From NCBI GenBank assembly GCA_039704465.1, contig JASFAU010000010.1:558001-622000 (forward strand): a DNA stretch of 64,000 bases, read 5' to 3'. Below, one piece after another: positions 1 to 64,000 of this stretch. Position numbers and translations under genes: made by a program. Source of the DNA: Plasmodiophora brassicae. Taxonomy: Eukaryota; Endomyxa; Phytomyxea; Plasmodiophorida; Plasmodiophoridae. How positions within the stretch are numbered: position 1 is the first letter of the stretch; the number at the start of each line of letters is the position of its first letter. A model generated the notes under the pieces. The model was not told the origin of the DNA. It searched no databases and saw only the letters and a program-made list of their open reading frames with translations.

Positions 1-72
1 TATGCCACTTGCACAGTACAATGGCGACATCCGCATCACGATGCCCAGTCCAGGGACAGGTAACTCGGCAGC

Positions 73-444
73 ATGCTCGCAGGCCTTGCACCTCGGCTGA
101 GGCGAATTCCTTCAGGAAGGGACCTTCTGGTGGTTCACTCATTTGGCCTGCACGTTGTCCACCAATGCTCAACGTCGTGGTCGTTGGACTGGATGCCGGA
201 CACGGCCGCTGCTTGTGACGGCCAAGTCAAGGCGTCGTTGTTAAGGTCGTTCTTCCGTGTCCCAGACACAATCGGGGTCGCGCCAGCGTCGTCGTTTGCC
301 CTGGGAGCTGCCGATTCCAAGTTGACCCTCCTCGTCACCGATCTCTGCGAAGATGGTGCCGCCGTCAGAGTCGCCTGCTTCGGCAGGCTTGACGGGGTTG
401 ATGCAGAGACCATCATCGACGAGTTCCATCGGCTGGCGTTGTAG
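73..444 (+). CDS. 3' end of an unidentified gene
   Basis: The open frame ends at 444. Its last 70 or so residues (from about position 230) have protein-like composition, with motifs such as SKLTLLVTDLCEDGAAV and DAETIIDEFHRLAL, and a possible acceptor lies just before them. The upstream part is low in information and may be intron or belong to exons outside the window. The opposite strand over 241-447 is also open, so strand choice is not secure. No family recognised. Confidence 0.3.
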   Translation: MLAGLAPRLRRIPSGRDLLVVHSFGLHVVHQCSTSWSLDWMPDTAAACDGQVKASLLRSFFRVPDTIGVAPASSFALGAADSKLTLLVTDLCEDGAAVRVACFGRLDGVDAETIIDEFHRLAL

Positions 445-506
445 CATCGTTATATATGTTGTCGTTTCTTGATCCTACTGTTGGCGTCTCGAACGCTATC
501 GCGCGC

Positions 507-2215
507 CTAGTGAACGTGGTCGCCGAGTTTATGAAGTTCGGACGACTGACGAGAGACCTCTATTGTGCCGAACACGCGCTTCGTAACGGTAGCAATATCA
601 CGTTGCAGGCTCCGGCGAAGCAGAATGCAGGACGCCAGACAGAGCGCGGCAAGCATATAGAATGATGCGTTCCATCCGAACGAGTCGCTGAAAGCAGCGA
701 TCGCGTACTGGCCAACAGCAGCGCCGAGCGCCCCCGTGCCGTCAACAACGCCAGCAACCGTCGCTGTTAGAGCGGCGGTAAGTTCAACGGGATACAGGAC
801 CAGGCAGCAACGCAGGCACCCATTGCGTTCTCGCTCTGCTGCACGGTTGGATGGCTGCCCAAGTCAGCCGATATTGCCGAGGATATCAGCGCCGATGGAC
901 CGTTGATCAGGGCGCCGTTGACTGCGAGCAGTACCGCCAGCATCCCCCACGACGGAGTCGTTGCCGTCAGCATCGCCAGAGCCACCGATGCGAATGCCAT
1001 TGAAACAACACACGGCAGGCAGCGCAGGCGTGCTCGGTCAGAGACAAACCCTAACCGAGACCAGGCTCGTAAGCCGATGGTACGATGACGACCACACGAC
1101 CATCCGACAAACCGATCAGGACGCCGCCAGTGATGGCGCCGATGTCGTACCATGACGATAAGAGGGACGCATCCGCATCCGCGAAGTGAAGTTCGCTGCT
1201 CAGCCAGAAGCTGATCCAGAACATGGCCGAGTAGTTGACGTTCCTGGACGTTGGTAAGAACCCGAACGCGACGATACGATATCCGCGTCGTACTTAATGC
1301 AAGCGTACGCCAGCGAGTACTCCACAACGCCTGCGTCCCGGTTCAGGGGGGAGGCGCGCATGATGGCGCCCCTCTTTACCTGGAATTTGCAGCGCCCTCC
1401 ATACCCCAATCCCCTTCGTGGCCATGACAGGCTTGATAATGATCGGGTCCCTTTCATCGGGGTTGCTCGGCGACGCCGACGGCGTCGATCGCAGGTACCG
1501 CCATACGACGAAGGCGACCCCCATCGTGAACACACTCGGTACCGCCAGCGTCGCCTACGACTCTCGTTGCCCACATGTGTCCGGGACGCCAGCGGTGTGC
1601 CCGTACCTGGATGGAGAGCCCAGACGACTGTGCCGCACCAGTGAACATGCCACCGAGCAGGTTGCCCACGTTGCCATTCACCGACCTGCAACGCAAGCGC
1701 TCCTCTCAACGCACTGGTTCTCGTAGCGACCGCATGCCAGCACCGTACCATACGCCCATGATGCTGCCTCGGGACGCCTCCGGGAAATGGGCGGCCATGA
1801 TCGCGACCGCGTTCGGCCAGACGGTCGACTGCGCCAACCCGTTCAGCGCCATCAGCGCGACGACGACCAGGTGCGCTCCGAGGCTTCCGGCCAGCCCGAT
1901 CGCCATCACGATGAACGTGCTGGCCAGTAGCCCGCCCAGCAGCACCGTCTTGGGCGACGTCGCGTCGCCCAGCGCGCCGCTCGCGTACAACCCGGCCTGG
2001 GGCGCGTTTAGCCGACGCCAGCGACGACACGACGATGCGCTACATACCGCATAGGTCAGCATGAAGGTCGTGTCCAGGACGCTGAGCGCATCGGGCGTCA
2101 TGTGCCAGTCGGCGACGGCGGCCGACTTCACGTTCGTGTACGCCTTGCGTTCGGCATGGAGGGCGACGTACGCCAGGAAGGTGAGCGCGAAGGCCAGGGA
2201 GGGCGCCGATCGCAT
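507..2215 (-). CDS. SLC37-type sugar-phosphate/phosphate antiporter (MFS)
   Basis: Major facilitator of the SLC37 (glycerol-3-phosphate/glucose-6-phosphate : phosphate exchange) group, a multi-pass membrane protein. Eight exons splice with GT-AG introns of 45-62 bases: 2215-2048, 1996-1731, 1685-1607, 1554-1380, 1330-1294, 1243-1113, 1050-820, 763-507. They total 1344 bases, giving 447 residues without a stop. Family signatures read in order: HAERKAYTNVKSA after the first helix, NGLAQSTVWPNAVAIM, GSIMGVWYGAG, then across spliced junctions ALQIPG-VVEYSLAYACIK and NYSAMFWISFWLS, GAITGGVLIG-FVSDR, and ENAM-ATVAGVVDGTGALG near the end. The start is the Met just before the first hydrophobic helix; the frame stays open upstream into the neighbouring zinc-finger gene, which is divergent. 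Substrate and membrane (ER, plastid-like or plasma) cannot be told from sequence. Confidence 0.88.
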
Positions 2216-2390
2216 CACAGATATCGTATCGGCCGAGGACGCGCGCGCTGACCTCCGATCCTTATTTCGATCGGGCCACGTCGGCGGGCGCGCCCGTCTG
2301 TGCCGTGACGCGCGCCTCCGCCCCTTGGTGGACGTCTGGCGGACACCAGCCTCACAGGGAAACGCCCCACACACCCGTCGCAGCCTCGTG

Positions 2391-2902
2391 ATGTCCAGCA
2401 AGGACTCGTCGTCGTCCAGCGACGACAGCACGTCGAAGCGACACCTGGCGTCCGATGACGACGGCGCCGACCTGGCCAGGAAGCACAAGAAGGCGAGGGC
2501 CTGGACGCGGGCCTGGCAGACTGTCCCGACGGCGTCGGGCGAGATGAGGATCCTGGCCTGGGCATCAGGTCTGTGCGATGTGGTCAGCGCTCCCCGATCA
2601 GCGCCCCGCCCCCTGACGTTTCGATAGCCGAACCCAGGGCAGCCGAGTACCGGCTGTCGTGCCAGGAGTGCTCGAAGAAGTTCGACGATGCCGCCGCCCT
2701 GAAGCGCCACGTGCGCACGCACCTGGGCAAGTCGAGGAACGTTTGCCCGGTGTGCCAGAAGGGCTTCCCGGACGCGTCCAAGCTCAGACGGCACCAGACG
2801 TCGCTCAAGCACGACGCGCCGAGCCGGCCGTCCATTCTGGAAGAGGAACTATCGCAGTTCGCAACGATGAAGAGCGTTAGCACGGCTGTCGTTGCCGAAT
2901 AA
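2391..2902 (+). CDS. C2H2 zinc-finger protein, two fingers
   Basis: Two exons (2391-2568, 2628-2902; intron 2569-2627, GT-AG) give 150 residues. The N-terminal part is Ser/Asp-rich (MSSKDSSSSSDDS) and has a basic stretch ARKHKKAR that could be a nuclear signal. Two adjacent C2H2 fingers follow: CQECSKKFDDAAALKRHVRTH and CPVCQKGFPDASKLRRH with the last His in TSLKH. Such a protein would bind nucleic acid in the nucleus. It is divergent from the SLC37 gene, with about 175 bases between the starts. Target unknown; short for a transcription factor. Confidence 0.75.
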
Positions 2903-3049
2903 AATAGCAATGTACAAACCCAATACCCGGGTGTCGCACAGCAGCGATGTGTATTTCGGCGCGCGCCACCAGTCGCGATATTAGTAGACGGAAGAGAGTG
3001 TACATACTGGATCGCGCGCGCCCATTTCGATTGGCGAAGGACCCTGGCG

Positions 3050-3940
3050 TCAGAAGAACATGCCGAACGGGTGCGGATTGCCCGGGTACTCCTTCGCCAG
3101 CATCGCGACGTACTCGGAGTCGAAATACGAACGGTTGCACTTGCGACGAACGGCCTCGCCGGGATGGCAATCTATTGACAGCGGCAATCAGCGGGCCTGG
3201 AATTCGGCGGAGACGACGCGGACGGGGGCGTACAGTTGCAACGACTCTGCTGCGACGTCGTGTACGAACAGCAGCGAACCCCGATGCGAACAGGCTCGTC
3301 GCACAGCTTGCTCTTGTACTCGCTGCGGCGAAGGCGCTCCCGCAGCTCCGACTCACCTACAGCGACCGCTTTAGGTCTGGCATTGTCACGAACTGGCGAA
3401 TGCGGGGTACCATGGGCAAAGTTGCACGCGTCGCCGTACTGGCAATGGTATGCGGGAGGGCCCCAGTTCCGGCACAGTTCCGTCTTGAACAGGTGCTCGT
3501 CGTTGTCCACGCGATTGTCGCGGTCGTTGCCGTTGCTGTCTTCCGATGGCGTCTGCAGTCGGTTGCACATTGCCTGGTTCAGCTTCTACAAACGCCCTCA
3601 CAGACCTATACCGACATACCCGTTCATCCCAGACCAGCTCTACTTGATGGCTCTGTGTCGACGGCGGCGACGACGACGGCGAGATGCGGTCCAGTAACGC
3701 CGTGCCATCTTCCCGCTTGACCGGCAGAGGCGACGGTGGAAACAACTGGTGCGGCCAGATCGACTCCTCGGGCGGCGCCGGCGACCGCGACCAGGTCGAC
3801 AGCGGCAGGCCCACGAGGAGCGGCGGCGTCTGCACGATCCCGGACAGCCATGGCCCGCGGTACGACGGCGCCGACGACCGCGTCGCCCGCGTGCTCCACG
3901 ACAGCGCCTGCGGCGTCACACCACTCGCCGACGACGACAT
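3050..3940 (-). CDS. CCCH (TTP/Tis11-like) zinc-finger protein
   Basis: Exon 1 (3940-3620) encodes a Ser/Pro-rich N-terminus; a 46-base GT-AG intron (3574-3619) joins it to an exon that begins AMCNRLQTPSED. A CCCH finger follows: FKTELCRNWGPPAYHC then QYGDACNFAHG, spaced C-x9-C-x5-C-x3-H, with the TTP-family lead-in FKTELC. A second lead-in YKSKLC follows, but its finger is not intact in one frame; LFVHDVAAESL, typical of the end of such a finger, sits one frame away. The C-terminus ends KEYPGNPHPFGMFF. Family members bind AU-rich RNA and control mRNA decay. The 3' exon structure after the first finger is uncertain. Confidence 0.65.
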
Positions 3941-4218
3941 TGACGACGTTGGTCTTCTTCGCCCGCGCTCGCTGCCCGAAACTGCACACTTTCGGAATGC
4001 AGTTCCTCCCGTCGGGCGATATAATTTTAACCCCCCTAAGCCAAACCCGCCCGCGGTGCAGAGCAACGGACGCACTGTACCACTCGGCACTGACGGGGGC
4101 GCCGTGGCCCGTTTTGCGCGGGGCTGCTGTGTCGAAATCATCGCCCATGTCATGTGTGGGTGCTATAAATAGTTGGGGTACTAAACCACATTTCCAGCTG
4201 GCTGCGTTTATCAATGTC

Positions 4219-5235
4219 CTACTGTGGGGCAGCGTCGCTGCCGGCGCTGGCGGCGCTGTTGGCGAGGTTGGCGGCGGTGGCGCCGAGGTGGTCGAGCAGG
4301 TTCTGATGCCGGCGCATCCAGATGACGAGCTTGGCGACCTGAACGTCGGACAGGACCTTGTTGAGGATGTGCTCGCGGAACGACTTGACAACGTTCATGG
4401 AGTGGGCCATGGAGGCGCGCTGCTGTTCGAGCTCGGCAATGAGAGCGGCGGCGCGCTGGGTCTGCTCGAACGCGGCCTGGAAGCTGTCAAAGTACTTGAC
4501 ACGCGAGCTGATGATCTCCTGGTACTGCGCCTGGGTCATGCCAATGTCCTCGCAGACCTTGTCGTTGACCTTCGACGTGATCTTTAGCATCAGGTCGCGG
4601 TGCTCGTCGTCCCCGACCATGCTCGACGGGTCGGCCGCCTTGAACATCCACAGAACGATGCTGTTCAGGTGCGCATGGTCCAGGGCCGTGTTCATCGCCT
4701 CTGCCGCCTGCGTGTTCACGGTGACGATCATGTCGGAGACGGACGAATACGCCTGCAGGCACGGGCCGATGGCGCTCTCCATGGAGCCGTCCCCTTGTGC
4801 CAGGGCGTCCAGACCGGCCTGGAGCTTGTCCAGGAGCTCGTCACGTTCCCGCAGCAGGCCCTGGACGTTCGAGCATTTCAACTGCTCTCGCAGCGATTCG
4901 TTCTCGCGCTCCAGGATCGCCGTTCTACTCTCGAGGTCCTCGACGCGGGACTGTTTCCGCTGTCGGGATCGTCGTGCCGCCTCCCGCTCCCGTTTGCGAC
5001 GACGCTCGACCTTCTCTAACGATTCCGGCTGTCGGCGACGTGGCGGCCGGATGCCGATCGGGGCCGACAGGCCCATGTTCGGCCCTGCCGACCTCATCAT
5101 CAGCTCTTGGTTGGCGGCGACCGCCCGTTGCTGCTGTTGCTGCTGCTGGGCGGTCAACGAGGCCACATAGTCATGGGGGAGGCCGCCATGGACGATTCCG
5201 AGCTCGCTGGATATCAGGTCGAACGGGTTCGCCAT
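4219..5235 (-). CDS. bZIP transcription factor with C-terminal helical domain
   Basis: Intronless, 338 residues from MANPFDLISSELG. Poly-Gln (about residues 28-35) precedes a basic region RRKREREAARRSRQRKQ and a leucine zipper that continues LESRTAILERENESLREQL. Normally an invariant Asn sits two residues before the EAARRSR block; here that position is Glu (codon GAG), so DNA binding may be altered. About 200 residues after the zipper are predicted helical, resembling in layout the DOG1-type region of plant group D bZIPs. The start was placed at the Met before the acidic N-terminus; an in-frame Met at 5316 would add an Arg-rich extension. Confidence 0.82.
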   Translation of the reverse strand: MANPFDLISSELGIVHGGLPHDYVASLTAQQQQQQQRAVAANQELMMRSAGPNMGLSAPIGIRPPRRRQPESLEKVERRRKREREAARRSRQRKQSRVEDLESRTAILERENESLREQLKCSNVQGLLRERDELLDKLQAGLDALAQGDGSMESAIGPCLQAYSSVSDMIVTVNTQAAEAMNTALDHAHLNSIVLWMFKAADPSSMVGDDEHRDLMLKITSKVNDKVCEDIGMTQAQYQEIISSRVKYFDSFQAAFEQTQRAAALIAELEQQRASMAHSMNVVKSFREHILNKVLSDVQVAKLVIWMRRHQNLLDHLGATAANLANSAASAGSDAAPQ

Positions 5236-5464
5236 CGCCGCTGAGTCACGTCGACGTGACCAACGACGAGCGTGACGACGGCGAGCTAATGTGCACAAGG
5301 GCAGAGGCGCGCGCACGCTTGTATGATATTCCAGGTCGATTGGCAGGGGCGCGTGCCCTGCCTAACGGCACTGGGGATCTTCACACCGGGTAACCTGGGC
5401 CGTCACCGATGAAACAATGTTCCCGACCCCAGTATTGGTTTATGCATTGTGTGCGCCGTCTGCC

Positions 5465-7210
5465 TCAGAGGAACACGTGGCTGATGCCGGCGGCGAGGAC
5501 ATCGTCAATCGTGACCTCTTCGTAGTCGCCATCGTCGGCGTCGCTGTCGTGGACGACCTTGGCCCAGGTCTGCTTGGTCCCATTGGCCTCGGCTGCCTTG
5601 GCCCGCGCTTCCCGTCGTTGCTTCTTCTTCAATCTCCGCTTTTCAGAACGCGATAATCGCAATTGGAAAGGCTCAACTGTCGTGCTGTCAATGTTCTCAA
5701 CCGATTGGGATCGCGACGTCAATGCCACGATCTGTCCCGCGTCTGCTTCCGACGTCAGTATTGTCATGCTCTCGGCCGGGGTGGGCCAATCTCCACCGGT
5801 CAGTGAATGGCATCGTGGACGGTGCGCTTCCTCATCTCGTACCCCGCCTTGATTCCAAGGTATTCCCATGTCAAAGACTGGCGTCGAAACACTGCTCGAA
5901 CCGTGCATACCGGCAGCAACGTCGCCTGCATCACCTTGGACGGTGGGCGTTTCAGGAACCTTCCGCAAATCAGGGCCTTCACTGCATATCTGGTCCCGAG
6001 CAGTAGATGGGTCAGTCGACGGGTCTGGAATCCTGCCCACCAGGGCGGCGCTCTCGTCGTCGTGTAGAACGGCACAAGCGGCTGGGGTGCCTAGCGCGAC
6101 GGGGTTCGTGTCGAGCGGGTGACGTGATGAATCTGGGGCGGCGCCAGCGTGCGACTCCTCGACGGCCACTCTCGGCTCGATGACCGGATCCGCCCCGTGC
6201 TTGCCGCCACGTGTTTCCACATCCAAACGTTTCCACATCCTGGTATCGTCACTACTGGACGCCCTGTCTGCTGGTGGACCCTGTTCATCGTTGCCCGGCA
6301 TGTCAGGTTCGCAAGCAGGGCCAGGGGCGGGATCAGACGGGCACAGGTCGCCATCAGCCGTCAATGTCAGCGCAGGTTCACCTCCAGAGCCGCCGCTCCC
6401 GACCACATCCTGCTCAGCGAGGATCGATTCGCACGCCGCATCGACGATACCGCCACAGAAATCGAGCACGAACCGGATCCGGTCGACATCCGGGCACGAC
6501 GTGCGATCCATGACCTCGTGGACCTTGCCGGCCAGCATCATCTCGCGGATGCCCTGGCTTGGTCGGCAACTGCCATAGTGCCTGCCCTCGTGGTACGACA
6601 GGTGAATCGTTTTCGCACCGGGCGCTGGGGACTTGAGGATCAGAGCTTTCGGGTCCTTCAGCTGGTGGACGACGATAGAGATTTGGTAGTGCTGCATAGC
6701 GGCCAGCAGCTCTGGCTGGCCGCCCCATTCGCCCATCTTTCGCATGCGGGTGCAGTACTCCTCGAGCGTTTCCTTGCCTATGAACCCGGCGAACGCCTCG
6801 CCGTGCACCTCGATGTACGACGTGATATCGTGGCGAGTCTTCCTCACCGTCACTGGCGGCTTGTGATCCGGGATAATGTTCAGCTGGTCTGCGATGGCGC
6901 TGAACAAACAGCTGCCGTCCCCGGCGACATCCTTGATACGCAGGCGAAGCATGGCCACCTGTCGTTGAATTGCTTTCAGGTCCAGTTCGCGCTGTTCGGC
7001 TGAGAGATCTTCCGCCGCCGACTCTTCCCTTTCGTGCGACGCAGCCTGCTGCTGATCCCGCGCCGTCGTTGGCAGCGTCATATATCGTCGGCGCTGCCGT
7101 TCCTGTTTCTTGCGTTGCTTCTCCTGCCTGTTGGGCGGCTTCTGCTGCCTGTCGGCCTGCTTCTGCTGGGCATAGCCAGCACCGGAGCATTGCTTGTTGT
7201 TGGGTCCCAT
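5465..7210 (-). CDS. OTU-family deubiquitinase (OTUD3-like)
   Basis: A single open frame of 581 residues. The N-terminus is Gln/Lys/Arg-rich. The OTU domain starts near residue 90 with the Asp and catalytic Cys in DVAGDGSCLFSAIADQL, continues with RHDITSYIEVHGEAFAGF and EEYCTRMRKMGEWGGQPEL, and closes with the catalytic His in HLSYHEGRHYGSC. This order matches OTUD3/OTU1-type cysteine proteases that cleave ubiquitin chains. The remaining 330 residues are low-complexity and acidic, ending in a Lys/Arg-rich segment (SRSEKRRLKKKQRREARAK). Divergent from RPB2, with about 690 bases between starts. Confidence 0.85.
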   Translation of the reverse strand: MGPNNKQCSGAGYAQQKQADRQQKPPNRQEKQRKKQERQRRRYMTLPTTARDQQQAASHEREESAAEDLSAEQRELDLKAIQRQVAMLRLRIKDVAGDGSCLFSAIADQLNIIPDHKPPVTVRKTRHDITSYIEVHGEAFAGFIGKETLEEYCTRMRKMGEWGGQPELLAAMQHYQISIVVHQLKDPKALILKSPAPGAKTIHLSYHEGRHYGSCRPSQGIREMMLAGKVHEVMDRTSCPDVDRIRFVLDFCGGIVDAACESILAEQDVVGSGGSGGEPALTLTADGDLCPSDPAPGPACEPDMPGNDEQGPPADRASSSDDTRMWKRLDVETRGGKHGADPVIEPRVAVEESHAGAAPDSSRHPLDTNPVALGTPAACAVLHDDESAALVGRIPDPSTDPSTARDQICSEGPDLRKVPETPTVQGDAGDVAAGMHGSSSVSTPVFDMGIPWNQGGVRDEEAHRPRCHSLTGGDWPTPAESMTILTSEADAGQIVALTSRSQSVENIDSTTVEPFQLRLSRSEKRRLKKKQRREARAKAAEANGTKQTWAKVVHDSDADDGDYEEVTIDDVLAAGISHVFL

Positions 7211-7901
7211 GACACCGGCTTACTGGGCTACCATGGACACGATGCAGGTCACCTCCGACGGCGATGAATGAGTGGCCGGACCGAGGTCCGATGTTCGCGT
7301 GGGCGAAACGCAGGCGAAAAGGCTATCTATCGCCTTGGCTTTAGATACATGGACTAGGTAGTACAGTGGATCGAACGGGTCTGTGACGGGCTGATTGTCG
7401 GCTTGAGCCCATTGGCGATTCGGCGCCAGCCCCCCCTGGGAGATCAGCCGCCGGATACCCGGGGGCAGGTGGCGCGTGCTGTCGGGCCACGTCACTGTCT
7501 ATATCTGCGAAGATGTTCCCCATGCACGTCGTCAGGTTCAGGTCCGACCGCAAAGCGTCCGATGGCGCCGGGCGCGCCACCGACGATCCCACATCGGGGC
7601 CCGACCACGATCACGCGGACAAGACGTCATCCCGTCCCCGTTTCCCCAGCGACGCCGGCGCTCCCAACAACAGCGACAACTCAAAAAACACAGACTCAGC
7701 ATAAACCACATTCCTCCCGACAAATGCTCCCGCATGTCGTGTATCGATAGGCCGACATGATTCGCCTGGTCGTTCATCGTTGCTTGGCGGAAGCGTGACG
7801 GAAGCGGATGAGCCGGGGGAAGCGTGGCAGGAAAATGCGTGACGGGGTTTGTCCGTGGTGTCGGCAGCTCCAAGCCTGTCATTCGGCAAGTGGGGCCGAT
7901 C
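7211..7901. promoter_or_regulatory. Intergenic region between two divergent genes
   Basis: About 690 bases separate the OTU gene start (minus) from the RPB2 start (plus), so both promoters should lie here. I see no TATA box or repeat that stands out. Short open frames on both strands (for example 7513-7704 plus) have no recognisable domain. Confidence 0.35.
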
Positions 7902-10900
7902 ATGTCGATGTATGGCGCCATGGAGGACGGCCCGATATCGATGGGCGGTGTCGATGCCGATGACGATATCTCGCCGAGCGATTCCTGGACGGTCATCTCG
8001 TCGTATTTCGAGATGCACGGCCTCGTCCGGCAGCAGCTGGACTCCTTCAACGAGTCGGATCGCCGAATATCGTGATGACGACGACGGAGTGCCATCTCAC
8101 ATGTGCGCACGTGTAGGTTCGTCACGAATACGATCCAGTCTGTCGTGTCAGAATCATTCCCCATCGAAGTTTTCGAAGACCCGAGATCCGAGGAGGAGCG
8201 CGGCTCCCGTTCAAAGACGCGGGTATCGTTTGGACAGGTAATGCCCACCTTGCGTACCCGGATACGTTGGGGACTGACATGGTCTGCGCTGTAGATTTAC
8301 GTTTCCGATCCTCAAATGCGCGAAGGCGACGGTGCTCCCGAATACCTGTTTCCGTCGACTGCTCGTTTGCGCAATCTGACGTATCGTGCTCCTCTTTTCG
8401 TCGACGTTACCCGCTGCAAAGTGATCGTCGCTGAAGACGCCACCGAAGAGGTTCGATCTATCAGGATATTCGCGATAGCGATGTAGTCTCACGTGAGACA
8501 GATTGTTGAAGGTACCGAGTCTACGGAGAAAGTGTTCATTGGGAGAATTCCCATCATGTTACGAAGTCAGTACTGTCACCTTGCTCCTGACCCCGAGCAG
8601 GGCGACAAGGCGCTATACGACCTTGGCGAGTGTCCGAAGGACCAGGTAGACGCGGCGCAGATCGCCGTCGAGCAACTCGCGTGCTCATTGCTCGACAATT
8701 ACAGGGAGGGTATTTCATTGTCAATGGTAGCGAAAAGGTTCTTGTCGCCCAGGAACGCATGTCCAGTAACCACGTCTACGTGTTTCACAAGCAGAAGAAG
8801 GACTGGGTCGCGGAGATCCGCTCTGTTGCCGAGGGATCGAACAAGCCTACCGCTACGCTCATTGTGAAGAAGGTGTCATCGGCCGGAAAGGGCAGCGCGA
8901 TTAGCGGTCCAGTGCTGCGGGCCACCGTCCCGGGCATCTCTTCCGATATCCCTGTCATGATTGTTTTTCGCGCCCTTGGGATCGTATCCGATCGTGCCAT
9001 TCTTGAGCACATCTGCTATGACTTCGGGGATCAGCAGATGATGGAGCTGCTTCGACCCAGTCTTGAAGAGGCCTACTGGATCCAGGATCAGGAGCTTGCC
9101 TTGGATTACATTGGCAAACGTGGCGCTGCCGTCGGTGCTGTACGTGCGAAGCGTATCAAATTCGCGAGGGACCTGCTCCAATCCGACTTCTTGCCGCACA
9201 TTGGAACGGAGGAGTTTTGTGAGACCAAGAAGGCGTACTTCTTTGGCTACATAATTCAGCGGCTGCTTCACACGGTCTTGGGCCGACGAACCGAAGACGA
9301 TCGAGATCACTATGGCAACAAGCGGCTCGACTTAGCTGGCCCGCTCCTGGGACAGCTGTTCCGTCAACTGTTCGACCGCATGCGCAAAGACTGCTCACGG
9401 TACATCGCCAGGAAGATCAGCGAAGGCAAGGACTTCTCGTTGGATCTTGCCCTGAACCCAAACCACATCACTCATGGGTTGAAGAGCGCGCTGGCGACCG
9501 GCAACTGGACCGCCAACAAGGGTGGTGGTGCGACCAAGTCCGGAGTTGCCCAGGTTCTTCAGCGCCTCACGTATACGGCGACATTGTCCCACTTGCGGCG
9601 GTTGAACACTCCGATTGGAAGGGATGGAAAAATCGCCAAACCACGACAGCTTCATAACACGCACTGGGGTGTGATTTGCCCTGCTGAAACGCCTGAAGGC
9701 CAGGCGTGTGGCCTCGTCAAGAACCTCGCTTTGATGGCGTATATCAGTGTTCCGAACCCGTCGCAGATCATTACCGACTTCCTGGAGGACTGGAGCATGG
9801 AGAGTCTAGAGGAGACGCCTGCGGCGGCTATTCCGCATGCGACAAAGGTACGAGGTTGAAGGTGTCCGTCATGGATGTTTCCTGATCAGGAGTTGGCAGA
9901 TCTTCGTGAACGGTGCGTGGATTGGCGTTCACCGGGACCCACAGTACTTGGTCAACACGTTGCGTACGTACCGGCGGAGGATGAACCTTCCTCTTGACAC
10001 GAGCATCGTGTGGGATATGCGGGACCAGGAAATTCGCCTGTACTCGGATGCTGGTCGATGTGCGCGCCCATTGTACATTGTTGAAGACCAGCGGTTACGG
10101 ATTCGCAAGGGCCACATCAACGCTCTTGCGGATGAACACGTGAAGTACTCGTGGTCTAACCTGATGACCGACGGCCTTATCGAGTACATCGATACCGAAG
10201 AGGAGGAAACTGTCATGATTGCCATGCACATGCACGAACTGCGTCAGTCTTCATATTCGCGAACGTATACCCACACCGAGATCCATCCTTCCATGATCCT
10301 TGGAATTTGCGCGTCGGTTATCCCATTCCCAGACCACAACCAGTCTCCGCGTAACACATATCAGAGTGCCATGGGCAAACAGGCGATGGGTATCTATGCA
10401 ACCAACTACCTGCAGCGCATCGACACGCTTGCCCACGTGATGTACTATCCCCAACGCCCTCTTGTAGCGACCCGCGCCATGGAGTACCTCCATTTCAGTG
10501 AACTGCCGTCTGGCATCAACGCTATCGTCGCTATTGGTTGCTATTCCGGCTACAATCAAGAGGTAACGCTAACGACGAACTCATGAACTCGGTCAGTCCC
10601 TCACCTTTGCGTTCGCCACAGGATTCCGTCATCATGTCTCAGTCAGCCATTGACCGTGGTCTCTTCCGGTCTGTCTTCTACCGGTCGTACCACGATGTCG
10701 AAGCTCGGCATTCGTCCGACGTTATCGAAGAGTTCGAGAAGCCCTCTGCTGAGACGACAGCGAGCATGCGGTTCGGGTGCTATGACAAGCTCGACACGGA
10801 CGGGCTAATTGCTCCTGGCACTCGTGTATCGGGCGACGACATTATTATCGGAAAGACGACGCCGCTGCGTGAGGCGCAGGTTGGGTCGATTCGTCAGCAG

Positions 10901-11872
10901 CAACAGACCAGGCGGGATGCATCGACGGCGCTTCGCAGCAGCGAAAGCGGTATCGTCGACAAGGTCATGTTGACCACTGATGACGGGTCGTTGAAAGCGA
11001 CCAAGATTCGTGTCCGGTCCGTTCGTATTCCTCAGATCGGGGACAAGTTCTCCAGTCGGCACGGTCAGAAGGGTACCGTGGGGATTACCTACCGACAGGA
11101 AGACCTGCCGTGGACTGTCGAGGGCATCGTCCCTGACATTATCATCAACCCGCACGCTATCCCGAGTCGTATGACTATCGGGCAGCTCATCGAGTGCCTT
11201 CAGGGAAAGTTCTCCGCCATCGAGGGCGGTGAAGGAGATGCGACACCGTTCGAAGAAGGCTTGACTGTCGAGGCCGTCTCGAAAGAGCTTCATCGGTGCG
11301 GTTACCAGGAGCGCGGCAATGAGGTCATGTACAGTGGACACACTGGGCGGAAACTGGCCGCTCAGGTCTTCATTGGTCCAACGTTCTACCAGCGATTGAA
11401 GGTTTGGTCGAACTATGGCATGGTGTTTCTATCGCCGCCTGATTGTGCAACGTAGCACATGGTCGATGACAAGATCCACTCTCGAGCGCGCGGTCCGCTC
11501 CAGATCCTGACGCGCCAACCTGTCGAAGGTCGTTCCAGGTAGGTAGGCGAGTGCGTCATCCAGTGTACCGTGCTGATGTACCTGGCACCTAGGGACGGCG
11601 GTCTTCGGTTCGGAGAGATGGAGCGCGATTGCATGATCGCGCACGGCGCTGCCCAGTTCCTTCGGGAGCGCTTATTCCAGCAGTCCGACAAGTACCGGTG
11701 CCACGTGTGCGACCTGTGTGGCCTGATCGCGATCGCCAACCTGCGCAAGGGCTCCTTCGAATGTCGTAGCTGTCACAATACGACGCAGGTGTCCCAGGTC
11801 TACCTGCCGTATGCGTGCAAGCTGCTGTTCCAGGAGCTCATGGCAATGGCCATCGCTCCGCGAATATTCTAA
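7902..11872 (+). CDS. RPB2: RNA polymerase II second-largest subunit
   Basis: Nine exons: 7902-8053, 8117-8237, 8295-8450, 8502-8645, 8705-9847, 9900-10562, 10622-11401, 11456-11538, 11593-11872. All introns are GT-AG; the total is 3522 bases, 1173 residues, close to yeast and human RPB2. Diagnostic blocks in order: [58 protein letters not shown] in the fork region, [36 protein letters not shown], the active-site region [20 protein letters not shown], and the C-terminal zinc site [12 protein letters not shown] with CRSCHN, ending [15 protein letters not shown]. The VFIGR and C-terminal zinc sequences favour Pol II over Pol I or III. Start chosen at [10 protein letters not shown]; an in-frame Met at 7824 would add 26 residues. 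Confidence 0.96.
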
Positions 11873-12024
11873 TCAATGCAGACCGTCCCCATATGCTCTG
11901 TATTATCGTTTGATCGCGGTCGTTTGGATTGTACTCCTCCGGCAGATATTGCGATCACTGGAACGCCGAGACGGTCATCTAACCCGTTAATAACATGTAC
12001 GACGTACGAGTATATTAGGAAGGG

Positions 12025-12840
12025 ATGGTCGACGCACTCAGGCTGTCGTGGGCAGTGTCCAGCAGACAGGTCGCGTACGGGTTGCACTGGCTCGCAGCCT
12101 GCATCTGTCTCGGCGTTCTCTTCTGCGAGGCCCACAATCCGGACGATGCCCCCGTTTTCAAGATCGACGCACACCCAACAGCCTGGCCCGTCGTCGTCAT
12201 CGTCCTGATGTACTCTGCGGGATGCATCGTCACCGATGACCGGGTGCCGATCTGGAGGGTCCTCGTTCAGCTAGCGTGCTCGTTGATGGCGGTCTTCTGT
12301 CCATGCGGTTTCCTCTTTGCCGGTGCAGAAATGTTTGTATTCATCAGCGACGCGCTCTGCCGACGGCTCAGGTGCTGCAGAAGGCGGGATAGGTCACGAC
12401 CTTACACAGATCGCGGGCTGGCCGTCGCCGCTGGTCTGATCAGCGCATTCTGTATCGCGATGGGCATGCAGGCTCTTCTGGATCAGAGCGTCCGAGATAC
12501 GCTCGACGGAACGTGCTTCGTGTGCCCCGTACGCACACTAGGCGGGGATCTGGCCCACTAGCCGTCGAGGACCAGTACATGTTCTGGTGGTCGAACCCAG
12601 CAGCATTCGACGCTCCTCGGCGCAACGATTTCTGTACCTGCGTATTGCCCGGTGCGACGCTCTCCAACGTCAGCTGCTCATCGTGGCGCTGGCCGTCTTC
12701 ATCTACTCATCCGTTTGTATCATCGCCGAGGAGCAGCTGTCCATCTGGCGGGTCCTTGTCCAGCTGCCGTTCTCCCCTGCTGGCCGTCTTCAGCCCATTC
12801 GGATGTGTCAGGCGTCGACATCGCAAGTCGGCGCCGGAAT
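12025..12840 (+). pseudogene. Repeated membrane-protein modules, frame-broken
   Basis: The first open frame (12025-12561) encodes several hydrophobic segments (WLAACICLGVLFC, WPVVVIVLMYSAGCIV, a long one around VFCPCGFLFAGAEM) and then AMGMQALLDQSVRDTLDG followed by CFVCP. A stop follows, and a new frame carries EDQYMFWWSNP, DFC and then RQLLIVALAVFIYSSVCII plus LSIWRVLVQL, a repeat of VPIWRVLVQL seen at about 12250. So the same module occurs twice here and again at 14.2 kb. Conserved Cys and FWWSNP suggest an extracellular loop. Breaks could be introns, decay or base errors. No family recognised. Confidence 0.4.
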
Positions 12841-13177
12841 AGAGTCCGCGCGAGCGGGGACCGACGGCAGTCGGTCAACGAGTCGGTGTTTGGTCGTGAC
12901 AGTTTGACCGACTTTCGCCATGGCCAACAGGAGAGCGAGACAAGATTCCGCGACACCCGATACCCCCCGGCCACCTGGAGGCGGCGCAGGCGGCGCTCGA
13001 CCAGTCGGCGCTGACGCGCACAAATCGCTGCGGTTGTGGCGGAGGCGCTCCGGGCGCAGCGCGCCGAGATCGACGCCATGCTTCGGCAGCAGCGCGATCA
13101 GATCCTGTCAGAGGTCGCCGCCCGCCAGCCAGTCGTGCCAAAGGCCGAGATCATCGACCCTGCGCGACCACGGCCGC

Positions 13178-13476
13178 CTCTCGTAGGTTGACGAAGGAGG
13201 AGCTCAACTACAAGATGCACGACACGGAGATGTTGGCGATTGTCCAGTCGTTCGAGAAGTGGCGCCAGCTCCTCGATTTGGCGCGCCACCAGACCCTGGT
13301 CCACAGCGATCACCGGAACCTCGAGTACTTCCTGAGCACGCCGAAACTTTCCAGGCGTCAAGCGCGGTGGTCCGAATCGCTGGGTGAATTCGATTTCCGC
13401 ATCCAACACCGCCCGGGACGCCTTCACGGAAAGGCGGACGCGCTTTCCCGCCGACCCGCGTACCAGCCCTCGCGCG
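13178..13476 (+). repeat. Left arm of a 299-bp inverted repeat (RNase H segment)
   Basis: Runs from CTCTCGTAGGTTGACG to ACCAGCCCTCGCGCG and is nearly identical to the reverse complement of 13625-13923, with only scattered substitutions seen by eye. Both arms encode the same part of a retrotransposon RNase H. Confidence 0.85.
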
Positions 13477-13624
13477 ACGGTCGCTTGCTGCCGCCGAATG
13501 CGTTCAATCAATGGCTCCCGATTGGCCTCCTGTCGCAAGGCGCTAATGGTGTGCCCGAGCGGGCCGGGAAGAAAGTGGTCCGGAGACAGCATTGGGAGGG
13601 AGCGCTGGATCGTCTCTTCTTCGG

Positions 13625-13923
13625 CGCGCGAGGGCTGGTGCACGGGTCGGCGGGAAAGCGCGTCCGCCTTTCCGTGAAGGCGTCCCGGGCGGTGTCGGAT
13701 GCGGAAATCGAATTCACCCAACGATTCGGACCACCGCGCTTGACGCCTGGAGAGTTTCGGCGTGCTCAGGAAGTACTCGAGGTCCCGGTGATCGCTGTGG
13801 GCCAGGGTCTGGTGGCGCGCCGAATCGAGGAGCTGGCGCCATTTCTCGAACGACTGGACAATCGCCAACATCTCCTTATCGTGCATCTTGTAGTTGAGCT
13901 CCTCCTTCGTCAACCTACGAGAG
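13625..13923 (-). repeat. Right arm of the 299-bp inverted repeat
   Basis: Reverse-complement partner of 13178-13476 across a 148-base spacer. On the minus strand this arm is continuous with RNase H sequence upstream and with pol sequence in the spacer, so the minus copy is the longer one and the plus copy is the added piece. Confidence 0.85.
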
Positions 13924-14194
13924 TCGAACGCGAGCGGTCGCTGCCGATCGTCCGCGTCCCGCTGGGAGAGAACCATGGCAATAGCGAAGTCCGAGGCGTC
14001 TGTCTCGACCTCGCAGGACCGATCGGGGTTAAAGTGGGCCAGAACTGGGGCCGACGCACCGGATCCTATCATGGTCGACGGGGAGGCGGAACCCCTCTAC
14101 CTCGTCAAGAACATCCTGGACCCAAGGTACAGACGGGGGCGCCTTCAGTATTTTCGTCTGCGATGCGCTCTTCCGCCGAATCCCTTGCTGCAGA

Positions 14195-14795
14195 ACGCGC
14201 GACACAACGCGACCGTATTCATGTCGCGTCCTGGCGATCGGTGCGGCCGTTGTCAGCACGGATCCAGCATCGCAATGGGCGTACAAGCCATTGTGGACCC
14301 GAACGTTCGGAATGCGATCGACGGGCCGTGCTTTGTGTGCCCACCGTACGATACGAACAGCGGGTCGCGGCTGGATTCCCAGAGCGTGTTCTGGTGGTCC
14401 AACCCGTGGCAGACTGCGACTTCTGCACGTCGCTCTGTCCAACGTCACCTGCTGGTCGTCGTGGGACTATGCCGATACCGACCAATGCACCGACGTGAAA
14501 CTGTTCGCCGGCAGCGCCTCCAGTGTACGCTCGCGACGGTTCGTACCCGTGCATTGTCTACGGGGAGCAACGGCGCCAGACCATCATCATCGACGTCGTT
14601 GCCGAGTTCGTGCTAGGCCTACTCTGCGCCATCCAATGCGCCATGTACGGCAGACGGGGCGCACGCCCTGCAGCGGAACGACGTGTTGCCGCACCACTGA
14701 GCACCCTTTGTCGAATACGGAATAGGGCCAGCCACCAACACCCAATATCAGTAGGCGCTATTAATTTTAGGACGTTAGCTGATCCAGGAGCGTAG
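14195..14795 (+). pseudogene. Third module of the membrane-protein family, partial
   Basis: AMGVQAIVDPNVRNAIDGPC and then FVCPP align with the 12.45-kb copy (AMGMQALLDQSVRDTLDGTC), and SVFWWSNP aligns with YMFWWSNP. Later frames contain a hydrophobic stretch IIIDVVAEFVLGLLCAIQCA. The 5' part is missing, next to the retrotransposon chromodomain fragment, so it is either truncated by the insertion or has upstream exons that I cannot see. Confidence 0.35.
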
Positions 14796-16428
14796 CGGTT
14801 CGATCGGCAACCGAGTCGACGAGACGGATCTGCATTCTCGCGGAATGCAGCCGTTCTTCATCGCCCGACAGTCGCCCTTCCACCTCGACGCGGGTCAGCA
14901 ACCGGGACAGCTGCTGCTGCATCGGGGCAATTGTCTGGGCCTGCGGGCACAGTTGAAAACGTTTCATCTCGGAGACCCCGAGTAATGCACCTTTAAACGC
15001 CTGGCATCTTCCGCGTCAATAGAACGTCGAATCGCCAGAAACATGACGAGGTTCAGCGAGGACGATAGGAGGTCCAGGCAGCGTAGCGCCGACGTGGTCA
15101 TCGACGACCCAACAGGTTCGGTGAAATCGGGTTTAAACTTGGCCATCGTCGCCTGTAGGAGGACGAGAACCCTCTCTGTGGGCCTGGCAGCACACGCTCA
15201 GTATGTGCAGGGAATACAACGAACGGGACGCCGCGTATACATCACAGTGGGTCGCGTTGCGATCTGATCTTTCAGGCTGCGAACGGCCAGTGACGCAATG
15301 TGAACGTCGGACGAATCGGACTGGATCAACCCAATGAGAACGTCGGCAGCAAGACCGGCACGTACTGAGCCCAACATCTACGACACATGGTCAGCACACG
15401 TCTTTCCACTACAGGATAATGCATAGAAGCGTGCCTGATTAACGGTGCGGATATTGCTGGACGTTATCGTGAAGGTCAGCACGGACAGGACCGCTTCGCG
15501 GAGTGGCTCCCGTGGAGCGTCCCAATCACACAGATGGGGCGTCAAGGCGGCAATCAAATCCAGGCCAAGTCGACCTGCAATTGACAGCACTTTGGGGACG
15601 CTGTATACCATTGCTGCCCTATGCAACGGTCAGCGTGACGGCAGGGGCGGCGACCGTCGCTAGATCTGCAATACCCGATCGTGTCCCTGTCGACCGCATC
15701 GAAATCGTGGGAGCCGGAACAGAGAAGGTGGGCCACGCCACAGCACAATGCACCTTCGTGCGCCCCATTACGTCTGGCAGCGTAGCTCAGCGTTTTCGCT
15801 ACAGAGAAGGCGGGCGACGAGCGCATCGCGGCCAGGAGAAGATCGCGGCGCTCAGGAGGCAGATAGTGTAAGACGTGAAGCGCCGTCTCAGTCATGGCGT
15901 CGTTCTCAACGAACGGGAGAACGAACGACGATGCGAACTCGACAGCAACGGAGGTCTCCCAGGATGCCAGCTTTGGGCGCACAGCGGCGCCAATATGGGT
16001 CAGCAGTTTGTGCAACCTTGTCGGAGACATACGAGACGTGGTGAACGCTTTTCCGAACGACTGAAACACAGCCGCTGCGCAATGGGTAATGTCGTGGTCA
16101 ATCACCTCGCAGAGTGCCAGGGAGAGTTCGCGAGGGTCGCTGACGGAGACAATGCGCGCGAACGTGGCCTGGTGGGAGTCGTGCACCGCGACATGGGGCG
16201 TCATCGGACCGAGAAGTTGCCAACCTGGCAACGGGGGCGCACGTAACCGATCGCTGCACTGCGGGCATCGCAAGTCAACATACCAAAGTACGCAAGCTGG
16301 CCATCTGTGCACGCTGCAACGCGGTCGAGCGCATTTGCCGCGCCCTGCTGGTGCTCCGTGTCCAGCAGCGCATCTCGCAAGTCGCTGGCCAGCGCATCGA
16401 GGACGTCCTCGTCCGATTCTGGACGCAT
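14767..16428 (-). CDS. Unidentified helical-repeat (HEAT/ARM-like) protein
   Basis: A chain of minus-strand coding segments in compatible order: MRPESDEDVLDALASDLRDA (start 16428), then TPHVAVHDSHQATFARIVSV, CEVIDHDITHCAAAVFQSFG, ALHVLHYLPPERRDLLLAAM, KVLSIAGRLGLDLIAALTPH, LAADVLIGLIQSDSSDVHIA with SLAVRSLKDQ, MTTSALRCLDLLSSSLNLVM, ending TATLLDQLTS at 14767. The repeated pairs of amphipathic helices with conserved Leu/Ala/Asp look like HEAT or armadillo repeats, which usually act as protein scaffolds; the order and the closing helices would also fit a proteasome-assembly or import factor. Exon boundaries were not fully resolved. Function unknown. Confidence 0.55.
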
Positions 16429-16810
16429 CGCCGGGCAGTCGCGAACTGCAGCAGCTCACGCACTTTCCGCTGCTGTCGTCTGTCGACGGCCCTGGTCTGC
16501 GACGCGACGACACTGGCTGGCCCACCCAGCGTCACTCGCCGCGATCCATGGGACCACCATCACCTCAGTAAACCGTCGCCTGTGTAGTACTGCCTTGGTC
16601 CGGCTTGCTACCTAGTCACCGTGATAGCTCGGGGACCTGGCCGTCGCGTGCCGGTTCATGGACTGCGTCATTCTCGTGCGGTCGGCGTGTGTCCCGCAGT
16701 GTCAGCGGACCTGCGGCGCAGGTGCGGCCACCGGGAGGGCTACAGAGACAGCAACCTGTCACTGACTGGCACAGGGGAGGGGTCCTGACTGTCACCCCAC
16801 GACGGTCGCG
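16429..16810. promoter_or_regulatory. Intergenic region between two divergent genes
   Basis: About 380 bases between the helical-repeat gene and the coiled-coil gene. Nothing distinctive seen, apart from a possible upstream Met of the minus-strand gene near 16535. Confidence 0.3.
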
Positions 16811-18367
16811 GTGATACTACGTCGTACTGTATCAACTGGGGGTGGGGGAGGCGTCATGGCGGCCGGTCGTTCGAACGAGAACGCATCTGGCGCTGGGAAC
16901 CTGCCACGGCGCGTGTCCAGCCCGCCGGTGAAACCGCAACGTATGATGCCGCCGTCCGTTACGCCCCAGAAGCTTCGCGCCGACCTGATCGCGAAAGACA
17001 AGCAGATCGAGGCGCTCCGTAAGCTCGTGGCCGACCTGTCACCCAAGCGCGCCGGGACAACCACGTCAGCAACTGCGGTGTCGTCCCCGAGGCGCCCGGC
17101 CGCTTCCGGCGACAACGGTGCCGGAATGCAGAAGGTCGAACAGGCCGTTGTCATTCTGCGACGCCACCGCTGGGCGAGCGCGTCCGACCACGGTTACGTC
17201 CAGTCGGTGCTCGACCTGCTGCAAAGCGCCATCGTCGCCTCTCGACAGCCAAGAGCGCTTCCTTCCCAACGCCGCCATTCGATGTCGGGGACGCTGGGGG
17301 CCGAGGACGTTGCCCTGGAGGAGTTCGCCAACGTCGAACAGATAATCAACCTCGAGCAGCAGCTCCAGGAGCGTACAGCAGCGCTGCAGATCGCTCGCGA
17401 ACGTGAACGCGAGGTCGAGGCGCTTGTCGCCCAGCTGGGCGAGGCGTGCCGAACCTCGGAAGCGAGGGCGTCCGAGTTCCAGGCCAAGCACGACTCGTTG
17501 CAGTCGATCCTGCAGAAGGAACGCAGGGAGACGGTGGGTCTGGAACGGCGGCTTCGGGTCGCGGAAGACGCGAAGACGTCGGTGTTGAAGTCACTGGCCG
17601 CCGCTGAAGACCGCCTGGGCCATCTGCAGGCGCAGCTGATGCGGGCCGAGCGCGCCAGTGCCAAGGCGACGGCGTCGACGATCGACGTGCAGGTCCTGGC
17701 CGGGAAGGTGTCGACGCTGACGGGCGAGCTGGCAGAAGCCCGTCAGGAGAACGACGCGCTGTCACACCAGGTCGAGAGGCTGACGAAGGAGGTGCAGCGG
17801 TCGGCGAAGCTGGTCGTCGACAAGGACGAAACGATCCGGAAGATGGCGTGCGCCGCCCACGAGCGCGCCGAAGCCGAACGGGAGACGCTGCTCAACGATA
17901 TCGCTGTTGCCAATGCGGCCGTGTCGACGCTTCAGCTCGAGTTGCGCCTTAACCGTGTGGCCAGCGGTGGCAACCCCGACGAGGACGAGGATGACGACGA
18001 GGACGCACCGTGTCCCGCCATGGGTGCGACTAGTGACAACCTGGAATGGATGAAGGCGTTCGACCAGGGCGGCAGGCCAGGAAGCGTTCTGCGATCCGGC
18101 CCTGAGTGCAGGGTTGCCATGGAGGCCGTCGCGCCACCCTGCCCTGACGTGTCGGACGTGGACGAAGAGGAGATGGACAACGACGACGACGATGACGACG
18201 AAGACCTGGTCGAAGCGCTCGCGAGCATATCGCGTGCGGTCTCGAACAACTCAACGATGGAAGGAGCGCGCCTGGGCTCATTCACGTCATCGACCATGTT
18301 CCTGGTGCGGAGCTGGGGCTCGGTCGTGTCTCGGCGGCGCCTTCCCCGCGATCACACGTTCCTGTAA
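16811..18367 (+). CDS. Coiled-coil protein with acidic C-terminal tracts, unknown
   Basis: Intronless, 518 residues. A Gly-rich and basic N-terminus is followed by KLRADLIAKDKQIEALRKLV (residues about 54-75). A long coiled coil runs from about 180 to 380 (VEQIINLEQQLQERTAALQI, LERRLRVAEDAKTSVLKSLA, LTGELAEARQENDALSHQVE). Two acidic runs follow near 395-405 (DEDEDDDEDA) and 450-465 (EEEMDNDDDDDDEDLVEA). No motor head, membrane segment or other domain is seen. A later Met at 16856 (MAAGRSNEN) may be the real start. Likely structural or tethering; function not assigned. Confidence 0.7.
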   Translation: MILRRTVSTGGGGGVMAAGRSNENASGAGNLPRRVSSPPVKPQRMMPPSVTPQKLRADLIAKDKQIEALRKLVADLSPKRAGTTTSATAVSSPRRPAASGDNGAGMQKVEQAVVILRRHRWASASDHGYVQSVLDLLQSAIVASRQPRALPSQRRHSMSGTLGAEDVALEEFANVEQIINLEQQLQERTAALQIAREREREVEALVAQLGEACRTSEARASEFQAKHDSLQSILQKERRETVGLERRLRVAEDAKTSVLKSLAAAEDRLGHLQAQLMRAERASAKATASTIDVQVLAGKVSTLTGELAEARQENDALSHQVERLTKEVQRSAKLVVDKDETIRKMACAAHERAEAERETLLNDIAVANAAVSTLQLELRLNRVASGGNPDEDEDDDEDAPCPAMGATSDNLEWMKAFDQGGRPGSVLRSGPECRVAMEAVAPPCPDVSDVDEEEMDNDDDDDDEDLVEALASISRAVSNNSTMEGARLGSFTSSTMFLVRSWGSVVSRRRLPRDHTFL

Positions 18368-18427
18368 CGACACCAACCGGGAACGAACCGCCACATACAT
18401 ACAGTAATAACTTGTTTATAGTCTGGG

Positions 18428-19423
18428 TTACAGGACCATTGGTTGGTCGTCCTGGTCAGCAGCAGGGCGTTCCATGGCAGCGGTTGCCCGGAGCGACTCA
18501 CTGCTATCGAGGACCGCGGCAATGGCTTGACGCAGGGCATCTGCTGTAGGAGCATCCGGGTGCGTTCGCACGAAGGATACGCCCTTTTCGCAGGATGCCA
18601 TCAGGCGCGGGTCGAGCGGGATGGAGCCGAGGAACGGGACCTGCATCTCCTTGCACATGCCGCGAGCGCCACCGGTCTCTCCAGAGAAGACCGCTGTCTC
18701 ATGCCGACAGCAAGGGCAGACAAACCCGCTCATGTTTTCGACGACGCCGATAATGTTGATGCCCGCCTTCCTGCAGAACGAGATCTCCTTGCGCACGTCC
18801 AGCAACGCCATCTCCTGCGGCGTCGTCACGATGATGGCGCCATCGGGGGCGCTCTCCTTCAGGTACTGTGTCACCGACAGGTGCTCGTCGGATGTGCCAG
18901 GTGGAGCGTCGACGACGAGGAAGTCGAGCGTGCCCCAATCGACGTCGGCCAGGAACTGCTTGATCAAGGCCGTTTTTCGTGGGCCTCGCCACACGACCGC
19001 ATCGGTCTTCGATTGAAGCATGAAGCCGACAGACATGACAGCGATATTGTCTGACGCGTAGACAGGGCTCCACCCAGCGCTCGATCGATGCACTTCATCA
19101 TCACTGACGCCGAACATGAGCGGGACGGACGGCCCGCAGATATCCACATCGAGAACGCCGACCTGGAACCGCTCCGACAGGGTCCAGGCCAGCTGGGCCG
19201 CGAACGTCGACTTGCCGACACCGCCTTTGCCAGACAGAACCAGGATCTTATGCCGGATATCACGCATCCGCTCAGCGACCTGCGCTAGCGCCGGATCCAC
19301 AGCACGTCCGGCACCGGACGTGCATGCTGCCTGGTTCGGGCATCCGGCACACGACGCTGCCTTGCCGGCCTGCTCCGAAGACGGCCCCACACAGACATCG
19401 TTCACAGACGCGTCGTCACCCAT
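18428..19423 (-). CDS. NBP35: Cytosolic Fe-S cluster assembly ATPase Nbp35/NUBP1
   Basis: 331 residues in one exon. N-terminal cluster ligands C-x13-C-x2-C-x5-C (from [11 protein letters not shown] to [10 protein letters not shown]) mark the Nbp35/NUBP1 branch. The deviant Walker A is [17 protein letters not shown], switch I-like [14 protein letters not shown], Walker [17 protein letters not shown], and the C-terminal CPCC provides the shared cluster site in the Nbp35-Cfd1 complex. The enzyme assembles [4Fe-4S] clusters in the cytosol for nuclear and cytosolic proteins. The start at MGDDASVND fits the family; the frame stays open further upstream to 19714, but that part overlaps the Rpf2 5' end and looks non-coding. 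Divergent from RPF2. Confidence 0.95.
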
Positions 19424-19598
19424 TGGCTCACCTTGAAACTGCGCGACTGCAGCCGTGCGCGTTGCAGGCTGCGATGTGGTAAGTGCGGCCGGGCGGCACA
19501 GTAGCAGCGGAGTCCGCCACGGCGTCCGTGACAGCAGCAGGAATCTACAATGGAGAGAATCGGGTATGCATGTGCAATGCTGAGTGCAGTGACGGGCG

Positions 19599-20653
19599 AT
19601 GGCTGACGTTGTGGAAGGAAACCGCGCAACCAGCGCACGAAGCGTGTGCTGAAGGCGCGCGAGGCGAAGCTGTTGGAGAATGGCAAATGCGCAATGATCA
19701 TTAAGGGGCTGCACACGAGCCAGACGATTTGCCAGGTGCTGACCGACGTTGCTGCGCTGAAGAAACCTCTAATGAAGAAGCTGAACAAGAAGAATGAAAC
19801 GAGGCCGTTTGAAGATCAGACGTCCGTTGAGTTCCTGTCGAATGTCAACGACGCGTCTTTGTTCGCGTTCGGGTCGCACTCCAAGAAGCGCCCACATAAC
19901 CTGATTCTGGGCAGGAGCTTCGACCACCAAGTTCTTGATATGTTCGAGCTTGGGCTGGACGACAAGACCATGAAACCAATTGATGCATTCAACGCTGCTC
20001 GGCAAGCGGTCTGCCATTTGGGATCGAAGCCGATGTTCTTCTTCGCGGGCGATGAGTTCGAGACCAATCCAGACCTGGCCTTGTTCCGAAACTTCGTGAT
20101 TGATTTCTTCCAAGGCGAACCTATTGAGAAGGTCAATCTGGCCGGCCTCGACCGAGTCATCGTATGCGCCGCTTCGGATTCCAAGACGGTCCTGTTCCGG
20201 CACTACGCGGTGGCCTTGAAGAAGTCGGGGACAAAGATCCCGAAGGTGAAGCTGGAGGAGCTTGGCCCGCGCTTGGACCTTACGGTTCGTCGCACGATGC
20301 GCGCTGCTGAATCGGTCATTAACGCAGCCAACAAGCGGCCCAAGATCGCAAAGTCGAACACTCAGCGCGGTAACGTTGAGAAGGGCCCTCTGGGCCAGAC
20401 TCTTGGCCGCGTGCACGTCCAAAGGCAAGATCTGGATGAACTTGCGACGCGCAAGATGAAGGGCCTGAAGAAAACGAAGCCGGCTGAGGCGGCGGACGAC
20501 AATGGCCGCGACGGGGAATACGATGATGAACACGACGAAGAGGACACGAGCGATGCCGACATGGATGAAGGGCAACGGTCCAGTGAAGATGACGTAGACG
20601 AACAAGGTTCCAGCGTCGACGATGAAGGATCCGGCAGCGAAGAAGAAGCGTAA
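19599..20653 (+). CDS. RPF2: Ribosome biogenesis factor Rpf2 (Brix domain)
   Basis: The clear frame from 19646 gives 335 residues. [27 protein letters not shown] and [20 protein letters not shown] match the Rpf2 N-terminal region; the Brix core includes [37 protein letters not shown] and [15 protein letters not shown]; the tail is long and acidic. Rpf2 with Rrs1 brings the 5S RNP into pre-60S particles in the nucleolus. The expected basic N-terminus (PRNQRTKR) is present just upstream but one frame off from a Met at 19599 (MADVVEG). One missing base in the A run at about 19619-19621 would explain it, so I set the start at 19599; the unbroken start would be 19646. Confidence 0.92.
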
Positions 20654-20775
20654 ACAATGTTTTACTATGAAGCTATGTACGTACGATATATCTGAGCAAT
20701 TGGAGGTTACGTCTGTGGAACACTTAGGTATGTATATTGCTCGACTGACGTGATCGAGCGCGAGGAAGCAGTAGA

Positions 20776-21492
20776 TTAGATATCGAACAGAACGGATCGG
20801 ATGACGGGCTTCAGGTCATCGAAACACAACGACAGGCGCGAGTTCAGCGTATTGGACAGGAGAATCTTGTTGTTCTGGGCGAGAAGCTCGACACCGCCGG
20901 CGATACCGACAAGACCGTTGGTGTCCAGCTCGAGCGTCACATTATGGGGTTTGCCGACGTCTCGCTTCACGATGTCGCTGTAGAACGATGTTGCTTTGGG
21001 CAGGCATTTCTTGACGATCGCTGCGTCTTCGTTCCGGCATCGGATGACGACGTGATCTTCTCGTAGCCGTACCAGGCCTTGCACGATCAGCGCGATGAGC
21101 AGCTTTTCATAAGCCGGGTCGTTTGGCACAGCAACAAGCCGCTCCAGCGCCGCCGATCGGATCTTCTCTGTGGTCGCCTGTTGGTGTTGCAGGCGTTCTT
21201 GTCGCGATTGCTGAACGGAACCAGAACGAGCACTGTATGACGGAAGTTAAACGGTAGGAACGTAGACGACTTGGTACGACAGCGATTACATTTTCTGGTT
21301 TGCGATCTTCTCTTTACGAAGCTGCACGAACTCATTGGCGATCTGCTGTTTGGCGGCCTCGATCAGGCTGAGCTTGGCGATGTTGAACTCCTGATCCGTC
21401 TTGACCCTGATCTCCTCCGCCTTCTCGCGCGCCTCCTGTTTGATGAACTCGACCATCTGCGAGATTTGCCTGGCCGCCTCGGTCGGATTCAT
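20776..21492 (-). CDS. V-type ATPase subunit E
   Basis: Two exons, 21492-21290 and 21232-20776 (57-base GT-AG intron), sum to 660 bases, 219 residues, close to the usual 225. Start MNPTEAARQISQMVEFIKQE; then EAREKAEEIRVKTDQEFNI and AAKQQIANEFVQLRKEKIAN form the long peripheral-stalk helix. The C-terminal domain contains YEKLLIALIVQGLVRLREDH, VVIRCRNEDAAIV and ending KPVIRSVLFDI. It is the peripheral-stator subunit of the proton pump of vacuole and endosome membranes. Convergent with RPF2, with 122 bases between stop codons. Confidence 0.93.
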
Positions 21493-22284
21493 CGTCGGTA
21501 AACCCCTCCCGGGCAACAAATCGACCCGCTTCTGCCGACGTCGCCGGATGAGCCGATGGCCGACACGCTCCCCCAAAAAGAGAGACCACGTCACGTCGCT
21601 GCAACAAAAATGAAGGTCGCCTTGATTGATTCCCATCCGGATTGTCACTGGTCTGACGCGGGTACCCGTACCTGTGTATGCTACCTGCCGGCCCGGGCGC
21701 AATGTTCCTTGATTGGCCACCGCTTACCAACGACCTTGTGCGAGCCGTCTGTCCATACGGTAAGTTCCCTCCAGCAGATCCCGTGGCCGGCGTGGCGTAA
21801 TTCCCGGTGGGCGCAAGTTACCCTCGCTCGCTGGCTCCATGCTCCAATGAAGGAGGCCATTCGCGAGAGTGCGGAACATGCTGTCGGCGCCTTCCGCGAT
21901 GATGACTTCCGTCAACTGGGAAGTGGGCCATGTTAAGCTCGTGCGCGCTAATAATTAACTGGGAGCTTACTTACTGGCTAATGACAGTGTAAACCAACGA
22001 CCATTGACTTGCGAGGATCGGTCAACATTGTTTACAGCGTTCTTGCATCCGAGAACGCCTACAACGAGGGTATGCCAGACCCACCACAGGTCTTCAACCG
22101 GAATCGCTTGGATAACACGCTACCCTTGCCCTAGCCAGGCCACTGGATATTCGCTCCAAATCGACTGGACAATCCAAAGACCCGTTCACCATCACGACGA
22201 GTTTGCCGTCGCGGCAAGTACGGTACCTACGGTAAGTGCAATGCGCGCGGGCGCACGGACCGCCGTGGCAGGCTATATTTAGCC
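21493..22284. promoter_or_regulatory. Intergenic region between two divergent genes
   Basis: About 790 bases between the V-ATPase E start and a plus-strand membrane protein. Short open frames on both strands show no domain. No repeat or RNA gene recognised. Confidence 0.3.
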
Positions 22285-23076
22285 ATGCCTAAATCAAGCA
22301 GCGCAACTGCGGCGGTGCTGACTGCTGTGCGGCGACCGACAGTCGGCCTGACCGGATCGGGATCGATGATCATGAAGGGGTACGTTGGCTTCGTGGCCGT
22401 CCTTGTCGCAATGTGTGTCGGTACCGTTGTGTGCGAGAACTTTGTTCAGCGGTTCGTTCGGAAGTCGCCTGAGAAACTCCCGGCGGCGCTTGTCGGCGGC
22501 GAGGAGAAACAGACGCAGTTGGTCGCCAGGAACATGATCCTGGACCGTGTGGAGAAGTACGCCGCGACGAACGCCTTGCACAAGGAAACTAAGGAGGACA
22601 TCCAAGCCAACCGCGACATTCGTGCGGCCTTGAACATGGCCCGCAAGGTGGTCGCCTACGGAATCGTGTATGCCGAGTCGCGAGCTGGCATCCTGAAGGA
22701 AATGAACGTCGACAACATCAAGAAGAAGATTCAAGACTTCCGCACTGAACTGAAGGCGCTTGATTTGCTCGACACCTTCGTCGACGCCTGCGAACACGAC
22801 GACTCTGTGAAGGCGGGGACCCCCGTCTACCGTCTGCTCGTTCGGTACGGCGAGGCGTACCACGCCGCCAAGCAGACCCTGGAGGAGCGCCTGACGGAAT
22901 GTGACGAGTACAATTTCAGGGCGCAACTGAAATGGGGGCTCATCATCGGTGGCATCGTCCTGGTCGCCATTGCGCTGTTCGTCGTGTCCGCATGCGCCTG
23001 CCAACGCGCCCTTCGCAGGAAAAGGGTCGCCCGCGAGCATGACCTGCTGTCTGGTCTGACGCCTTATCAAGTCTGA
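22285..23076 (+). CDS. Single-pass membrane protein, unknown family
   Basis: 263 residues, one exon. An N-terminal hydrophobic segment (GYVGFVAVLVAMCVGTVVC, about residues 32-50) could be a signal peptide or anchor. The middle 160 residues are charged and helical (AATNALHKETKEDIQANRDI, KKKIQDFRTELKALDLLDTF). A second strong membrane segment, LIIGGIVLVAIALFVVSACA, lies near 218-238, followed by a basic cytosolic tail QRALRRKRVAREHDLL. Topology suggests a type I protein with a helical exterior domain. No homologous family recognised. Confidence 0.65.
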   Translation: MPKSSSATAAVLTAVRRPTVGLTGSGSMIMKGYVGFVAVLVAMCVGTVVCENFVQRFVRKSPEKLPAALVGGEEKQTQLVARNMILDRVEKYAATNALHKETKEDIQANRDIRAALNMARKVVAYGIVYAESRAGILKEMNVDNIKKKIQDFRTELKALDLLDTFVDACEHDDSVKAGTPVYRLLVRYGEAYHAAKQTLEERLTECDEYNFRAQLKWGLIIGGIVLVAIALFVVSACACQRALRRKRVAREHDLLSGLTPYQV

Positions 23077-23263
23077 CTTCGTCTTAGTAAAACCAGCAAC
23101 GGGGAAACGCAGCTCTGCTTTTGCAGGCGCCAGGGCACAGGGTGGGGAGCCCTTCTGTGCAGATGGCATCGGTTCTGAGTCGTGCAGTCCCAGTGTCGAG
23201 CATCGGGAGGCTAGGTCGAGCTCCCCGAGGGCTGGCAGGCGCCGTGTTGACCGGCATCGTGCA

Positions 23264-23905
23264 ATGGAGAACCTGAAAGACAAACTCGGAGGGCAGTTCG
23301 ACTCGAAGAGCCTGGTGAGTGCCGCCCTTACATGTCAGTGATCCATGGCGCTGGCCGGCGCAGGCGCCGCTGATTGACGCGACAGACCTGCACACAATCC
23401 TGGGCCTTGCTGTGAACTCCTACTTGCTGTATGCCTGGCATCAGTACGGCGGGGCGCGCTGCTCGACAATGCTGGCGACCTGGCTGTTTGTCATGGCCGC
23501 ATCAGGCCTGGCTATGACGGTCCTGGCGTTTGGGCTTGTCTTATACAAGAAGCGGCGTCTTCGCTGGTACAAGCAATTGCTAATCGCCGGCGAACGCGAA
23601 CCTCCCGTATCCATCATCTTCACTCTTCTGTAACCTTTGAGAGCCGCGCCGAAATCTGTCGCGCTAATCGAATGACCAGGGAGAATCTGGCCATGAACGT
23701 GCTGTTCTTCGGGTCGTTCTTTATTCTGGCCTGGCTCGTCTTCGGCAACTTGCTGGTCTATAGAACAGCCCCAGACCAGTGCCCTGTGGAGATTATCCAG
23801 GTGTCGAAATACTACGTCACTGCGTACTACTTCACGATCGCGCTGGCCGTCCTGAACGCTGTTCGTCGACACGTCGCAGCGAACGGCTTGCCATGCTTTT
23901 ACTGA
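23264..23905 (+). CDS. Small four-helix membrane protein, unknown
   Basis: Three exons with clean GT-AG junctions: 23264-23314, 23364-23629, 23680-23905. They total 543 bases, 180 residues. A short acidic/basic N-terminus (MENLKDKLGGQFDSKSL) precedes four hydrophobic segments: TILGLAVNSYLLYAW, FVMAASGLAMTVLAFGLVLY, VLFFGSFFILAWLVFGNLLV and VTAYYFTIALAVLNAV. Loops contain few charges; Cys appears in YRTAPDQCPVEI. The exact fit of the three exons supports a real gene although I do not recognise the family. Confidence 0.6.
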
Positions 23906-24008
23906 TACAATTATATACCTATTCACAGCAGAGGGCGATGTGCTTGCTGTATGCGAATTCGGGGACCTGTGAGGTTCTGCGGTAGGAAGAGGTACAGACG
24001 TGATGCGA

Positions 24009-24625
24009 TCAGCCTCGCCACCATTTGCTCATGCGAGTCATGATGCGATTGCTTTGATCCAGGTCTCGGTTGACAGCGCTGAGGTTGTTCTGCGCCTTGA
24101 CTATGACTTCCCGCTGGGCCTGCAGGTTCTTCAATGTCTCCGCCCCGACCTGCTCGGTCTCTTCCAGCTGGCGCCTGGCGTCATCCACCATCTGTCGCTG
24201 ACGATTTGCACTGGCCTCGAGCACCTAGACGGCAGCCCCGATGAGAATCAAAATCGAAGGGCATGTTGTTGGAGCACGCACATCGCTGGGATCAGAGGAG
24301 GTCGTGCCTTGCCTGGTGGAGCCACCGCCGCCACCGCCCCGAGATGGGCCAACCAGGCTGGCGTGCTTGACGTCCTGCAGACGCTTCTCGACTGTCGATA
24401 TGCGCGTCTGCCATTCGGCGCGCTCGGCACCGGCCAGCGCCCGCATCTCGGCCTTCATCAATCGCACGATGCGCTGCGCCTCGTCGATGCTCGACTCTGC
24501 AACGGCATCGTCAGAGGGCGGCCAGATTCCGATCCGCACTTCGTATTACGGCCGTCGGCGGCCTGCACGTGGTCGAGGCAGGCGACCAGTTCGGCCTCAT
24601 GGCTCGTCAATACGTCCGCCGACAT
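24009..24625 (-). CDS. Qb-SNARE, Vti1-like
   Basis: Exons 24625-24550, 24496-24282 and 24224-24009 join with GT-AG introns to 507 bases, 168 residues. The N-terminal part (MSADVLTSHEAELVACLDHV, SSIDEAQRIVRLMKAEMRAL) is a helical bundle as in Vti1. A Gly-rich linker precedes the SNARE motif ASANRQRQMVDDARRQLEET to DLDQSNRIMTRMSKWW, with the Gln layer and the GAETLKNLQAQREVI core typical of Qb SNAREs. The protein ends RMSKWWRG with no membrane anchor. A weak alternative splice near 24018 would replace the end by a sequence finishing ALCCE, also without an anchor. Expected role is endosome/Golgi membrane fusion. Confidence 0.75.
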
Positions 24626-25721
24626 TGTCGCAACGTCGGCGCACTAACCACTCGATCGATGACCACCTGGGTACCGGGTACCACCACTGCAATACTACCC
24701 GATTCGCTACCAATGTAGTCTTCGTGCCGACTACTAGACAATATTTATTCCACAACGGCATACAGCAACAACTGCTTGTGTGTCAGCAACCGGCGGAGGA
24801 CATCGTTCACGAATGCAGGGTCGCTTCATCACTTCTTAGAGGTATGTTTAGTCGTCACCGATCGTCTCAGTGGATTGACAGATATGTGATATAATCATTA
24901 GCGACCACGACTCGTGAACGATATCCCCAGCAGGTCGCTGGAATATTCCCCAATTGTTTGCTCTCAGGTCTCATCATTCATCGTCAATACCCGAATGGGA
25001 TCAGAAACTCTAGTCTGAAATTTGATGAAATCATCAACGAGCGCTCTGTACCACGAACGACTACATGGTAGACCGTCTGTAACGACGGACTACCGTGTAG
25101 TCGTTGCTCTCAGACAGCCAAGGGAAACTTGCAGTCATCACATTCCATTCAGTGGTAGAAGAATAGAAAGGTGTTTGTCCTCATCGAGCCTGCCTTGGCC
25201 ATCAAGGTCGTTGGCCACGAACCACTGACCTTGATTCCAAGCAGCGTAATGCGTTGTGACTTGTGAGCTCGGTGCCAGGGTCGCCGTGGCGGACAGCGTG
25301 GCAGACTGCGTGGCGGACTCCGCCCGCAGGGGCGACATTAGGGCGATCCCCCATATCTCAATCAAAGGTTCGCTTGCGCGCGCGGCGCGCCGTATCCGAA
25401 CGCGAGTGGCGCGCGAGCCGGGAGTGTCATGTCAGCGCGTGGAGCTGATCTATGTGGACTCCCGTTTTCGAAGCTCAATTCGGCACTGGTGCAGATTTGC
25501 GCCATTCAGGTTTCCCATGGCGGTCGGATGAACGCAGCAGACCGTGGAACTGCCATGCCGCACCTGCAATGCCGCATCTATGTCAATACAGACGTTCAGA
25601 CACCGTTTCTAAATTTGGAGGTTGCACAGGCTGGAAGAGTGGGAAGCGACTTGCGTCTCCGGAGTGCGGCCTGCGCCACGGACCGCGAAGTAGATAATTA
25701 GGCATCCAGATCGGACAAACG
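24626..25721. other. Gene-poor 1.1-kb stretch
   Basis: More AT-rich than its surroundings at 24650-25050. A minus-strand open frame 25138-25365 ends in coding-like NDLDGQGRLDEDKHLSILLP and might be a gene remnant. A near-perfect 22-bp hairpin lies at 25056-25105 (separate entry). Nothing else recognised. Confidence 0.3.
25056..25105. repeat. Hairpin: 22-bp arms, 6-base loop
   Basis: Arms 25056-25077 and 25084-25105 are reverse complements at 20 of 22 positions (core AACGACTAC...GTAG). It could be a transcript-end structure, a small-RNA precursor stem or a footprint of a small mobile element; the sequence alone does not decide. Confidence 0.6.
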
Positions 25722-26918
25722 ATGAAGGTCGCCTGCGTACTGACGAGCCTATGTCTCACGGTTGTAGTATCCATGGTGGTGCCCGGGCACGGCACGCCCG
25801 ATCCTGCTCAGAAGCAGCGTGATCGCCGCGAATTCGACGAGGTTGCGCCGTGCGTCGTTTGTGCCAAAGAGAAACCACACTGACAACGTGCATGCATGGC
25901 GCAGATCTGGTCGCATCGTTTTCATCACTTTATCCCTCGCAGAGTACCGTTGTCGCATCACGAACTCATACCGGCAGAGAATCGAGCGTCGGTCATCCCA
26001 TGCGAAGATCTCAGCTGGTGCTACAACAACGACGACGAAATTTTGTGCATAGGGCGTGGAACATTTGGGGAAGTGCTCCAGGGACGATACGGCGAGTTCG
26101 ACGTAGCCGTCAAAGTATTTCCATCTGTCTCCTCTCGTGGCGAGCTCAACGGCTTCACGAACGAGCTAACGATGTTCATGACCTTGGCCCGCCTGCAAAA
26201 CGTGATCCCGTTCGTCGGATTCACCCTGCTACGAGACAGGAGACCCGCCATCGTCATGTCGCTCGCGTCCCGTGGCTGCTTGCGTCGAATGCTCAAGAAA
26301 CGATCCGTTCCATTGTCCACTCGGCTCGAATGGGCCGCCGATGCATGCGACGCGATCGCTGAGATGCACAGTAATGGATACGCACACGGTGACGTTAAGA
26401 CTGGCAACATATTAATCGGATACAATGGCGATGGACTGGACCCGCAAGGTTTCATTGCGGATCTAGGCGCGGCGTGCAAGGTCGAGGACAAATCGCGTTT
26501 CTGGAGGTCGCATATGACGGTAAAAGTTTCAGCAGGAACGGCGTATGCAACTATGTAATAACTGCTGTTGCTTCAGTGTACAGTGAACTATGCTGCCCCT
26601 GAGCAACTCGCCCTCACCGTTGGCAAATCCGACCCGTGGGATGAAGCATGCGACACGTGGAGTCTGGGCGCCGTAGCGATTAGCGCGATCCTACAAAAGG
26701 AATGGACGCCGTTTCCCGGTAACCAACCCGACGCTCAAGCTTCGTACTACGAGCATGTCTGCGTGAAGAAGAACCGACCGACCCTTCCTCCTGGCAAGGT
26801 CAGCGACACGCTCGACATGGTCATCAACCAATGCCTGTCCTTCATCCCGAGCCAACGCCCACCGGCGAAACTGCTCTCCATTGCATTACGGAGGGAAGCC
26901 ACATTGCCGGGGCACTAG
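25722..26918 (+). CDS. Predicted secreted protein kinase (TKL-like)
   Basis: Exons 25722-25849, 25943-26519 and 26577-26918 splice by GT-AG to 1047 bases, 348 residues. Residues 1-24 form a signal peptide (MKVACVLTSLCLTVVVSMVV, then PGHG). No membrane segment follows. The kinase domain starts near residue 66: glycine loop IGRGTFGEV, lysine in VAVKVF, catalytic loop HGDVKTGNILI (HGD for HRD), metal site ADLGAAC (DLG for DFG), VNYAAPEQLA for the activation-segment end, and DTWSLGAVA for helix F. The catalytic Lys, Asp, Asn and metal Asp are all present, so activity is plausible. The first intron (86 bases, phase 2) is what links the signal peptide to the kinase, and is the main uncertainty; without it the kinase would start at about 25896 and be cytosolic. 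Confidence 0.72.
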
Positions 26919-27091
26919 GTTCTGGTTTTGAGCCTCTGCTGAATCTATAAAGTCGACGCTGTACACAGACCGAATGCGGCCGGGACGATTATGAACTATT
27001 AGGGCGGGTGCCATATCGCGCGGCGCCTGTTCGTGCGTACGGACTTCACGGTGTCCGTAGCCTCAATCGTATCGGATAAGGGGATCCAGCC

Positions 27092-27354
27092 ATGGTGAGG
27101 ACGACAGCCCGTCGCGCGTCACGGGACGACCGGTTGCTGAATCATGGTTGCAGGCTGACGTTGAGGAGGCGGCCAAGATGGCGCGTGTCGTGAAAGTCCT
27201 GGGCCGTACGGGTTCGCGAGGTGGCGTTACGCAGGTCCGCGTGGAATTCCTCGAGGGCAACCGCTCCATCGTCCGTAACGTCAAGGGTCCCGTTCGCCTC
27301 GGCGATATCCTGTGCCTGCTCGAATCCGAGCGTGAAGCGCGCCGCCTGCGTTGA
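27092..27354 (+). CDS. RPS28: 40S ribosomal protein eS28
   Basis: The first exon is just the ATG (27092-27094). A 59-base intron starting GTGAGG and ending TTGCAG follows (27095-27153), and exon 2 is 27154-27354. The spliced protein is 67 residues: [18 protein letters not shown], then [39 protein letters not shown], ending SEREARRLR, diagnostic of eS28. Length equals yeast Rps28. The alternative of starting at the internal Met (27178) would drop nine residues. Located in the small ribosomal subunit near the mRNA exit. Confidence 0.93.
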
Positions 27355-27698
27355 TCGTCCATAACCAGCACGTCTCCCTAAATACAACTGCCGATCCATC
27401 CAGGCCTGGTGCAACGCCCGCCCGTACTGGCTCCGTCCCGCCGTTATAGATCTTTATTATCGTCATGCAGGAGCACGCGCCACCCTCCTCAGACCGCAAC
27501 TCACACGTCGACCTCTGGGGCTGTCGTCGTGCGGTGTGTGTGGGTGGTGCTGCGCTCTGCAGGGATCGTTCGGGTGGCACCCCGTATCCGACCAGCCAGT
27601 CACCGACTGCTCGAAGGACAGAGAGCGGGCGCGCGCGCGACCCCCGTCCCTCTTGGCACTGCACAGGTCTTCGAGATCTTCCAGACGGTAGCGCCTCG

Positions 27699-29249
27699 AT
27701 GAGCCGTGCGGTGGCCAAGCGGGGCACCACGAACGCGTTCGGCCCCGATGCGGCTGGCTGTGTGAAACGCCTGCGAACCGAGGCGCCCGCAGCGATCGAC
27801 GCAGACGACGAGACGATTCGCGAGCTGGAGGACGGCCGGTCGTCCAGCTGCGCACGTCGAACGATCCTGGCCCAGTTCTGGCAGGAGCAGGTCGTGGCGC
27901 CGCCCGCCGGCGAGTGCGCCACCCAGATCAAGTTCACGGCCAGGTACCGGGCGTTGTCGCCCGCCAACAAGCTGCGCCTGCTCGAGGTGACGCAGCGCGA
28001 CGAGATCGCCGCCGACCTGCTCGTCAACTCGTTCCCGACGATGCCGGTGGCGCTGCAACTCGAGCTCCTGCGCCTGTCGCCGTACCACAAGACGGCGATC
28101 GGCATGCACCTGATGACGATCCAGTTCCCGGTCATGAGCGACGACATGCGCCTGCGGTTCCTGGAGGTGGCCCCCGAGAACATCCTCGTCGCTCTGCTCG
28201 AGAAGCACGTCGACGCCATGAGCGTCCGCGAGGCGCTGATCGCGTCCCGCCAGCTGGACGGGCGGCAGTACGCGCGCCTGCGCCAGGCCACGTTCGACCT
28301 CGTCTGGCGCCGCCGGGACCTCTGCGACACCGACGACCTCATCGACCTGGCGCAGATCGTCCTGCCCGCTGCCGGCCGCGACCTCGTTGCCGAGATCAGG
28401 AGCAGGTTCGTGTCGGGGTCTGGGGAGCGGCAGCGGCCCCCGCCGGCCGCCAGGGTCGTCCCTGGGCCCTGCCCGTTGCCGTCGACGACGCCGCCCGCCC
28501 CCGCCGACGGCGCCATGCACTTCCTGGCGTTGCTGTTCCCCAGGGGCATGGCCGAATGCTATCGGTCGGCGGCGACCCGTGTCCGGCTCGGGCACGGGCC
28601 GCTGGTCGCCATGCCGCTGGTCACCAGCGGCGGCGGCGGCGACGACGACGACACCGTGGAGAAGCGGGCCGCGTTCCGCCTGGACGCGGACGTCGACTGG
28701 ACGGCCGCCCAGTACGGGTTCCTGCAGGTGGTCCTGACGCGCGAGCTGGGCGATGGGGTGGCCGCCGCCGTGACGCTGTCGGACGGTGTGGACAGGACGT
28801 TCGAGGTTGGCGTCGTGGACGACGACTCGCCGATGCTGGACGTGCCGTGGCCGCTGCCGGGCCTGGGCACGCCCAGCACGATCGCGATCCAGGCGCACCT
28901 GCAGGAGGCCGACGACGATGAGAGCGAGGACGTGGAGAGCGGCAGCGAGGACGACGACGATGAGGACGACGGTCGGGCGTCGACGATCGCGGACGTGAGG
29001 TCGGGCGGGGAGTCGCCGACGCGGTTCCTGACGATGTACAAGGTGCTGCAGGCGCTGGTGTCGCTGGGGTGCATCAGCGCCGCCGACCAGATCAAGCTGA
29101 TCCTGGCGTACAGGAAGGCGCACATCAAGCCGCTGCTCGACGTCATCGTGGCGCAGGCCACAGCGGCGCCGTCGTCGCCGACGCAGCCGGACCCGTTCGT
29201 CTTCATGAGAATGCTGCGCGAATGCAGAGGCGTCATACTCGATGACTAG
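27699..29249 (+). CDS. Unknown acidic protein, 516 residues
   Basis: One exon from MSRAVAKRGTTNAFGPDAAG. The first third is helical and Leu-rich with repeated short units (YRALSPANKLRLLEVTQRDE, ALQLELLRLSPYHKTAIGMH, RLRFLEVAPENILVALLEKH), suggesting a small alpha-solenoid. A Pro-rich linker precedes a beta-rich region (residues about 270-400). An acidic tract (DDDESEDVESGSEDDDDEDD) separates it from a helical C-terminus (YKVLQALVSLGCISAADQIK, LILAYRKAHIKPLLDVI). The frame is open 78 codons upstream, but that part is low in information. A 507-residue antisense frame is a composition shadow. No family recognised; a nuclear scaffold is a guess. Confidence 0.7.
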   Translation: MSRAVAKRGTTNAFGPDAAGCVKRLRTEAPAAIDADDETIRELEDGRSSSCARRTILAQFWQEQVVAPPAGECATQIKFTARYRALSPANKLRLLEVTQRDEIAADLLVNSFPTMPVALQLELLRLSPYHKTAIGMHLMTIQFPVMSDDMRLRFLEVAPENILVALLEKHVDAMSVREALIASRQLDGRQYARLRQATFDLVWRRRDLCDTDDLIDLAQIVLPAAGRDLVAEIRSRFVSGSGERQRPPPAARVVPGPCPLPSTTPPAPADGAMHFLALLFPRGMAECYRSAATRVRLGHGPLVAMPLVTSGGGGDDDDTVEKRAAFRLDADVDWTAAQYGFLQVVLTRELGDGVAAAVTLSDGVDRTFEVGVVDDDSPMLDVPWPLPGLGTPSTIAIQAHLQEADDDESEDVESGSEDDDDEDDGRASTIADVRSGGESPTRFLTMYKVLQALVSLGCISAADQIKLILAYRKAHIKPLLDVIVAQATAAPSSPTQPDPFVFMRMLRECRGVILDD

Positions 29250-29341
29250 ACGCGTGTATTAGATCATCATCATATGCCGCAGACACAGCCCCCGTCTGTT
29301 AATACAAATATATATCCATCGGGCATCATCATCATCACGTG

Positions 29342-30951
29342 TCAGTCGGCGACCATCCGGATGAGGGCGTGCCGGTGCTTCCCGATGCGAAGTATGAAGG
29401 CGTTCCCGTGCGGCTGCAGGGGTTTGCCCTCCTTGGGCACGCAGCCGTTGACGGTGACGGCGCCCGCCTTGATCAGGCGCCGAGCGCTCGATCGCGTCTC
29501 GTCCGGCAGCGCCCGGCAAACAAGGTCGACGAGCGATACGTTGTACCGGTCGGCCTCAGCCAGCTTCAGTTCGGGGATCCCCGGGATCCCGTTCCGGATC
29601 TCCTCGAACGGCAGCTTGTCGATGTCGCCGTCGAACAGGATCTGCGTCGTACGTTTCGCCTTCTCCACGCCCTGTTCGCCGTGCACCATCCTGGTCCTGC
29701 GGATACGATCGATCAGCACGAGCGCCTTGGCCACGCCAAGCGCGCCTTACACTGATTCAGCCAGAAGTTGTTGCGTCTCAATGGGTCGTAGTGTCGGGTC
29801 GTCGATCTGGGCCAGCGGGACGAGCGAGACCCAACGAAGCATCTTGCGGACGTCGGCGTCGGGCGTGTTCAGTAGGCTCTGGTACAGTTGGAACGGTGTC
29901 GTCTTGTCGGGCGACAGCCAGACGCCGTTGCCGCCGGTGGATTTGCCAATCTTCATACCCGAGCTGGACAGCATCAGCGGAACCGTCAGGCCGTACACGT
30001 CCTGGTCCAGTCGCTTTCGAATCAGGTTGATCCCGGCCGTGATGTTGCCCCATTGGTCGGATCCACCAATCTGCAGCAGGCAGTTGTGCTGGGCGGCCAG
30101 GTACAGGAAGTCGTACGCCTGCAGCGTCTGGTACAGGAACTCGGTCAGCGTCATGCCCGTCTGGTTGTCCAGTCGGGAGCGGACGCTGTCCTTTGTCAGC
30201 ATTTGTTGCAACTGTTGGACGTCAGAACGCGCACACACCCACAGACACACACACCGTATCAGGACGGGCGCCAAGGCGGGAGCCAGACCTTGAAGTGTTT
30301 AGCGATGTTGCGCATGAACTGTATGATATTCATGTTCTCGTACCAGTCGATGTTGTTAACAACCATCGCCCGGTTGGACACGTCTGGACTGCAGTCCAAC
30401 ACCCTGGCGACGTCGGCCCTGATGCTATCAACGTTGCGTTCGACCTGATGATCGAGGGAGTCAGACGGTGTGCGACAGGCGAGGCGCATGCTCGCCGTCA
30501 GTACCTGGTCTGGGTCCAGGAACGGACGTTCGCTGTCCCGTCCACTCGGGTCGCCAATGAGCGCCGTCGCACCACCGATAACAACAATGGGCGTGTGCCC
30601 GGCGTCCTGCAGGCGCCGCATGGCCATCAGCACCATCATATTGCCGAGGTGCAGCGATTCGGCGGTCGGGTCGAATCCGGAATAGAAGCACCTCGACTCC
30701 GATTTCAGCCACCGTTCCAGGTTCAGACGGTTCGCACAATCCTGCAGGCACTCCCGGTTCTCCAGGTCGGCGATCACGCACAGCCCCTCGGGCGGTGCGC
30801 GGCCCAGCATCTCCGGATTCGCGTCGTCGTCGGTGAACAGCGGACTCGGGGTCGCTCTGCATTCCGCGAACGATCGCCTGCATCGCAAACGACGTCCGAC
30901 GGCCCTGTGGACCCCGATCCACCTCATCATCATCGTCACCATCGCACGCAA
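29342..30951 (-). CDS. Tyrosyl-tRNA synthetase, mitochondrial type
   Basis: Bacterial/organellar TyrRS that charges tRNA-Tyr. Three exons: from 30951 to about 30286 (ends FMRNIAKHFK), a middle exon beginning LQQMLTKDSVRSRL, and a last exon after a GT-AAGG intron near 29753 that restores VTRMVHGEQG. Class I signatures: SLHLGNMMVLMAMRRL (HIGH), YLAAQHNCLLQIGGSDQWGN, and SGMKIGKSTGGN (KMSKS variant). The C-terminal S4-like domain includes SARRLIKAGAVTVNGCVP. The N-terminus is rich in Met, Arg and lacks acids (MRAMVTMMMRW, VGRRLRCRRSF), as in a mitochondrial presequence. Convergent with the preceding gene. Confidence 0.93.
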
Positions 30952-31793
30952 ACTCTACGCGATCTACCTCACGCCGTCAGGAGAGTCGCAGCCAAATATA
31001 CGACGCTCGAGAACTGGGCGAAAACAACTGGCACGGCTACCATCGCCGTTTCTGCGGGAACGGCCAACTGGAGCGGATGCCCGTCACGGGTTTGGACGTT
31101 CGGTTCGGAAATTTGCTGCGGGCGGCGGGTCATTGTGCCTTGGCGCCCGCGTTGGTGGATGATTGCCTCGGTGGCGAGTAGAGGGATGCCTGCGCAGGCG
31201 CGCTGCGACGCGTGTATTTACAGGCGAAGCGCGCGTGACATTCAACCCAAATGGTGAACTTGCCAGCAGCAGCAACAACGCTAGACGTCCGCGCGATGAC
31301 GCAGCAATGCGCCGTCTTGCAACGGATGGTACTGCGACAATGTCGTGCTGTGACTACTCAGTGCGCCCGCAAATGGTTTCCTGCAAGGGCGTCCTGCCAA
31401 TTGTGTGTGTGTGTGTGTGTGTGCACGCAACTAACACGAGCGGTCGTCAGTGGAGGGAGGCGGGACCTCGCTGACGCGGGTCCATATGAGGTGTGCCGAC
31501 GCTCAAGTGCGCGTGTACGACGATTTGAGGTACGCCAGCAAGCTATGTAGCGGGCGTCGGAAGCCATCCAGCGCTCACCCCGTGGAACCTTCCCGGGGGT
31601 GGATCATTGGCGCCCTGTGTCGCCACGGGTCGGAATGCCGAATGCGCGCGTTACGGAGTCCGCGAAAATAGGGCAGCCCATTCGTACCGGTAATCAGCTC
31701 CGTTCGGGGTTCCCGCCTCCTGACGCTGTGACGTGTCTGCTTAGCCCCAGCGCGTCCTCTCCCTGCCCCGTGAGTCCTGCCCGCCTCTATCGG
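30952..31793. other. Intergenic stretch with a GT microsatellite
   Basis: About 840 bases between the TyrRS start and the Zn2Cys6 gene. Contains an 11-unit TG run at 31402-31423. Open frames on both strands look random. Promoters of both flanking genes should be here. Confidence 0.35.
31402..31423 (+). repeat. (TG)11 microsatellite
   Basis: Eleven uninterrupted TG dinucleotides read directly. Confidence 0.95.
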
Positions 31794-32237
31794 ATGACGA
31801 AGAACGGCGTCGCCAACGGTACGCGAGGTCTGCCCCGGCAGGCATGCATGTCGTGTGCGCAGAAGAAGATCAGGTGCGACGGCGAGCGGCCCTGCGGGCG
31901 TTGTCGCTCGGCATTGCAGGAATGCCACGATCAGCCGGCCCGCGTGCGCCCGCCGGGCGTCAAGATGCGACGCATCCCGCGGGCCTGCCCCGCTTGCATA
32001 CGCGCCAAAGCCCGATGCGAGTTGCAGAGGCCGTGCGAGCGATGCGTCAAACATGGCAAGGGGCACCTGTGCGACAACCCGCCGAGGGTGCCGCAGCGTC
32101 CGGGGCCGCTAATCCCCGTGAAGAACGCTCTCAACGAATTCATGCCGACGCCCGAGTTCGTCCGCGACTTCTTCCTCCGGTCGCATCGATACTATAGCGT
32201 CGACTACGTTCGCTCTCTTCCGGAGCTCAGACGGTAA
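31794..32237 (+). CDS. Protein with two Zn2Cys6 (GAL4-type) clusters
   Basis: 147 residues from MTKNGVANGTRG. Cluster 1: CMSCAQKKIRCDGERPCGRC then RSALQEC (C-x2-C-x6-C-x5-C-x2-C-x6-C). Cluster 2: CPACIRAKARCELQRPCERC, then a slightly longer last loop to GHLC. Both have the fungal binuclear spacing and basic residues between the second and third Cys. The C-terminus (EFMPTPEFVRDFFLRSHRYY) is short; there is no zipper or activation domain. Likely a small DNA-binding protein. The frame is open upstream to 31599 but that part lacks conserved character. Confidence 0.8.
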   Translation: MTKNGVANGTRGLPRQACMSCAQKKIRCDGERPCGRCRSALQECHDQPARVRPPGVKMRRIPRACPACIRAKARCELQRPCERCVKHGKGHLCDNPPRVPQRPGPLIPVKNALNEFMPTPEFVRDFFLRSHRYYSVDYVRSLPELRR

Positions 32238-32285
32238 TCATGGCGGTAACGACGGCCGGCTGTCTCCCTGAACACGTTTGCCAGG

Positions 32286-32992
32286 ATGTCGTTCTATCGG
32301 ACGATTCGGTTGGTCCTATCCGTGGATGATATTGGCCGCGTCCAGGACGATATCGATGGCAGTGCGGGATGGCCGATCGAGTCGTTCCCGAAACAGGAAC
32401 GGAGGGTACTGGTACTCATACCCGACAGTGTACCTACCATATCGTTCGTATTTAGCTCAGGTAGGCGCGCCAGTGTCTGCTGTCGCGCTCGGCATCGTAT
32501 TCACGCGGAACGCACAGACGGGGACACGATCACATCGTCGGCAACCGTCAATGACGCTGCCGTCAATCTTCTTGGTTTCGTTAGTTCGGTCACGTATGCC
32601 GTCGTCACTGCGGTCTGACACGTGTTCCATGTCCCAGGTTGACGACGACTTTGTTAGCCATTCGTCGAAGCTACAAGATGATCTCCTGGGAATGTTCATG
32701 CCAAAAGTGTTCCGGTGCGTGCAAGTCCATCGTTCGTGGGTCATCGTTCACTGATTGCACGGGCTGTGGTAGTATCTTTCACCCTGACGACCTGCATCAT
32801 ATCCTTGAGCAGGCGGCCAGAGAGTGGTTCGGGTGTGAGAACCCCGTGTTCACGCCCGTGCTCAGGTGCATCGATCGGAACGGCCGCTTAGTGAACGTCC
32901 AGGTTTCCTGGCATTCGTTCACACATGTCGAACGCCTGGATCCGCTGGAAGTCTCGCACAATGTGATCATGACGTTTGAAGTGCAGCAATGA
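32286..32992 (+). CDS. Unidentified multi-exon gene
   Basis: Starts MSFYRTIRLVLSVDDIGRVQ. Compatible later exons give VGAPVSAVALGIVFT, DDDFVSHSSKLQDDLLGMFM, then after a GT-AG intron (about 32714-32771) IFHPDDLHHILEQAAREWFG and a C-terminus VNVQVSWHSFTHVERLDPLE. Exon 1 probably ends at ERR (about 32406) with a 55-base intron; the middle exon borders are uncertain because two frames alternate around 32515-32640. No family recognised. Confidence 0.5.
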
Positions 32993-33122
32993 AATCGATT
33001 AGACTATTCGAGGCCGTCAGCGTTGCCTGTCGCGCGCGCCGGGCCCCTCCTGCCCGCGCCTGTCGACGATACGACATCGTGACGGTAACGATTAAGTTGT
33101 ATAGGGTCGCTGGCGCATGCGC

Positions 33123-34033
33123 TTACGAAAGCATGTCGATCTCGGTCTGCCAGTAGGCGGGTGGGCCTCCGTACGTGTTCTCACCCGCTTGCCAGTTGCC
33201 GCCGATGTTGGTGGCGTACAGCCAGGTCGCCCCGATGTCAGTCGCGTTGTGGACCAATGGCCGCAGCCGCGCCTGCGTCACACTGTGGACGACGAGCCAG
33301 GTTTGCACGCCCGCGCGGTCTGCTGCCGCTATCGTCGACGCGATTTGGTCGTACTGCGCCTCGTAGCTCGCCATGTTGTTCTCGTACACGACAAAGATCT
33401 CGTCCGGGCGGAACGCCGCCACGATGCACGGGTTGGGGATCGCGGCGTTGAACGCAATCACTGCGTGCCTGCCCGCGTAGCTGTACACGATCTGGCGAAG
33501 CGACTCGTACTCGCTGACGAACGCGCTGCAGTTCCAGTTACTCGGCGAAGCTTCGTCGAAGAAAATGCCGTCCAGCGTGGGCATCGCGTTGAAATAGGCG
33601 GCCACCTGCGCCTCAATCCTACGATTCAGCAACGGTATCCCATCAGTTGACGTGGCAGCGGGTCGGACGTTTCATAGACATACCTCTGCCACGACTGGCA
33701 GACGCCAGGCTGATTACAGCCGGGCGCATGGTTGAAGTACCCGGTTGGGACGTACCCCAGGACGATGGTGCCGCGCTGGTTGAACCGCTTCACAGCGCCC
33801 ACGTAGGCTGCCAGGTTCGGGACCAGCTTGTACGATGTTTCGCTGGAGAACATGCCGCAGTTCGGGTTGATCAGGGCCAGGGAGCCGCCCGGGATCGTGT
33901 CGTAGTGCTTCGATGACGGGTCCCAGTAGCTGATCACGCCCAAGCCGGGCGAGTTGCAGCGCTCGCTGCTGTCGTTGTTATGACGGCCGACGACCGCGCC
34001 GAGAAGGACAATGAAGATAACAGCAGGCAGCAT
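33123..34033 (-). CDS. Secreted spherulin-4-like protein
   Basis: Exons 34033-33684 and 33618-33123 (66-base GT-AG intron) give 846 bases, 281 residues. A signal peptide MLPAVIFIVLLGAVVG opens the protein. The family pattern follows: GLGVISYWDPSSKHYDTIPG, SLALINPNCGM, GTIVLGYVPTGYFNHA, then TLDGIFFDEASPSNWNCSAF, the acid-rich block of the spherulation-specific family 4 barrel. Spherulin 4 was named from slime-mould encystment, and fungal and protist relatives are secreted; related barrels cleave polysaccharides. Role in wall or cyst remodelling is inference. Confidence 0.85.
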
Positions 34034-34355
34034 TTGTGCAGGTTAATTTTGTTATGCCTTAAGGTGCTCGCACTGGATGCCCTGCTGGCATGGACAGGGC
34101 ACGCGAACGCGTACGCGTGCCCACGTTGCGTTGGATCTCGTGTTGTACCCTGCTGTATTTTCATATCGAGAGAGGCCAACCCGTAGGCCCGGAATGTTCG
34201 TAGTGAATGGCGTTCTGTGCTGCAGTCGGCCCGTACGCCCCTTGCGACGAAACGAACTTCACTGGATCGGTATGGCCTATGTTTAGCTGTTCGCCCTACC
34301 CGATCCGCGAGGATCTTGTCCTGCTGCGCAGGTCGAGGACGACAAGGACCAGACA

Positions 34356-35624
34356 ATGGTCGCTGTAACCGCCGTCGTCTTCGTCGCTGCTTGGGCGAGC
34401 GTCGCATCGGCCTCCGTCAAGGATATCAGGGACCTGACGCTGGCAGTGGAGTTACGCGATGGTGATGCCGTGCAGGCGATTCTTAGCGAGCGCATTGGCT
34501 GCTTCCCGGTATCGGTCCTTCGGAGCGCTGTGCACCATGCGGTCGAGAAAGGCGACGGGGACCTGATTGGCATACTCTGCCGACATATCGGGTCAATGGA
34601 CGACCTGGACGTCGGGCAGGGCGGCCAGCCGACCATTCACCTCGTCATCCAGAAGCATGACCTGCGCCTGTTGCAGCGATTCCTCGCTCTGCGTCCGCGA
34701 ATCGACCTGCATGACGGGAACGGCATCACCGCCATGCACGTCGTTGCCGCGGAACCCAACGTGCACAAGTTCGCCTCGATCCTGCTGCGAAACGGCTTCA
34801 CTGACGTGAACCGCATGGCGTTCTTCGACGGGGTCCATGGCGTCACTGCCCTGCACATCGCCAGCCAACGAGGTCGTGGCCAAGTCGTCGACGTTCTGCT
34901 GGGCGAGGCACGCCACCTTGTCGACGTGAACCTTGTGGATGCGCTAGGGCGCAGCGCTCTCCATCTGGCCATCCAGGCTGGGCAAGTGCCCATCGCCAAG
35001 GCATTGGTCAGTGCAGGCGTCGACTGCTTCGTTAGCGACAAGTTCGGCACTACAGCGTACGGTCTCGCCGGGGGACGCATGCCCAGCATCCTGCGCCTGA
35101 TGAAGGTCGTTACCAAGATGCGAACCAAGGTTCGCGATGCATCACCCGGCAATCAGATCTGCAGTACTGACGGCCACGATTCGCCGCGGCCGTCGTCTTC
35201 CAACACATCTAAAAGACGCCGAAAGAAGAAGCAAAGGGGAAGAAAGGCGGACCGAGTCGCCGAAGGAGCTGGGTCGGGATCCCGCCCCGCAGCACATCGT
35301 TCCAGGTCGGTTGCTTCAGTGGATACGATCATTGACCACGCGTGGCCGTGCCGCAACGGAACCGCTGCCGATCAAGGGGTCGTCGTCAACGATGACATCA
35401 TCAGTGCCGGGATCGGGGAGCGCTTGCTGGGCCTGGACCGCTGGGAGGCGTTCGCCCTGAACGCCGACGGGATCGGCGACAGCGCTCGGCGGACCATGCT
35501 GTCCGCCATTCGCGATCTTCGTCGCCGGTATCGTGAGCTGGTCGGCATGCCCGAGCTGGACCTGGCCGAGTCCCGATACGAGGTCGGGCGTGTGCCCCTG
35601 CCGCGAATGGTCCACCAGCAGTAA
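34356..35624 (+). CDS. Secreted ankyrin-repeat protein with basic nuclear-type motif
   Basis: 422 residues, one exon. Signal peptide MVAVTAVVFVAAWASVASA is followed by ankyrin-like units: VSVLRSAVHHAVEKGDGDLI, QPTIHLVIQKHDLRLLQRFL, NGITAMHVVAAEPNVHKFAS, HGVTALHIASQRGRGQVVDV and GRSALHLAIQAGQVPIAKAL. A Ser-rich linker carries KRRRKKKQRGRK (about residues 282-293), a strong nuclear-localisation-type cluster. The C-terminal 100 residues (RLLGLDRWEAFALNADGIGD, AIRDLRRRYRELVGMPELDL) form a separate helical domain. No membrane segment after the signal. The signal plus nuclear motif is unusual and would fit an exported effector; that is inference. Confidence 0.78.
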   Translation: MVAVTAVVFVAAWASVASASVKDIRDLTLAVELRDGDAVQAILSERIGCFPVSVLRSAVHHAVEKGDGDLIGILCRHIGSMDDLDVGQGGQPTIHLVIQKHDLRLLQRFLALRPRIDLHDGNGITAMHVVAAEPNVHKFASILLRNGFTDVNRMAFFDGVHGVTALHIASQRGRGQVVDVLLGEARHLVDVNLVDALGRSALHLAIQAGQVPIAKALVSAGVDCFVSDKFGTTAYGLAGGRMPSILRLMKVVTKMRTKVRDASPGNQICSTDGHDSPRPSSSNTSKRRRKKKQRGRKADRVAEGAGSGSRPAAHRSRSVASVDTIIDHAWPCRNGTAADQGVVVNDDIISAGIGERLLGLDRWEAFALNADGIGDSARRTMLSAIRDLRRRYRELVGMPELDLAESRYEVGRVPLPRMVHQQ

Positions 35625-35945
35625 AAGATTCCCAGGCGCGCGGGGATATTCCCGTCATTGCATGTTGAGTCACACGGGCGCGCTGGCCGGTCACTGTGCC
35701 GCGACTCGTCGCCGAGCTGAGTCACGACCGAATTCAAACTGACATGACTCGACCGCTGGCCGATCGCAGGCTGCAGCATCGTCAGCGCAGGCGCCAGTCT
35801 CCTAACGTTATACCAGGTGGGACGTCGCCGTAGTCGTGGTAAACCCCCTGTCTGTCCAATCGCCGTTAACTAACAGACCGTCCGCCCTCCCACCAACGTT
35901 GTCGCCCACCTTCCAAGCTTAACAGCACCAGACACGTACGAGCTG
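35625..35945. other. Intergenic stretch
   Basis: About 320 bases between the ankyrin and PPR genes, both on plus. Should contain the terminator of the first and promoter of the second. Nothing distinctive seen. Confidence 0.3.
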
Positions 35946-37781
35946 ATGTCCAGCGATCCCTCGACCCCGACAACAGGCTCCGCACCTCTCGAACACCACG
36001 AGGCGTCGCCCGTCCACCGTAAGCTCTCGAACGCGGCGTACCTGCCGCCTCGTATCTGGACCGATGCCGCCCGCTCGGACGACAACGCCAACGGCGACGT
36101 TTCCGGCAGCGATAGTGAATCGTCCTGGCGTCGTCGACCACGTCGTAGCGCGAGTTCACGATCGGCATTCTCTAGCGCCGCCGTATTCCCGTTCCCGATC
36201 GACCATGGTCGGCAAGGCGACGCCGCTGCGCTAGGCTCGCCTAAGGGCACTCCCGCCAGCAAGCCGATGCGATCGTTCTCCAGCAAGAAATGGCTGTCGT
36301 CCGAGCGGTTCGATTCGGGGCACTCCACGCCCAGGTCGATGTTCGGCAGCCCGCGCTCCTCGTTTGACTCGTCGGCGCTGATGGCGTCGGGCGATCCGCA
36401 GCAGATGACAGCGATTCGTGCGTTCAACACCAAGATTAACCTGCTGGCACAGCAGGGCAAGCATCGCGAAGTGCTGGCTCTGATCGAGGAGGCGCGTACG
36501 TCGACGGACCGCACGCTGGATGAGACGTTGAACACGCAGACGTTCACGATCCTCGTGAAGGCGTACTGCAACACGGGCAACTTGGAGGCGGCCGAGGAGC
36601 TCGTCGAGGAGATGCGCACGTTCGACGAGCACCAGCGCCCGAACCGGTTCACGCTGAACACGCTTCTGAACGGATACGTGCGACGCGACCAGATGAAGAA
36701 GGCGTCGGACCTGTTCAAGAAGATGGTTGCCAGCGACGACGCGAAACAGCGCCCGGATCACGTCACGTACTCGACCATCATCAAAGGGTTCGCTGCCGCT
36801 GGCGACATGCAGTCCGCCGAGGATCTGTTCCGAACGCTGGTCGACCATGCCGACGAGACCTGCCGGCCGAACATCGTCATGTGCAACACGGTCGTCAAAG
36901 GATGGTGCTTCAAAGGCGAGATGGATCGGGCGGACGCGCTCCTGAACGAGATGCGCTCCAGCGACAAGCTGTGCTCACCGGACGTCATCACGATGAACAC
37001 CATTATCGACGGTCATGCCAAGAACGGCAACGTGAAGCGCGCCGAGGAGTTCTTCGAGCAGATGCAGGCCACGGGCAGCGACGTACGCCCCAACCAGGTC
37101 ACCATCAACTCCATGATCGACTGCTACACAAAGTCTGGCAACATGGGCAAAGCCGAGGAGCTGTTCTTCAGGCTCGAGGAGAGCACTGACCCGAACCTGT
37201 GCCCATCGCCGGTCACGTACGGCGCCATGATCAACGGGTACGTCAAGGCGGGCGACCTTCGCAAGGCGGAACTGTTGTTCTCCCAGATCAAGAACCACCG
37301 CGACCCGGCGTGTCGCCCGAACCAGGTGAGTTACACGACCATGATCGGCGCGGCGGCGAAAGCCGGCCAGATGGACAAGGCTGAGAAGCTGTTCGAGACG
37401 ATGCTGGCGTCGCCCGACCAGAATTGCCGCCCCAACAACTTCACGTACTCGATCCTGATCGACGGGTACTGTAAGGCGGGCAACATGGCCCGGGCCGAGC
37501 AGCTCCTGCACCAGATGGAGACGGGCAACGACCGGGCGTGCCGACCGAATCGCGTCACGTTCAACACCATGCTGCACGGGTACGGGCGCGCCGGCCAGAA
37601 CGACAAGGCGGAGCAGATGTTCCAGCGCATGCAGCGGCACCCGGACCCGAACTGCAGGCCGAACTCGATCACGTTCCGCACCATGATGCATATGAACCGG
37701 TCGCGCGGCAACGCCTCCCAGGCGCAGAAGTTCGCCGACATGATGAACATCGTCGACAAGCGCACGCATTCGCGTCGCTGA
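35946..37781 (+). CDS. Pentatricopeptide-repeat (PPR) protein, about 11 repeats
   Basis: 611 residues, one exon. A Ser/Arg-rich N-terminal 130 residues precede about eleven PPR units from residue 140 to the end. Units are mostly 37-39 residues rather than 35, each starting RPN or RPD and usually ending in Cys: RPNRFTLNTLLNGYVRRDQM, RPDHVTYSTIIKGFAAAGDM, RPNNFTYSILIDGYCKAGNM, RPNRVTFNTMLHGYGRAGQN. PPR proteins bind single-stranded RNA, usually in mitochondria or plastids. The N-terminus has early acidic residues and does not look like a presequence, so location is open. No catalytic or DYW domain. Confidence 0.9.
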   Translation: MSSDPSTPTTGSAPLEHHEASPVHRKLSNAAYLPPRIWTDAARSDDNANGDVSGSDSESSWRRRPRRSASSRSAFSSAAVFPFPIDHGRQGDAAALGSPKGTPASKPMRSFSSKKWLSSERFDSGHSTPRSMFGSPRSSFDSSALMASGDPQQMTAIRAFNTKINLLAQQGKHREVLALIEEARTSTDRTLDETLNTQTFTILVKAYCNTGNLEAAEELVEEMRTFDEHQRPNRFTLNTLLNGYVRRDQMKKASDLFKKMVASDDAKQRPDHVTYSTIIKGFAAAGDMQSAEDLFRTLVDHADETCRPNIVMCNTVVKGWCFKGEMDRADALLNEMRSSDKLCSPDVITMNTIIDGHAKNGNVKRAEEFFEQMQATGSDVRPNQVTINSMIDCYTKSGNMGKAEELFFRLEESTDPNLCPSPVTYGAMINGYVKAGDLRKAELLFSQIKNHRDPACRPNQVSYTTMIGAAAKAGQMDKAEKLFETMLASPDQNCRPNNFTYSILIDGYCKAGNMARAEQLLHQMETGNDRACRPNRVTFNTMLHGYGRAGQNDKAEQMFQRMQRHPDPNCRPNSITFRTMMHMNRSRGNASQAQKFADMMNIVDKRTHSRR

Positions 37782-38299
37782 CCGGCGACCACCACGTCCC
37801 TCCCGGGGGGACCCGTGCAGCCGCCGCAGAAATGAACCAAACACGTTGAACGCTCGACCGCACTCTGGTTGACACGTCGTGTGGGCTCCAGCGTTGGAGA
37901 AACCTGGCGCAGCCGACCTATTTCGTGTTTGTTGGCATGTAAGTCAGCGGAATCGACGCAGCGGTATTCGTTTAATTTGAGGACGGTTGCGCCGGGACGA
38001 CAGGGTCTGGTCAAGTATTACCCCGGCGGCAGGCACGGTCGTGCTCCTATAACAATGCCCGGCCGCGCCGTGCGCATTGTGGATCAATCAGCAAGCAACG
38101 GCACGAACCGCTGAACGTTTCACAATCGCGCAACTGCGATGGTACATCGTTGGGAGCGAGGACGCTGCTATCGATCGTCGAGGATAACCTTTATTGCAAA
38201 CCCGAGGAAAATGTTCGCTGTACTGGAACAATTGAAACGTGCGTATCAATGGTAGGAATGCCCGTCTACAGGTCATTCCGGAATGCCGCGCCGGCGGCA
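37782..38299. other. Intergenic stretch between convergent genes
   Basis: About 520 bases between the PPR stop and the stop of the minus-strand mucin-like gene. Open frames here show no domain. Probably 3' untranslated sequence of both genes. Confidence 0.3.
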
Positions 38300-40000
38300 T
38301 TAGATCAGTAGGCTGACTACCACGCCAACCGTCAAGGCACTCCGACCCAGTGAAGCCGCTGCACTGGTGAAATTGCTGTTCCTGATAAGTGTCGATGGCG
38401 TCACTGGCGGCGGAGATGACGTCACGTGCTGTTTCGTCACCGGCGTAAGGGTTGGGGATGGCGTCTGCGCCGACGTTGGAGATGGCGTCAAAGCAGGCGT
38501 TGGAGATGGCGTCGGAGCCGGCGTTGGAGATGGCGTCGGAGCCGGCGTTGGAGATGGCGTCGGAGCCGGCGTTGGAGATGGCGTCGGAGCCGGCGTTGGA
38601 GACGGCGTCGGAGCCGGCGTTGGAGATGGCGTCGGAGCCGGTGTTGGAGGTGGCACCGGAACCAGGGTTGAGGCTGGCGTCGGAGATAGCGTCGGCGATG
38701 GCGTTGGGTCTGAGGATGGCGCGGGCGTAGGTACCGAGCAAGCGCAAAACCTTCGATCCCAAGACGCCGGAATCACATTACAATAGTTGACCGTCACGTC
38801 AATGCCGCTGGAGTACCAACATCCGCCATAAGAATCCGTCATCGGTCCTTGGGGCCATGCGTTGTACTGGGTGCAGCTGTGTACACCCACGTGGGCAGCA
38901 ATTTGAGCTACATCTGCAGGCGTTGTACAGGTCAGCAGCTGCTGCCAATCGCAAGTCATTCCGCCACCAAGTGCAGTGCAGGCATCGGTACACGTCTGAC
39001 CACCGGCACCTGCGTACCAGCTTGGCAGGTTGAAAACTGGAGACGGCGGCAACGTTGTCGCTGGCTTCGGCTTCGTGGTCGCCTTCTTCGTCGTTGGCTT
39101 CTTCACTGTAGTGGGCTTTCTCGTCGTCAGCTTCTTCACTGTCGCCGCATGTCCGGTTGTCCCCTTCTTAGCCGACTGCTTAGTGGTCGCGTGGTTCTTC
39201 GCCGTCTGCTTCTTGGTCGTCTGCCTTTTGGTTGACAGCTTCTTCGCAGTTGGCACATGAGTCGTTGTTTGTTTCTTTGTCGGAGCCGGCGTTGGAGATG
39301 GCGTTGGGGCTGGTGATGGGGCCGGCGTAGGTACCGAGCAAGCGCAAAACCTTCGATCCCAAGACGCCGGAATCACATTACAATAGTTGACCGTCACGTC
39401 AATGCCGCTGGAGTACCAACATCCGCCATAAGAATCCGTCATCGGTCCTTGGGGCCATGCGTTGTACTGGGTGCAGCTGTGTACACCCACGTGGGCAGCA
39501 ATTTGAGCTACATCTGCAGGCGTTGTACAGGTCAGCAGCTGCTGCCAATCGCAAGTCATTCCGCCACCAAGTGCAGTGCAGGCATCGGTACACGTCTGAC
39601 CACCGGCACCTGCGTACCAGCTTGGCAGGTTGAAAACTGGAGACGGCGGCAACGTTGTCGCTGGCTTCGGCTTCGTGGTCGCCTTCTTCGTCGTTGGCTT
39701 CTTCACTGTAGTGGGCTTTCTCGTGGTCTTCTTCTTCGTCGTTTGCTTCCTGGTCGACAAAATATTTGTCGTGGATTTTCTCGTCGAAATCTTCGCCGTC
39801 ATCGGCTTCCTGTGCGTCGTCACGCCGTGAGTTGTCTCGGGATGTAGCAGCGTCGTTCGCCGACGTTTGGTTGACTCTGCTCCGCTCGCCATTGCCGTCA
39901 GGCATATGGCGCCAAGCACGGCGACCAGCAGAATCGTACGCGCCGTGTTGCTGGGCACCATCATCTTCGTCAAGGATGTCCCTGCCAAGTGCCCCGTCAC
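38300..40000 (-). CDS. Mucin-like, probably GPI-anchored surface protein
   Basis: 566 residues if begun at 40000; [20 protein letters not shown] at residue 13 opens a signal peptide and may be the true start. After a Thr/Lys-rich spacer come two identical Cys-rich domains (from [20 protein letters not shown] to [10 protein letters not shown], ten Cys each), separated by a Lys/Thr spacer. A Pro/Thr/Ser block of eight-residue units (PTPAPTPS repeats) follows, typical of O-glycosylated stalks, and a hydrophobic C-terminus ([17 protein letters not shown]) preceded by small residues fits GPI attachment. A cell-surface or cyst-wall role is likely. The Cys-rich domain is not one I can name. Confidence 0.8.
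38470..38690. repeat. 24-bp tandem repeat encoding PTPAPTPS
   Basis: About nine units with the core GGCGTTGGAGATGGCGTC; variants occur at the outer units. It lies within the mucin-like gene and will be length-variable. Confidence 0.85.
38724..39124 (-). repeat. Duplicated Cys-rich domain, copy 2
   Basis: 401 bases identical by eye to 39324-39724, offset exactly 600 bases. Covers the second Cys-rich domain and the adjoining Lys/Thr/Pro spacer of the mucin-like gene. Confidence 0.9.
39324..39724 (-). repeat. Duplicated Cys-rich domain, copy 1
   Basis: Partner of 38724-39124. No difference found by eye, including synonymous sites, so the duplication is recent, kept by conversion, or an assembly artefact. 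Confidence 0.9.
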
Positions 40001-40431
40001 TCAGGAGCCTGCGACCCAGTTGACTCGGGCGTCCGGTTGTCACCTCTGCCGCTGGTCTAGATGCGTCTGGCGGAACACACACGTTCGCCTGGGTCACCGA
40101 CAACCTCCCTGTCACCACCTGTGTCTGAATCGGTCGGCCCAGCAGGCCAGGACAATTCCTGTTCGAGAACCCACCCGCGACTCGCTGATGCCGAGCTCCG
40201 ACTCTAGAGAAGTCGGGACCGGTCAGATGACGTCGGCGAACGCTCGAACAAATGGGTACGCCGTGATGGACGATCCCATTCTGGGTACACTTAAGCATGT
40301 GAGACTAAGTGCTAAGCAGATTTTAGGCGCCACGCCGCATGAGGTTAGGGGTATGAACAGGAACTCGCAATGCCGCGCGTCACCTGGCGTCTCGTTGTCC
40401 AGCAGACCTGTGACCTGATGGTCAACCAAAG
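40001..40431. other. Intergenic stretch
   Basis: About 430 bases between the mucin-like start and the MADS-box stop, both on minus. Should hold the mucin-like promoter. No feature recognised. Confidence 0.3.
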
Positions 40432-40817
40432 CTAGACCATAAGCGCTTCATTACTTCCGCGTTTCCTGCCATGACCAGAGCATGATGCGCCAGCGGTCTC
40501 TGTCATTGCCGGCACCGTCTGATCCACCGCCTGTGGTTCAGGTGCCGAATCGTCCACCTCTTCCTGGAGCACGCTCCGCGTAACCTTGTTGTACCGGCTG
40601 TAGATCACGTTGATGTCTCCAGACGAGTACGTCATGACGTCGGAGGCGGCCGGCTTGCGTCGCACATCACGATTGGACGACAACGACAACGTGCGAGCCG
40701 GACAGGGCGGCCCAGCGTTTCCGCCTTCTTGATGAGGCCCGCCGATCGCTTCATGTACGTCGCCGACCGCTTCTTCTTGTCATGGATGTGGGCAATTGCG
40801 ACGGCAACCTTGCCCAT
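40432..40817 (-). CDS. Small divergent MADS-box protein
   Basis: Exons 40817-40704 and 40653-40432 (50-base GT-AG intron) give 336 bases, 111 residues. MGKVAVAIAHIHDKKKRSAT, then YMKRSAGLIKKAETLG, matches the MADS pattern (basic helix with KR..GL.KKA..L). After the splice, ASDVMTYSSGDINVIYSRYN matches the SRF/MEF2 beta strands that end the domain. The C-terminal 45 residues are acidic and end HGRKRGSNEALMV. DNA binding as a dimer is expected. It is short and lacks the usual R at position 3. Confidence 0.65.
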
Positions 40818-41824
40818 TGTCTAGCGGGCGCGCCCTGGCCCTGATCGGTGAAGGTCGAGCTGCAAACTCGACCACCAGCTTCGAACCGTGCGACTAATTC
40901 GGGACGCGCCGCCCGCCGTGCCAGACTGCTATTTCAGGGGCATATCCCCGCGATCCGTGGACTAGTACACTATAGTGTACTAGAGGTTTGACTGGACGTA
41001 AAACTTTAGCAAGGACATATTATTAAGTCATTGGCATTGTGATACACTGGTTACGCCATTCTGGATTGGGAGCTGAAAGTTGTGTATAATTCGGCCACCT
41101 AGTTGGCGAGGAACAACGTTGCCAAGTTGAGCATAATTTTCCCGTCACTCCCTATCAAAATAGCCTCTAGTACACTATAGTGTACTAGAGCCTCAGCGGC
41201 ATTCGTCGCTTAACTCCTCAACAAACGGACCGAAACAAGGAAATGAATCGAGTTCAATGTTAACACGAGCTGCTTGATCGGAGGCGCCGACTACGGCGAC
41301 GTCCTGACTTCGCCTACAGCTCGGCTTCGATACGTACGCTGGCATACCTGCCGGCGTTCATATCAACTACCAAGCTGCGAGCATGTAGGTCCATGCGAAC
41401 CCACCACATGAAAGTATAGACGAGCCCGTTCTGTGAAGCATGGAACTCACTGGTCTTCCATCATGACCGACGACAACATGCCGTCTGGATGACTGATCAC
41501 CTTCCACCCATCCGTGGGGTCCTTCGCGGCTATGGCCTCCGATCTGTTGCTGCGACCCGAGCTGACGATTCTGCTGGAAACCTCTTCCACGTCCACGACC
41601 GCGTCCACGACCGCGAGTGGCCGTTCCGCTCGTTCCACAGCGTCCTGCTGCCATGGGCGAGATGCTGTTCCTGGTGACGACTCTCCAGCAGCGATGCACA
41701 GGTCGAGGAACCGCCATAAATCTATGGGTGGTATTTTGCGACGTGCTCTACCCAGCGCGCCTTAAATGACACGATTAGTCCAAAGTTTCTTGGAGAGGCA
41801 GGCTTCAGGAAACTGTCGCGAAAC
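40818..41824. other. Gene-poor stretch with palindromic element
   Basis: Holds the palindrome-bounded unit 40962-41190 (separate entry). The minus frames 41367-41717 (Arg-Gly run, GRGRGRGRGRG) and 41447-41638 (DPTDGWKVISHPDGMLSSVM) overlap each other; the latter may be a remnant of a coding exon. No confident gene. Confidence 0.35.
40962..41190. mobile_element. Candidate MITE bounded by self-palindromic ends
   Basis: Left end 40962-40983 is a perfect 22-bp palindrome (CTAGTACACTA and its complement), right end 41165-41190 a perfect 26-bp palindrome with the same core; with flanking GAGG/CCTC they also form an inverted pair. The 180-base interior is AT-rich and non-coding. The same core bounds the larger transposon at 41825, so this may be its non-autonomous relative. 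Confidence 0.5.
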
Positions 41825-42262
41825 GGCGCTCTAGTACACTAGAGTGTACTAGAGCGCCATGCTGCATCTCTGCCTGTCGGTGCAAAAAGGAAAGGTTTCG
41901 TCGCCACGGCGATTTTGAGAAAATCGCGTTCAAAGGTTGCCCGGGGCTCGGCCATCGCGGAATCTGATTGTCGTCGTCCTTAGCTGACTGGTATGGAACT
42001 GTTACCGAGCGAAGATGTGAGGATCTTTCGTACGCAAAGGCGATATTCAGTGTGACCCGAGGTTCTCGTTCCTTGTGGCAACTCTCTCATCGCGAACATC
42101 GGCGATGCTGCTGCTCTATGCTCATCACCGTCATCGCTGGGCAGGCGCCTTTCCATCTCGGCGCCTTCGTGGTCAACAACGTATCGGTGTGGTAGTCCTC
42201 ATATGCAGTGATGGTTGCCGTCAGTTTCAGTCGATATAGCTGACTACAAGGTGTGTTTTTAC

Positions 42263-44363
42263 TCAGGTTGCCAAGGCTGGCAAGTTCTTTCGCGCCTGGG
42301 TCTTTCTGGCAACTGCTGCTCTGGCGCCATGGAGTAGCACAGTGTCTGGTGCGGGGAACCTGTGGCGATATTTCGAGGGAATCGCTCGTGCCAAGTCATG
42401 TAGGGACTGCATTTTGATCGCATTAAGCATGACGGGCCCTTCATATTTCCGTTTCAGGATGCCCAACTCACCCTCCCCTTTGTCTATCCGTATCTTTCCC
42501 CATGGCTCGTTCTTGCTGAAGGAATACCGGTACCACAGTTCGCCTGGATGATATACTCCATCGGTTTCCCCGAAGCTGAACCATCGAACTTTCTCGAATT
42601 TGATCGGCTGTCCACGGTAAGCTCCAATGTCTTTGCGATTGAGGACAGTGTACTTCCGTCCAAGGTACTCCTTCCAGGTATAGAAGTTCGGGTAGGAAAC
42701 ATTACTGACTCGTGGCTTGTGGCCCACAGTGAAGGCGTCCGAAATGACTTCTGCTACTTCTTCTGGGACATACACCTTGCGTTTACGGAACTGCACGTCG
42801 ACTTTTGAGAAGAATCGGTCACAAGATAAGAACGTGCCCAACGACTGGAAATTTGAGGTCAACTCGGCGATGAGTGTAGTGGCGACCGCCTCTTAACGTA
42901 TGCTCGTGAGCCCACATCATTACATATTGGTTCTTATTCTGTCCACGGCAATTGTCAGAGATCAGGATGAGGCCACCGCCGCGTCGACTGGGAGGCAACG
43001 CCGCAGACAACTCATTCTCGAGGGTAGAGATCACTTCATCAGGTCCTCTCAAACCTTCACACTCGTTCCACACATAACAATGATGATCGCAAGTTGGGCA
43101 CCAAGGGCAGTGGATACCGAAAATGAACACTCCCAGTTGATCAACGAATCGGGCTTTCTTCAGTGGCAGGTTCGGCACGTAGAGCGTCCGCTCGAAGTCG
43201 TAGGTCATGGTGGTCCATGTTTGCATGGAATCGGGATTCGGCTCCATGGAAATCTCCTGGTCGTGGCGCATCATAGTATAACCAAACGCGGCGATAGCTC
43301 GATGGCTCTCCAACGTGTTCTGCAGCTTAACGACGTTCTCCAAGTCATTCCTGGCTTTCGCATCGTTCAGGTCTTCTTCCAATACAGCGCATGTCTCACA
43401 CTGGTCCGTCTTAGCCCTCCTGAAACGAATGTAGCCGAACTGTTTCGCGAAATGTGCGAAGAACGTTTTCTGCTTCATGGGAAGCTGCACGACCGGTTGA
43501 TCGCTTGGAGATCCAGATTGCTGAGCGGACTGATATGCCCACCACTCAGGGAATTCATGTCGAAGAAACCGATCATATAACGCTCTCTCGCTGCCGGAAG
43601 ATGGGAGGTAAATGACCGGTGAACTGCAATGGGCACGGCAATAATGGCTTGGCGTTCCTCTAACGAAACAGTGTCACACGAAGCACTGAGATGTAATAAT
43701 ACGGTATTACTCTGAATGGACAACACCTTCGATGAATGCTTGCATCTTTCCCAAAACGATTGGGTCGACTTTCCTTTGCTTCCCATGCATGCCACGTGTA
43801 CTGGGTTTCATTTGTCCGGAGAAGTTGGGGTCGGTGAAGCGCTTACGTATCGATACGAGCCGCTTATCGAAGATGTTGAACACAATCATGAACATTTTGC
43901 GACAGACGTTGATTGTGCCGATCGTGTGTTCGACGTTGTACAGAACACGTAGCTTGCCCTTGGAGGATCTGGTCCTTGTCATGTGTCCGCAGAGATACTC
44001 CTGCTGTTGCTGCCAATTCATCGACCCGAACGCTGCTCTCATCGACTGAATCTGACCAGGTTCGATTCTCTCGCTACACTTTCGGGAGCATCCACAAGAC
44101 GTCACCTCAGGGAACGCTTTCCGACGTCTCTGGTTTCGAACCCATGTCGACGGGTTCGCCTGGCGCTTCTTCGGTCTCGTTAACGTTGCGATAGACTCCA
44201 GGTCGACACGGGCAGCACCAGGTTGACCTTCTTCAGCATCAACGTAGTCAATAGGGTCAGGGACAGTGCCAGAGTTGGAGGACATATCGTTATCTCGCCC
44301 CAGGTCGCTGCGACGATCTCGTTTGCTACCGACGTCCGTCATGCAGGAGTCGTTGTCAGCCAC
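42263..44363 (-). pseudogene. Transposase, DDE type with SDNC and GQNKN motifs, frame-broken
   Basis: Minus-strand pieces in order: an N-terminal region with Cys-rich VTSCGCSRKCSERIEPGQIQ and INVCRKMFMIVFNIFDKRLV (44363-43707); a middle with FRRAKTDQCETCAVLEEDL, FVDQLGVFIFGIHCPWCP, LILISDNCRGQNKNQYVMMW and FPVVGH (43490-42819); then LSCDRFFSKVDVQFRKRKVY and YTWKEYLGRKYTVLNRKDIG (42862-42263). Asp in SDNC, the GQNKN block and GH followed by D are shared by a family of transposase-like proteins I know from animals and protists but cannot name safely. The frame changes at about 42850 and near 43480-43720. Confidence 0.6.
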
Positions 44364-44655
44364 ACAAGAAGTTCATTTTGCGCGCCTGCTGCCCGGGAAG
44401 CGCCGCCGGTCCCAGCACGCACTCCGCGACCGCCCTTATTTAGTGACGGTGTCCTCTGAGGACTGACTATGGCAAGGGGTTTCCGACCAAATATGAGCAC
44501 TTTCTATGTCCAGCGTAACGAAACAAACTATACCATCAGATTCGCCAGTTCGAGAGCTTTCCGATGATATACTTATCTCAAAATTGACTATGTCGACGAA
44601 ACCTTTCCTTTTTGCACCGACGGGCAGATCTATTTTAGGCTACGCAAAAATGTCT

Positions 44656-44663
44656 CTAGTACA
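44656..44663 (+). repeat. Target-site duplication of hAT-like element, left
   Basis: CTAGTACA immediately before the terminal CAGCCCTC; the identical octamer follows the other end at 53393-53400. Confidence 0.9.
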
Positions 44664-44802
44664 CAGCCCTCTCTAAATAGTGTCCGGAGTCCGAAAACGC
44701 CCTAAATACATTAAATAGAGGTCCGGCAGGTACCCTAAATAGGGCTGCATTGCGTTTCGAGCCAGCAGTGGTCGTCGTGAAGTCCAGACGTCTCTGCTTA
44801 TC

Positions 44803-45129
44803 ATGCCCGGCAGGCAGGCATCGACAGGCTTCAACAAGGCGCATTGCATCGAATACGGTCTCAAGATCATAGGCCGAGATCCTGCGACTCATAAGGTGCG
44901 CTCTCTGCGATGCCAGTTCTGTGCCTTCTGTGGGCGCGAGGAGAAGGTTGGTGCGAAGCGCAAGAAGACGGAGAACGTCAAGTACTTTGATAAGTTCAAA
45001 GCGCAATACTACCTCCAGCACATTAGACTACAACACGCCAAGGAGTGGGAGACGTACCGCTTGCTCTCGAATGACGACAAGCTGGCGTACTTCGAGAACC
45101 GCCAGAATTGTCACGATCAGGCAAGCTGA
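44803..45129 (+). CDS. BED-like zinc-finger ORF of the hAT-like element
   Basis: 108 residues: FNKAHCIEYGLKIIGRDPAT, CQFCAFCGREEKV, then KYFDKFKAQYYLQHIRLQHA. The C-x2-C and H-x4-H pair around an aromatic-rich stretch resembles the DNA-binding finger at the start of hAT-like proteins that are abundant in oomycetes and other protists. The ORF ends inside a 92-bp repeat (45109-45200), so the protein was probably longer before the minisatellite arose. Confidence 0.6.
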   Translation: MPGRQASTGFNKAHCIEYGLKIIGRDPATHKVRSLRCQFCAFCGREEKVGAKRKKTENVKYFDKFKAQYYLQHIRLQHAKEWETYRLLSNDDKLAYFENRQNCHDQAS

Positions 45130-45200
45130 TGCAACGAACGCTTTGACGGACTGGCGAAGTCCGTCGCGGGGTTCTCGGTTTATTCCGGACAGTCCTCACA
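45109..45200 (+). repeat. 92-bp direct repeat, copy 1
   Basis: Starts TGTCACGATCAGGCAAGC and ends GGACAGTCCTCACA; identical by eye to 52759-52850 and 52854-52945. The three copies flank the minisatellite array. Confidence 0.9.
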
Positions 45201-45263
45201 TAATAGTCCCCTTCTAGCGATGGGCCTCTGACGGGTCCGGGATAGAAGGGCAGACGGATGGCC

Positions 45264-45525
45264 TCTGATGGGTCGCAGACGAACGGACAGGCGGATGAGC
45301 AGGCAGACGGGCGGGCAGACGGACGGACAGACGAACGGACAGGCGGATGAGACGGGCGGGCAGACGGACGGACAGACGAACGATGAGCAGGCAGACGGGC
45401 GGGCAGACGGACGGACAGACGGACGAACGGGCAGACGGACGGACAGACGGACGAACGGGCAGACGGACGGATTAGCAGACGGACGGAGAGACGGGCGGGC
45501 GGGCAGACGGACGAACAGGTTTGGT
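45264..45525 (+). repeat. GACGGACG/CAGACGGGCGGG simple-sequence tract
   Basis: Imperfect repeats of GACGGACG, CAGACGAACGGA and similar purine-rich units. The strand is strongly free of T, so open frames through it are meaningless. Confidence 0.9.
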
Positions 45526-45529
45526 TAGT

Positions 45530-46020
45530 GACAGCACGTCGCAACCGAGGCCTTGACGTTGTGCAGGAGATGCCGAGGCGGGATCGACACTGGCGGACGG
45601 ACGGACGGGTAGAGACAGCAAGCGGTCAGGGAAACACCGGCGGCCTGGGAGGCAAACAGCACGGCGGGACACGCGCACTCTGGAACTTGGACCAGCTGCG
45701 ACCGAGGCCTTGACGTTGTGCAGGAGATGCCGAGGCGGGATCGGCACGGACGGACGGGAAGAGACAGCAAGTGGTCAGGGGAACACCGGTGGCCTGAGAG
45801 GCATACAGCACGGCGGGACACGTACTCTGGGACTTGGACCAGGTACGACCAAGGCCTTGACGTTCTGCGGGGGATGCCGAGGCGAGATCGGCACGGACGG
45901 ACGGACGGGCGGGAAGAGACAGCAAGCGGTCAGGGGAACACCGGTGGCCTGAGAGGCATACAGCACGGCGGGACACGCACTCTGGGACTTGGACCAGGTA
46001 CGACCGAGGCCTTGACGTTC
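45530..46020 (+). repeat. 147/155-bp minisatellite, left block
   Basis: A little over three units of the array continued at 51356. Units share CGTTCTGCGGGGGATGCCGA, GAAGAGACAGCAAGCGGTCA and GACTTGGACCAGGTACGACC. These outer units are the most diverged. Confidence 0.9.
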
Positions 46021-46217
46021 TGTTCATCCAGAGTACCAGTACTCAGATGATGCTGCTCAGATGCTGCTGCCACCCGGTCACATGATCATGACCGTACTCG
46101 ACCCCGCAGCGGCCCTTGCTGTGACGATCCTGTCCAAATACATCAGTTCGTTATATCACCAGGCGCCGACTCTTGCGACCGACCGCCCCCGTAGTGGGCA
46201 GCGGCGGCGTTAGCACA
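46021..46217 (+). repeat. 5' LTR
   Basis: Begins TGTTCATCCAGAGTACC and ends GGCGGCGTTAGCACA; identical by eye to 51159-51355. Confidence 0.95.
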
Positions 46218-46260
46218 GAAGCTTCTTGCGCAAAGAGCCCCAAGCAAACGAACTCACTTA

Positions 46261-46917
46261 ATGGCAGGAGGTGGCCGCAGAGCGCCCGTTCGTCTACAGA
46301 TGGAGGACGACGCCAGGACCAACTCCGACGCCGAGGCCAAGGAGCATGAATCGTCGACAGATGACGAAATCGATCGAGGGCTTCAGTCAACAAACCTGCA
46401 CGGTAAGAGCCCGATCTTTATGCCTTTGAAACCGCCCATCCTACGTACCCTGAGCCTTACGGCCAAGGACGGAATTAACGATTTCCTCAAGAAATATAGG
46501 AAACACGTCGAGATCGTTAACGAGCGCCGACTGATCTACAAGGAGGATATTCATCCGCCAACGGTGAAGTCATGCATTACCGAGGACGTCCTCAGAGGGA
46601 TGTCGAAATATCGCCTACGTCAACCCGCCAGCACGATCACGGATGGCGACATCATGAGCTACTTGAGGTCAGTCCAACGCAGGGAGGCTGATGTCGAGAG
46701 TTCGACAGACATCAAGGCGCTTCTCACGAAGACAGTGGTCATGAACCTGTCAATCAAGAGTATTGAGGAACGTGTCACGTCTTTCTTCGCCAAGTTCGAT
46801 GAGCTAATCGACGACTATGGGCTACAAGACACATACGCCAAAAAGGAACGAAAGGAACCAAGCGCAAGATCAAGGTATTACGCGGAGGTATCCGTCCCAC
46901 TGACCTTGCGGTTCTAG
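46261..46917 (+). CDS. gag: Gag, N-terminal part
   Basis: From MAGGGRRAPVRLQMEDDA. Helical capsid-like sequence follows (LTAKDGINDFLKKYRKHVEI, DIMSYLRSVQRREADVESST, IKSIEERVTSFFAKFDELID). The frame is lost near 46850 and continues one base back as FGGCRDAEKDELKFFDLVDR. The packaging protein of the retrotransposon particle. Confidence 0.75.
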   Translation: MAGGGRRAPVRLQMEDDARTNSDAEAKEHESSTDDEIDRGLQSTNLHGKSPIFMPLKPPILRTLSLTAKDGINDFLKKYRKHVEIVNERRLIYKEDIHPPTVKSCITEDVLRGMSKYRLRQPASTITDGDIMSYLRSVQRREADVESSTDIKALLTKTVVMNLSIKSIEERVTSFFAKFDELIDDYGLQDTYAKKERKEPSARSRYYAEVSVPLTLRF

Positions 46918-47723
46918 TCGAACGCGCGATCGAGTTCGGAGGGTGCAGGGACGCTGAGAAGGACGAGCTCAAATTCTTCGACCTCGTCGACCGTCTTGCC
47001 AAAGAGCAGGACAAACACTTCCGGCTGCAAGCTGAGAAGAAGAAGTCTCCAGCGCAGACCATGTCCCCACCTGCAGGTAAGAAAGGTAAGGACGTTGTTG
47101 CTCCGAATAGGAATGGCGGCAAGCATCCGACAAATCCGATCGGACTGAAGACAGCTCAATCGTCCACATCGCAAACGAAAGACGAATCGAGGGACATCCC
47201 CGAGCACATCCGAAAACGTTTCGAAGGTAAGGATCCTCCAAAGGCAGGTTGCCTAATCTGCAAGGAGCAGCACTGGGTCCAAGTGTGCCCGAAGGCAACT
47301 CAAGGAGAACGCAAAGCTGCCATTGAAAAGTTCCAGAAAGAGCGCAAAGAGAAGGAGGAGAGTAAGGGCAACGCAGACACGGCAAAGCGCATGGGCCCGC
47401 CGTCGCCGTCAACACCGTCCCCTATGAGACTTCGCTTCCAGAACTCGCTCGACCTTCCATTCGAAGCCGATAGTGGTGCGACGAAGACCGTCATTTCGCA
47501 ATCGCAACTGCTACGGATTCAAGCCATCCAGCATGTCCCAGTCAAAGTGTTCGACCATCCAACGGAGGCGAAACTTGCAACGATCGGGGCTACGACAACA
47601 ATTGTCGCCACAGCGATCGTGGACATCACCATTGTCCCACCTTCGCATGGCAAACCTGCACATCTACGCGGGCGGGAAATCAACGTATGTCGCGAAGACC
47701 TATCTGATGACATTGTCCTTTAG
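46850..47723 (+). CDS. Gag C-terminus and aspartic protease
   Basis: The second frame carries a zinc knuckle CLICKEQHWVQVC (C-x2-C-x3-H-x4-C, one residue shorter than the usual CCHC), a Lys/Glu-rich spacer, and the protease active site DLPFEADSGATKTVISQSQL with DSGA. It ends at 47723, followed by pol in a third frame. Confidence 0.75.
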
Positions 47724-47743
47724 GAGCCCCGGAACTGGACGCG

Positions 47744-49624
47744 TTGGGTATCAATCCAGCTACACAACTGAAGGAGATGTTAATCGAGGCAAATGGTCCT
47801 ATCATCATCGAAGCGGATCCGACCCCGGAACGTCACGCCCCAGGTGGTCAAGGGATCACGATGAGAGCGGTAAGACACCCGGAGGTAAGTGGAACAACTC
47901 GCGATCATGAGCCCCAATTGGACACCAATGATCCGGGTGACGACTATGATGTCGAAATCGGAGAACACTCCGATACAGACGTGGACAGGGCAATAGACCG
48001 GATGATACAACGTGCAACTGACTCCGGTTTCCCTAACGATCAAGTCCCGCGTCTACGCACAACTGTCAATCGACACAAAGACATATGGCGAACGAAGCTT
48101 GGCCGTGATCCACCTGCGAAAGTAAGTCCACTGAAACTACACTTCAAAGCAGATGCTCGTCCTGTTCGTTGCCGAACACGAAGGTATACCCTCGAACATC
48201 AAAAATTCATGGATGATCACGTAGGAACCTTGGCGGAAAACGATTTTGTGTACCGCAATCCGCACAGCAGGTACGCGTCGCCGTGTCTGGTCGTCGACAA
48301 GAAGGACACGGAGGTTCGCGGCCATCGGCTGACCGTCGACATCAATGAAGCCGTCAACAAACAGACCGAACGCATTGCATGGCCGATGCCTCACATCGAC
48401 ATCATCCTGACCTACCTACGTTCCGCGACCATCTTCATGCTGTTCGATGCCTTTAAAGGCTATTGGCAATTTCCGTTGCACCCTGATTCGCAGGAGGCCT
48501 GCTCGTTCATGACGCACATCGCCACGTTTACACCCAGGCGCATCATCCAGGGAATCGCTGATTGCGTGTTTGCGTTCCAGGCGGGAATGCAACAGGTGTT
48601 GGGGAAACTTCTATATATCTGCGCCCTACTCTGGATCGACGATATCCTCGGCTACGTATCTGGATTCGGAGCCTACATGGACACACTCGAATCTCTTCTC
48701 AACGCTTTCGACGAGTTTGGAGTTAAACTCAACCCTGATCGCTGCCAGTTATATCTCACTTCAGTGACATGGTGCGGTCGCGTTATATCCGCTGATGGAG
48801 TGTCGTTCGATCGCTCGTATCTCAACGCCTTGCACGATCTATCAACTCCTATCACGGCTGCTGATCTCCAACAGTTCCTCTCGGGCCTCAATTGGGTCCG
48901 TTCTGTTATCCCTCAATTCGCGGCACATGTTCATCCGCTACAGGATCTACTTCTGTCCGCTTCTCGTTCTGTCAGCAGTCTGAAGAAATCACACCTACGT
49001 CGAGTTCGTTTAGCCGACATCGGCTGGACCACTGACCATCTCACCAGTTTCAATTCTCTGAAGCATCGACTATCGGAGGCCATGACGCTGGCGCACCCCA
49101 AGGACGAATGGATCATGTGTCTCTTTCCGGATGCGAGTGACCGTTTCTGGTCTGTTTTCCTGTCGCAGATCCCTCCGGAAGATATTGATCTCCCGTACGG
49201 TGAGCAACACCACGAACCTTTGTCGTTCATCTCGGGGACATTCCGTGGTTCTCAATTGAAGTGGGCGACCATTGAGAAGGAGGCCTACGCCATCATTGAA
49301 GGCTGCTATCGCCTCAGACACTTCATCTCTATGTCAAAGCTGGCACTTCGAATCTTCACAGACCACCGTAATTTGGTTTTCATTCTGAACCCAGCCTCGG
49401 TTGCACGAATTAGTCGGACGACCGGCGATCGCTTGGAGCGCTGGCGACTTCAGATTATCGACCTAGATTTTCACATTGAGCACATTGCTGGGGAGGACAA
49501 CGTTTGGGCCGACCTCGCCACGCGGGGGGCGTCGCCCTGCAACCACTCTCCTCATTTTCCCCTCCATCGTTCCGTTCTATTCGTCATATGGCAATTAATC
49601 TTGACTTCGACGATTACAAGATGA
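47744..49624 (+). CDS. pol: Reverse transcriptase and RNase H
   Basis: RT motifs: DFVYRNPHSRYASPCLVVDK, LTVDINEAVNKQTERIAWPM, FDAFKGYWQFPLHPDSQEAC, and the catalytic WIDDILGY (Trp/Ile in place of the usual Tyr/Phe-x before DD). RNase H: MCLFPDASDRFWSVFLSQI, KEAYAIIEGCYRLRHFISMS, FTDHRNLVFIL and EDNVWADLATR. The frame ends shortly after a run of six G at about 49525-49530, where integrase goes on one base back. Confidence 0.9.
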   Translation: MGINPATQLKEMLIEANGPIIIEADPTPERHAPGGQGITMRAVRHPEVSGTTRDHEPQLDTNDPGDDYDVEIGEHSDTDVDRAIDRMIQRATDSGFPNDQVPRLRTTVNRHKDIWRTKLGRDPPAKVSPLKLHFKADARPVRCRTRRYTLEHQKFMDDHVGTLAENDFVYRNPHSRYASPCLVVDKKDTEVRGHRLTVDINEAVNKQTERIAWPMPHIDIILTYLRSATIFMLFDAFKGYWQFPLHPDSQEACSFMTHIATFTPRRIIQGIADCVFAFQAGMQQVLGKLLYICALLWIDDILGYVSGFGAYMDTLESLLNAFDEFGVKLNPDRCQLYLTSVTWCGRVISADGVSFDRSYLNALHDLSTPITAADLQQFLSGLNWVRSVIPQFAAHVHPLQDLLLSASRSVSSLKKSHLRRVRLADIGWTTDHLTSFNSLKHRLSEAMTLAHPKDEWIMCLFPDASDRFWSVFLSQIPPEDIDLPYGEQHHEPLSFISGTFRGSQLKWATIEKEAYAIIEGCYRLRHFISMSKLALRIFTDHRNLVFILNPASVARISRTTGDRLERWRLQIIDLDFHIEHIAGEDNVWADLATRGASPCNHSPHFPLHRSVLFVIWQLILTSTITR

Positions 49625-51149
49625 CCGATGAGTTTATCTGGCCGTCTGTCGACGAGATTAGTAACGCTCAGACCGACTACATTCGCCAACACGACCTATC
49701 TGCCGTTTCCGATATTCTCCAACTCGAAGGGGACATGTCTCTCCACCTTAGCCCGGAATCTGGCTGGCGTACTCCAGACAATCAACTCTGGGTACCATCA
49801 CATGCACTGCAGCTACGCATCGCAGTGATTTCACATATGGGACTGTCTGGTCATCAACCTGCTGCATCGACTATTTCGAGCATCGCACAACTCTTCTGGT
49901 GGCCTGATCTGGATTCCTTTGTTCGTGCATTTGTGGACAAATGCTTACACTGCCTACGCAACAAAGATTCGATGATTCCCCGACCTTTTGGCACGGCTAT
50001 GCATGCGGACAAGCCCAATAAGGTCATCCACTATGACTTTCTGTTCTTATCCAAACCTCGTCCAGGCGATTCTCATCAACTTCGTTATGTTCTGGTTCTG
50101 AAGGACGACGCCACGGCATTCGTCGAGTTAATTCCTTGTCAATTCGCGGATCACAGCGTTGTCGCCGAATCTCTTCTGGATTGGTTCAAACGTTTCGGCA
50201 TTGTTTTCCAACATGTCTCTGACCGCGGCACACACTTCAAAAACGCGGTTATCGCCGAGCTTAATAGCCGGTTACACTGCAACCATCATTTCACAACTGC
50301 CTACACACCTTGGGCGAACGGCACGGTTGAGGTTGTCACAAGCGGCTTCTCTTTCTGCTGAAGTCCCTCCTCTCCGAGCTAAATCTTCCATTCCAGGATT
50401 GGCCGTATGTCCTTCCGCTGATCAACATGACGGTAAATCACACTGTTCGATCAAGTGTGGGCTACGCGCCTGTCACGATGTTTACGGGTTTGCCACCCTC
50501 GACACCTATCTCGATTATCTTCAACAAACGCATCGACGCGGTTATCGACGTACCGTTGACCCCTGACCGTCTCAAGGAAATGACGACGGAACTTATCGAT
50601 TCTCTCGAGGACATGCACAAAGCAGTGGCACGTACACGCACCCATCTACGTGATCTCAAGCAACGCGCCCGGCGTCGCCGACGCAATGTTCGCGAGATCA
50701 ACTTCACGACGGGCGACTATGTTCTCGTGGCCAACCATGGCAAGCACTCCAAGTCCGAGTACAACTGGACTGGACCTGCCCAGATTATCGACACCATCAA
50801 CGACTGGGTGTATCGAGTTCGAGATCTCTTGACTGATCGTATCTCAGATGTACACGCCCAGCGCTTAATGTTCTATGCAGATGCGCACTTGAATGTCACC
50901 TCTTCCCTGAAGCACAACATCGCGCTCACCGGCGTGGCTTACCAAGTCAACGCAGTCGAGGACATTCGAGTCAACTCTACGTCAGGTGACACTGAACTAC
51001 TGATCAACTGGATCGGATTCGATGCCACCGACAATTCATGGGAACCTTACTCGGTCATGGCGGCCGATGTTCCTGATATCGTCAGGGCCTTCCTCGAACG
51101 ACAAGCCGAAGGAGACCCGCTCTGCTCACGACTGTTAGCAGATTTCTAA
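49525..51149 (+). CDS. Integrase with C-terminal chromodomain
   Basis: HHCC zinc site: ISHMGLSGHQPAAST to KCLHCLRNK. Catalytic core: first Asp in VIHYDFLFL, second in VSDRGTHFKNAV, Glu in ANGTVE. A frame change at about 50340 then leads to VNHTVRSSVGYAPVTMF, the DNA-binding region VREINFTTGDYVLVANHGKH, and a chromodomain-like end NAVEDIRVNSTSGDTELLIN followed by WIGFDATDNSWEP. Chromodomains steer insertion into marked chromatin. Confidence 0.88.
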
Positions 51150-51158
51150 CACGGGGAG

Positions 51159-51355
51159 TGTTCATCCAGAGTACCAGTACTCAGATGATGCTGCTCAGAT
51201 GCTGCTGCCACCCGGTCACATGATCATGACCGTACTCGACCCCGCAGCGGCCCTTGCTGTGACGATCCTGTCCAAATACATCAGTTCGTTATATCACCAG
51301 GCGCCGACTCTTGCGACCGACCGCCCCCGTAGTGGGCAGCGGCGGCGTTAGCACA
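51159..51355 (+). repeat. 3' LTR
   Basis: Copy of 46021-46217, followed by CGTTC of the minisatellite, which is also the target duplication. Confidence 0.95.
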
Positions 51356-52725
51356 CGTTCTGCGGGGGATGCCGAGGCGAGATCGGCACGGACGGACGGA
51401 CGGGCGGGAAGAGACAGCAAGCGGTCAGGGGAACACCTGTGGCCTGAGAGGCATACAGCACGGCGGGACACGCACTCTGGGACTTGGACCAGGTACGACC
51501 GAGGCCTTGACGTTCTGCGGGGGATGCCGAGGCGAGATCGGCACGGACGGACGGGAAGAGACAGCAAGCGGTCAGGGGAACACCGGTGGCCTGAGAGGCA
51601 TACAGCACGGCGGGACACGCACTCTGGGACTTGGACCAGGTACGACCGAGGCCTTGACGTTCTGCGGGGGATGCCGAGGCGAGATCGGCACGGACGGACG
51701 GGAAGAGACAGCAAGCGGTCAGGGGAACACCGGTGGCCTGAGAGGCATACAGCACGGCGGGACACGCACTCTGGGACTTGGACCAGGTACGACCGAGGCC
51801 TTGACGTTCTGCGGGGGATGCCGAGGCGAGATCGGCACGGACGGACGGACGGGCGGGAAGAGACAGCAAGCGGTCAGGGGAACACCTGTGGCCTGAGAGG
51901 CATACAGCACGGCGGGACACGCACTCTGGGACTTGGACCAGGTACGACCGAGGCCTTGACGTTCTGCGGGGGATGCCGAGGCGAGATCGGCACGGACGGA
52001 CGGGAAGAGACAGCAAGCGGTCAGGGGAACACCGGTGGCCTGAGAGGCATACAGCACGGCGGGACACGCACTCTGGGACTTGGACCAGGTACGACCGAGG
52101 CCTTGACGTTCTGCGGGGGATGCCGAGGCGAGATCGGCACGGACGGACGGGAAGAGACAGCAAGCGGTCAGGGGAACACCGGTGGCCTGAGAGGCATACA
52201 GCACGGCGGGACACGCACTCTGGGACTTGGACCAGGTACGACCGAGGCCTTGACGTTCTGCGGGGGATGCCGAGGCGAGATCGGCACGGACGGACGGGAA
52301 GAGACAGCAAGCGGTCAGGGGAACACCGGTGGCCTGAGAGGCATACAGCACGGCGGGACACGCACTCTGGGACTTGGACCAGGTACGACCGAGGCCTTGA
52401 CGTTCTGCGGGGGATGCCGAGGCGAGATCGGCACGGACGGACGGGAAGAGACAGCAAGCGGTCAGGGGAACACCGGTGGCCTGAGAGGCATACAGCACGG
52501 CGGGACACGCACTCTGGGACTTGGACCAGGTACGACCGAGGCCTTGACGTTCTGCGGGAGATGCCGAGGCGAGATCGGCACGGACGGACGGGAAGAGACA
52601 GCAAGCGGTCAGGGGAACACCGGTGGCCTGAGAGGCATACAGCACGGCGGGACACGTACTCTGGGACTTCGACCAGGTACCACCGAGGCCTTGACGTTCT
52701 GCAGGAGATGCCGAGGCGGGATCGA
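51356..52725 (+). repeat. 147/155-bp minisatellite, right block
   Basis: Nine full units and a partial one, beginning at 51356, 51511, 51658, 51805, 51960, 52107, 52254, 52401, 52548 and 52695. Spacing is 147 bases except two units of 155, which carry eight extra bases in a GACGGACG tract. Units are nearly identical, so the array is young. Confidence 0.93.
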
Positions 52726-52758
52726 CAGGAGGGTGGTGGGATAGGTAGTCCGTCAAAA

Positions 52759-52945
52759 TGTCACGATCAGGCAAGCTGATGCAACGAACGCTTTGACGGA
52801 CTGGCGAAGTCCGTCGCGGGGTTCTCGGTTTATTCCGGACAGTCCTCACAAAATGTCACGATCAGGCAAGCTGATGCAACGAACGCTTTGACGGACTGGC
52901 GAAGTCCGTCGCGGGGTTCTCGGTTTATTCCGGACAGTCCTCACA
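52759..52945 (+). repeat. 92-bp direct repeats, copies 2 and 3
   Basis: 52759-52850 and 52854-52945, identical by eye to 45109-45200. They close the minisatellite on its right side. Confidence 0.9.
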
Positions 52946-53244
52946 AGAATGTGCAAAACACCCTTGTCCGATATTGTGCAGCTGAGGACTCGATCAAGTT
53001 CCTGATCCACCGACCAATTGTCGACGATATCGTCGGTGATATCCTGTTCAATCGCACCGACGAGGACGTCGCGATGCCGCGCGAACGTGCTTTGGCTCTG
53101 TTCCAGCAGCCCTGCCATGACGCAGGGACTATCAACGAGGCGGATGATCCATGTAACATGGATCATCTCTCCGACTTCTCTCTGCAAGGAATCATGCATT
53201 CAGGTCAATTTGACACATTGCACGCGATATGCACTGACCAGTGA
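52888..53244 (+). CDS. C-terminal fragment of the hAT-like protein
   Basis: The reading frame gives NVQNTLVRYCAAEDSIKFLI, HRPIVDDIVGDILFNRTDED, PRERALALFQQPCHDAG and a C-terminus LQGIMHSGQFDTLHAICTDQ. The IKF...IVDDIVGDILF pattern resembles the segment after the zinc finger in oomycete-type hAT-like proteins. The first 20 codons lie in the 92-bp repeat and are probably not original coding. Confidence 0.5.
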   Translation: MTDWRSPSRGSRFIPDSPHKNVQNTLVRYCAAEDSIKFLIHRPIVDDIVGDILFNRTDEDVAMPRERALALFQQPCHDAGTINEADDPCNMDHLSDFSLQGIMHSGQFDTLHAICTDQ

Positions 53245-53392
53245 GATGATTCCTTTGCCTTCTTGACGGCTTCTTCTCGTTCTACTAATACATTCCATCT
53301 TGTTACCCTGAATAACCTAAATAAGGTTCTGTGGCGAGCAATAAACAAGCTGTTTAGGTAAATAGTGTCCGGACACTATTTAGAGAGGGCTG

Positions 53393-53400
53393 CTAGTACA
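53393..53400 (+). repeat. Target-site duplication of hAT-like element, right
   Basis: CTAGTACA directly after the terminal GAGAGGGCTG; continues into the rest of the older transposon's palindromic tip (CTATAGTGTACTA). Confidence 0.9.
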
Positions 53401-53829
53401 CTATAGTGTACTACCCGTATTTTACAAAGAATACGACCCCCCTAATGTTCTCCGCGGACTTTCCGCTCGCTGTCATTTGGGGGTGGGGGTCTTGTTAAAT
53501 GTAATATTTGGCAGATATAAAGTTTTGTACGTCAGAGTTTCGTTCGTTGGATTCCTTGCGGCGAGACGAGTTCGAAACTGCCTTTGTCTCGTTCTTGGCG
53601 TTTATCGTTGGCACGCTGCGTTGGGTGACAGTCGGAAGGGAGGGGTTACCCCAGCGCTGTTGAAGTGAACGGCGCGCAGACGGCGCGCATTTTTGATTGT
53701 AGCTAAATGGGGAAGGACTATGGAATTGTTAAAAACAGAGAATGGCTGGTGGAGTGTAAAATACATGTATTTTACACGTAAAAAACATGTTTAAAACAGC
53801 AGGGGGTTGCGCCCCCTCGCAGTACGCCT

Positions 53830-54050
53830 TCATACCATGGTCACGGTCCTGACAACCTGACCAGATTTGATGATCTCTTCGTCACCAACTGGGTACAAAT
53901 GTGTGTCCGAAATCGCCTCGGCAAGTGTGCCTGGCTCGGCAATGCCAACGAACCCTGCGAACTCCAGTCGAATTACGTCTTCGTAATCGGAATCATCGTC
54001 TGGCTCTTCGTCAAAGTCACGTACTACTACTTCCGAACCAAGCGACCCGG
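53830..54050 (-). CDS. Antisense acidic coding segment in the pogo-like element
   Basis: Minus strand reads VVVRDFDEEPDDDSDYEDVI, then RLEFAGFVGIAEPGTLAEAI and LYPVGDEEIIKSGQVVRTV to a stop at 53830. A TGA at about 54054 separates it in frame from MNRRTKIREMTPFTR, so it is either an exon or a broken gene. The composition and conserved-looking hydrophobic pattern argue for a real protein; a distant likeness to the TFIIIC subunit-6 fold is a guess. Confidence 0.4.
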
Positions 54051-54245
54051 TTCAACGTGTGAAAGGGGTCATCTCGCGTATCTTTGTACGGCGATTCATC
54101 TGGGCACTTGAATGCGATCCCAGTTCCTTGCTCGACGTTGCATCCCGATAGTCGAGCGCGTAGCCGGGAGTGCACGCGGTTGCAGGACTTGTGATTCCGC
54201 TCGCCCCCGACGACGACGACGCGCACGCACAACGAAGGCTCTGGG

Positions 54246-55728
54246 ATGGATCGGGAAACCCTTACGTTACCTGTATTTTACAGTGTAAAGTTGGTTCCTG
54301 AGTGGTGTATTTTACATGTAAAAAACAGGCTTGTAAAAAACACCCCTTTATTACAACAATTCCATAGGAAGGACAACGAAGGCGTTGCCCGGCGACGCTG
54401 CCTGCACACCGTCAAACAGAAGCGGGCCATTGTCCGTTCCGCCACAGCTCGTGGCAACATCAAGGCAACGGCACGTGAGTATGACATCAAACCGTGTCAA
54501 ATTCGTGACTGGCGAAAAAACTTAATGGGTCCGACCGACGAAACGTCGAGCGACAACAACGACGATGAAGGGATCATTCGGTTCGAACCGTTCAGCACGC
54601 GAACGTCTAAGCGAAGGACGCGGTCTCACGGCAGAACGTCGACACTACCGGCAGACGTGAAGGAGACGATAGAGGAACATGTCAAATACTTGGGCAGTTC
54701 TGACCTCAACATCAACGTCAAAGCCGTTCACCGGTTTGTCACATCGTAAGTTAACCGTTACGGCCAGTTACACATTACTTATTCGTGTGTATCCCAGACG
54801 GTGTCCTCAGTATGCCGCGTCCATCACGAACGCGCAGGCGTCCGAGCAGAAAATACGACGTTATCTGCATCGGAACGCCAAGCTCGTCGAGAGACGGTAC
54901 ACTCGGGTCGCCCAGAATACTCGCTACGACGAGGACGTTGTTCGTGACTACCTGTCGTCGGTCAACAACTTCGTCTGGGATCTTGGAATCATAGATCCGC
55001 ATCTGCTGCTGAACATGGACGAGACCTCCCTACCGTTTGACCAACCGAAGTCATCGACTCTTGCTCTGAGGGGAGCTCGCACCATTCGATGCAGGACGAC
55101 CGGTTCAAGCAGCAGTGCAACTGTGTGCTTAACCGTGTCGATGGCGGGGGACAAGCTCGGCATGTTCATCATTTTCAGAGGTAGCACTATGAGTTGGCGT
55201 CGTTTTTCTTCGATCTCATTCTGATGGCAGGCGTCCCTGGAGGGCGGATCGAGAAAGAGCTCCGACTGCTCGACGCCCAGAAGCCAGAAGGGTGATGGTC
55301 ACCGCTGTATCGTCCAGCAAAAGAACTGGAACGATGAAAGAGGCATGAGGGCTTACGTCGACCTGATCATCCGTCCATGGGTGGGTGGAAGACGGATGAC
55401 CTCACTCCTTCTCCTGGACGATATGTCGGCGCACAAATGCCCGCCGGTAATTGACGCTCTGGCCCAACACGGCGTTGAGGTTGACATTGTTGAGCCTCGC
55501 TACACCGGTCGCGTTCAAGTCCTGGACGTTGGTGTTAACAAGCCCTTCAAGGATCGCGTCCGATGCCTGTGGGAAAACTGGTTGCACTCCGAAATGCAAC
55601 GATGCCCGAACGTAGTTCCAAAGGTCACGCGTCCACTCGTTCGCGAGTGGGCTGTTGCGGCGTGGAACGAGGTCACTGCCGTATCAATTACTAACACGTG
55701 GAGCGCGGTCGGGTTCAGGGTCAACTGA
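54246..55728 (+). CDS. Pogo-like transposase (HTH plus DDE_1)
   Basis: N-terminal helix-turn-helix: VKQKRAIVRSATARGNIKAT with AREYDIKPCQIRDWRKN (psq/CENP-B type). A GT-AG intron (about 54748-54796) joins VHRFVTS to RCPQYAASITNA. Catalytic region: LLLNMDETSLPFDQPKSSTL (first Asp), TVCLTVSMAGDKLGMFIIFR, a further intron at about 55181-55230, LLLLDDMSAHKCPPVIDALA (second Asp), VQVLDVGVNKPFKDRVRCLW (third Asp), ending ITNTWSAVGFRVN. A one-base frame change near 55290 interrupts it. The start in the GTATTTTAC-rich region is uncertain. Confidence 0.8.
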
Positions 55729-55795
55729 GCGTATCCCAGAGCGTGCGATGAAACGAGACCAATCCTTTGTTGTTATAAACAGCAAATCGCGTTCT

Positions 55796-56198
55796 TTATT
55801 CAGTTCGAATGCAGTTTTGCTTGATTACATCGAGGCATAGGCACACGGCCGACTCCACCTCCACGTCTCTGAGACCGCGCTCTGGTATGACGAAGCTCGC
55901 TATCTTTGCCCAGGCTCTCGACCACAAGCATTTTGTCCAGAAGTTCATCCTGACGCCATAACATTGATTTTGGCAGGAATGCTACTCTGCAAGAAGGGGT
56001 TTCGACTGTATGGACGGCGACCGCCTGCTCCTGGGATACAGGGACCCACTGGCCATTTACCTGGTCGTGTCGCTGGAGGAGCATCGGCACGAGACGCAGC
56101 ACGTCGGACGCTTTCACAGAATGTCCACATCCATCAGGATGACGCTCGCAGGAGCGACCACTGTCTGTGTAGTTCAGACCAACAATCTCAACACGCAT
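55796..56198 (-). CDS. Antisense accessory gene of the pogo-like element
   Basis: From MRVEIVGLNYTDSGRSCERH: PDGCGHSVKASDVLRLVPML, then EQAVAVHTVETPSCRVAFLP and LLDKMLVVESLGKDSELRHT. Near the end the frame changes by one base and the better continuation is ESAVCLCLDVIKQNC, with the stop at 55796. The pattern SC-x2-H-x3-CG ... DV ... AV-x6-SCRVAFLP resembles small Cys-containing proteins that I associate with transposon-rich protist genomes such as oomycetes; they have no known function. It is transcribed towards the transposase gene. An upstream Met at 56249 is possible. Confidence 0.55.
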
Positions 56199-56254
56199 TG
56201 AGCAGCTATAGGTCCACGGCGACAGCAGCGTCCAATCCGCATTACGCATGTTCT

Positions 56255-56271
56255 GGGGGGGGGGGGGGGGG
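56255..56271 (+). repeat. G17 homopolymer
   Basis: Seventeen consecutive G, ten bases before a second G7 run that belongs to the pogo-like terminal repeat. Length is unreliable in any assembly. Confidence 0.9.
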
Positions 56272-56575
56272 TCGTGTTCAAGGGGGGGTCGTATTCTTTG
56301 TAAAATACGGTAGACAATCGGCGGGATATACGCTGCCCGAAGCGGCGGCCCTGTGACCATGGGCAGCATGCAGGCATGCTATGAAACCCAGGACGCGCAC
56401 GCACGTATGCGGCTCGGACGCTACGTGATACGTCATGAGCAAAGTGACTCAACCCCCGGTGGCGCTCGATTGCCGCTCGACTCCGCTCGAATGATCAATC
56501 GACAAGATTAATTCCTTTTTGGACCCCGGCAGCAAATCTTATTTTTCTGTGACTTCAGATCATTTTTGTTGGCGG

Positions 56576-59500
56576 ATGCCTCGAGGAACAGGTGCCAAGA
56601 GCTCAGGCGGCAATGGCCGGCGAGGGCCGGATAAGATCAAGCGCAAGCGGTCGTGCTTCCGGAGGCCTTCTAAAAGCGCATCGGCAGCTGAGGTGTGCGA
56701 TGCGAATTTGACTCCGCCTAGCTAGGCATCTTCTCATTATGTCTTTCAGAATCCAAATCCGTTTACCGCGCGAAATGTCAGTGCCGGCAATGAGGAGTCA
56801 TCGTCGTCGTCGCCGTCATCGTTGCCTCCACAACCATCGCCGTCACCTGCGTCATCGCCGTCACCATCGGATGCACGACATGTATGTATTTCACACGTCT
56901 ACCGTACCTAATGATGCGCTGATTAACTTTCATCGCAGACGTTCGTCAAAGAGTACCTGCACACTCTGATAAAAGAGTTGAAAGAGCAGCTTCGTCAGGA
57001 GAAAGGCGCGCTGTACGATCACCTCAAACGAGGTATTCTACCGCTATCGTCGATGGCGTGAAACTATTTCTGATACGTACTGCTGTGGTCGTGGAAGGCC
57101 ACACAACGATCGAACCTGTTAATCCGGTTATAGCCTGTTTCACTTCTGGGCTTAATCCAGAGCACTTCTGGAAACCGGCTCTTCGGTGCTGGCTTCCGAA
57201 GTTATGGTTCCCAGAACTGGACCTGAAATGCCCGAAGTGCCATCAGTTTGGAAAACACCATAAGCATGGTTACGCTTCGAAGTAAGTGATATTGCGGTGT
57301 CTCGTCACATCATCTCATACATATTATGTTCAGTCCCGAAGCGCGCTGTGTGGCAGGGCTCCGAAACGACTGGTATCTTTTTACGAGCGTGCTTCAGTGC
57401 GCTTTCTGCCGCCATCGATTCTACGCCACACATCCGGACGTGCTAGGCAATATGCATCAGGCGTTTAGCAACCCAATCCTGCTGCCGTTCGTCTTGTCCG
57501 AGTCGTCCGGTCTAGATTCCGATGTCGCATGGATGATGCCTATTATTTTCAATGATGGAGGAACGGCTGAGTCGTTACATCGGATGATGTCGGAAGGACA
57601 CGCCGAGCAGCGTGACCTCTTGCATGCGGTGTACAATGCCGTGTGCGACTTCCGCCTGAAGAAGTCTGTGGGCCTGCCGGACCCGCCAAAGTTCGATCGG
57701 TCGCAGGTCGATGTCTCTGTGCCAGCTGCTTCCTCGTTGCTGTCGATCTACAAGCGTGAGACGCTGCGATATGAGAAGTATATGAATCTTCATATGTTGA
57801 CGCTGTCGGCCGAGTCGGCCAAGCTGGACGCATCCCATAAGATGCCGAAGCTTATCTGCAACGTGAACGGCCAGCGCATATTCGATACAGCAGTCCAGGT
57901 ACAGCCGGTAAGGCGTTGACGTACAAACTTCCACTAATGTCGTATGCTTTGATAGGTTACCAATGAGCGAAGTCAGATCGTCGCCTTTTACCTATGTGCT
58001 GGTACAGGGCATGATCAGGTGGACTACTAAGCGTGTGCTATGACGTACTACCTTTTAACGATTGCCCTTGTAGATCGAGCGACCTCTGGCGCAATGGGTG
58101 CAATCTCGGAGCCTGCTCAATCAGAAGTTGCCGTCGTCAATAGGAACGGATAAAGTGAGGCCCCTTCACTGCATCCCCGGTCAAATCAGCTAACGTCGCT
58201 ATAGTGCTGTGATGACGAGGCGTTCTTGACGCGACTTTTCAAATACGAACAGCATGTGGGTCGGCGCAGGCTTGAGCCGTTCACGTTGTCCGGTGGGCAA
58301 AGAACGTGCGTGATTGAATCGATCGGCAACGCCGATTCGATTGCCTTTGGAATGCTTCAAAGAGCGCACGAAGCTGGCCGACCACTGGCAGCTGGAGTTG
58401 ACAGCGAGTGGGTTACTGTCAGGGGACAACGGCGGAAAGTGGCTACCGTTCAAGTGGCCCTTGAAGGCGATGATGCTGTGTATATTTTCAGACTTTCAAA
58501 GATGGGTGAGATGCCCCGAGGTCTGAAGGACTTCCTGGAGTCGACGAGCATCGTGAAAGTCGGCAAGTCGATTACAATCGACAAGCGACACATATGCAAC
58601 GATTACGGTCTCCGTGTCGACGGGACAGAATCCTGGATAGAGCTGGGGCAGTTCGCCTACCGTCGCGGCGCTGCTCCGAGTTCGTCGAGCTTGGCCAAGC
58701 TCGTCCAGACGATTTTGCAGCAAGAGCTCCCAAAGCCTGAGCTAATCCGTCAATCGAACTGGGAAGCGAACGAGCTTTCGTCCGAGCAGGTGCGCTATTG
58801 TGAAATGTGACAAACTTGTTCTAAATGTTTTCAGGTAATGTACGCCGCTCTGGACGCGCACGCTAGCTTGCAGGTCTACTTGCGCTTGGAGGCAACCCCA
58901 GATCCGACAGTTCGTCTCGCCATTCCGGGGTCATCTCGCGCTTGCAACGGCGCAGGTATTCCTGTTCCTGGCATGGCAGTCGAGCTGCTTGCACAAGGCA
59001 CTCATGTCGTCGTTGCTCGAGGACGTATTTCGCAGTCGCAGCCCGCCATTTGGGAGCAGACGAAGGTGACGAAAGGCCGCATTGTTGTCGACGTTGTAGA
59101 GGTAACTACTTCACGATGTAAGTAATAGCCCGGATATTGACCGTCATAGGTTCTGGCTTCTGCTGCCGAAGCCAAATATCCTAGGAACTCGAAGAGGACT
59201 CTGAGTTCCTTTGGATATTGTCCATTCTCCCTCTTAGTTGACATAACGTCGCTGCGCCCTACAATCCAACCACAAAGTACGTTTTCGTATTCAGAAGATG
59301 GACATGGTCGTTATAATTATTTGTTTAGACCCACACAACAATGATGGAAGTTCCCTTGATGTGAGCTCCGTCTCGGTCGGGTCAGCCGAAGGTAGGCGTC
59401 GCTGGGCCCGTGCATTGCACTCTTTTGTGATATGCGTTAGAATCAGGTGGCGAACGAGTGAAACGTGTCCTGCAGGATATATTTCACATCATGAAAAGGG

Positions 59501-61750
59501 TGAAGATCAGGAAGACCCATCCGTTTTACCCCGTATGGGTAATCGCACTAAGCGATGCGTTCTTCGTGTGGAACGAGGACGATGAACAGCGTGTCAGTTG
59601 CAGGCCGCATGTTTCTTTCTCCATTCTCACTATATTTCCTGTAGGTGATTAATAGTCTTATTAGCCGCGGCGAGAATCCGCTCTCCTGGAGGGTCCATCG
59701 CCGTGGCTATTTCCTTGACCGCGTTCGTCGAAGAATTCCTCCTCCAGGCCAGCTGGAAGAGCGTCTGAACCTTGTCTACAAGACGTGTTCTGGTCTGACA
59801 GACCACGACGGTAATTTTCTTCGTTATAAGTAATCAATGCGGGATCATTCATTGAGTTGCAGGCGTTCCCCTTTTCGACGATCGTGCACACGCCGAATTT
59901 CGGAAAGTTCTGGAGCATGTCCGGAAGGGCTGCTGCAGTGATCCGGACGGGGACGAATACCCGTTTTACACGGCCGTCGGTGAGGATGGCCACGGACTCA
60001 CGTTGTATCGGTGCCACCGTGGCACTAACTCCTGCGAGGCCAACCACAACGTCCTGAAAAGGAAGTTCGGGACGATGAACGCAGGCGTCGCATTGACGCA
60101 TTGCTTGATGCTGTGGCACATACTGCGCACAAACATTCGCGCAGGAGAATCTTTCGGAGACGGCTCTCCGGTTCTGGGGCATTTCCGACCCTGGCTTGTA
60201 TGTAACTGCTATTAGCGATTGCTGCGTTCTAAGTCTGTTTCCAGGTCGACTTCATTAACATGTATGCGACCAACGTATGGGGAGAGCCACAGCTCCCTCA
60301 GTTTTCATCCGCTCTCGATTGGCAATGGGACGAGTTGCGTCCGTATTGCCAGATGTTGCACTTTGGAGGGGAATGCGACCCTGCACATGCGTAAATCCCA
60401 CGATAGTACGTGCAAGTGCACACGCGTACTTTTTAATACTTGACGTCTTATAGGGGCGACCCAAACCCGCTTCTTTCCGACGACAAGCGGTACTTAGCCA
60501 AGTGCCAGGGCTCCACAGTTCCCTACCTTCCTGTGCACACTCCCGAAGAGGCCGATTTGTACCGGAAGGTACTGGCCGACTACGCAGATCGAAACCGTTC
60601 GACTGGAAAGGATTTCCAGGCGTTGGCGTCTCTATGGAACCAGCGGGCGTTGTCCCTTTGGCACCAGGTTAACCTCAACCGTCGGTGTAGTGAGCAAACC
60701 AATTCCTGGCATGATGAAGGATCGGACCAAGACGCGCACCCTAACGTTTTTCTCAAATTTGCTATTCATCTACGGAGGTTGTTGATTGTCTGACTTCTTG
60801 GGATACGCTATCTAACACGGTAACCAGGTATGATGAGCAGTTCCAAGCCGCAGTTATCGACCGCGAGTCCCGACGGGAAGCATCTTCAGAGACTTCCTCC
60901 CTGTTTGATGTTCTGCGCGGGCCGAATTGGCGACATCCGCAGGTACAGTCGTAGAGCTGGACACATTGCGTACTGTTAACTGAATTATTTTCCGCCGCTT
61001 GATCAGTACCGTGAATGTGAGACTGGCAGCGAAGAAGATCAAGACTGCAGGGTTCAGAATCACGTATATGGAACCTCGCAGAGAGTGGAGCCGGCTCACG
61101 GGGACAATCAGCCTGATAATGAATCGCAGGGGGAGAGAGACGCAGAGCGTGTTCAGGTGCGTGCTGGTTGCGCAAGGTTGCCACTACATTTATGAAGGTG
61201 TCGTGCAATGCAGAATACGGCGGCCAGCTCCGATGATTGTCACGATCCAGAAGAGTCTCCTGAGGGCCAATGTGGACCAGAACAGCCTCCAGAGGGTCAA
61301 CATGCTCTAGGAAATCCTCCACAGGCTCCACAAGTTCTTCCAGAACGCCCACGTGAGCTGCAGGCGTCCCTGCAGCACAGTAACGTATGATTTTAGCCCG
61401 CCATTTAACGAAAGCAACGCCCTGACTTGAACGCGTTTCTTCAGGTCGTACATCTACCGGCAATTGCGTTCGACAGCGCCACGCCTTCTGTGCTTTCAGC
61501 AGGACGACCAGCTAGCTCGGCGAAACGATCTAGCGCGTCGTATTCGGAACGGCGTTGCCACGCCCTTAAGTCACGAATGGTTAATCATGACGACGACCTT
61601 CTTTGTGGCAAGTTAGGCTGCAGTGGACTACGAGGCCATCATCTGTGTAACAATACGGATGAGTCTACGTTTCTGGCACGCAAACGTTGTAAGGCGATCA
61701 AGGCGGCCCGTGACGTTGAAAAGAAAAGGCAGAAGCGCGCTGACAGCTAG
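56576..61750 (+). CDS. DDE transposase-like protein with embedded DEDDy 3'-5' exonuclease
   Basis: A long gene with well over ten GT-AG introns. In order: basic Gly/Lys N-terminus (GTGAKSSGGNGRRGPDKIKR); Ser/Pro linker; coiled coil (TLIKELKEQLRQEK); zinc domain LDLKCPKCHQFGKHHKHGYA with CAFCRHRFYA; DDE-like first Asp LSAESAKLDASHKMPKLI; TNERSQIVAFYLCAGTGHDQ; second Asp GTDKCCDDEAFLTRLFKYEQ (spliced). Then an exonuclease: AAGVDSEWVTVRG (D-x-E), VGKSITIDKRHICNDYGL (Asp), and, after a clean splice at 58788, VMYAALDAHASLQVYL (Y-x3-D). Then RVLQDIFHIMKRVKIRKTHP, DRVRRRIPPPGQLEERLNLV, and YRCHRGTNSCEANHNVLKRK with the likely Glu. The tail is Pro/Gln-rich and basic. Splices I tested keep frame, so it may be intact. 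Exact 3' exons are uncertain. Confidence 0.7.
58226..58890 (+). other. WRN/RNase D-type exonuclease domain within the preceding gene
   Basis: The domain runs from about 58380 to 58890 once the intron 58788-58833 is removed. Four acidic residues and the Tyr of the DEDDy class are all present: D and E in DSEW, D in ITIDKRHICNDYG, Y and D in YAALDAH. The sequence LGQFAYRRG and SLAKLVQTILQQELPK match the SLa-L-v... block of RNase D/WRN proteins. Metal-dependent 3'-5' nuclease activity is expected. Confidence 0.8.
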
Positions 61751-62437
61751 CTGTTACTCCCATGCATTGTACTGGCAATACAAGATTGAATTCGATCGGG
61801 ATCTAGTAGGTAGATTTCCCAATAGTACTGGTACCGATCTCTCAGCGCATTATCGACATTGGGTGTCGCGCGCATTGAAGGCTGAGGGTGGCTGGGGTAC
61901 TGCACGTGCAAGATGTAGGTCTATTTTGGTCTTTTGTATTCAAATATTTTGGCCGGCGCGCTGCGCGGCGGCCAGTGAAGTTCATTCGAGCGGCAGCCGG
62001 TTGGCCATCCGACCAACAGATTCCCAGATAGCGAGTCGAGCGCCAGCGCGGGACCTCCGACTAAAAGCGAACCCGACCTTTAGTCTCCAAAATTGCGCAA
62101 CAATGACTGCGGGGCGCGAAAACAAGCTTTGCCACTGGACGGAAAGACGGCTGCGACTAGCGAACATAGGGCATCTCTGCGTTCAAAATGCTGACGATTC
62201 GTACAGTTCCTACGACTTTCTTTCCCTTCTCTTCTTCTGGGACTTTTAGTCTCCTCGAGAACCACAGGAGGCTAAAAGTTAGCCGCTGATAGGGGTTCGG
62301 TACCTGGTTGCATCCGTTCCGTCCCGTGTCGGAAGTGGCGGCCGATAGTCGAAAAAGTGCGGTCCGAGGAGCTACACAAATGGGGCGGGGGTGGCCATAG
62401 AAGCGGTCGAAGATCGTCGGCCGGGTCGGCGGGTGCC
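61751..62437. other. Intergenic stretch with GGAGACTAAAAG-type motifs
   Basis: About 690 bases before the ATG1 kinase. Related motifs occur in both orientations at about 62072, 62089, 62241 and 62266; the last two form a 13-bp hairpin (62243-62255 with 62266-62278, one mismatch). A GC-rich palindromic stretch (GGCCGGCGCGCTGCGCGGCG) lies at about 61950. The promoter of the kinase gene should be here. Confidence 0.45.
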
Positions 62438-64000
62438 ATGCAGCCGCTCGGGTCGCAGAAGCGCATCGGCGAGTATGTCGTTCTGGGGAAAATTGGTTCG
62501 GGGTCGTACGCGACAGTGTGGAAGGGGTCGCATGTGGTCACCGGTGATCCGGTGCGTGGGCCCGTGTGGGGGAACCGGTGTCGATGTCGAGGCTGACGAT
62601 GGGGCAGGTCGCGATTAAAGGGTATAACCTGGAGCGACTACGCTTAAAACATATTGTTGAGAGTCTGGATTCGGAGATTGCCATTATGAAGATGTTCGAC
62701 CACGTCAACATTGTGAAACTGATCAGCGTGCATCGCACATCGCGGTCATACTTGTGTCATTTTCGTGTACCTCGGCGTTGATCGTTTGCTTTCAGGCACA
62801 TCTACCTCGTCATTGAGTACTGTGCGAACGGGGACCTCTCCAGTCATTTGCGACATGGACCGCTTTCTGAGAGTCGCGCACGACATCTGCTTCGGCAGCT
62901 CGCCCGCGGTCTCTCGTTTCTCCACGAGCGAAACATGTTACATCGCGATCTGAAGCCCCAGAACTTATTGTTGACCGATAACGCTACTGTATTGAAAATC
63001 GCAGACTTTGGTTTCGCGCGATACATGCCATCGGAATCGCTGCAAGCGACAGTCTGCGGGACGCCGTTGTACATGGCGCCTGAAGTGCTGCGAAATGAAA
63101 AGTACGACATCAAGGCCGATTTATGGTCAACCGGTGCGCTCCTGTACGAGATGGTTGTTGGCGTCACACCGTATACCGGGCAGAACCAGGTGGACCTTCT
63201 GAGGAACATCGAGAACAAACCAGTGACGTTCCCCAGGTACACCATGGTTTTCGTATTGGATACCTTGTCGATGACGTTACGTGTTAGTTCTAGGGTGCTC
63301 TCCGAGGAATGCAAGTCGCTCATCCTCGGGTTGTTGCATAGAGATCCCGCAGTCCGTCTTTCCACTCAGGAGCTGTGCGCTCATCCCTTCCTATTTGGTG
63401 ACAAGTCAAAAGAAGCTGTCCCGCGACCATCAACTGCGGGTCCTGTTGCTCTTGTAGACGACGCGACGTCATGTCAGTGCAATAATTGCCACAACGTTCC
63501 TGTTGATTACCAATTCTTTGACCGCAGCAACGGAGTTCGGGGTGACAGCTCCTTTCGCGTTGTCTTCTAGCGGGGCGAAGAACATTGGTCAACGAACGGC
63601 AGTTAGCCGTCCTGCGACGCCTGTCCTGTCCGTTGACGTTGCCGAAACATGCAAGACTGCCCGCGTTATCTGTGAGATTGCCGACGGGTTTGACGATGAC
63701 AAGGGCATTGCCCTTTCGCTATATTGCAAAGCAATTCGCTTGATGGTGTCGTCGCGCCTTGCAATTCGGAACATGGCTCAGCCAGCCGTTCAACTCGATG
63801 ACGATCTCAGCCAGCGTATTGATGTGCTGTCCAAGCGCGTTGCGCTGCTCAGAGACGACCTGTGTCCCGACGCTGTTCCTCTTCGTGCCGAGCAAGTGCT
63901 ATATGAGAAAGGGCTACAGATGGCTCGCGATGCATCGGTGGCGGAGCTGATGGGGGATTCTGCACGCAGCGCTTCCCTGTTTAGGAGGGCACATCGTTTG
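62438..64000 (+). CDS. ATG1: ATG1/ULK autophagy kinase, 5' part (runs off the window)
   Basis: Start MQPLGSQKRIGEYVVLGKIG; glycine loop GKIGSGSYATVWKG. Introns after VTGDP (ends at about 62608), after SYL (62754-62796), after FPR (63239-63297) and after DDATS (53 bases, ending 63519) all fit GT-AG. Kinase motifs: VAIKGYN, IMKMFDHVNIVKLI, LVIEYCANGDLSSHLRHGPL, HRDLKPQNLLL, KIADFGFARYM, CGTPLYMAPEVL and DLWSTGALLYEMVVG-VTPYTG, with complete catalytic residues. The ADFGFAR and GTPLYMAPE spellings and short N-terminus are typical of ATG1/ULK. The C-terminal part (VDVAETCKTARVICEIADGF, QVLYEKGLQMARDASVAELM) is helical, as in the ULK MIT-type domain that binds Atg13. The stop lies beyond 64000. Confidence 0.9.

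Follow-up and report, generated by a model that had tools for sequence, protein, structure and literature searches.

A probable exonuclease-bearing Dada-type DNA transposon in the genome of Plasmodiophora brassicae

The 64,000-nucleotide stretch of DNA analyzed here (the window) comes from Plasmodiophora brassicae, a single-celled parasite of cabbages, and carries an intact transposase-exonuclease gene near its 3′ end. With predicted splicing, 20 exons form a single open frame of 1372 aa free of stop codons, and all 19 introns are of the GT-AG type (45–101 bp). Splicing was predicted by hand from the sequence; exon 1 was picked by phase, and the donor of exon 12 was shifted by 2 bases for frame. 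A preliminary description of this DNA had assigned a set of motif strings to one plus-strand gene at 56576–61750. All these motifs are present on that strand and in that interval and join in the one predicted 20-exon frame, including the zinc motif, which belongs to the same gene as a DUF6729 region with a CCCC site N-terminal to the DDE core. The coordinates given there match the gene, and the mobile unit is a little larger.

Table 1 Features of the mobile element and its gene in the window.
Feature	Position	Strand	Remarks
Mobile element, window copy	56444..62281	+	5838 bp; delimited with the second copy, right end from the copy 2 duplication
Left end	56444..56503	+	three CGCTCGA repeats, at 56463, 56474, and 56484
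Transposase-exonuclease gene	56576..61750	+	20 predicted exons, 1372 aa, intact
DUF6729	56873..57766	+	aa 81-308; Pfam E = 9.5e-12
N-terminal CCCC zinc site	57229..57409	+	C147-C150 and C186-C189
DDE first Asp, D329 (LDASHK)	57827..57829	+	sequence alignment
DDE second Asp, D402 (GTDKCC)	58149..58151	+	sequence alignment
DEDDy 3′-5′ exonuclease	58391..58891	+	aa 466-617; D469, E471, D529, Y601, D605
DxxH motif (DIFH)	59476..59487	+	aa 763-766
DDE Glu, E915 (RGTNSCE)	60036..60038	+	sequence alignment
C-terminal Cys/His cluster, CGKLGCSGLRGHHLC	61604..61648	+	aa 1325-1339
Right sub-terminal region	61982..62052	-	inverted CGCTCGA at 61986 and 62036
14-bp hairpin just inside right end	62242..62279	+	equal folding in 7/200 shuffles
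Right flank, GCCGCT	62282..62287	+	duplicated site of copy 2 is GCCGTT

The predicted protein contains, in order, DUF6729 with the CCCC site, D329, D402, the DEDDy exonuclease, DIFH, and E915. D329, D402, D763 and H766 (DIFH), and E915 were identical in all five aligned sequences, one of which lacks the exonuclease; on this alignment, such identity appears to be more than chance would give. Three of the four Cys of the CCCC site were identical in 5/5 sequences and the first in 4/5, being replaced by Trp in lineage L013. The exonuclease segment matched Pfam DNA_pol_A_exo1 (E = 2.2e-14), and its four acids and Tyr, the residues of the DEDDy (WRN) type, were kept in the 4/4 aligned sequences bearing the domain. 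In PDB sequence searches, WRN exonuclease (PDB 2e6l and 2fbt) was the best match, both with the two exonuclease exons (E = 1e-19) and with the five-sequence profile (E = 2e-38); RNase D, Rrp6, and mut-7 matched the profile more weakly. The DEDDy residues are common to the two, but WRN exonuclease belongs to a RecQ-type helicase protein and the exonuclease here to a transposase. The DDE flanks gave no match at E ≤ 1 to solved structures in PDB sequence and profile searches, and structure predictions had a mean pLDDT too low to be of use, 33.7 for the public relative P0001 alone and 30.4 for P0002 and three relatives.

The exonuclease is missing from P0002, a relative of 779 aa that otherwise has the same core. 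The interval from the second Asp to DxxH is 361 residues in the element and 27 in P0002, whereas the neighboring spacings are nearly equal (73 and 69 residues between the two Asp, 152 and 162 from DxxH to Glu). This comparison supports the exonuclease as an insertion and agrees with the earlier proposal that it lies between the second and third acids of a DDE-type transposase.

Three aligned relatives in the same genome keep the domain order and the seven catalytic acids. The related pair L011 and L012 is under purifying selection: dN/dS was 0.13 over the first open frame, 0.034 over the segment between the two Asp, 0.116 over the exonuclease, and 0.028 over the Glu segment. The low value for the exonuclease depends on a high dS (0.57), and its dN of 0.066 is the highest among the measured segments. 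Decayed relatives also occur, the Glu exon giving at least 25 matches at at least 15 places. Five similar loci (C19, C11 twice, C12, and C20) were set aside as 3′ transposase fragments fused to a duplicated beta-propeller gene. A protein search with residues 100–1100 of the spliced protein yielded no match, while searches with L012 and with alignment A1 yielded two and three proteins, respectively; these were four distinct proteins, three of them from P. brassicae. None of 41 pattern matches in viral contigs was a relative, and no relative was found in phage records.

The genome has a second copy about 0.63 Mb from the first; the two are 99.5% identical over 5.85 kb, and their flanks are unrelated. 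The element has no terminal inverted repeats but has sub-terminal ones, shared between the left end and the right sub-terminal region: one of 12 nt without mismatch and one of 17 nt with 88% identity. The 12-nt repeat was matched by 1 of 2000 base shuffles. CGCTCGA occurs 28 times in the window, where about 20 matches are expected; apart from the repeats near the ends, the element contains it once more. The start of the left end, GTGACTCAAC, was found at four genomic places; the right-end sequence was also found at four, with at most one mismatch (reversed control, 0). Relative to the window copy, copy 2 has four further bases (GGGT) at the start of the left end and an 11-base insertion in the right sub-terminal region. 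The sole non-silent exon change between the two copies lies within the exonuclease, and copy 2 already has frame-shifting deletions. Aligning the two copies with each other had placed the ends at 56444–62285, without duplication; paralogs of the gene interrupted by copy 2 led to the corrected ends, since the first target bases are common to the right flanks. A Helitron-like element, which the hairpin near the right end might recall, was ruled out by a gene without such a helicase/replication domain and by a 6-bp duplication.

Copy 2 is inserted in a degenerate multicopy reverse-transcriptase-like gene and is flanked by a duplicated GCCGTT. In 8/8 fetched paralogs of the interrupted gene (22 were found), the site is read through with no extra residues; the pre-insertion site therefore had GCCGTT once, giving a 6-bp target duplication. 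By itself, a duplicated 6-mer is not significant (239/2000 shuffles). The target duplication and the empty site ruled out segmental duplication in place of transposition. The right flanks begin with GCC in 4/4 cases and with GCCG in 3/4. The window copy has no matching target duplicate at its left side, and no target duplication was found for the family-B copies L011 and L012, the ends of which were set by a single comparison. Searches for a small-RNA target gave no match to tRNA or Rfam in the window, nor in 13 loci for tRNA and 12 for Rfam; for four copies, a tRNA scan of the joined empty sites gave 0/16.

Dada is a known, little-studied type of transposon. Its described features are a DDE triad, DxxH, an N-terminal CCCC motif, introns, a 6–7 bp target duplication, sub-terminal rather than terminal inverted repeats, and a C-terminal CCHC zinc motif (PMC3706591). 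In some members, Dada-1_LB and Dada-2_LB of Laccaria bicolor and Dada-1_ES of Ectocarpus siliculosus, the second Asp and DxxH are separated by a DEDDy exonuclease that has its four catalytic acids complete; the domain is reported there, in one short paragraph, for these two hosts, a fungus and a brown alga (PMC3706591). At the sequence level, the P. brassicae element has the DDE triad, DxxH after the second Asp, the N-terminal CCCC, the 6-bp duplication (copy 2), and the sub-terminal repeats, with the exonuclease in the same place. It resembles the Laccaria and Ectocarpus elements, as far as they are described, in DDE and DxxH, exonuclease position, introns, and size range; those come from other host groups and bear names without a target. 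With the Dada-U6, -U1, and -tRNA families of fish, Daphnia, and Perkinsus (PMC3706591, PMC8869645) it shares the CCCC, the 6-bp duplication, the sub-terminal repeats, and the triad spacing of Dada-U6_DR (D567, D635, E811): 68 and 176 there against 73 and 179 here, the latter after subtraction of the 334 residues by which the interval from the second Asp to DxxH exceeds that of P0002. The zinc clusters differ somewhat: the first CCCC pair is spaced by x2 here and by x4 in Dada-U6_DR, and the Cys/His spacing of the C-terminal cluster is unlike the Dada CCHC (the clusters of family B and L013 are Cys-only). Those families insert into small-RNA genes, as is reported for all Dada families with clearly definable ends, while copy 2 sits in a reverse-transcriptase-like gene; because several listed families have no target (PMC3706591), small-RNA targeting was not used to define Dada. 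Set against these published descriptions, the element is most probably an autonomous Dada-type DNA transposon of the exonuclease-bearing form (probability about 0.88).

Assignment to another superfamily of the C/DxxH group (Kolobok, MuDR, hAT, or P), with the exonuclease acquired independently, appears quite unlikely. C/DxxH is common to five superfamilies, and KolobokD is likewise a DDE transposon with a DnaQ-type exonuclease, for which its author proposes 3′-end degradation of intermediates (PMC9587614). However, that exonuclease is DEDDh and Kolobok duplicates TTAA (PMC9587614), whereas here a WRN-like DEDDy domain lies between the second Asp and DxxH as in Dada (PMC3706591), the duplicated site is GCCGTT, and the end repeats are sub-terminal. 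Still less probable is a domesticated transposase, now a host gene maintained because of its exonuclease or its ability to bind DNA: the intact gene, the selection on L011 and L012, and the small number of copies would fit, but two near-identical copies have distinct flanks, one of them lies within another gene with a 6-bp duplication and has frame-shifting deletions, and the Glu-exon matches are scattered and decayed. We give the least credence to an artefact in which splice sites hand-chosen from DNA alone fused two adjacent genes, since in three relatives the two Asp, the exonuclease, and DxxH lie within one unbroken frame of 956–1217 aa, and the predicted public protein P0001 continues through the Glu.

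As a Dada-type element, its transposase would bind the CGCTCGA repeats, oppositely oriented near both ends; D329, D402, and E915 would excise the element and join its 3′ ends to the target with a 6-bp stagger, a chemistry taken from the family and matching the duplication of copy 2. The WRN-type exonuclease may trim 3′ ends within the same protein-DNA complex. The preliminary description knew of no function for this architecture; processing of cleaved 3′ ends had in fact been proposed for Dada by Kojima and Jurka in 2013 (PMC3706591), whose exonuclease-bearing Laccaria elements also bear out its mention of fungal relatives. Our guess is that the exonuclease might act mainly on the 3′ ends that the break leaves free in the donor, biasing repair toward recopying of the element. 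WRN exonuclease is an enzyme of DNA ends, and the DEDD exonuclease fold also covers RNase D, Rrp6, and mut-7. Degradation of RNA instead of DNA-end trimming, for example to counter silencing of the element, is conceivable from this shared fold and the weaker profile matches, yet we consider it unlikely: the best matches are to WRN exonuclease, and a domain placed inside the catalytic region is more readily understood as acting at the end of the transposon. More speculatively, and rather doubtfully, exonuclease-bearing Dada could be a separate lineage that left small-RNA genes for GCCG-anchored sites in multicopy sequence such as retrotransposons, a shift enabled by exonuclease remodeling of 3′ ends; if true, this remodeling would account as well for duplications that are irregular or absent.

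The architecture and its proposed role are already in print for Dada (PMC3706591) and are not new. What is new is a member from Rhizaria: one copy is intact, the termini and a target duplication are identified, and copy 2 interrupts a reverse-transcriptase-like gene rather than a small-RNA gene. A literature search, in which papers naming both were judged by title, found no report on Dada in P. brassicae. A search on DUF6729 found no paper, and our data suggest that this domain is the N-terminal zinc region of exonuclease-bearing Dada-type transposases. The element would add Rhizaria to the Dada hosts listed in PMC3706591, and several lineages in one genome keep the DDE core with the exonuclease. 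With these lineages, an intact copy and its near-identical sister, defined ends, and a supported duplication, the role of the exonuclease becomes testable on a natural substrate.

Under our predicted splicing, the transposase-exonuclease gene is a single stop-free gene of 20 exons encoding 1372 aa, and its 19 introns are all GT-AG and 45-101 bp long. The preliminary description had read a transposase-like DDE core with a WRN-type exonuclease inside it, and every string that it named was found in this gene. In Pfam, aa 81-308 of the 1372-aa protein matched DUF6729 (E 9.5e-12), aa 466-617 matched DNA_pol_A_exo1 (E 2.2e-14), and the sole other match was below the cut-off. The exonuclease matched the WRN exonuclease in PDB (E 1e-19 in the sequence search and 2e-38 in the profile search), and the same profile search gave no solved structure at E <= 1 for its flanks.

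Coordinates of the features in the window and of related sequences in the genome
Feature	Position	Strand	Remark
Retroelement	window 46195-51149		reverse transcriptase, RNase H and integrase domains
Tandem repeats	window 51289-52760	both	147-bp spacing; open in several frames
Transposase-like ORFs	window 54673-55728		second matches DDE_1 (PF03184), E 8.7e-12
Run of 17 G	window 56255-56271		shortly upstream of the element
Element, window copy	window 56444-62281	+	5838 bp
Transposase-exonuclease gene	window 56576-61750	+	single gene
Element, copy 2	C10:1253013-1258862	opposite to window copy	5850 bp
Isolated left end L040	C16:294476-294521		same element family
Isolated left end L041	C4:1162999-1163052		same element family
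Direct repeat of L042	C19 locus, 3602-3651 and 8584-8633		exact, 50 bp; flanks a decayed copy

Genome matches, all counts being lower bounds, numbered at least 9 at 8 places for DUF6729, at least 11 at 8 places for the exonuclease, and at least 25 at 15 places for the exon carrying the catalytic Glu. In two loci of a related lineage (family B; L011 and L012) and in a further relative (L013), a single open frame of 956-1217 aa kept the order of the first Asp, second Asp, exonuclease, and DxxH, and the open frame after it contained the Glu. We aligned P0001 (a family B protein), L013, the window protein, L015 (another relative), and P0002, leaving out decayed copies such as L038 and L042. P0002 (ENA, 779 aa) has the zinc site, D, D, DVWH, and E, and no exonuclease. 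All five sequences were identical at the DDE triad, at DxxH, and at three Cys of the four in the zinc site, and all four with the exonuclease were identical at its acids and Tyr. From the second Asp to DxxH, the spacing varied (361 residues in the window protein, 469 in P0001, and 27 in P0002), whereas it was nearly constant between the two Asp (73, 70, and 69) and from DxxH to Glu (152, 153, and 162). Therefore, the exonuclease is inserted into a conserved core, always at the same position. The source names P0001, P0003, and P0004 Plasmodiophora brassicae (taxonomy: Rhizaria). P0003, a public 2626-aa protein labelled mitochondrion, is a fusion of a family-B transposase-exonuclease with a long protein of no relation to it, and looks like an annotation error.

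Between L011 and L012, dN/dS was 0.13 for the first open frame, 0.034 between the two Asp, 0.116 for the exonuclease, and 0.028 for the Glu segment; thus the DDE segments are under the strongest constraint among those measured. In the exonuclease, dN (0.066) and dS (0.57) both exceeded those of the other segments, so its low ratio leans on dS; set against the whole-frame dS (0.34), its dN gives a ratio of about 0.2, which is also far below 1. The catalytic residues of the DDE core and of the exonuclease are intact and constrained.

The sequence is a mobile element. The window corresponds to C10:558001-622000, and our search of the genome (25.3 Mb, 21 contigs) gave a second copy with 99.5% identity across 5.85 kb, running from GGGTGTGACTC to CTAAAAGTTA, and the flanks of the two copies are unrelated to each other. 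The left end of the window copy lacks GGGT; its left flank had one partial match elsewhere in the genome (80%) and its right flank had none. The copies differ by 15 substitutions, five of them exonic (four silent and one, in the exonuclease, non-silent); copy 2 has short frame-shifting deletions in its last third, and the window copy is intact. The copying was recent enough to leave 99.5% identity.

Copy 2 interrupts a degenerate gene whose family gave 24 matches, counting the two halves of the interrupted gene; two paralogs tested gave a weak RVT_1 match below the curated cut-off. All eight paralogs fetched, of 22, read D-[GD]-C-x-F across the empty site with no extra residues. Joining the flanks of copy 2 with GCCGTT once gave a length equal to the paralogs, and joining them without assuming a duplication left two residues too many. 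Because the paralogs match only when GCCGTT is read once, copy 2 has a 6-bp duplication; the 6-mer alone would not be significant (239 of 2000 shuffles). The window copy has no target duplication at its ends; its right flank, GCCGCT, has GCCG in common with the copy 2 site. Of two other right ends in the genome, one has the same GCCG and the other only GCC.

Identical opening bases were found at four genome places for the left end, and the closing hairpin sequence, with up to one mismatch, at four for the right end. Three CGCTCGA, 10-11 bp apart, lie near the left end, two inverted ones near the right end, and a sixth inside the element; the whole window has 28 against about 20 expected. No terminal inverted repeat was seen at the ends; exact inverted matches between the two end regions extended to at most 12 nt, a length attained in 1 of 2000 shuffles. 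Both isolated left ends are preceded by GAATCGG(G/A)T, and the stretches fetched around them contained no matching right end; they may belong to other element families or be one-ended insertions.

As described in PMC3706591, the Dada superfamily has DDE, DxxH, zinc motifs at the N terminus (CCCC) and the C terminus (CCHC), introns (except in the Perkinsus elements), sizes of 4666-10979 bp, 6-7 bp duplications, and sub-terminal rather than terminal inverted repeats; the Laccaria and Ectocarpus elements carry a DEDDy exonuclease between the second D and DxxH. The P. brassicae element departs from the description in two points, the spacing of the CCHC motif and the small-RNA gene as target, and agrees with it in the others. 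The window contained no tRNA and no Rfam match; no tRNA was found in 13 loci or in 16 joined empty sites, and no Rfam family in 12 loci. Since several Dada families listed there, among them the exonuclease-bearing ones, are named without a target (PMC3706591), such a target does not seem to define the superfamily. On these shared traits, we assign the element to a known kind, as what appears to be a further member of the already described exonuclease-bearing Dada type. KolobokD shows that a related exonuclease was also taken up by another superfamily (PMC9587614).

A near-identical piece of the retroelement (99.8% over 3.85 kb) lies on C11, at the 5' side of L015, the related element with an exonuclease. 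At five loci about 95-96% alike (L048, L050, L052/L060, L053, and L042; C20, C12, C11 twice, and C19), a 3' fragment of the transposase is fused with a duplicated gene that has beta-propeller repeats of WD40-like (PD40) type, assigned by Pfam on one locus. Tandem repeats are also present, and by eye the start resembles a signal peptide; capture or spread of the gene by the transposon is possible. The direct repeat of L042 greatly exceeds a Dada duplication in length.

Enzymes of the DDE type that have a C/DxxH motif make cuts at the element ends and join 3' OH ends to a target. In the present element, the zinc region and the C-terminal cluster would recognise the CGCTCGA sites, and the exonuclease, placed between the second Asp and DxxH, may reach the same DNA ends and shorten their 3' strands. 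Kojima & Jurka proposed that such exonucleases process cleaved 3' ends (PMC3706591). We add the guess that shortening of 3' ends at the donor break would tip repair towards the use of a sister chromatid as template.
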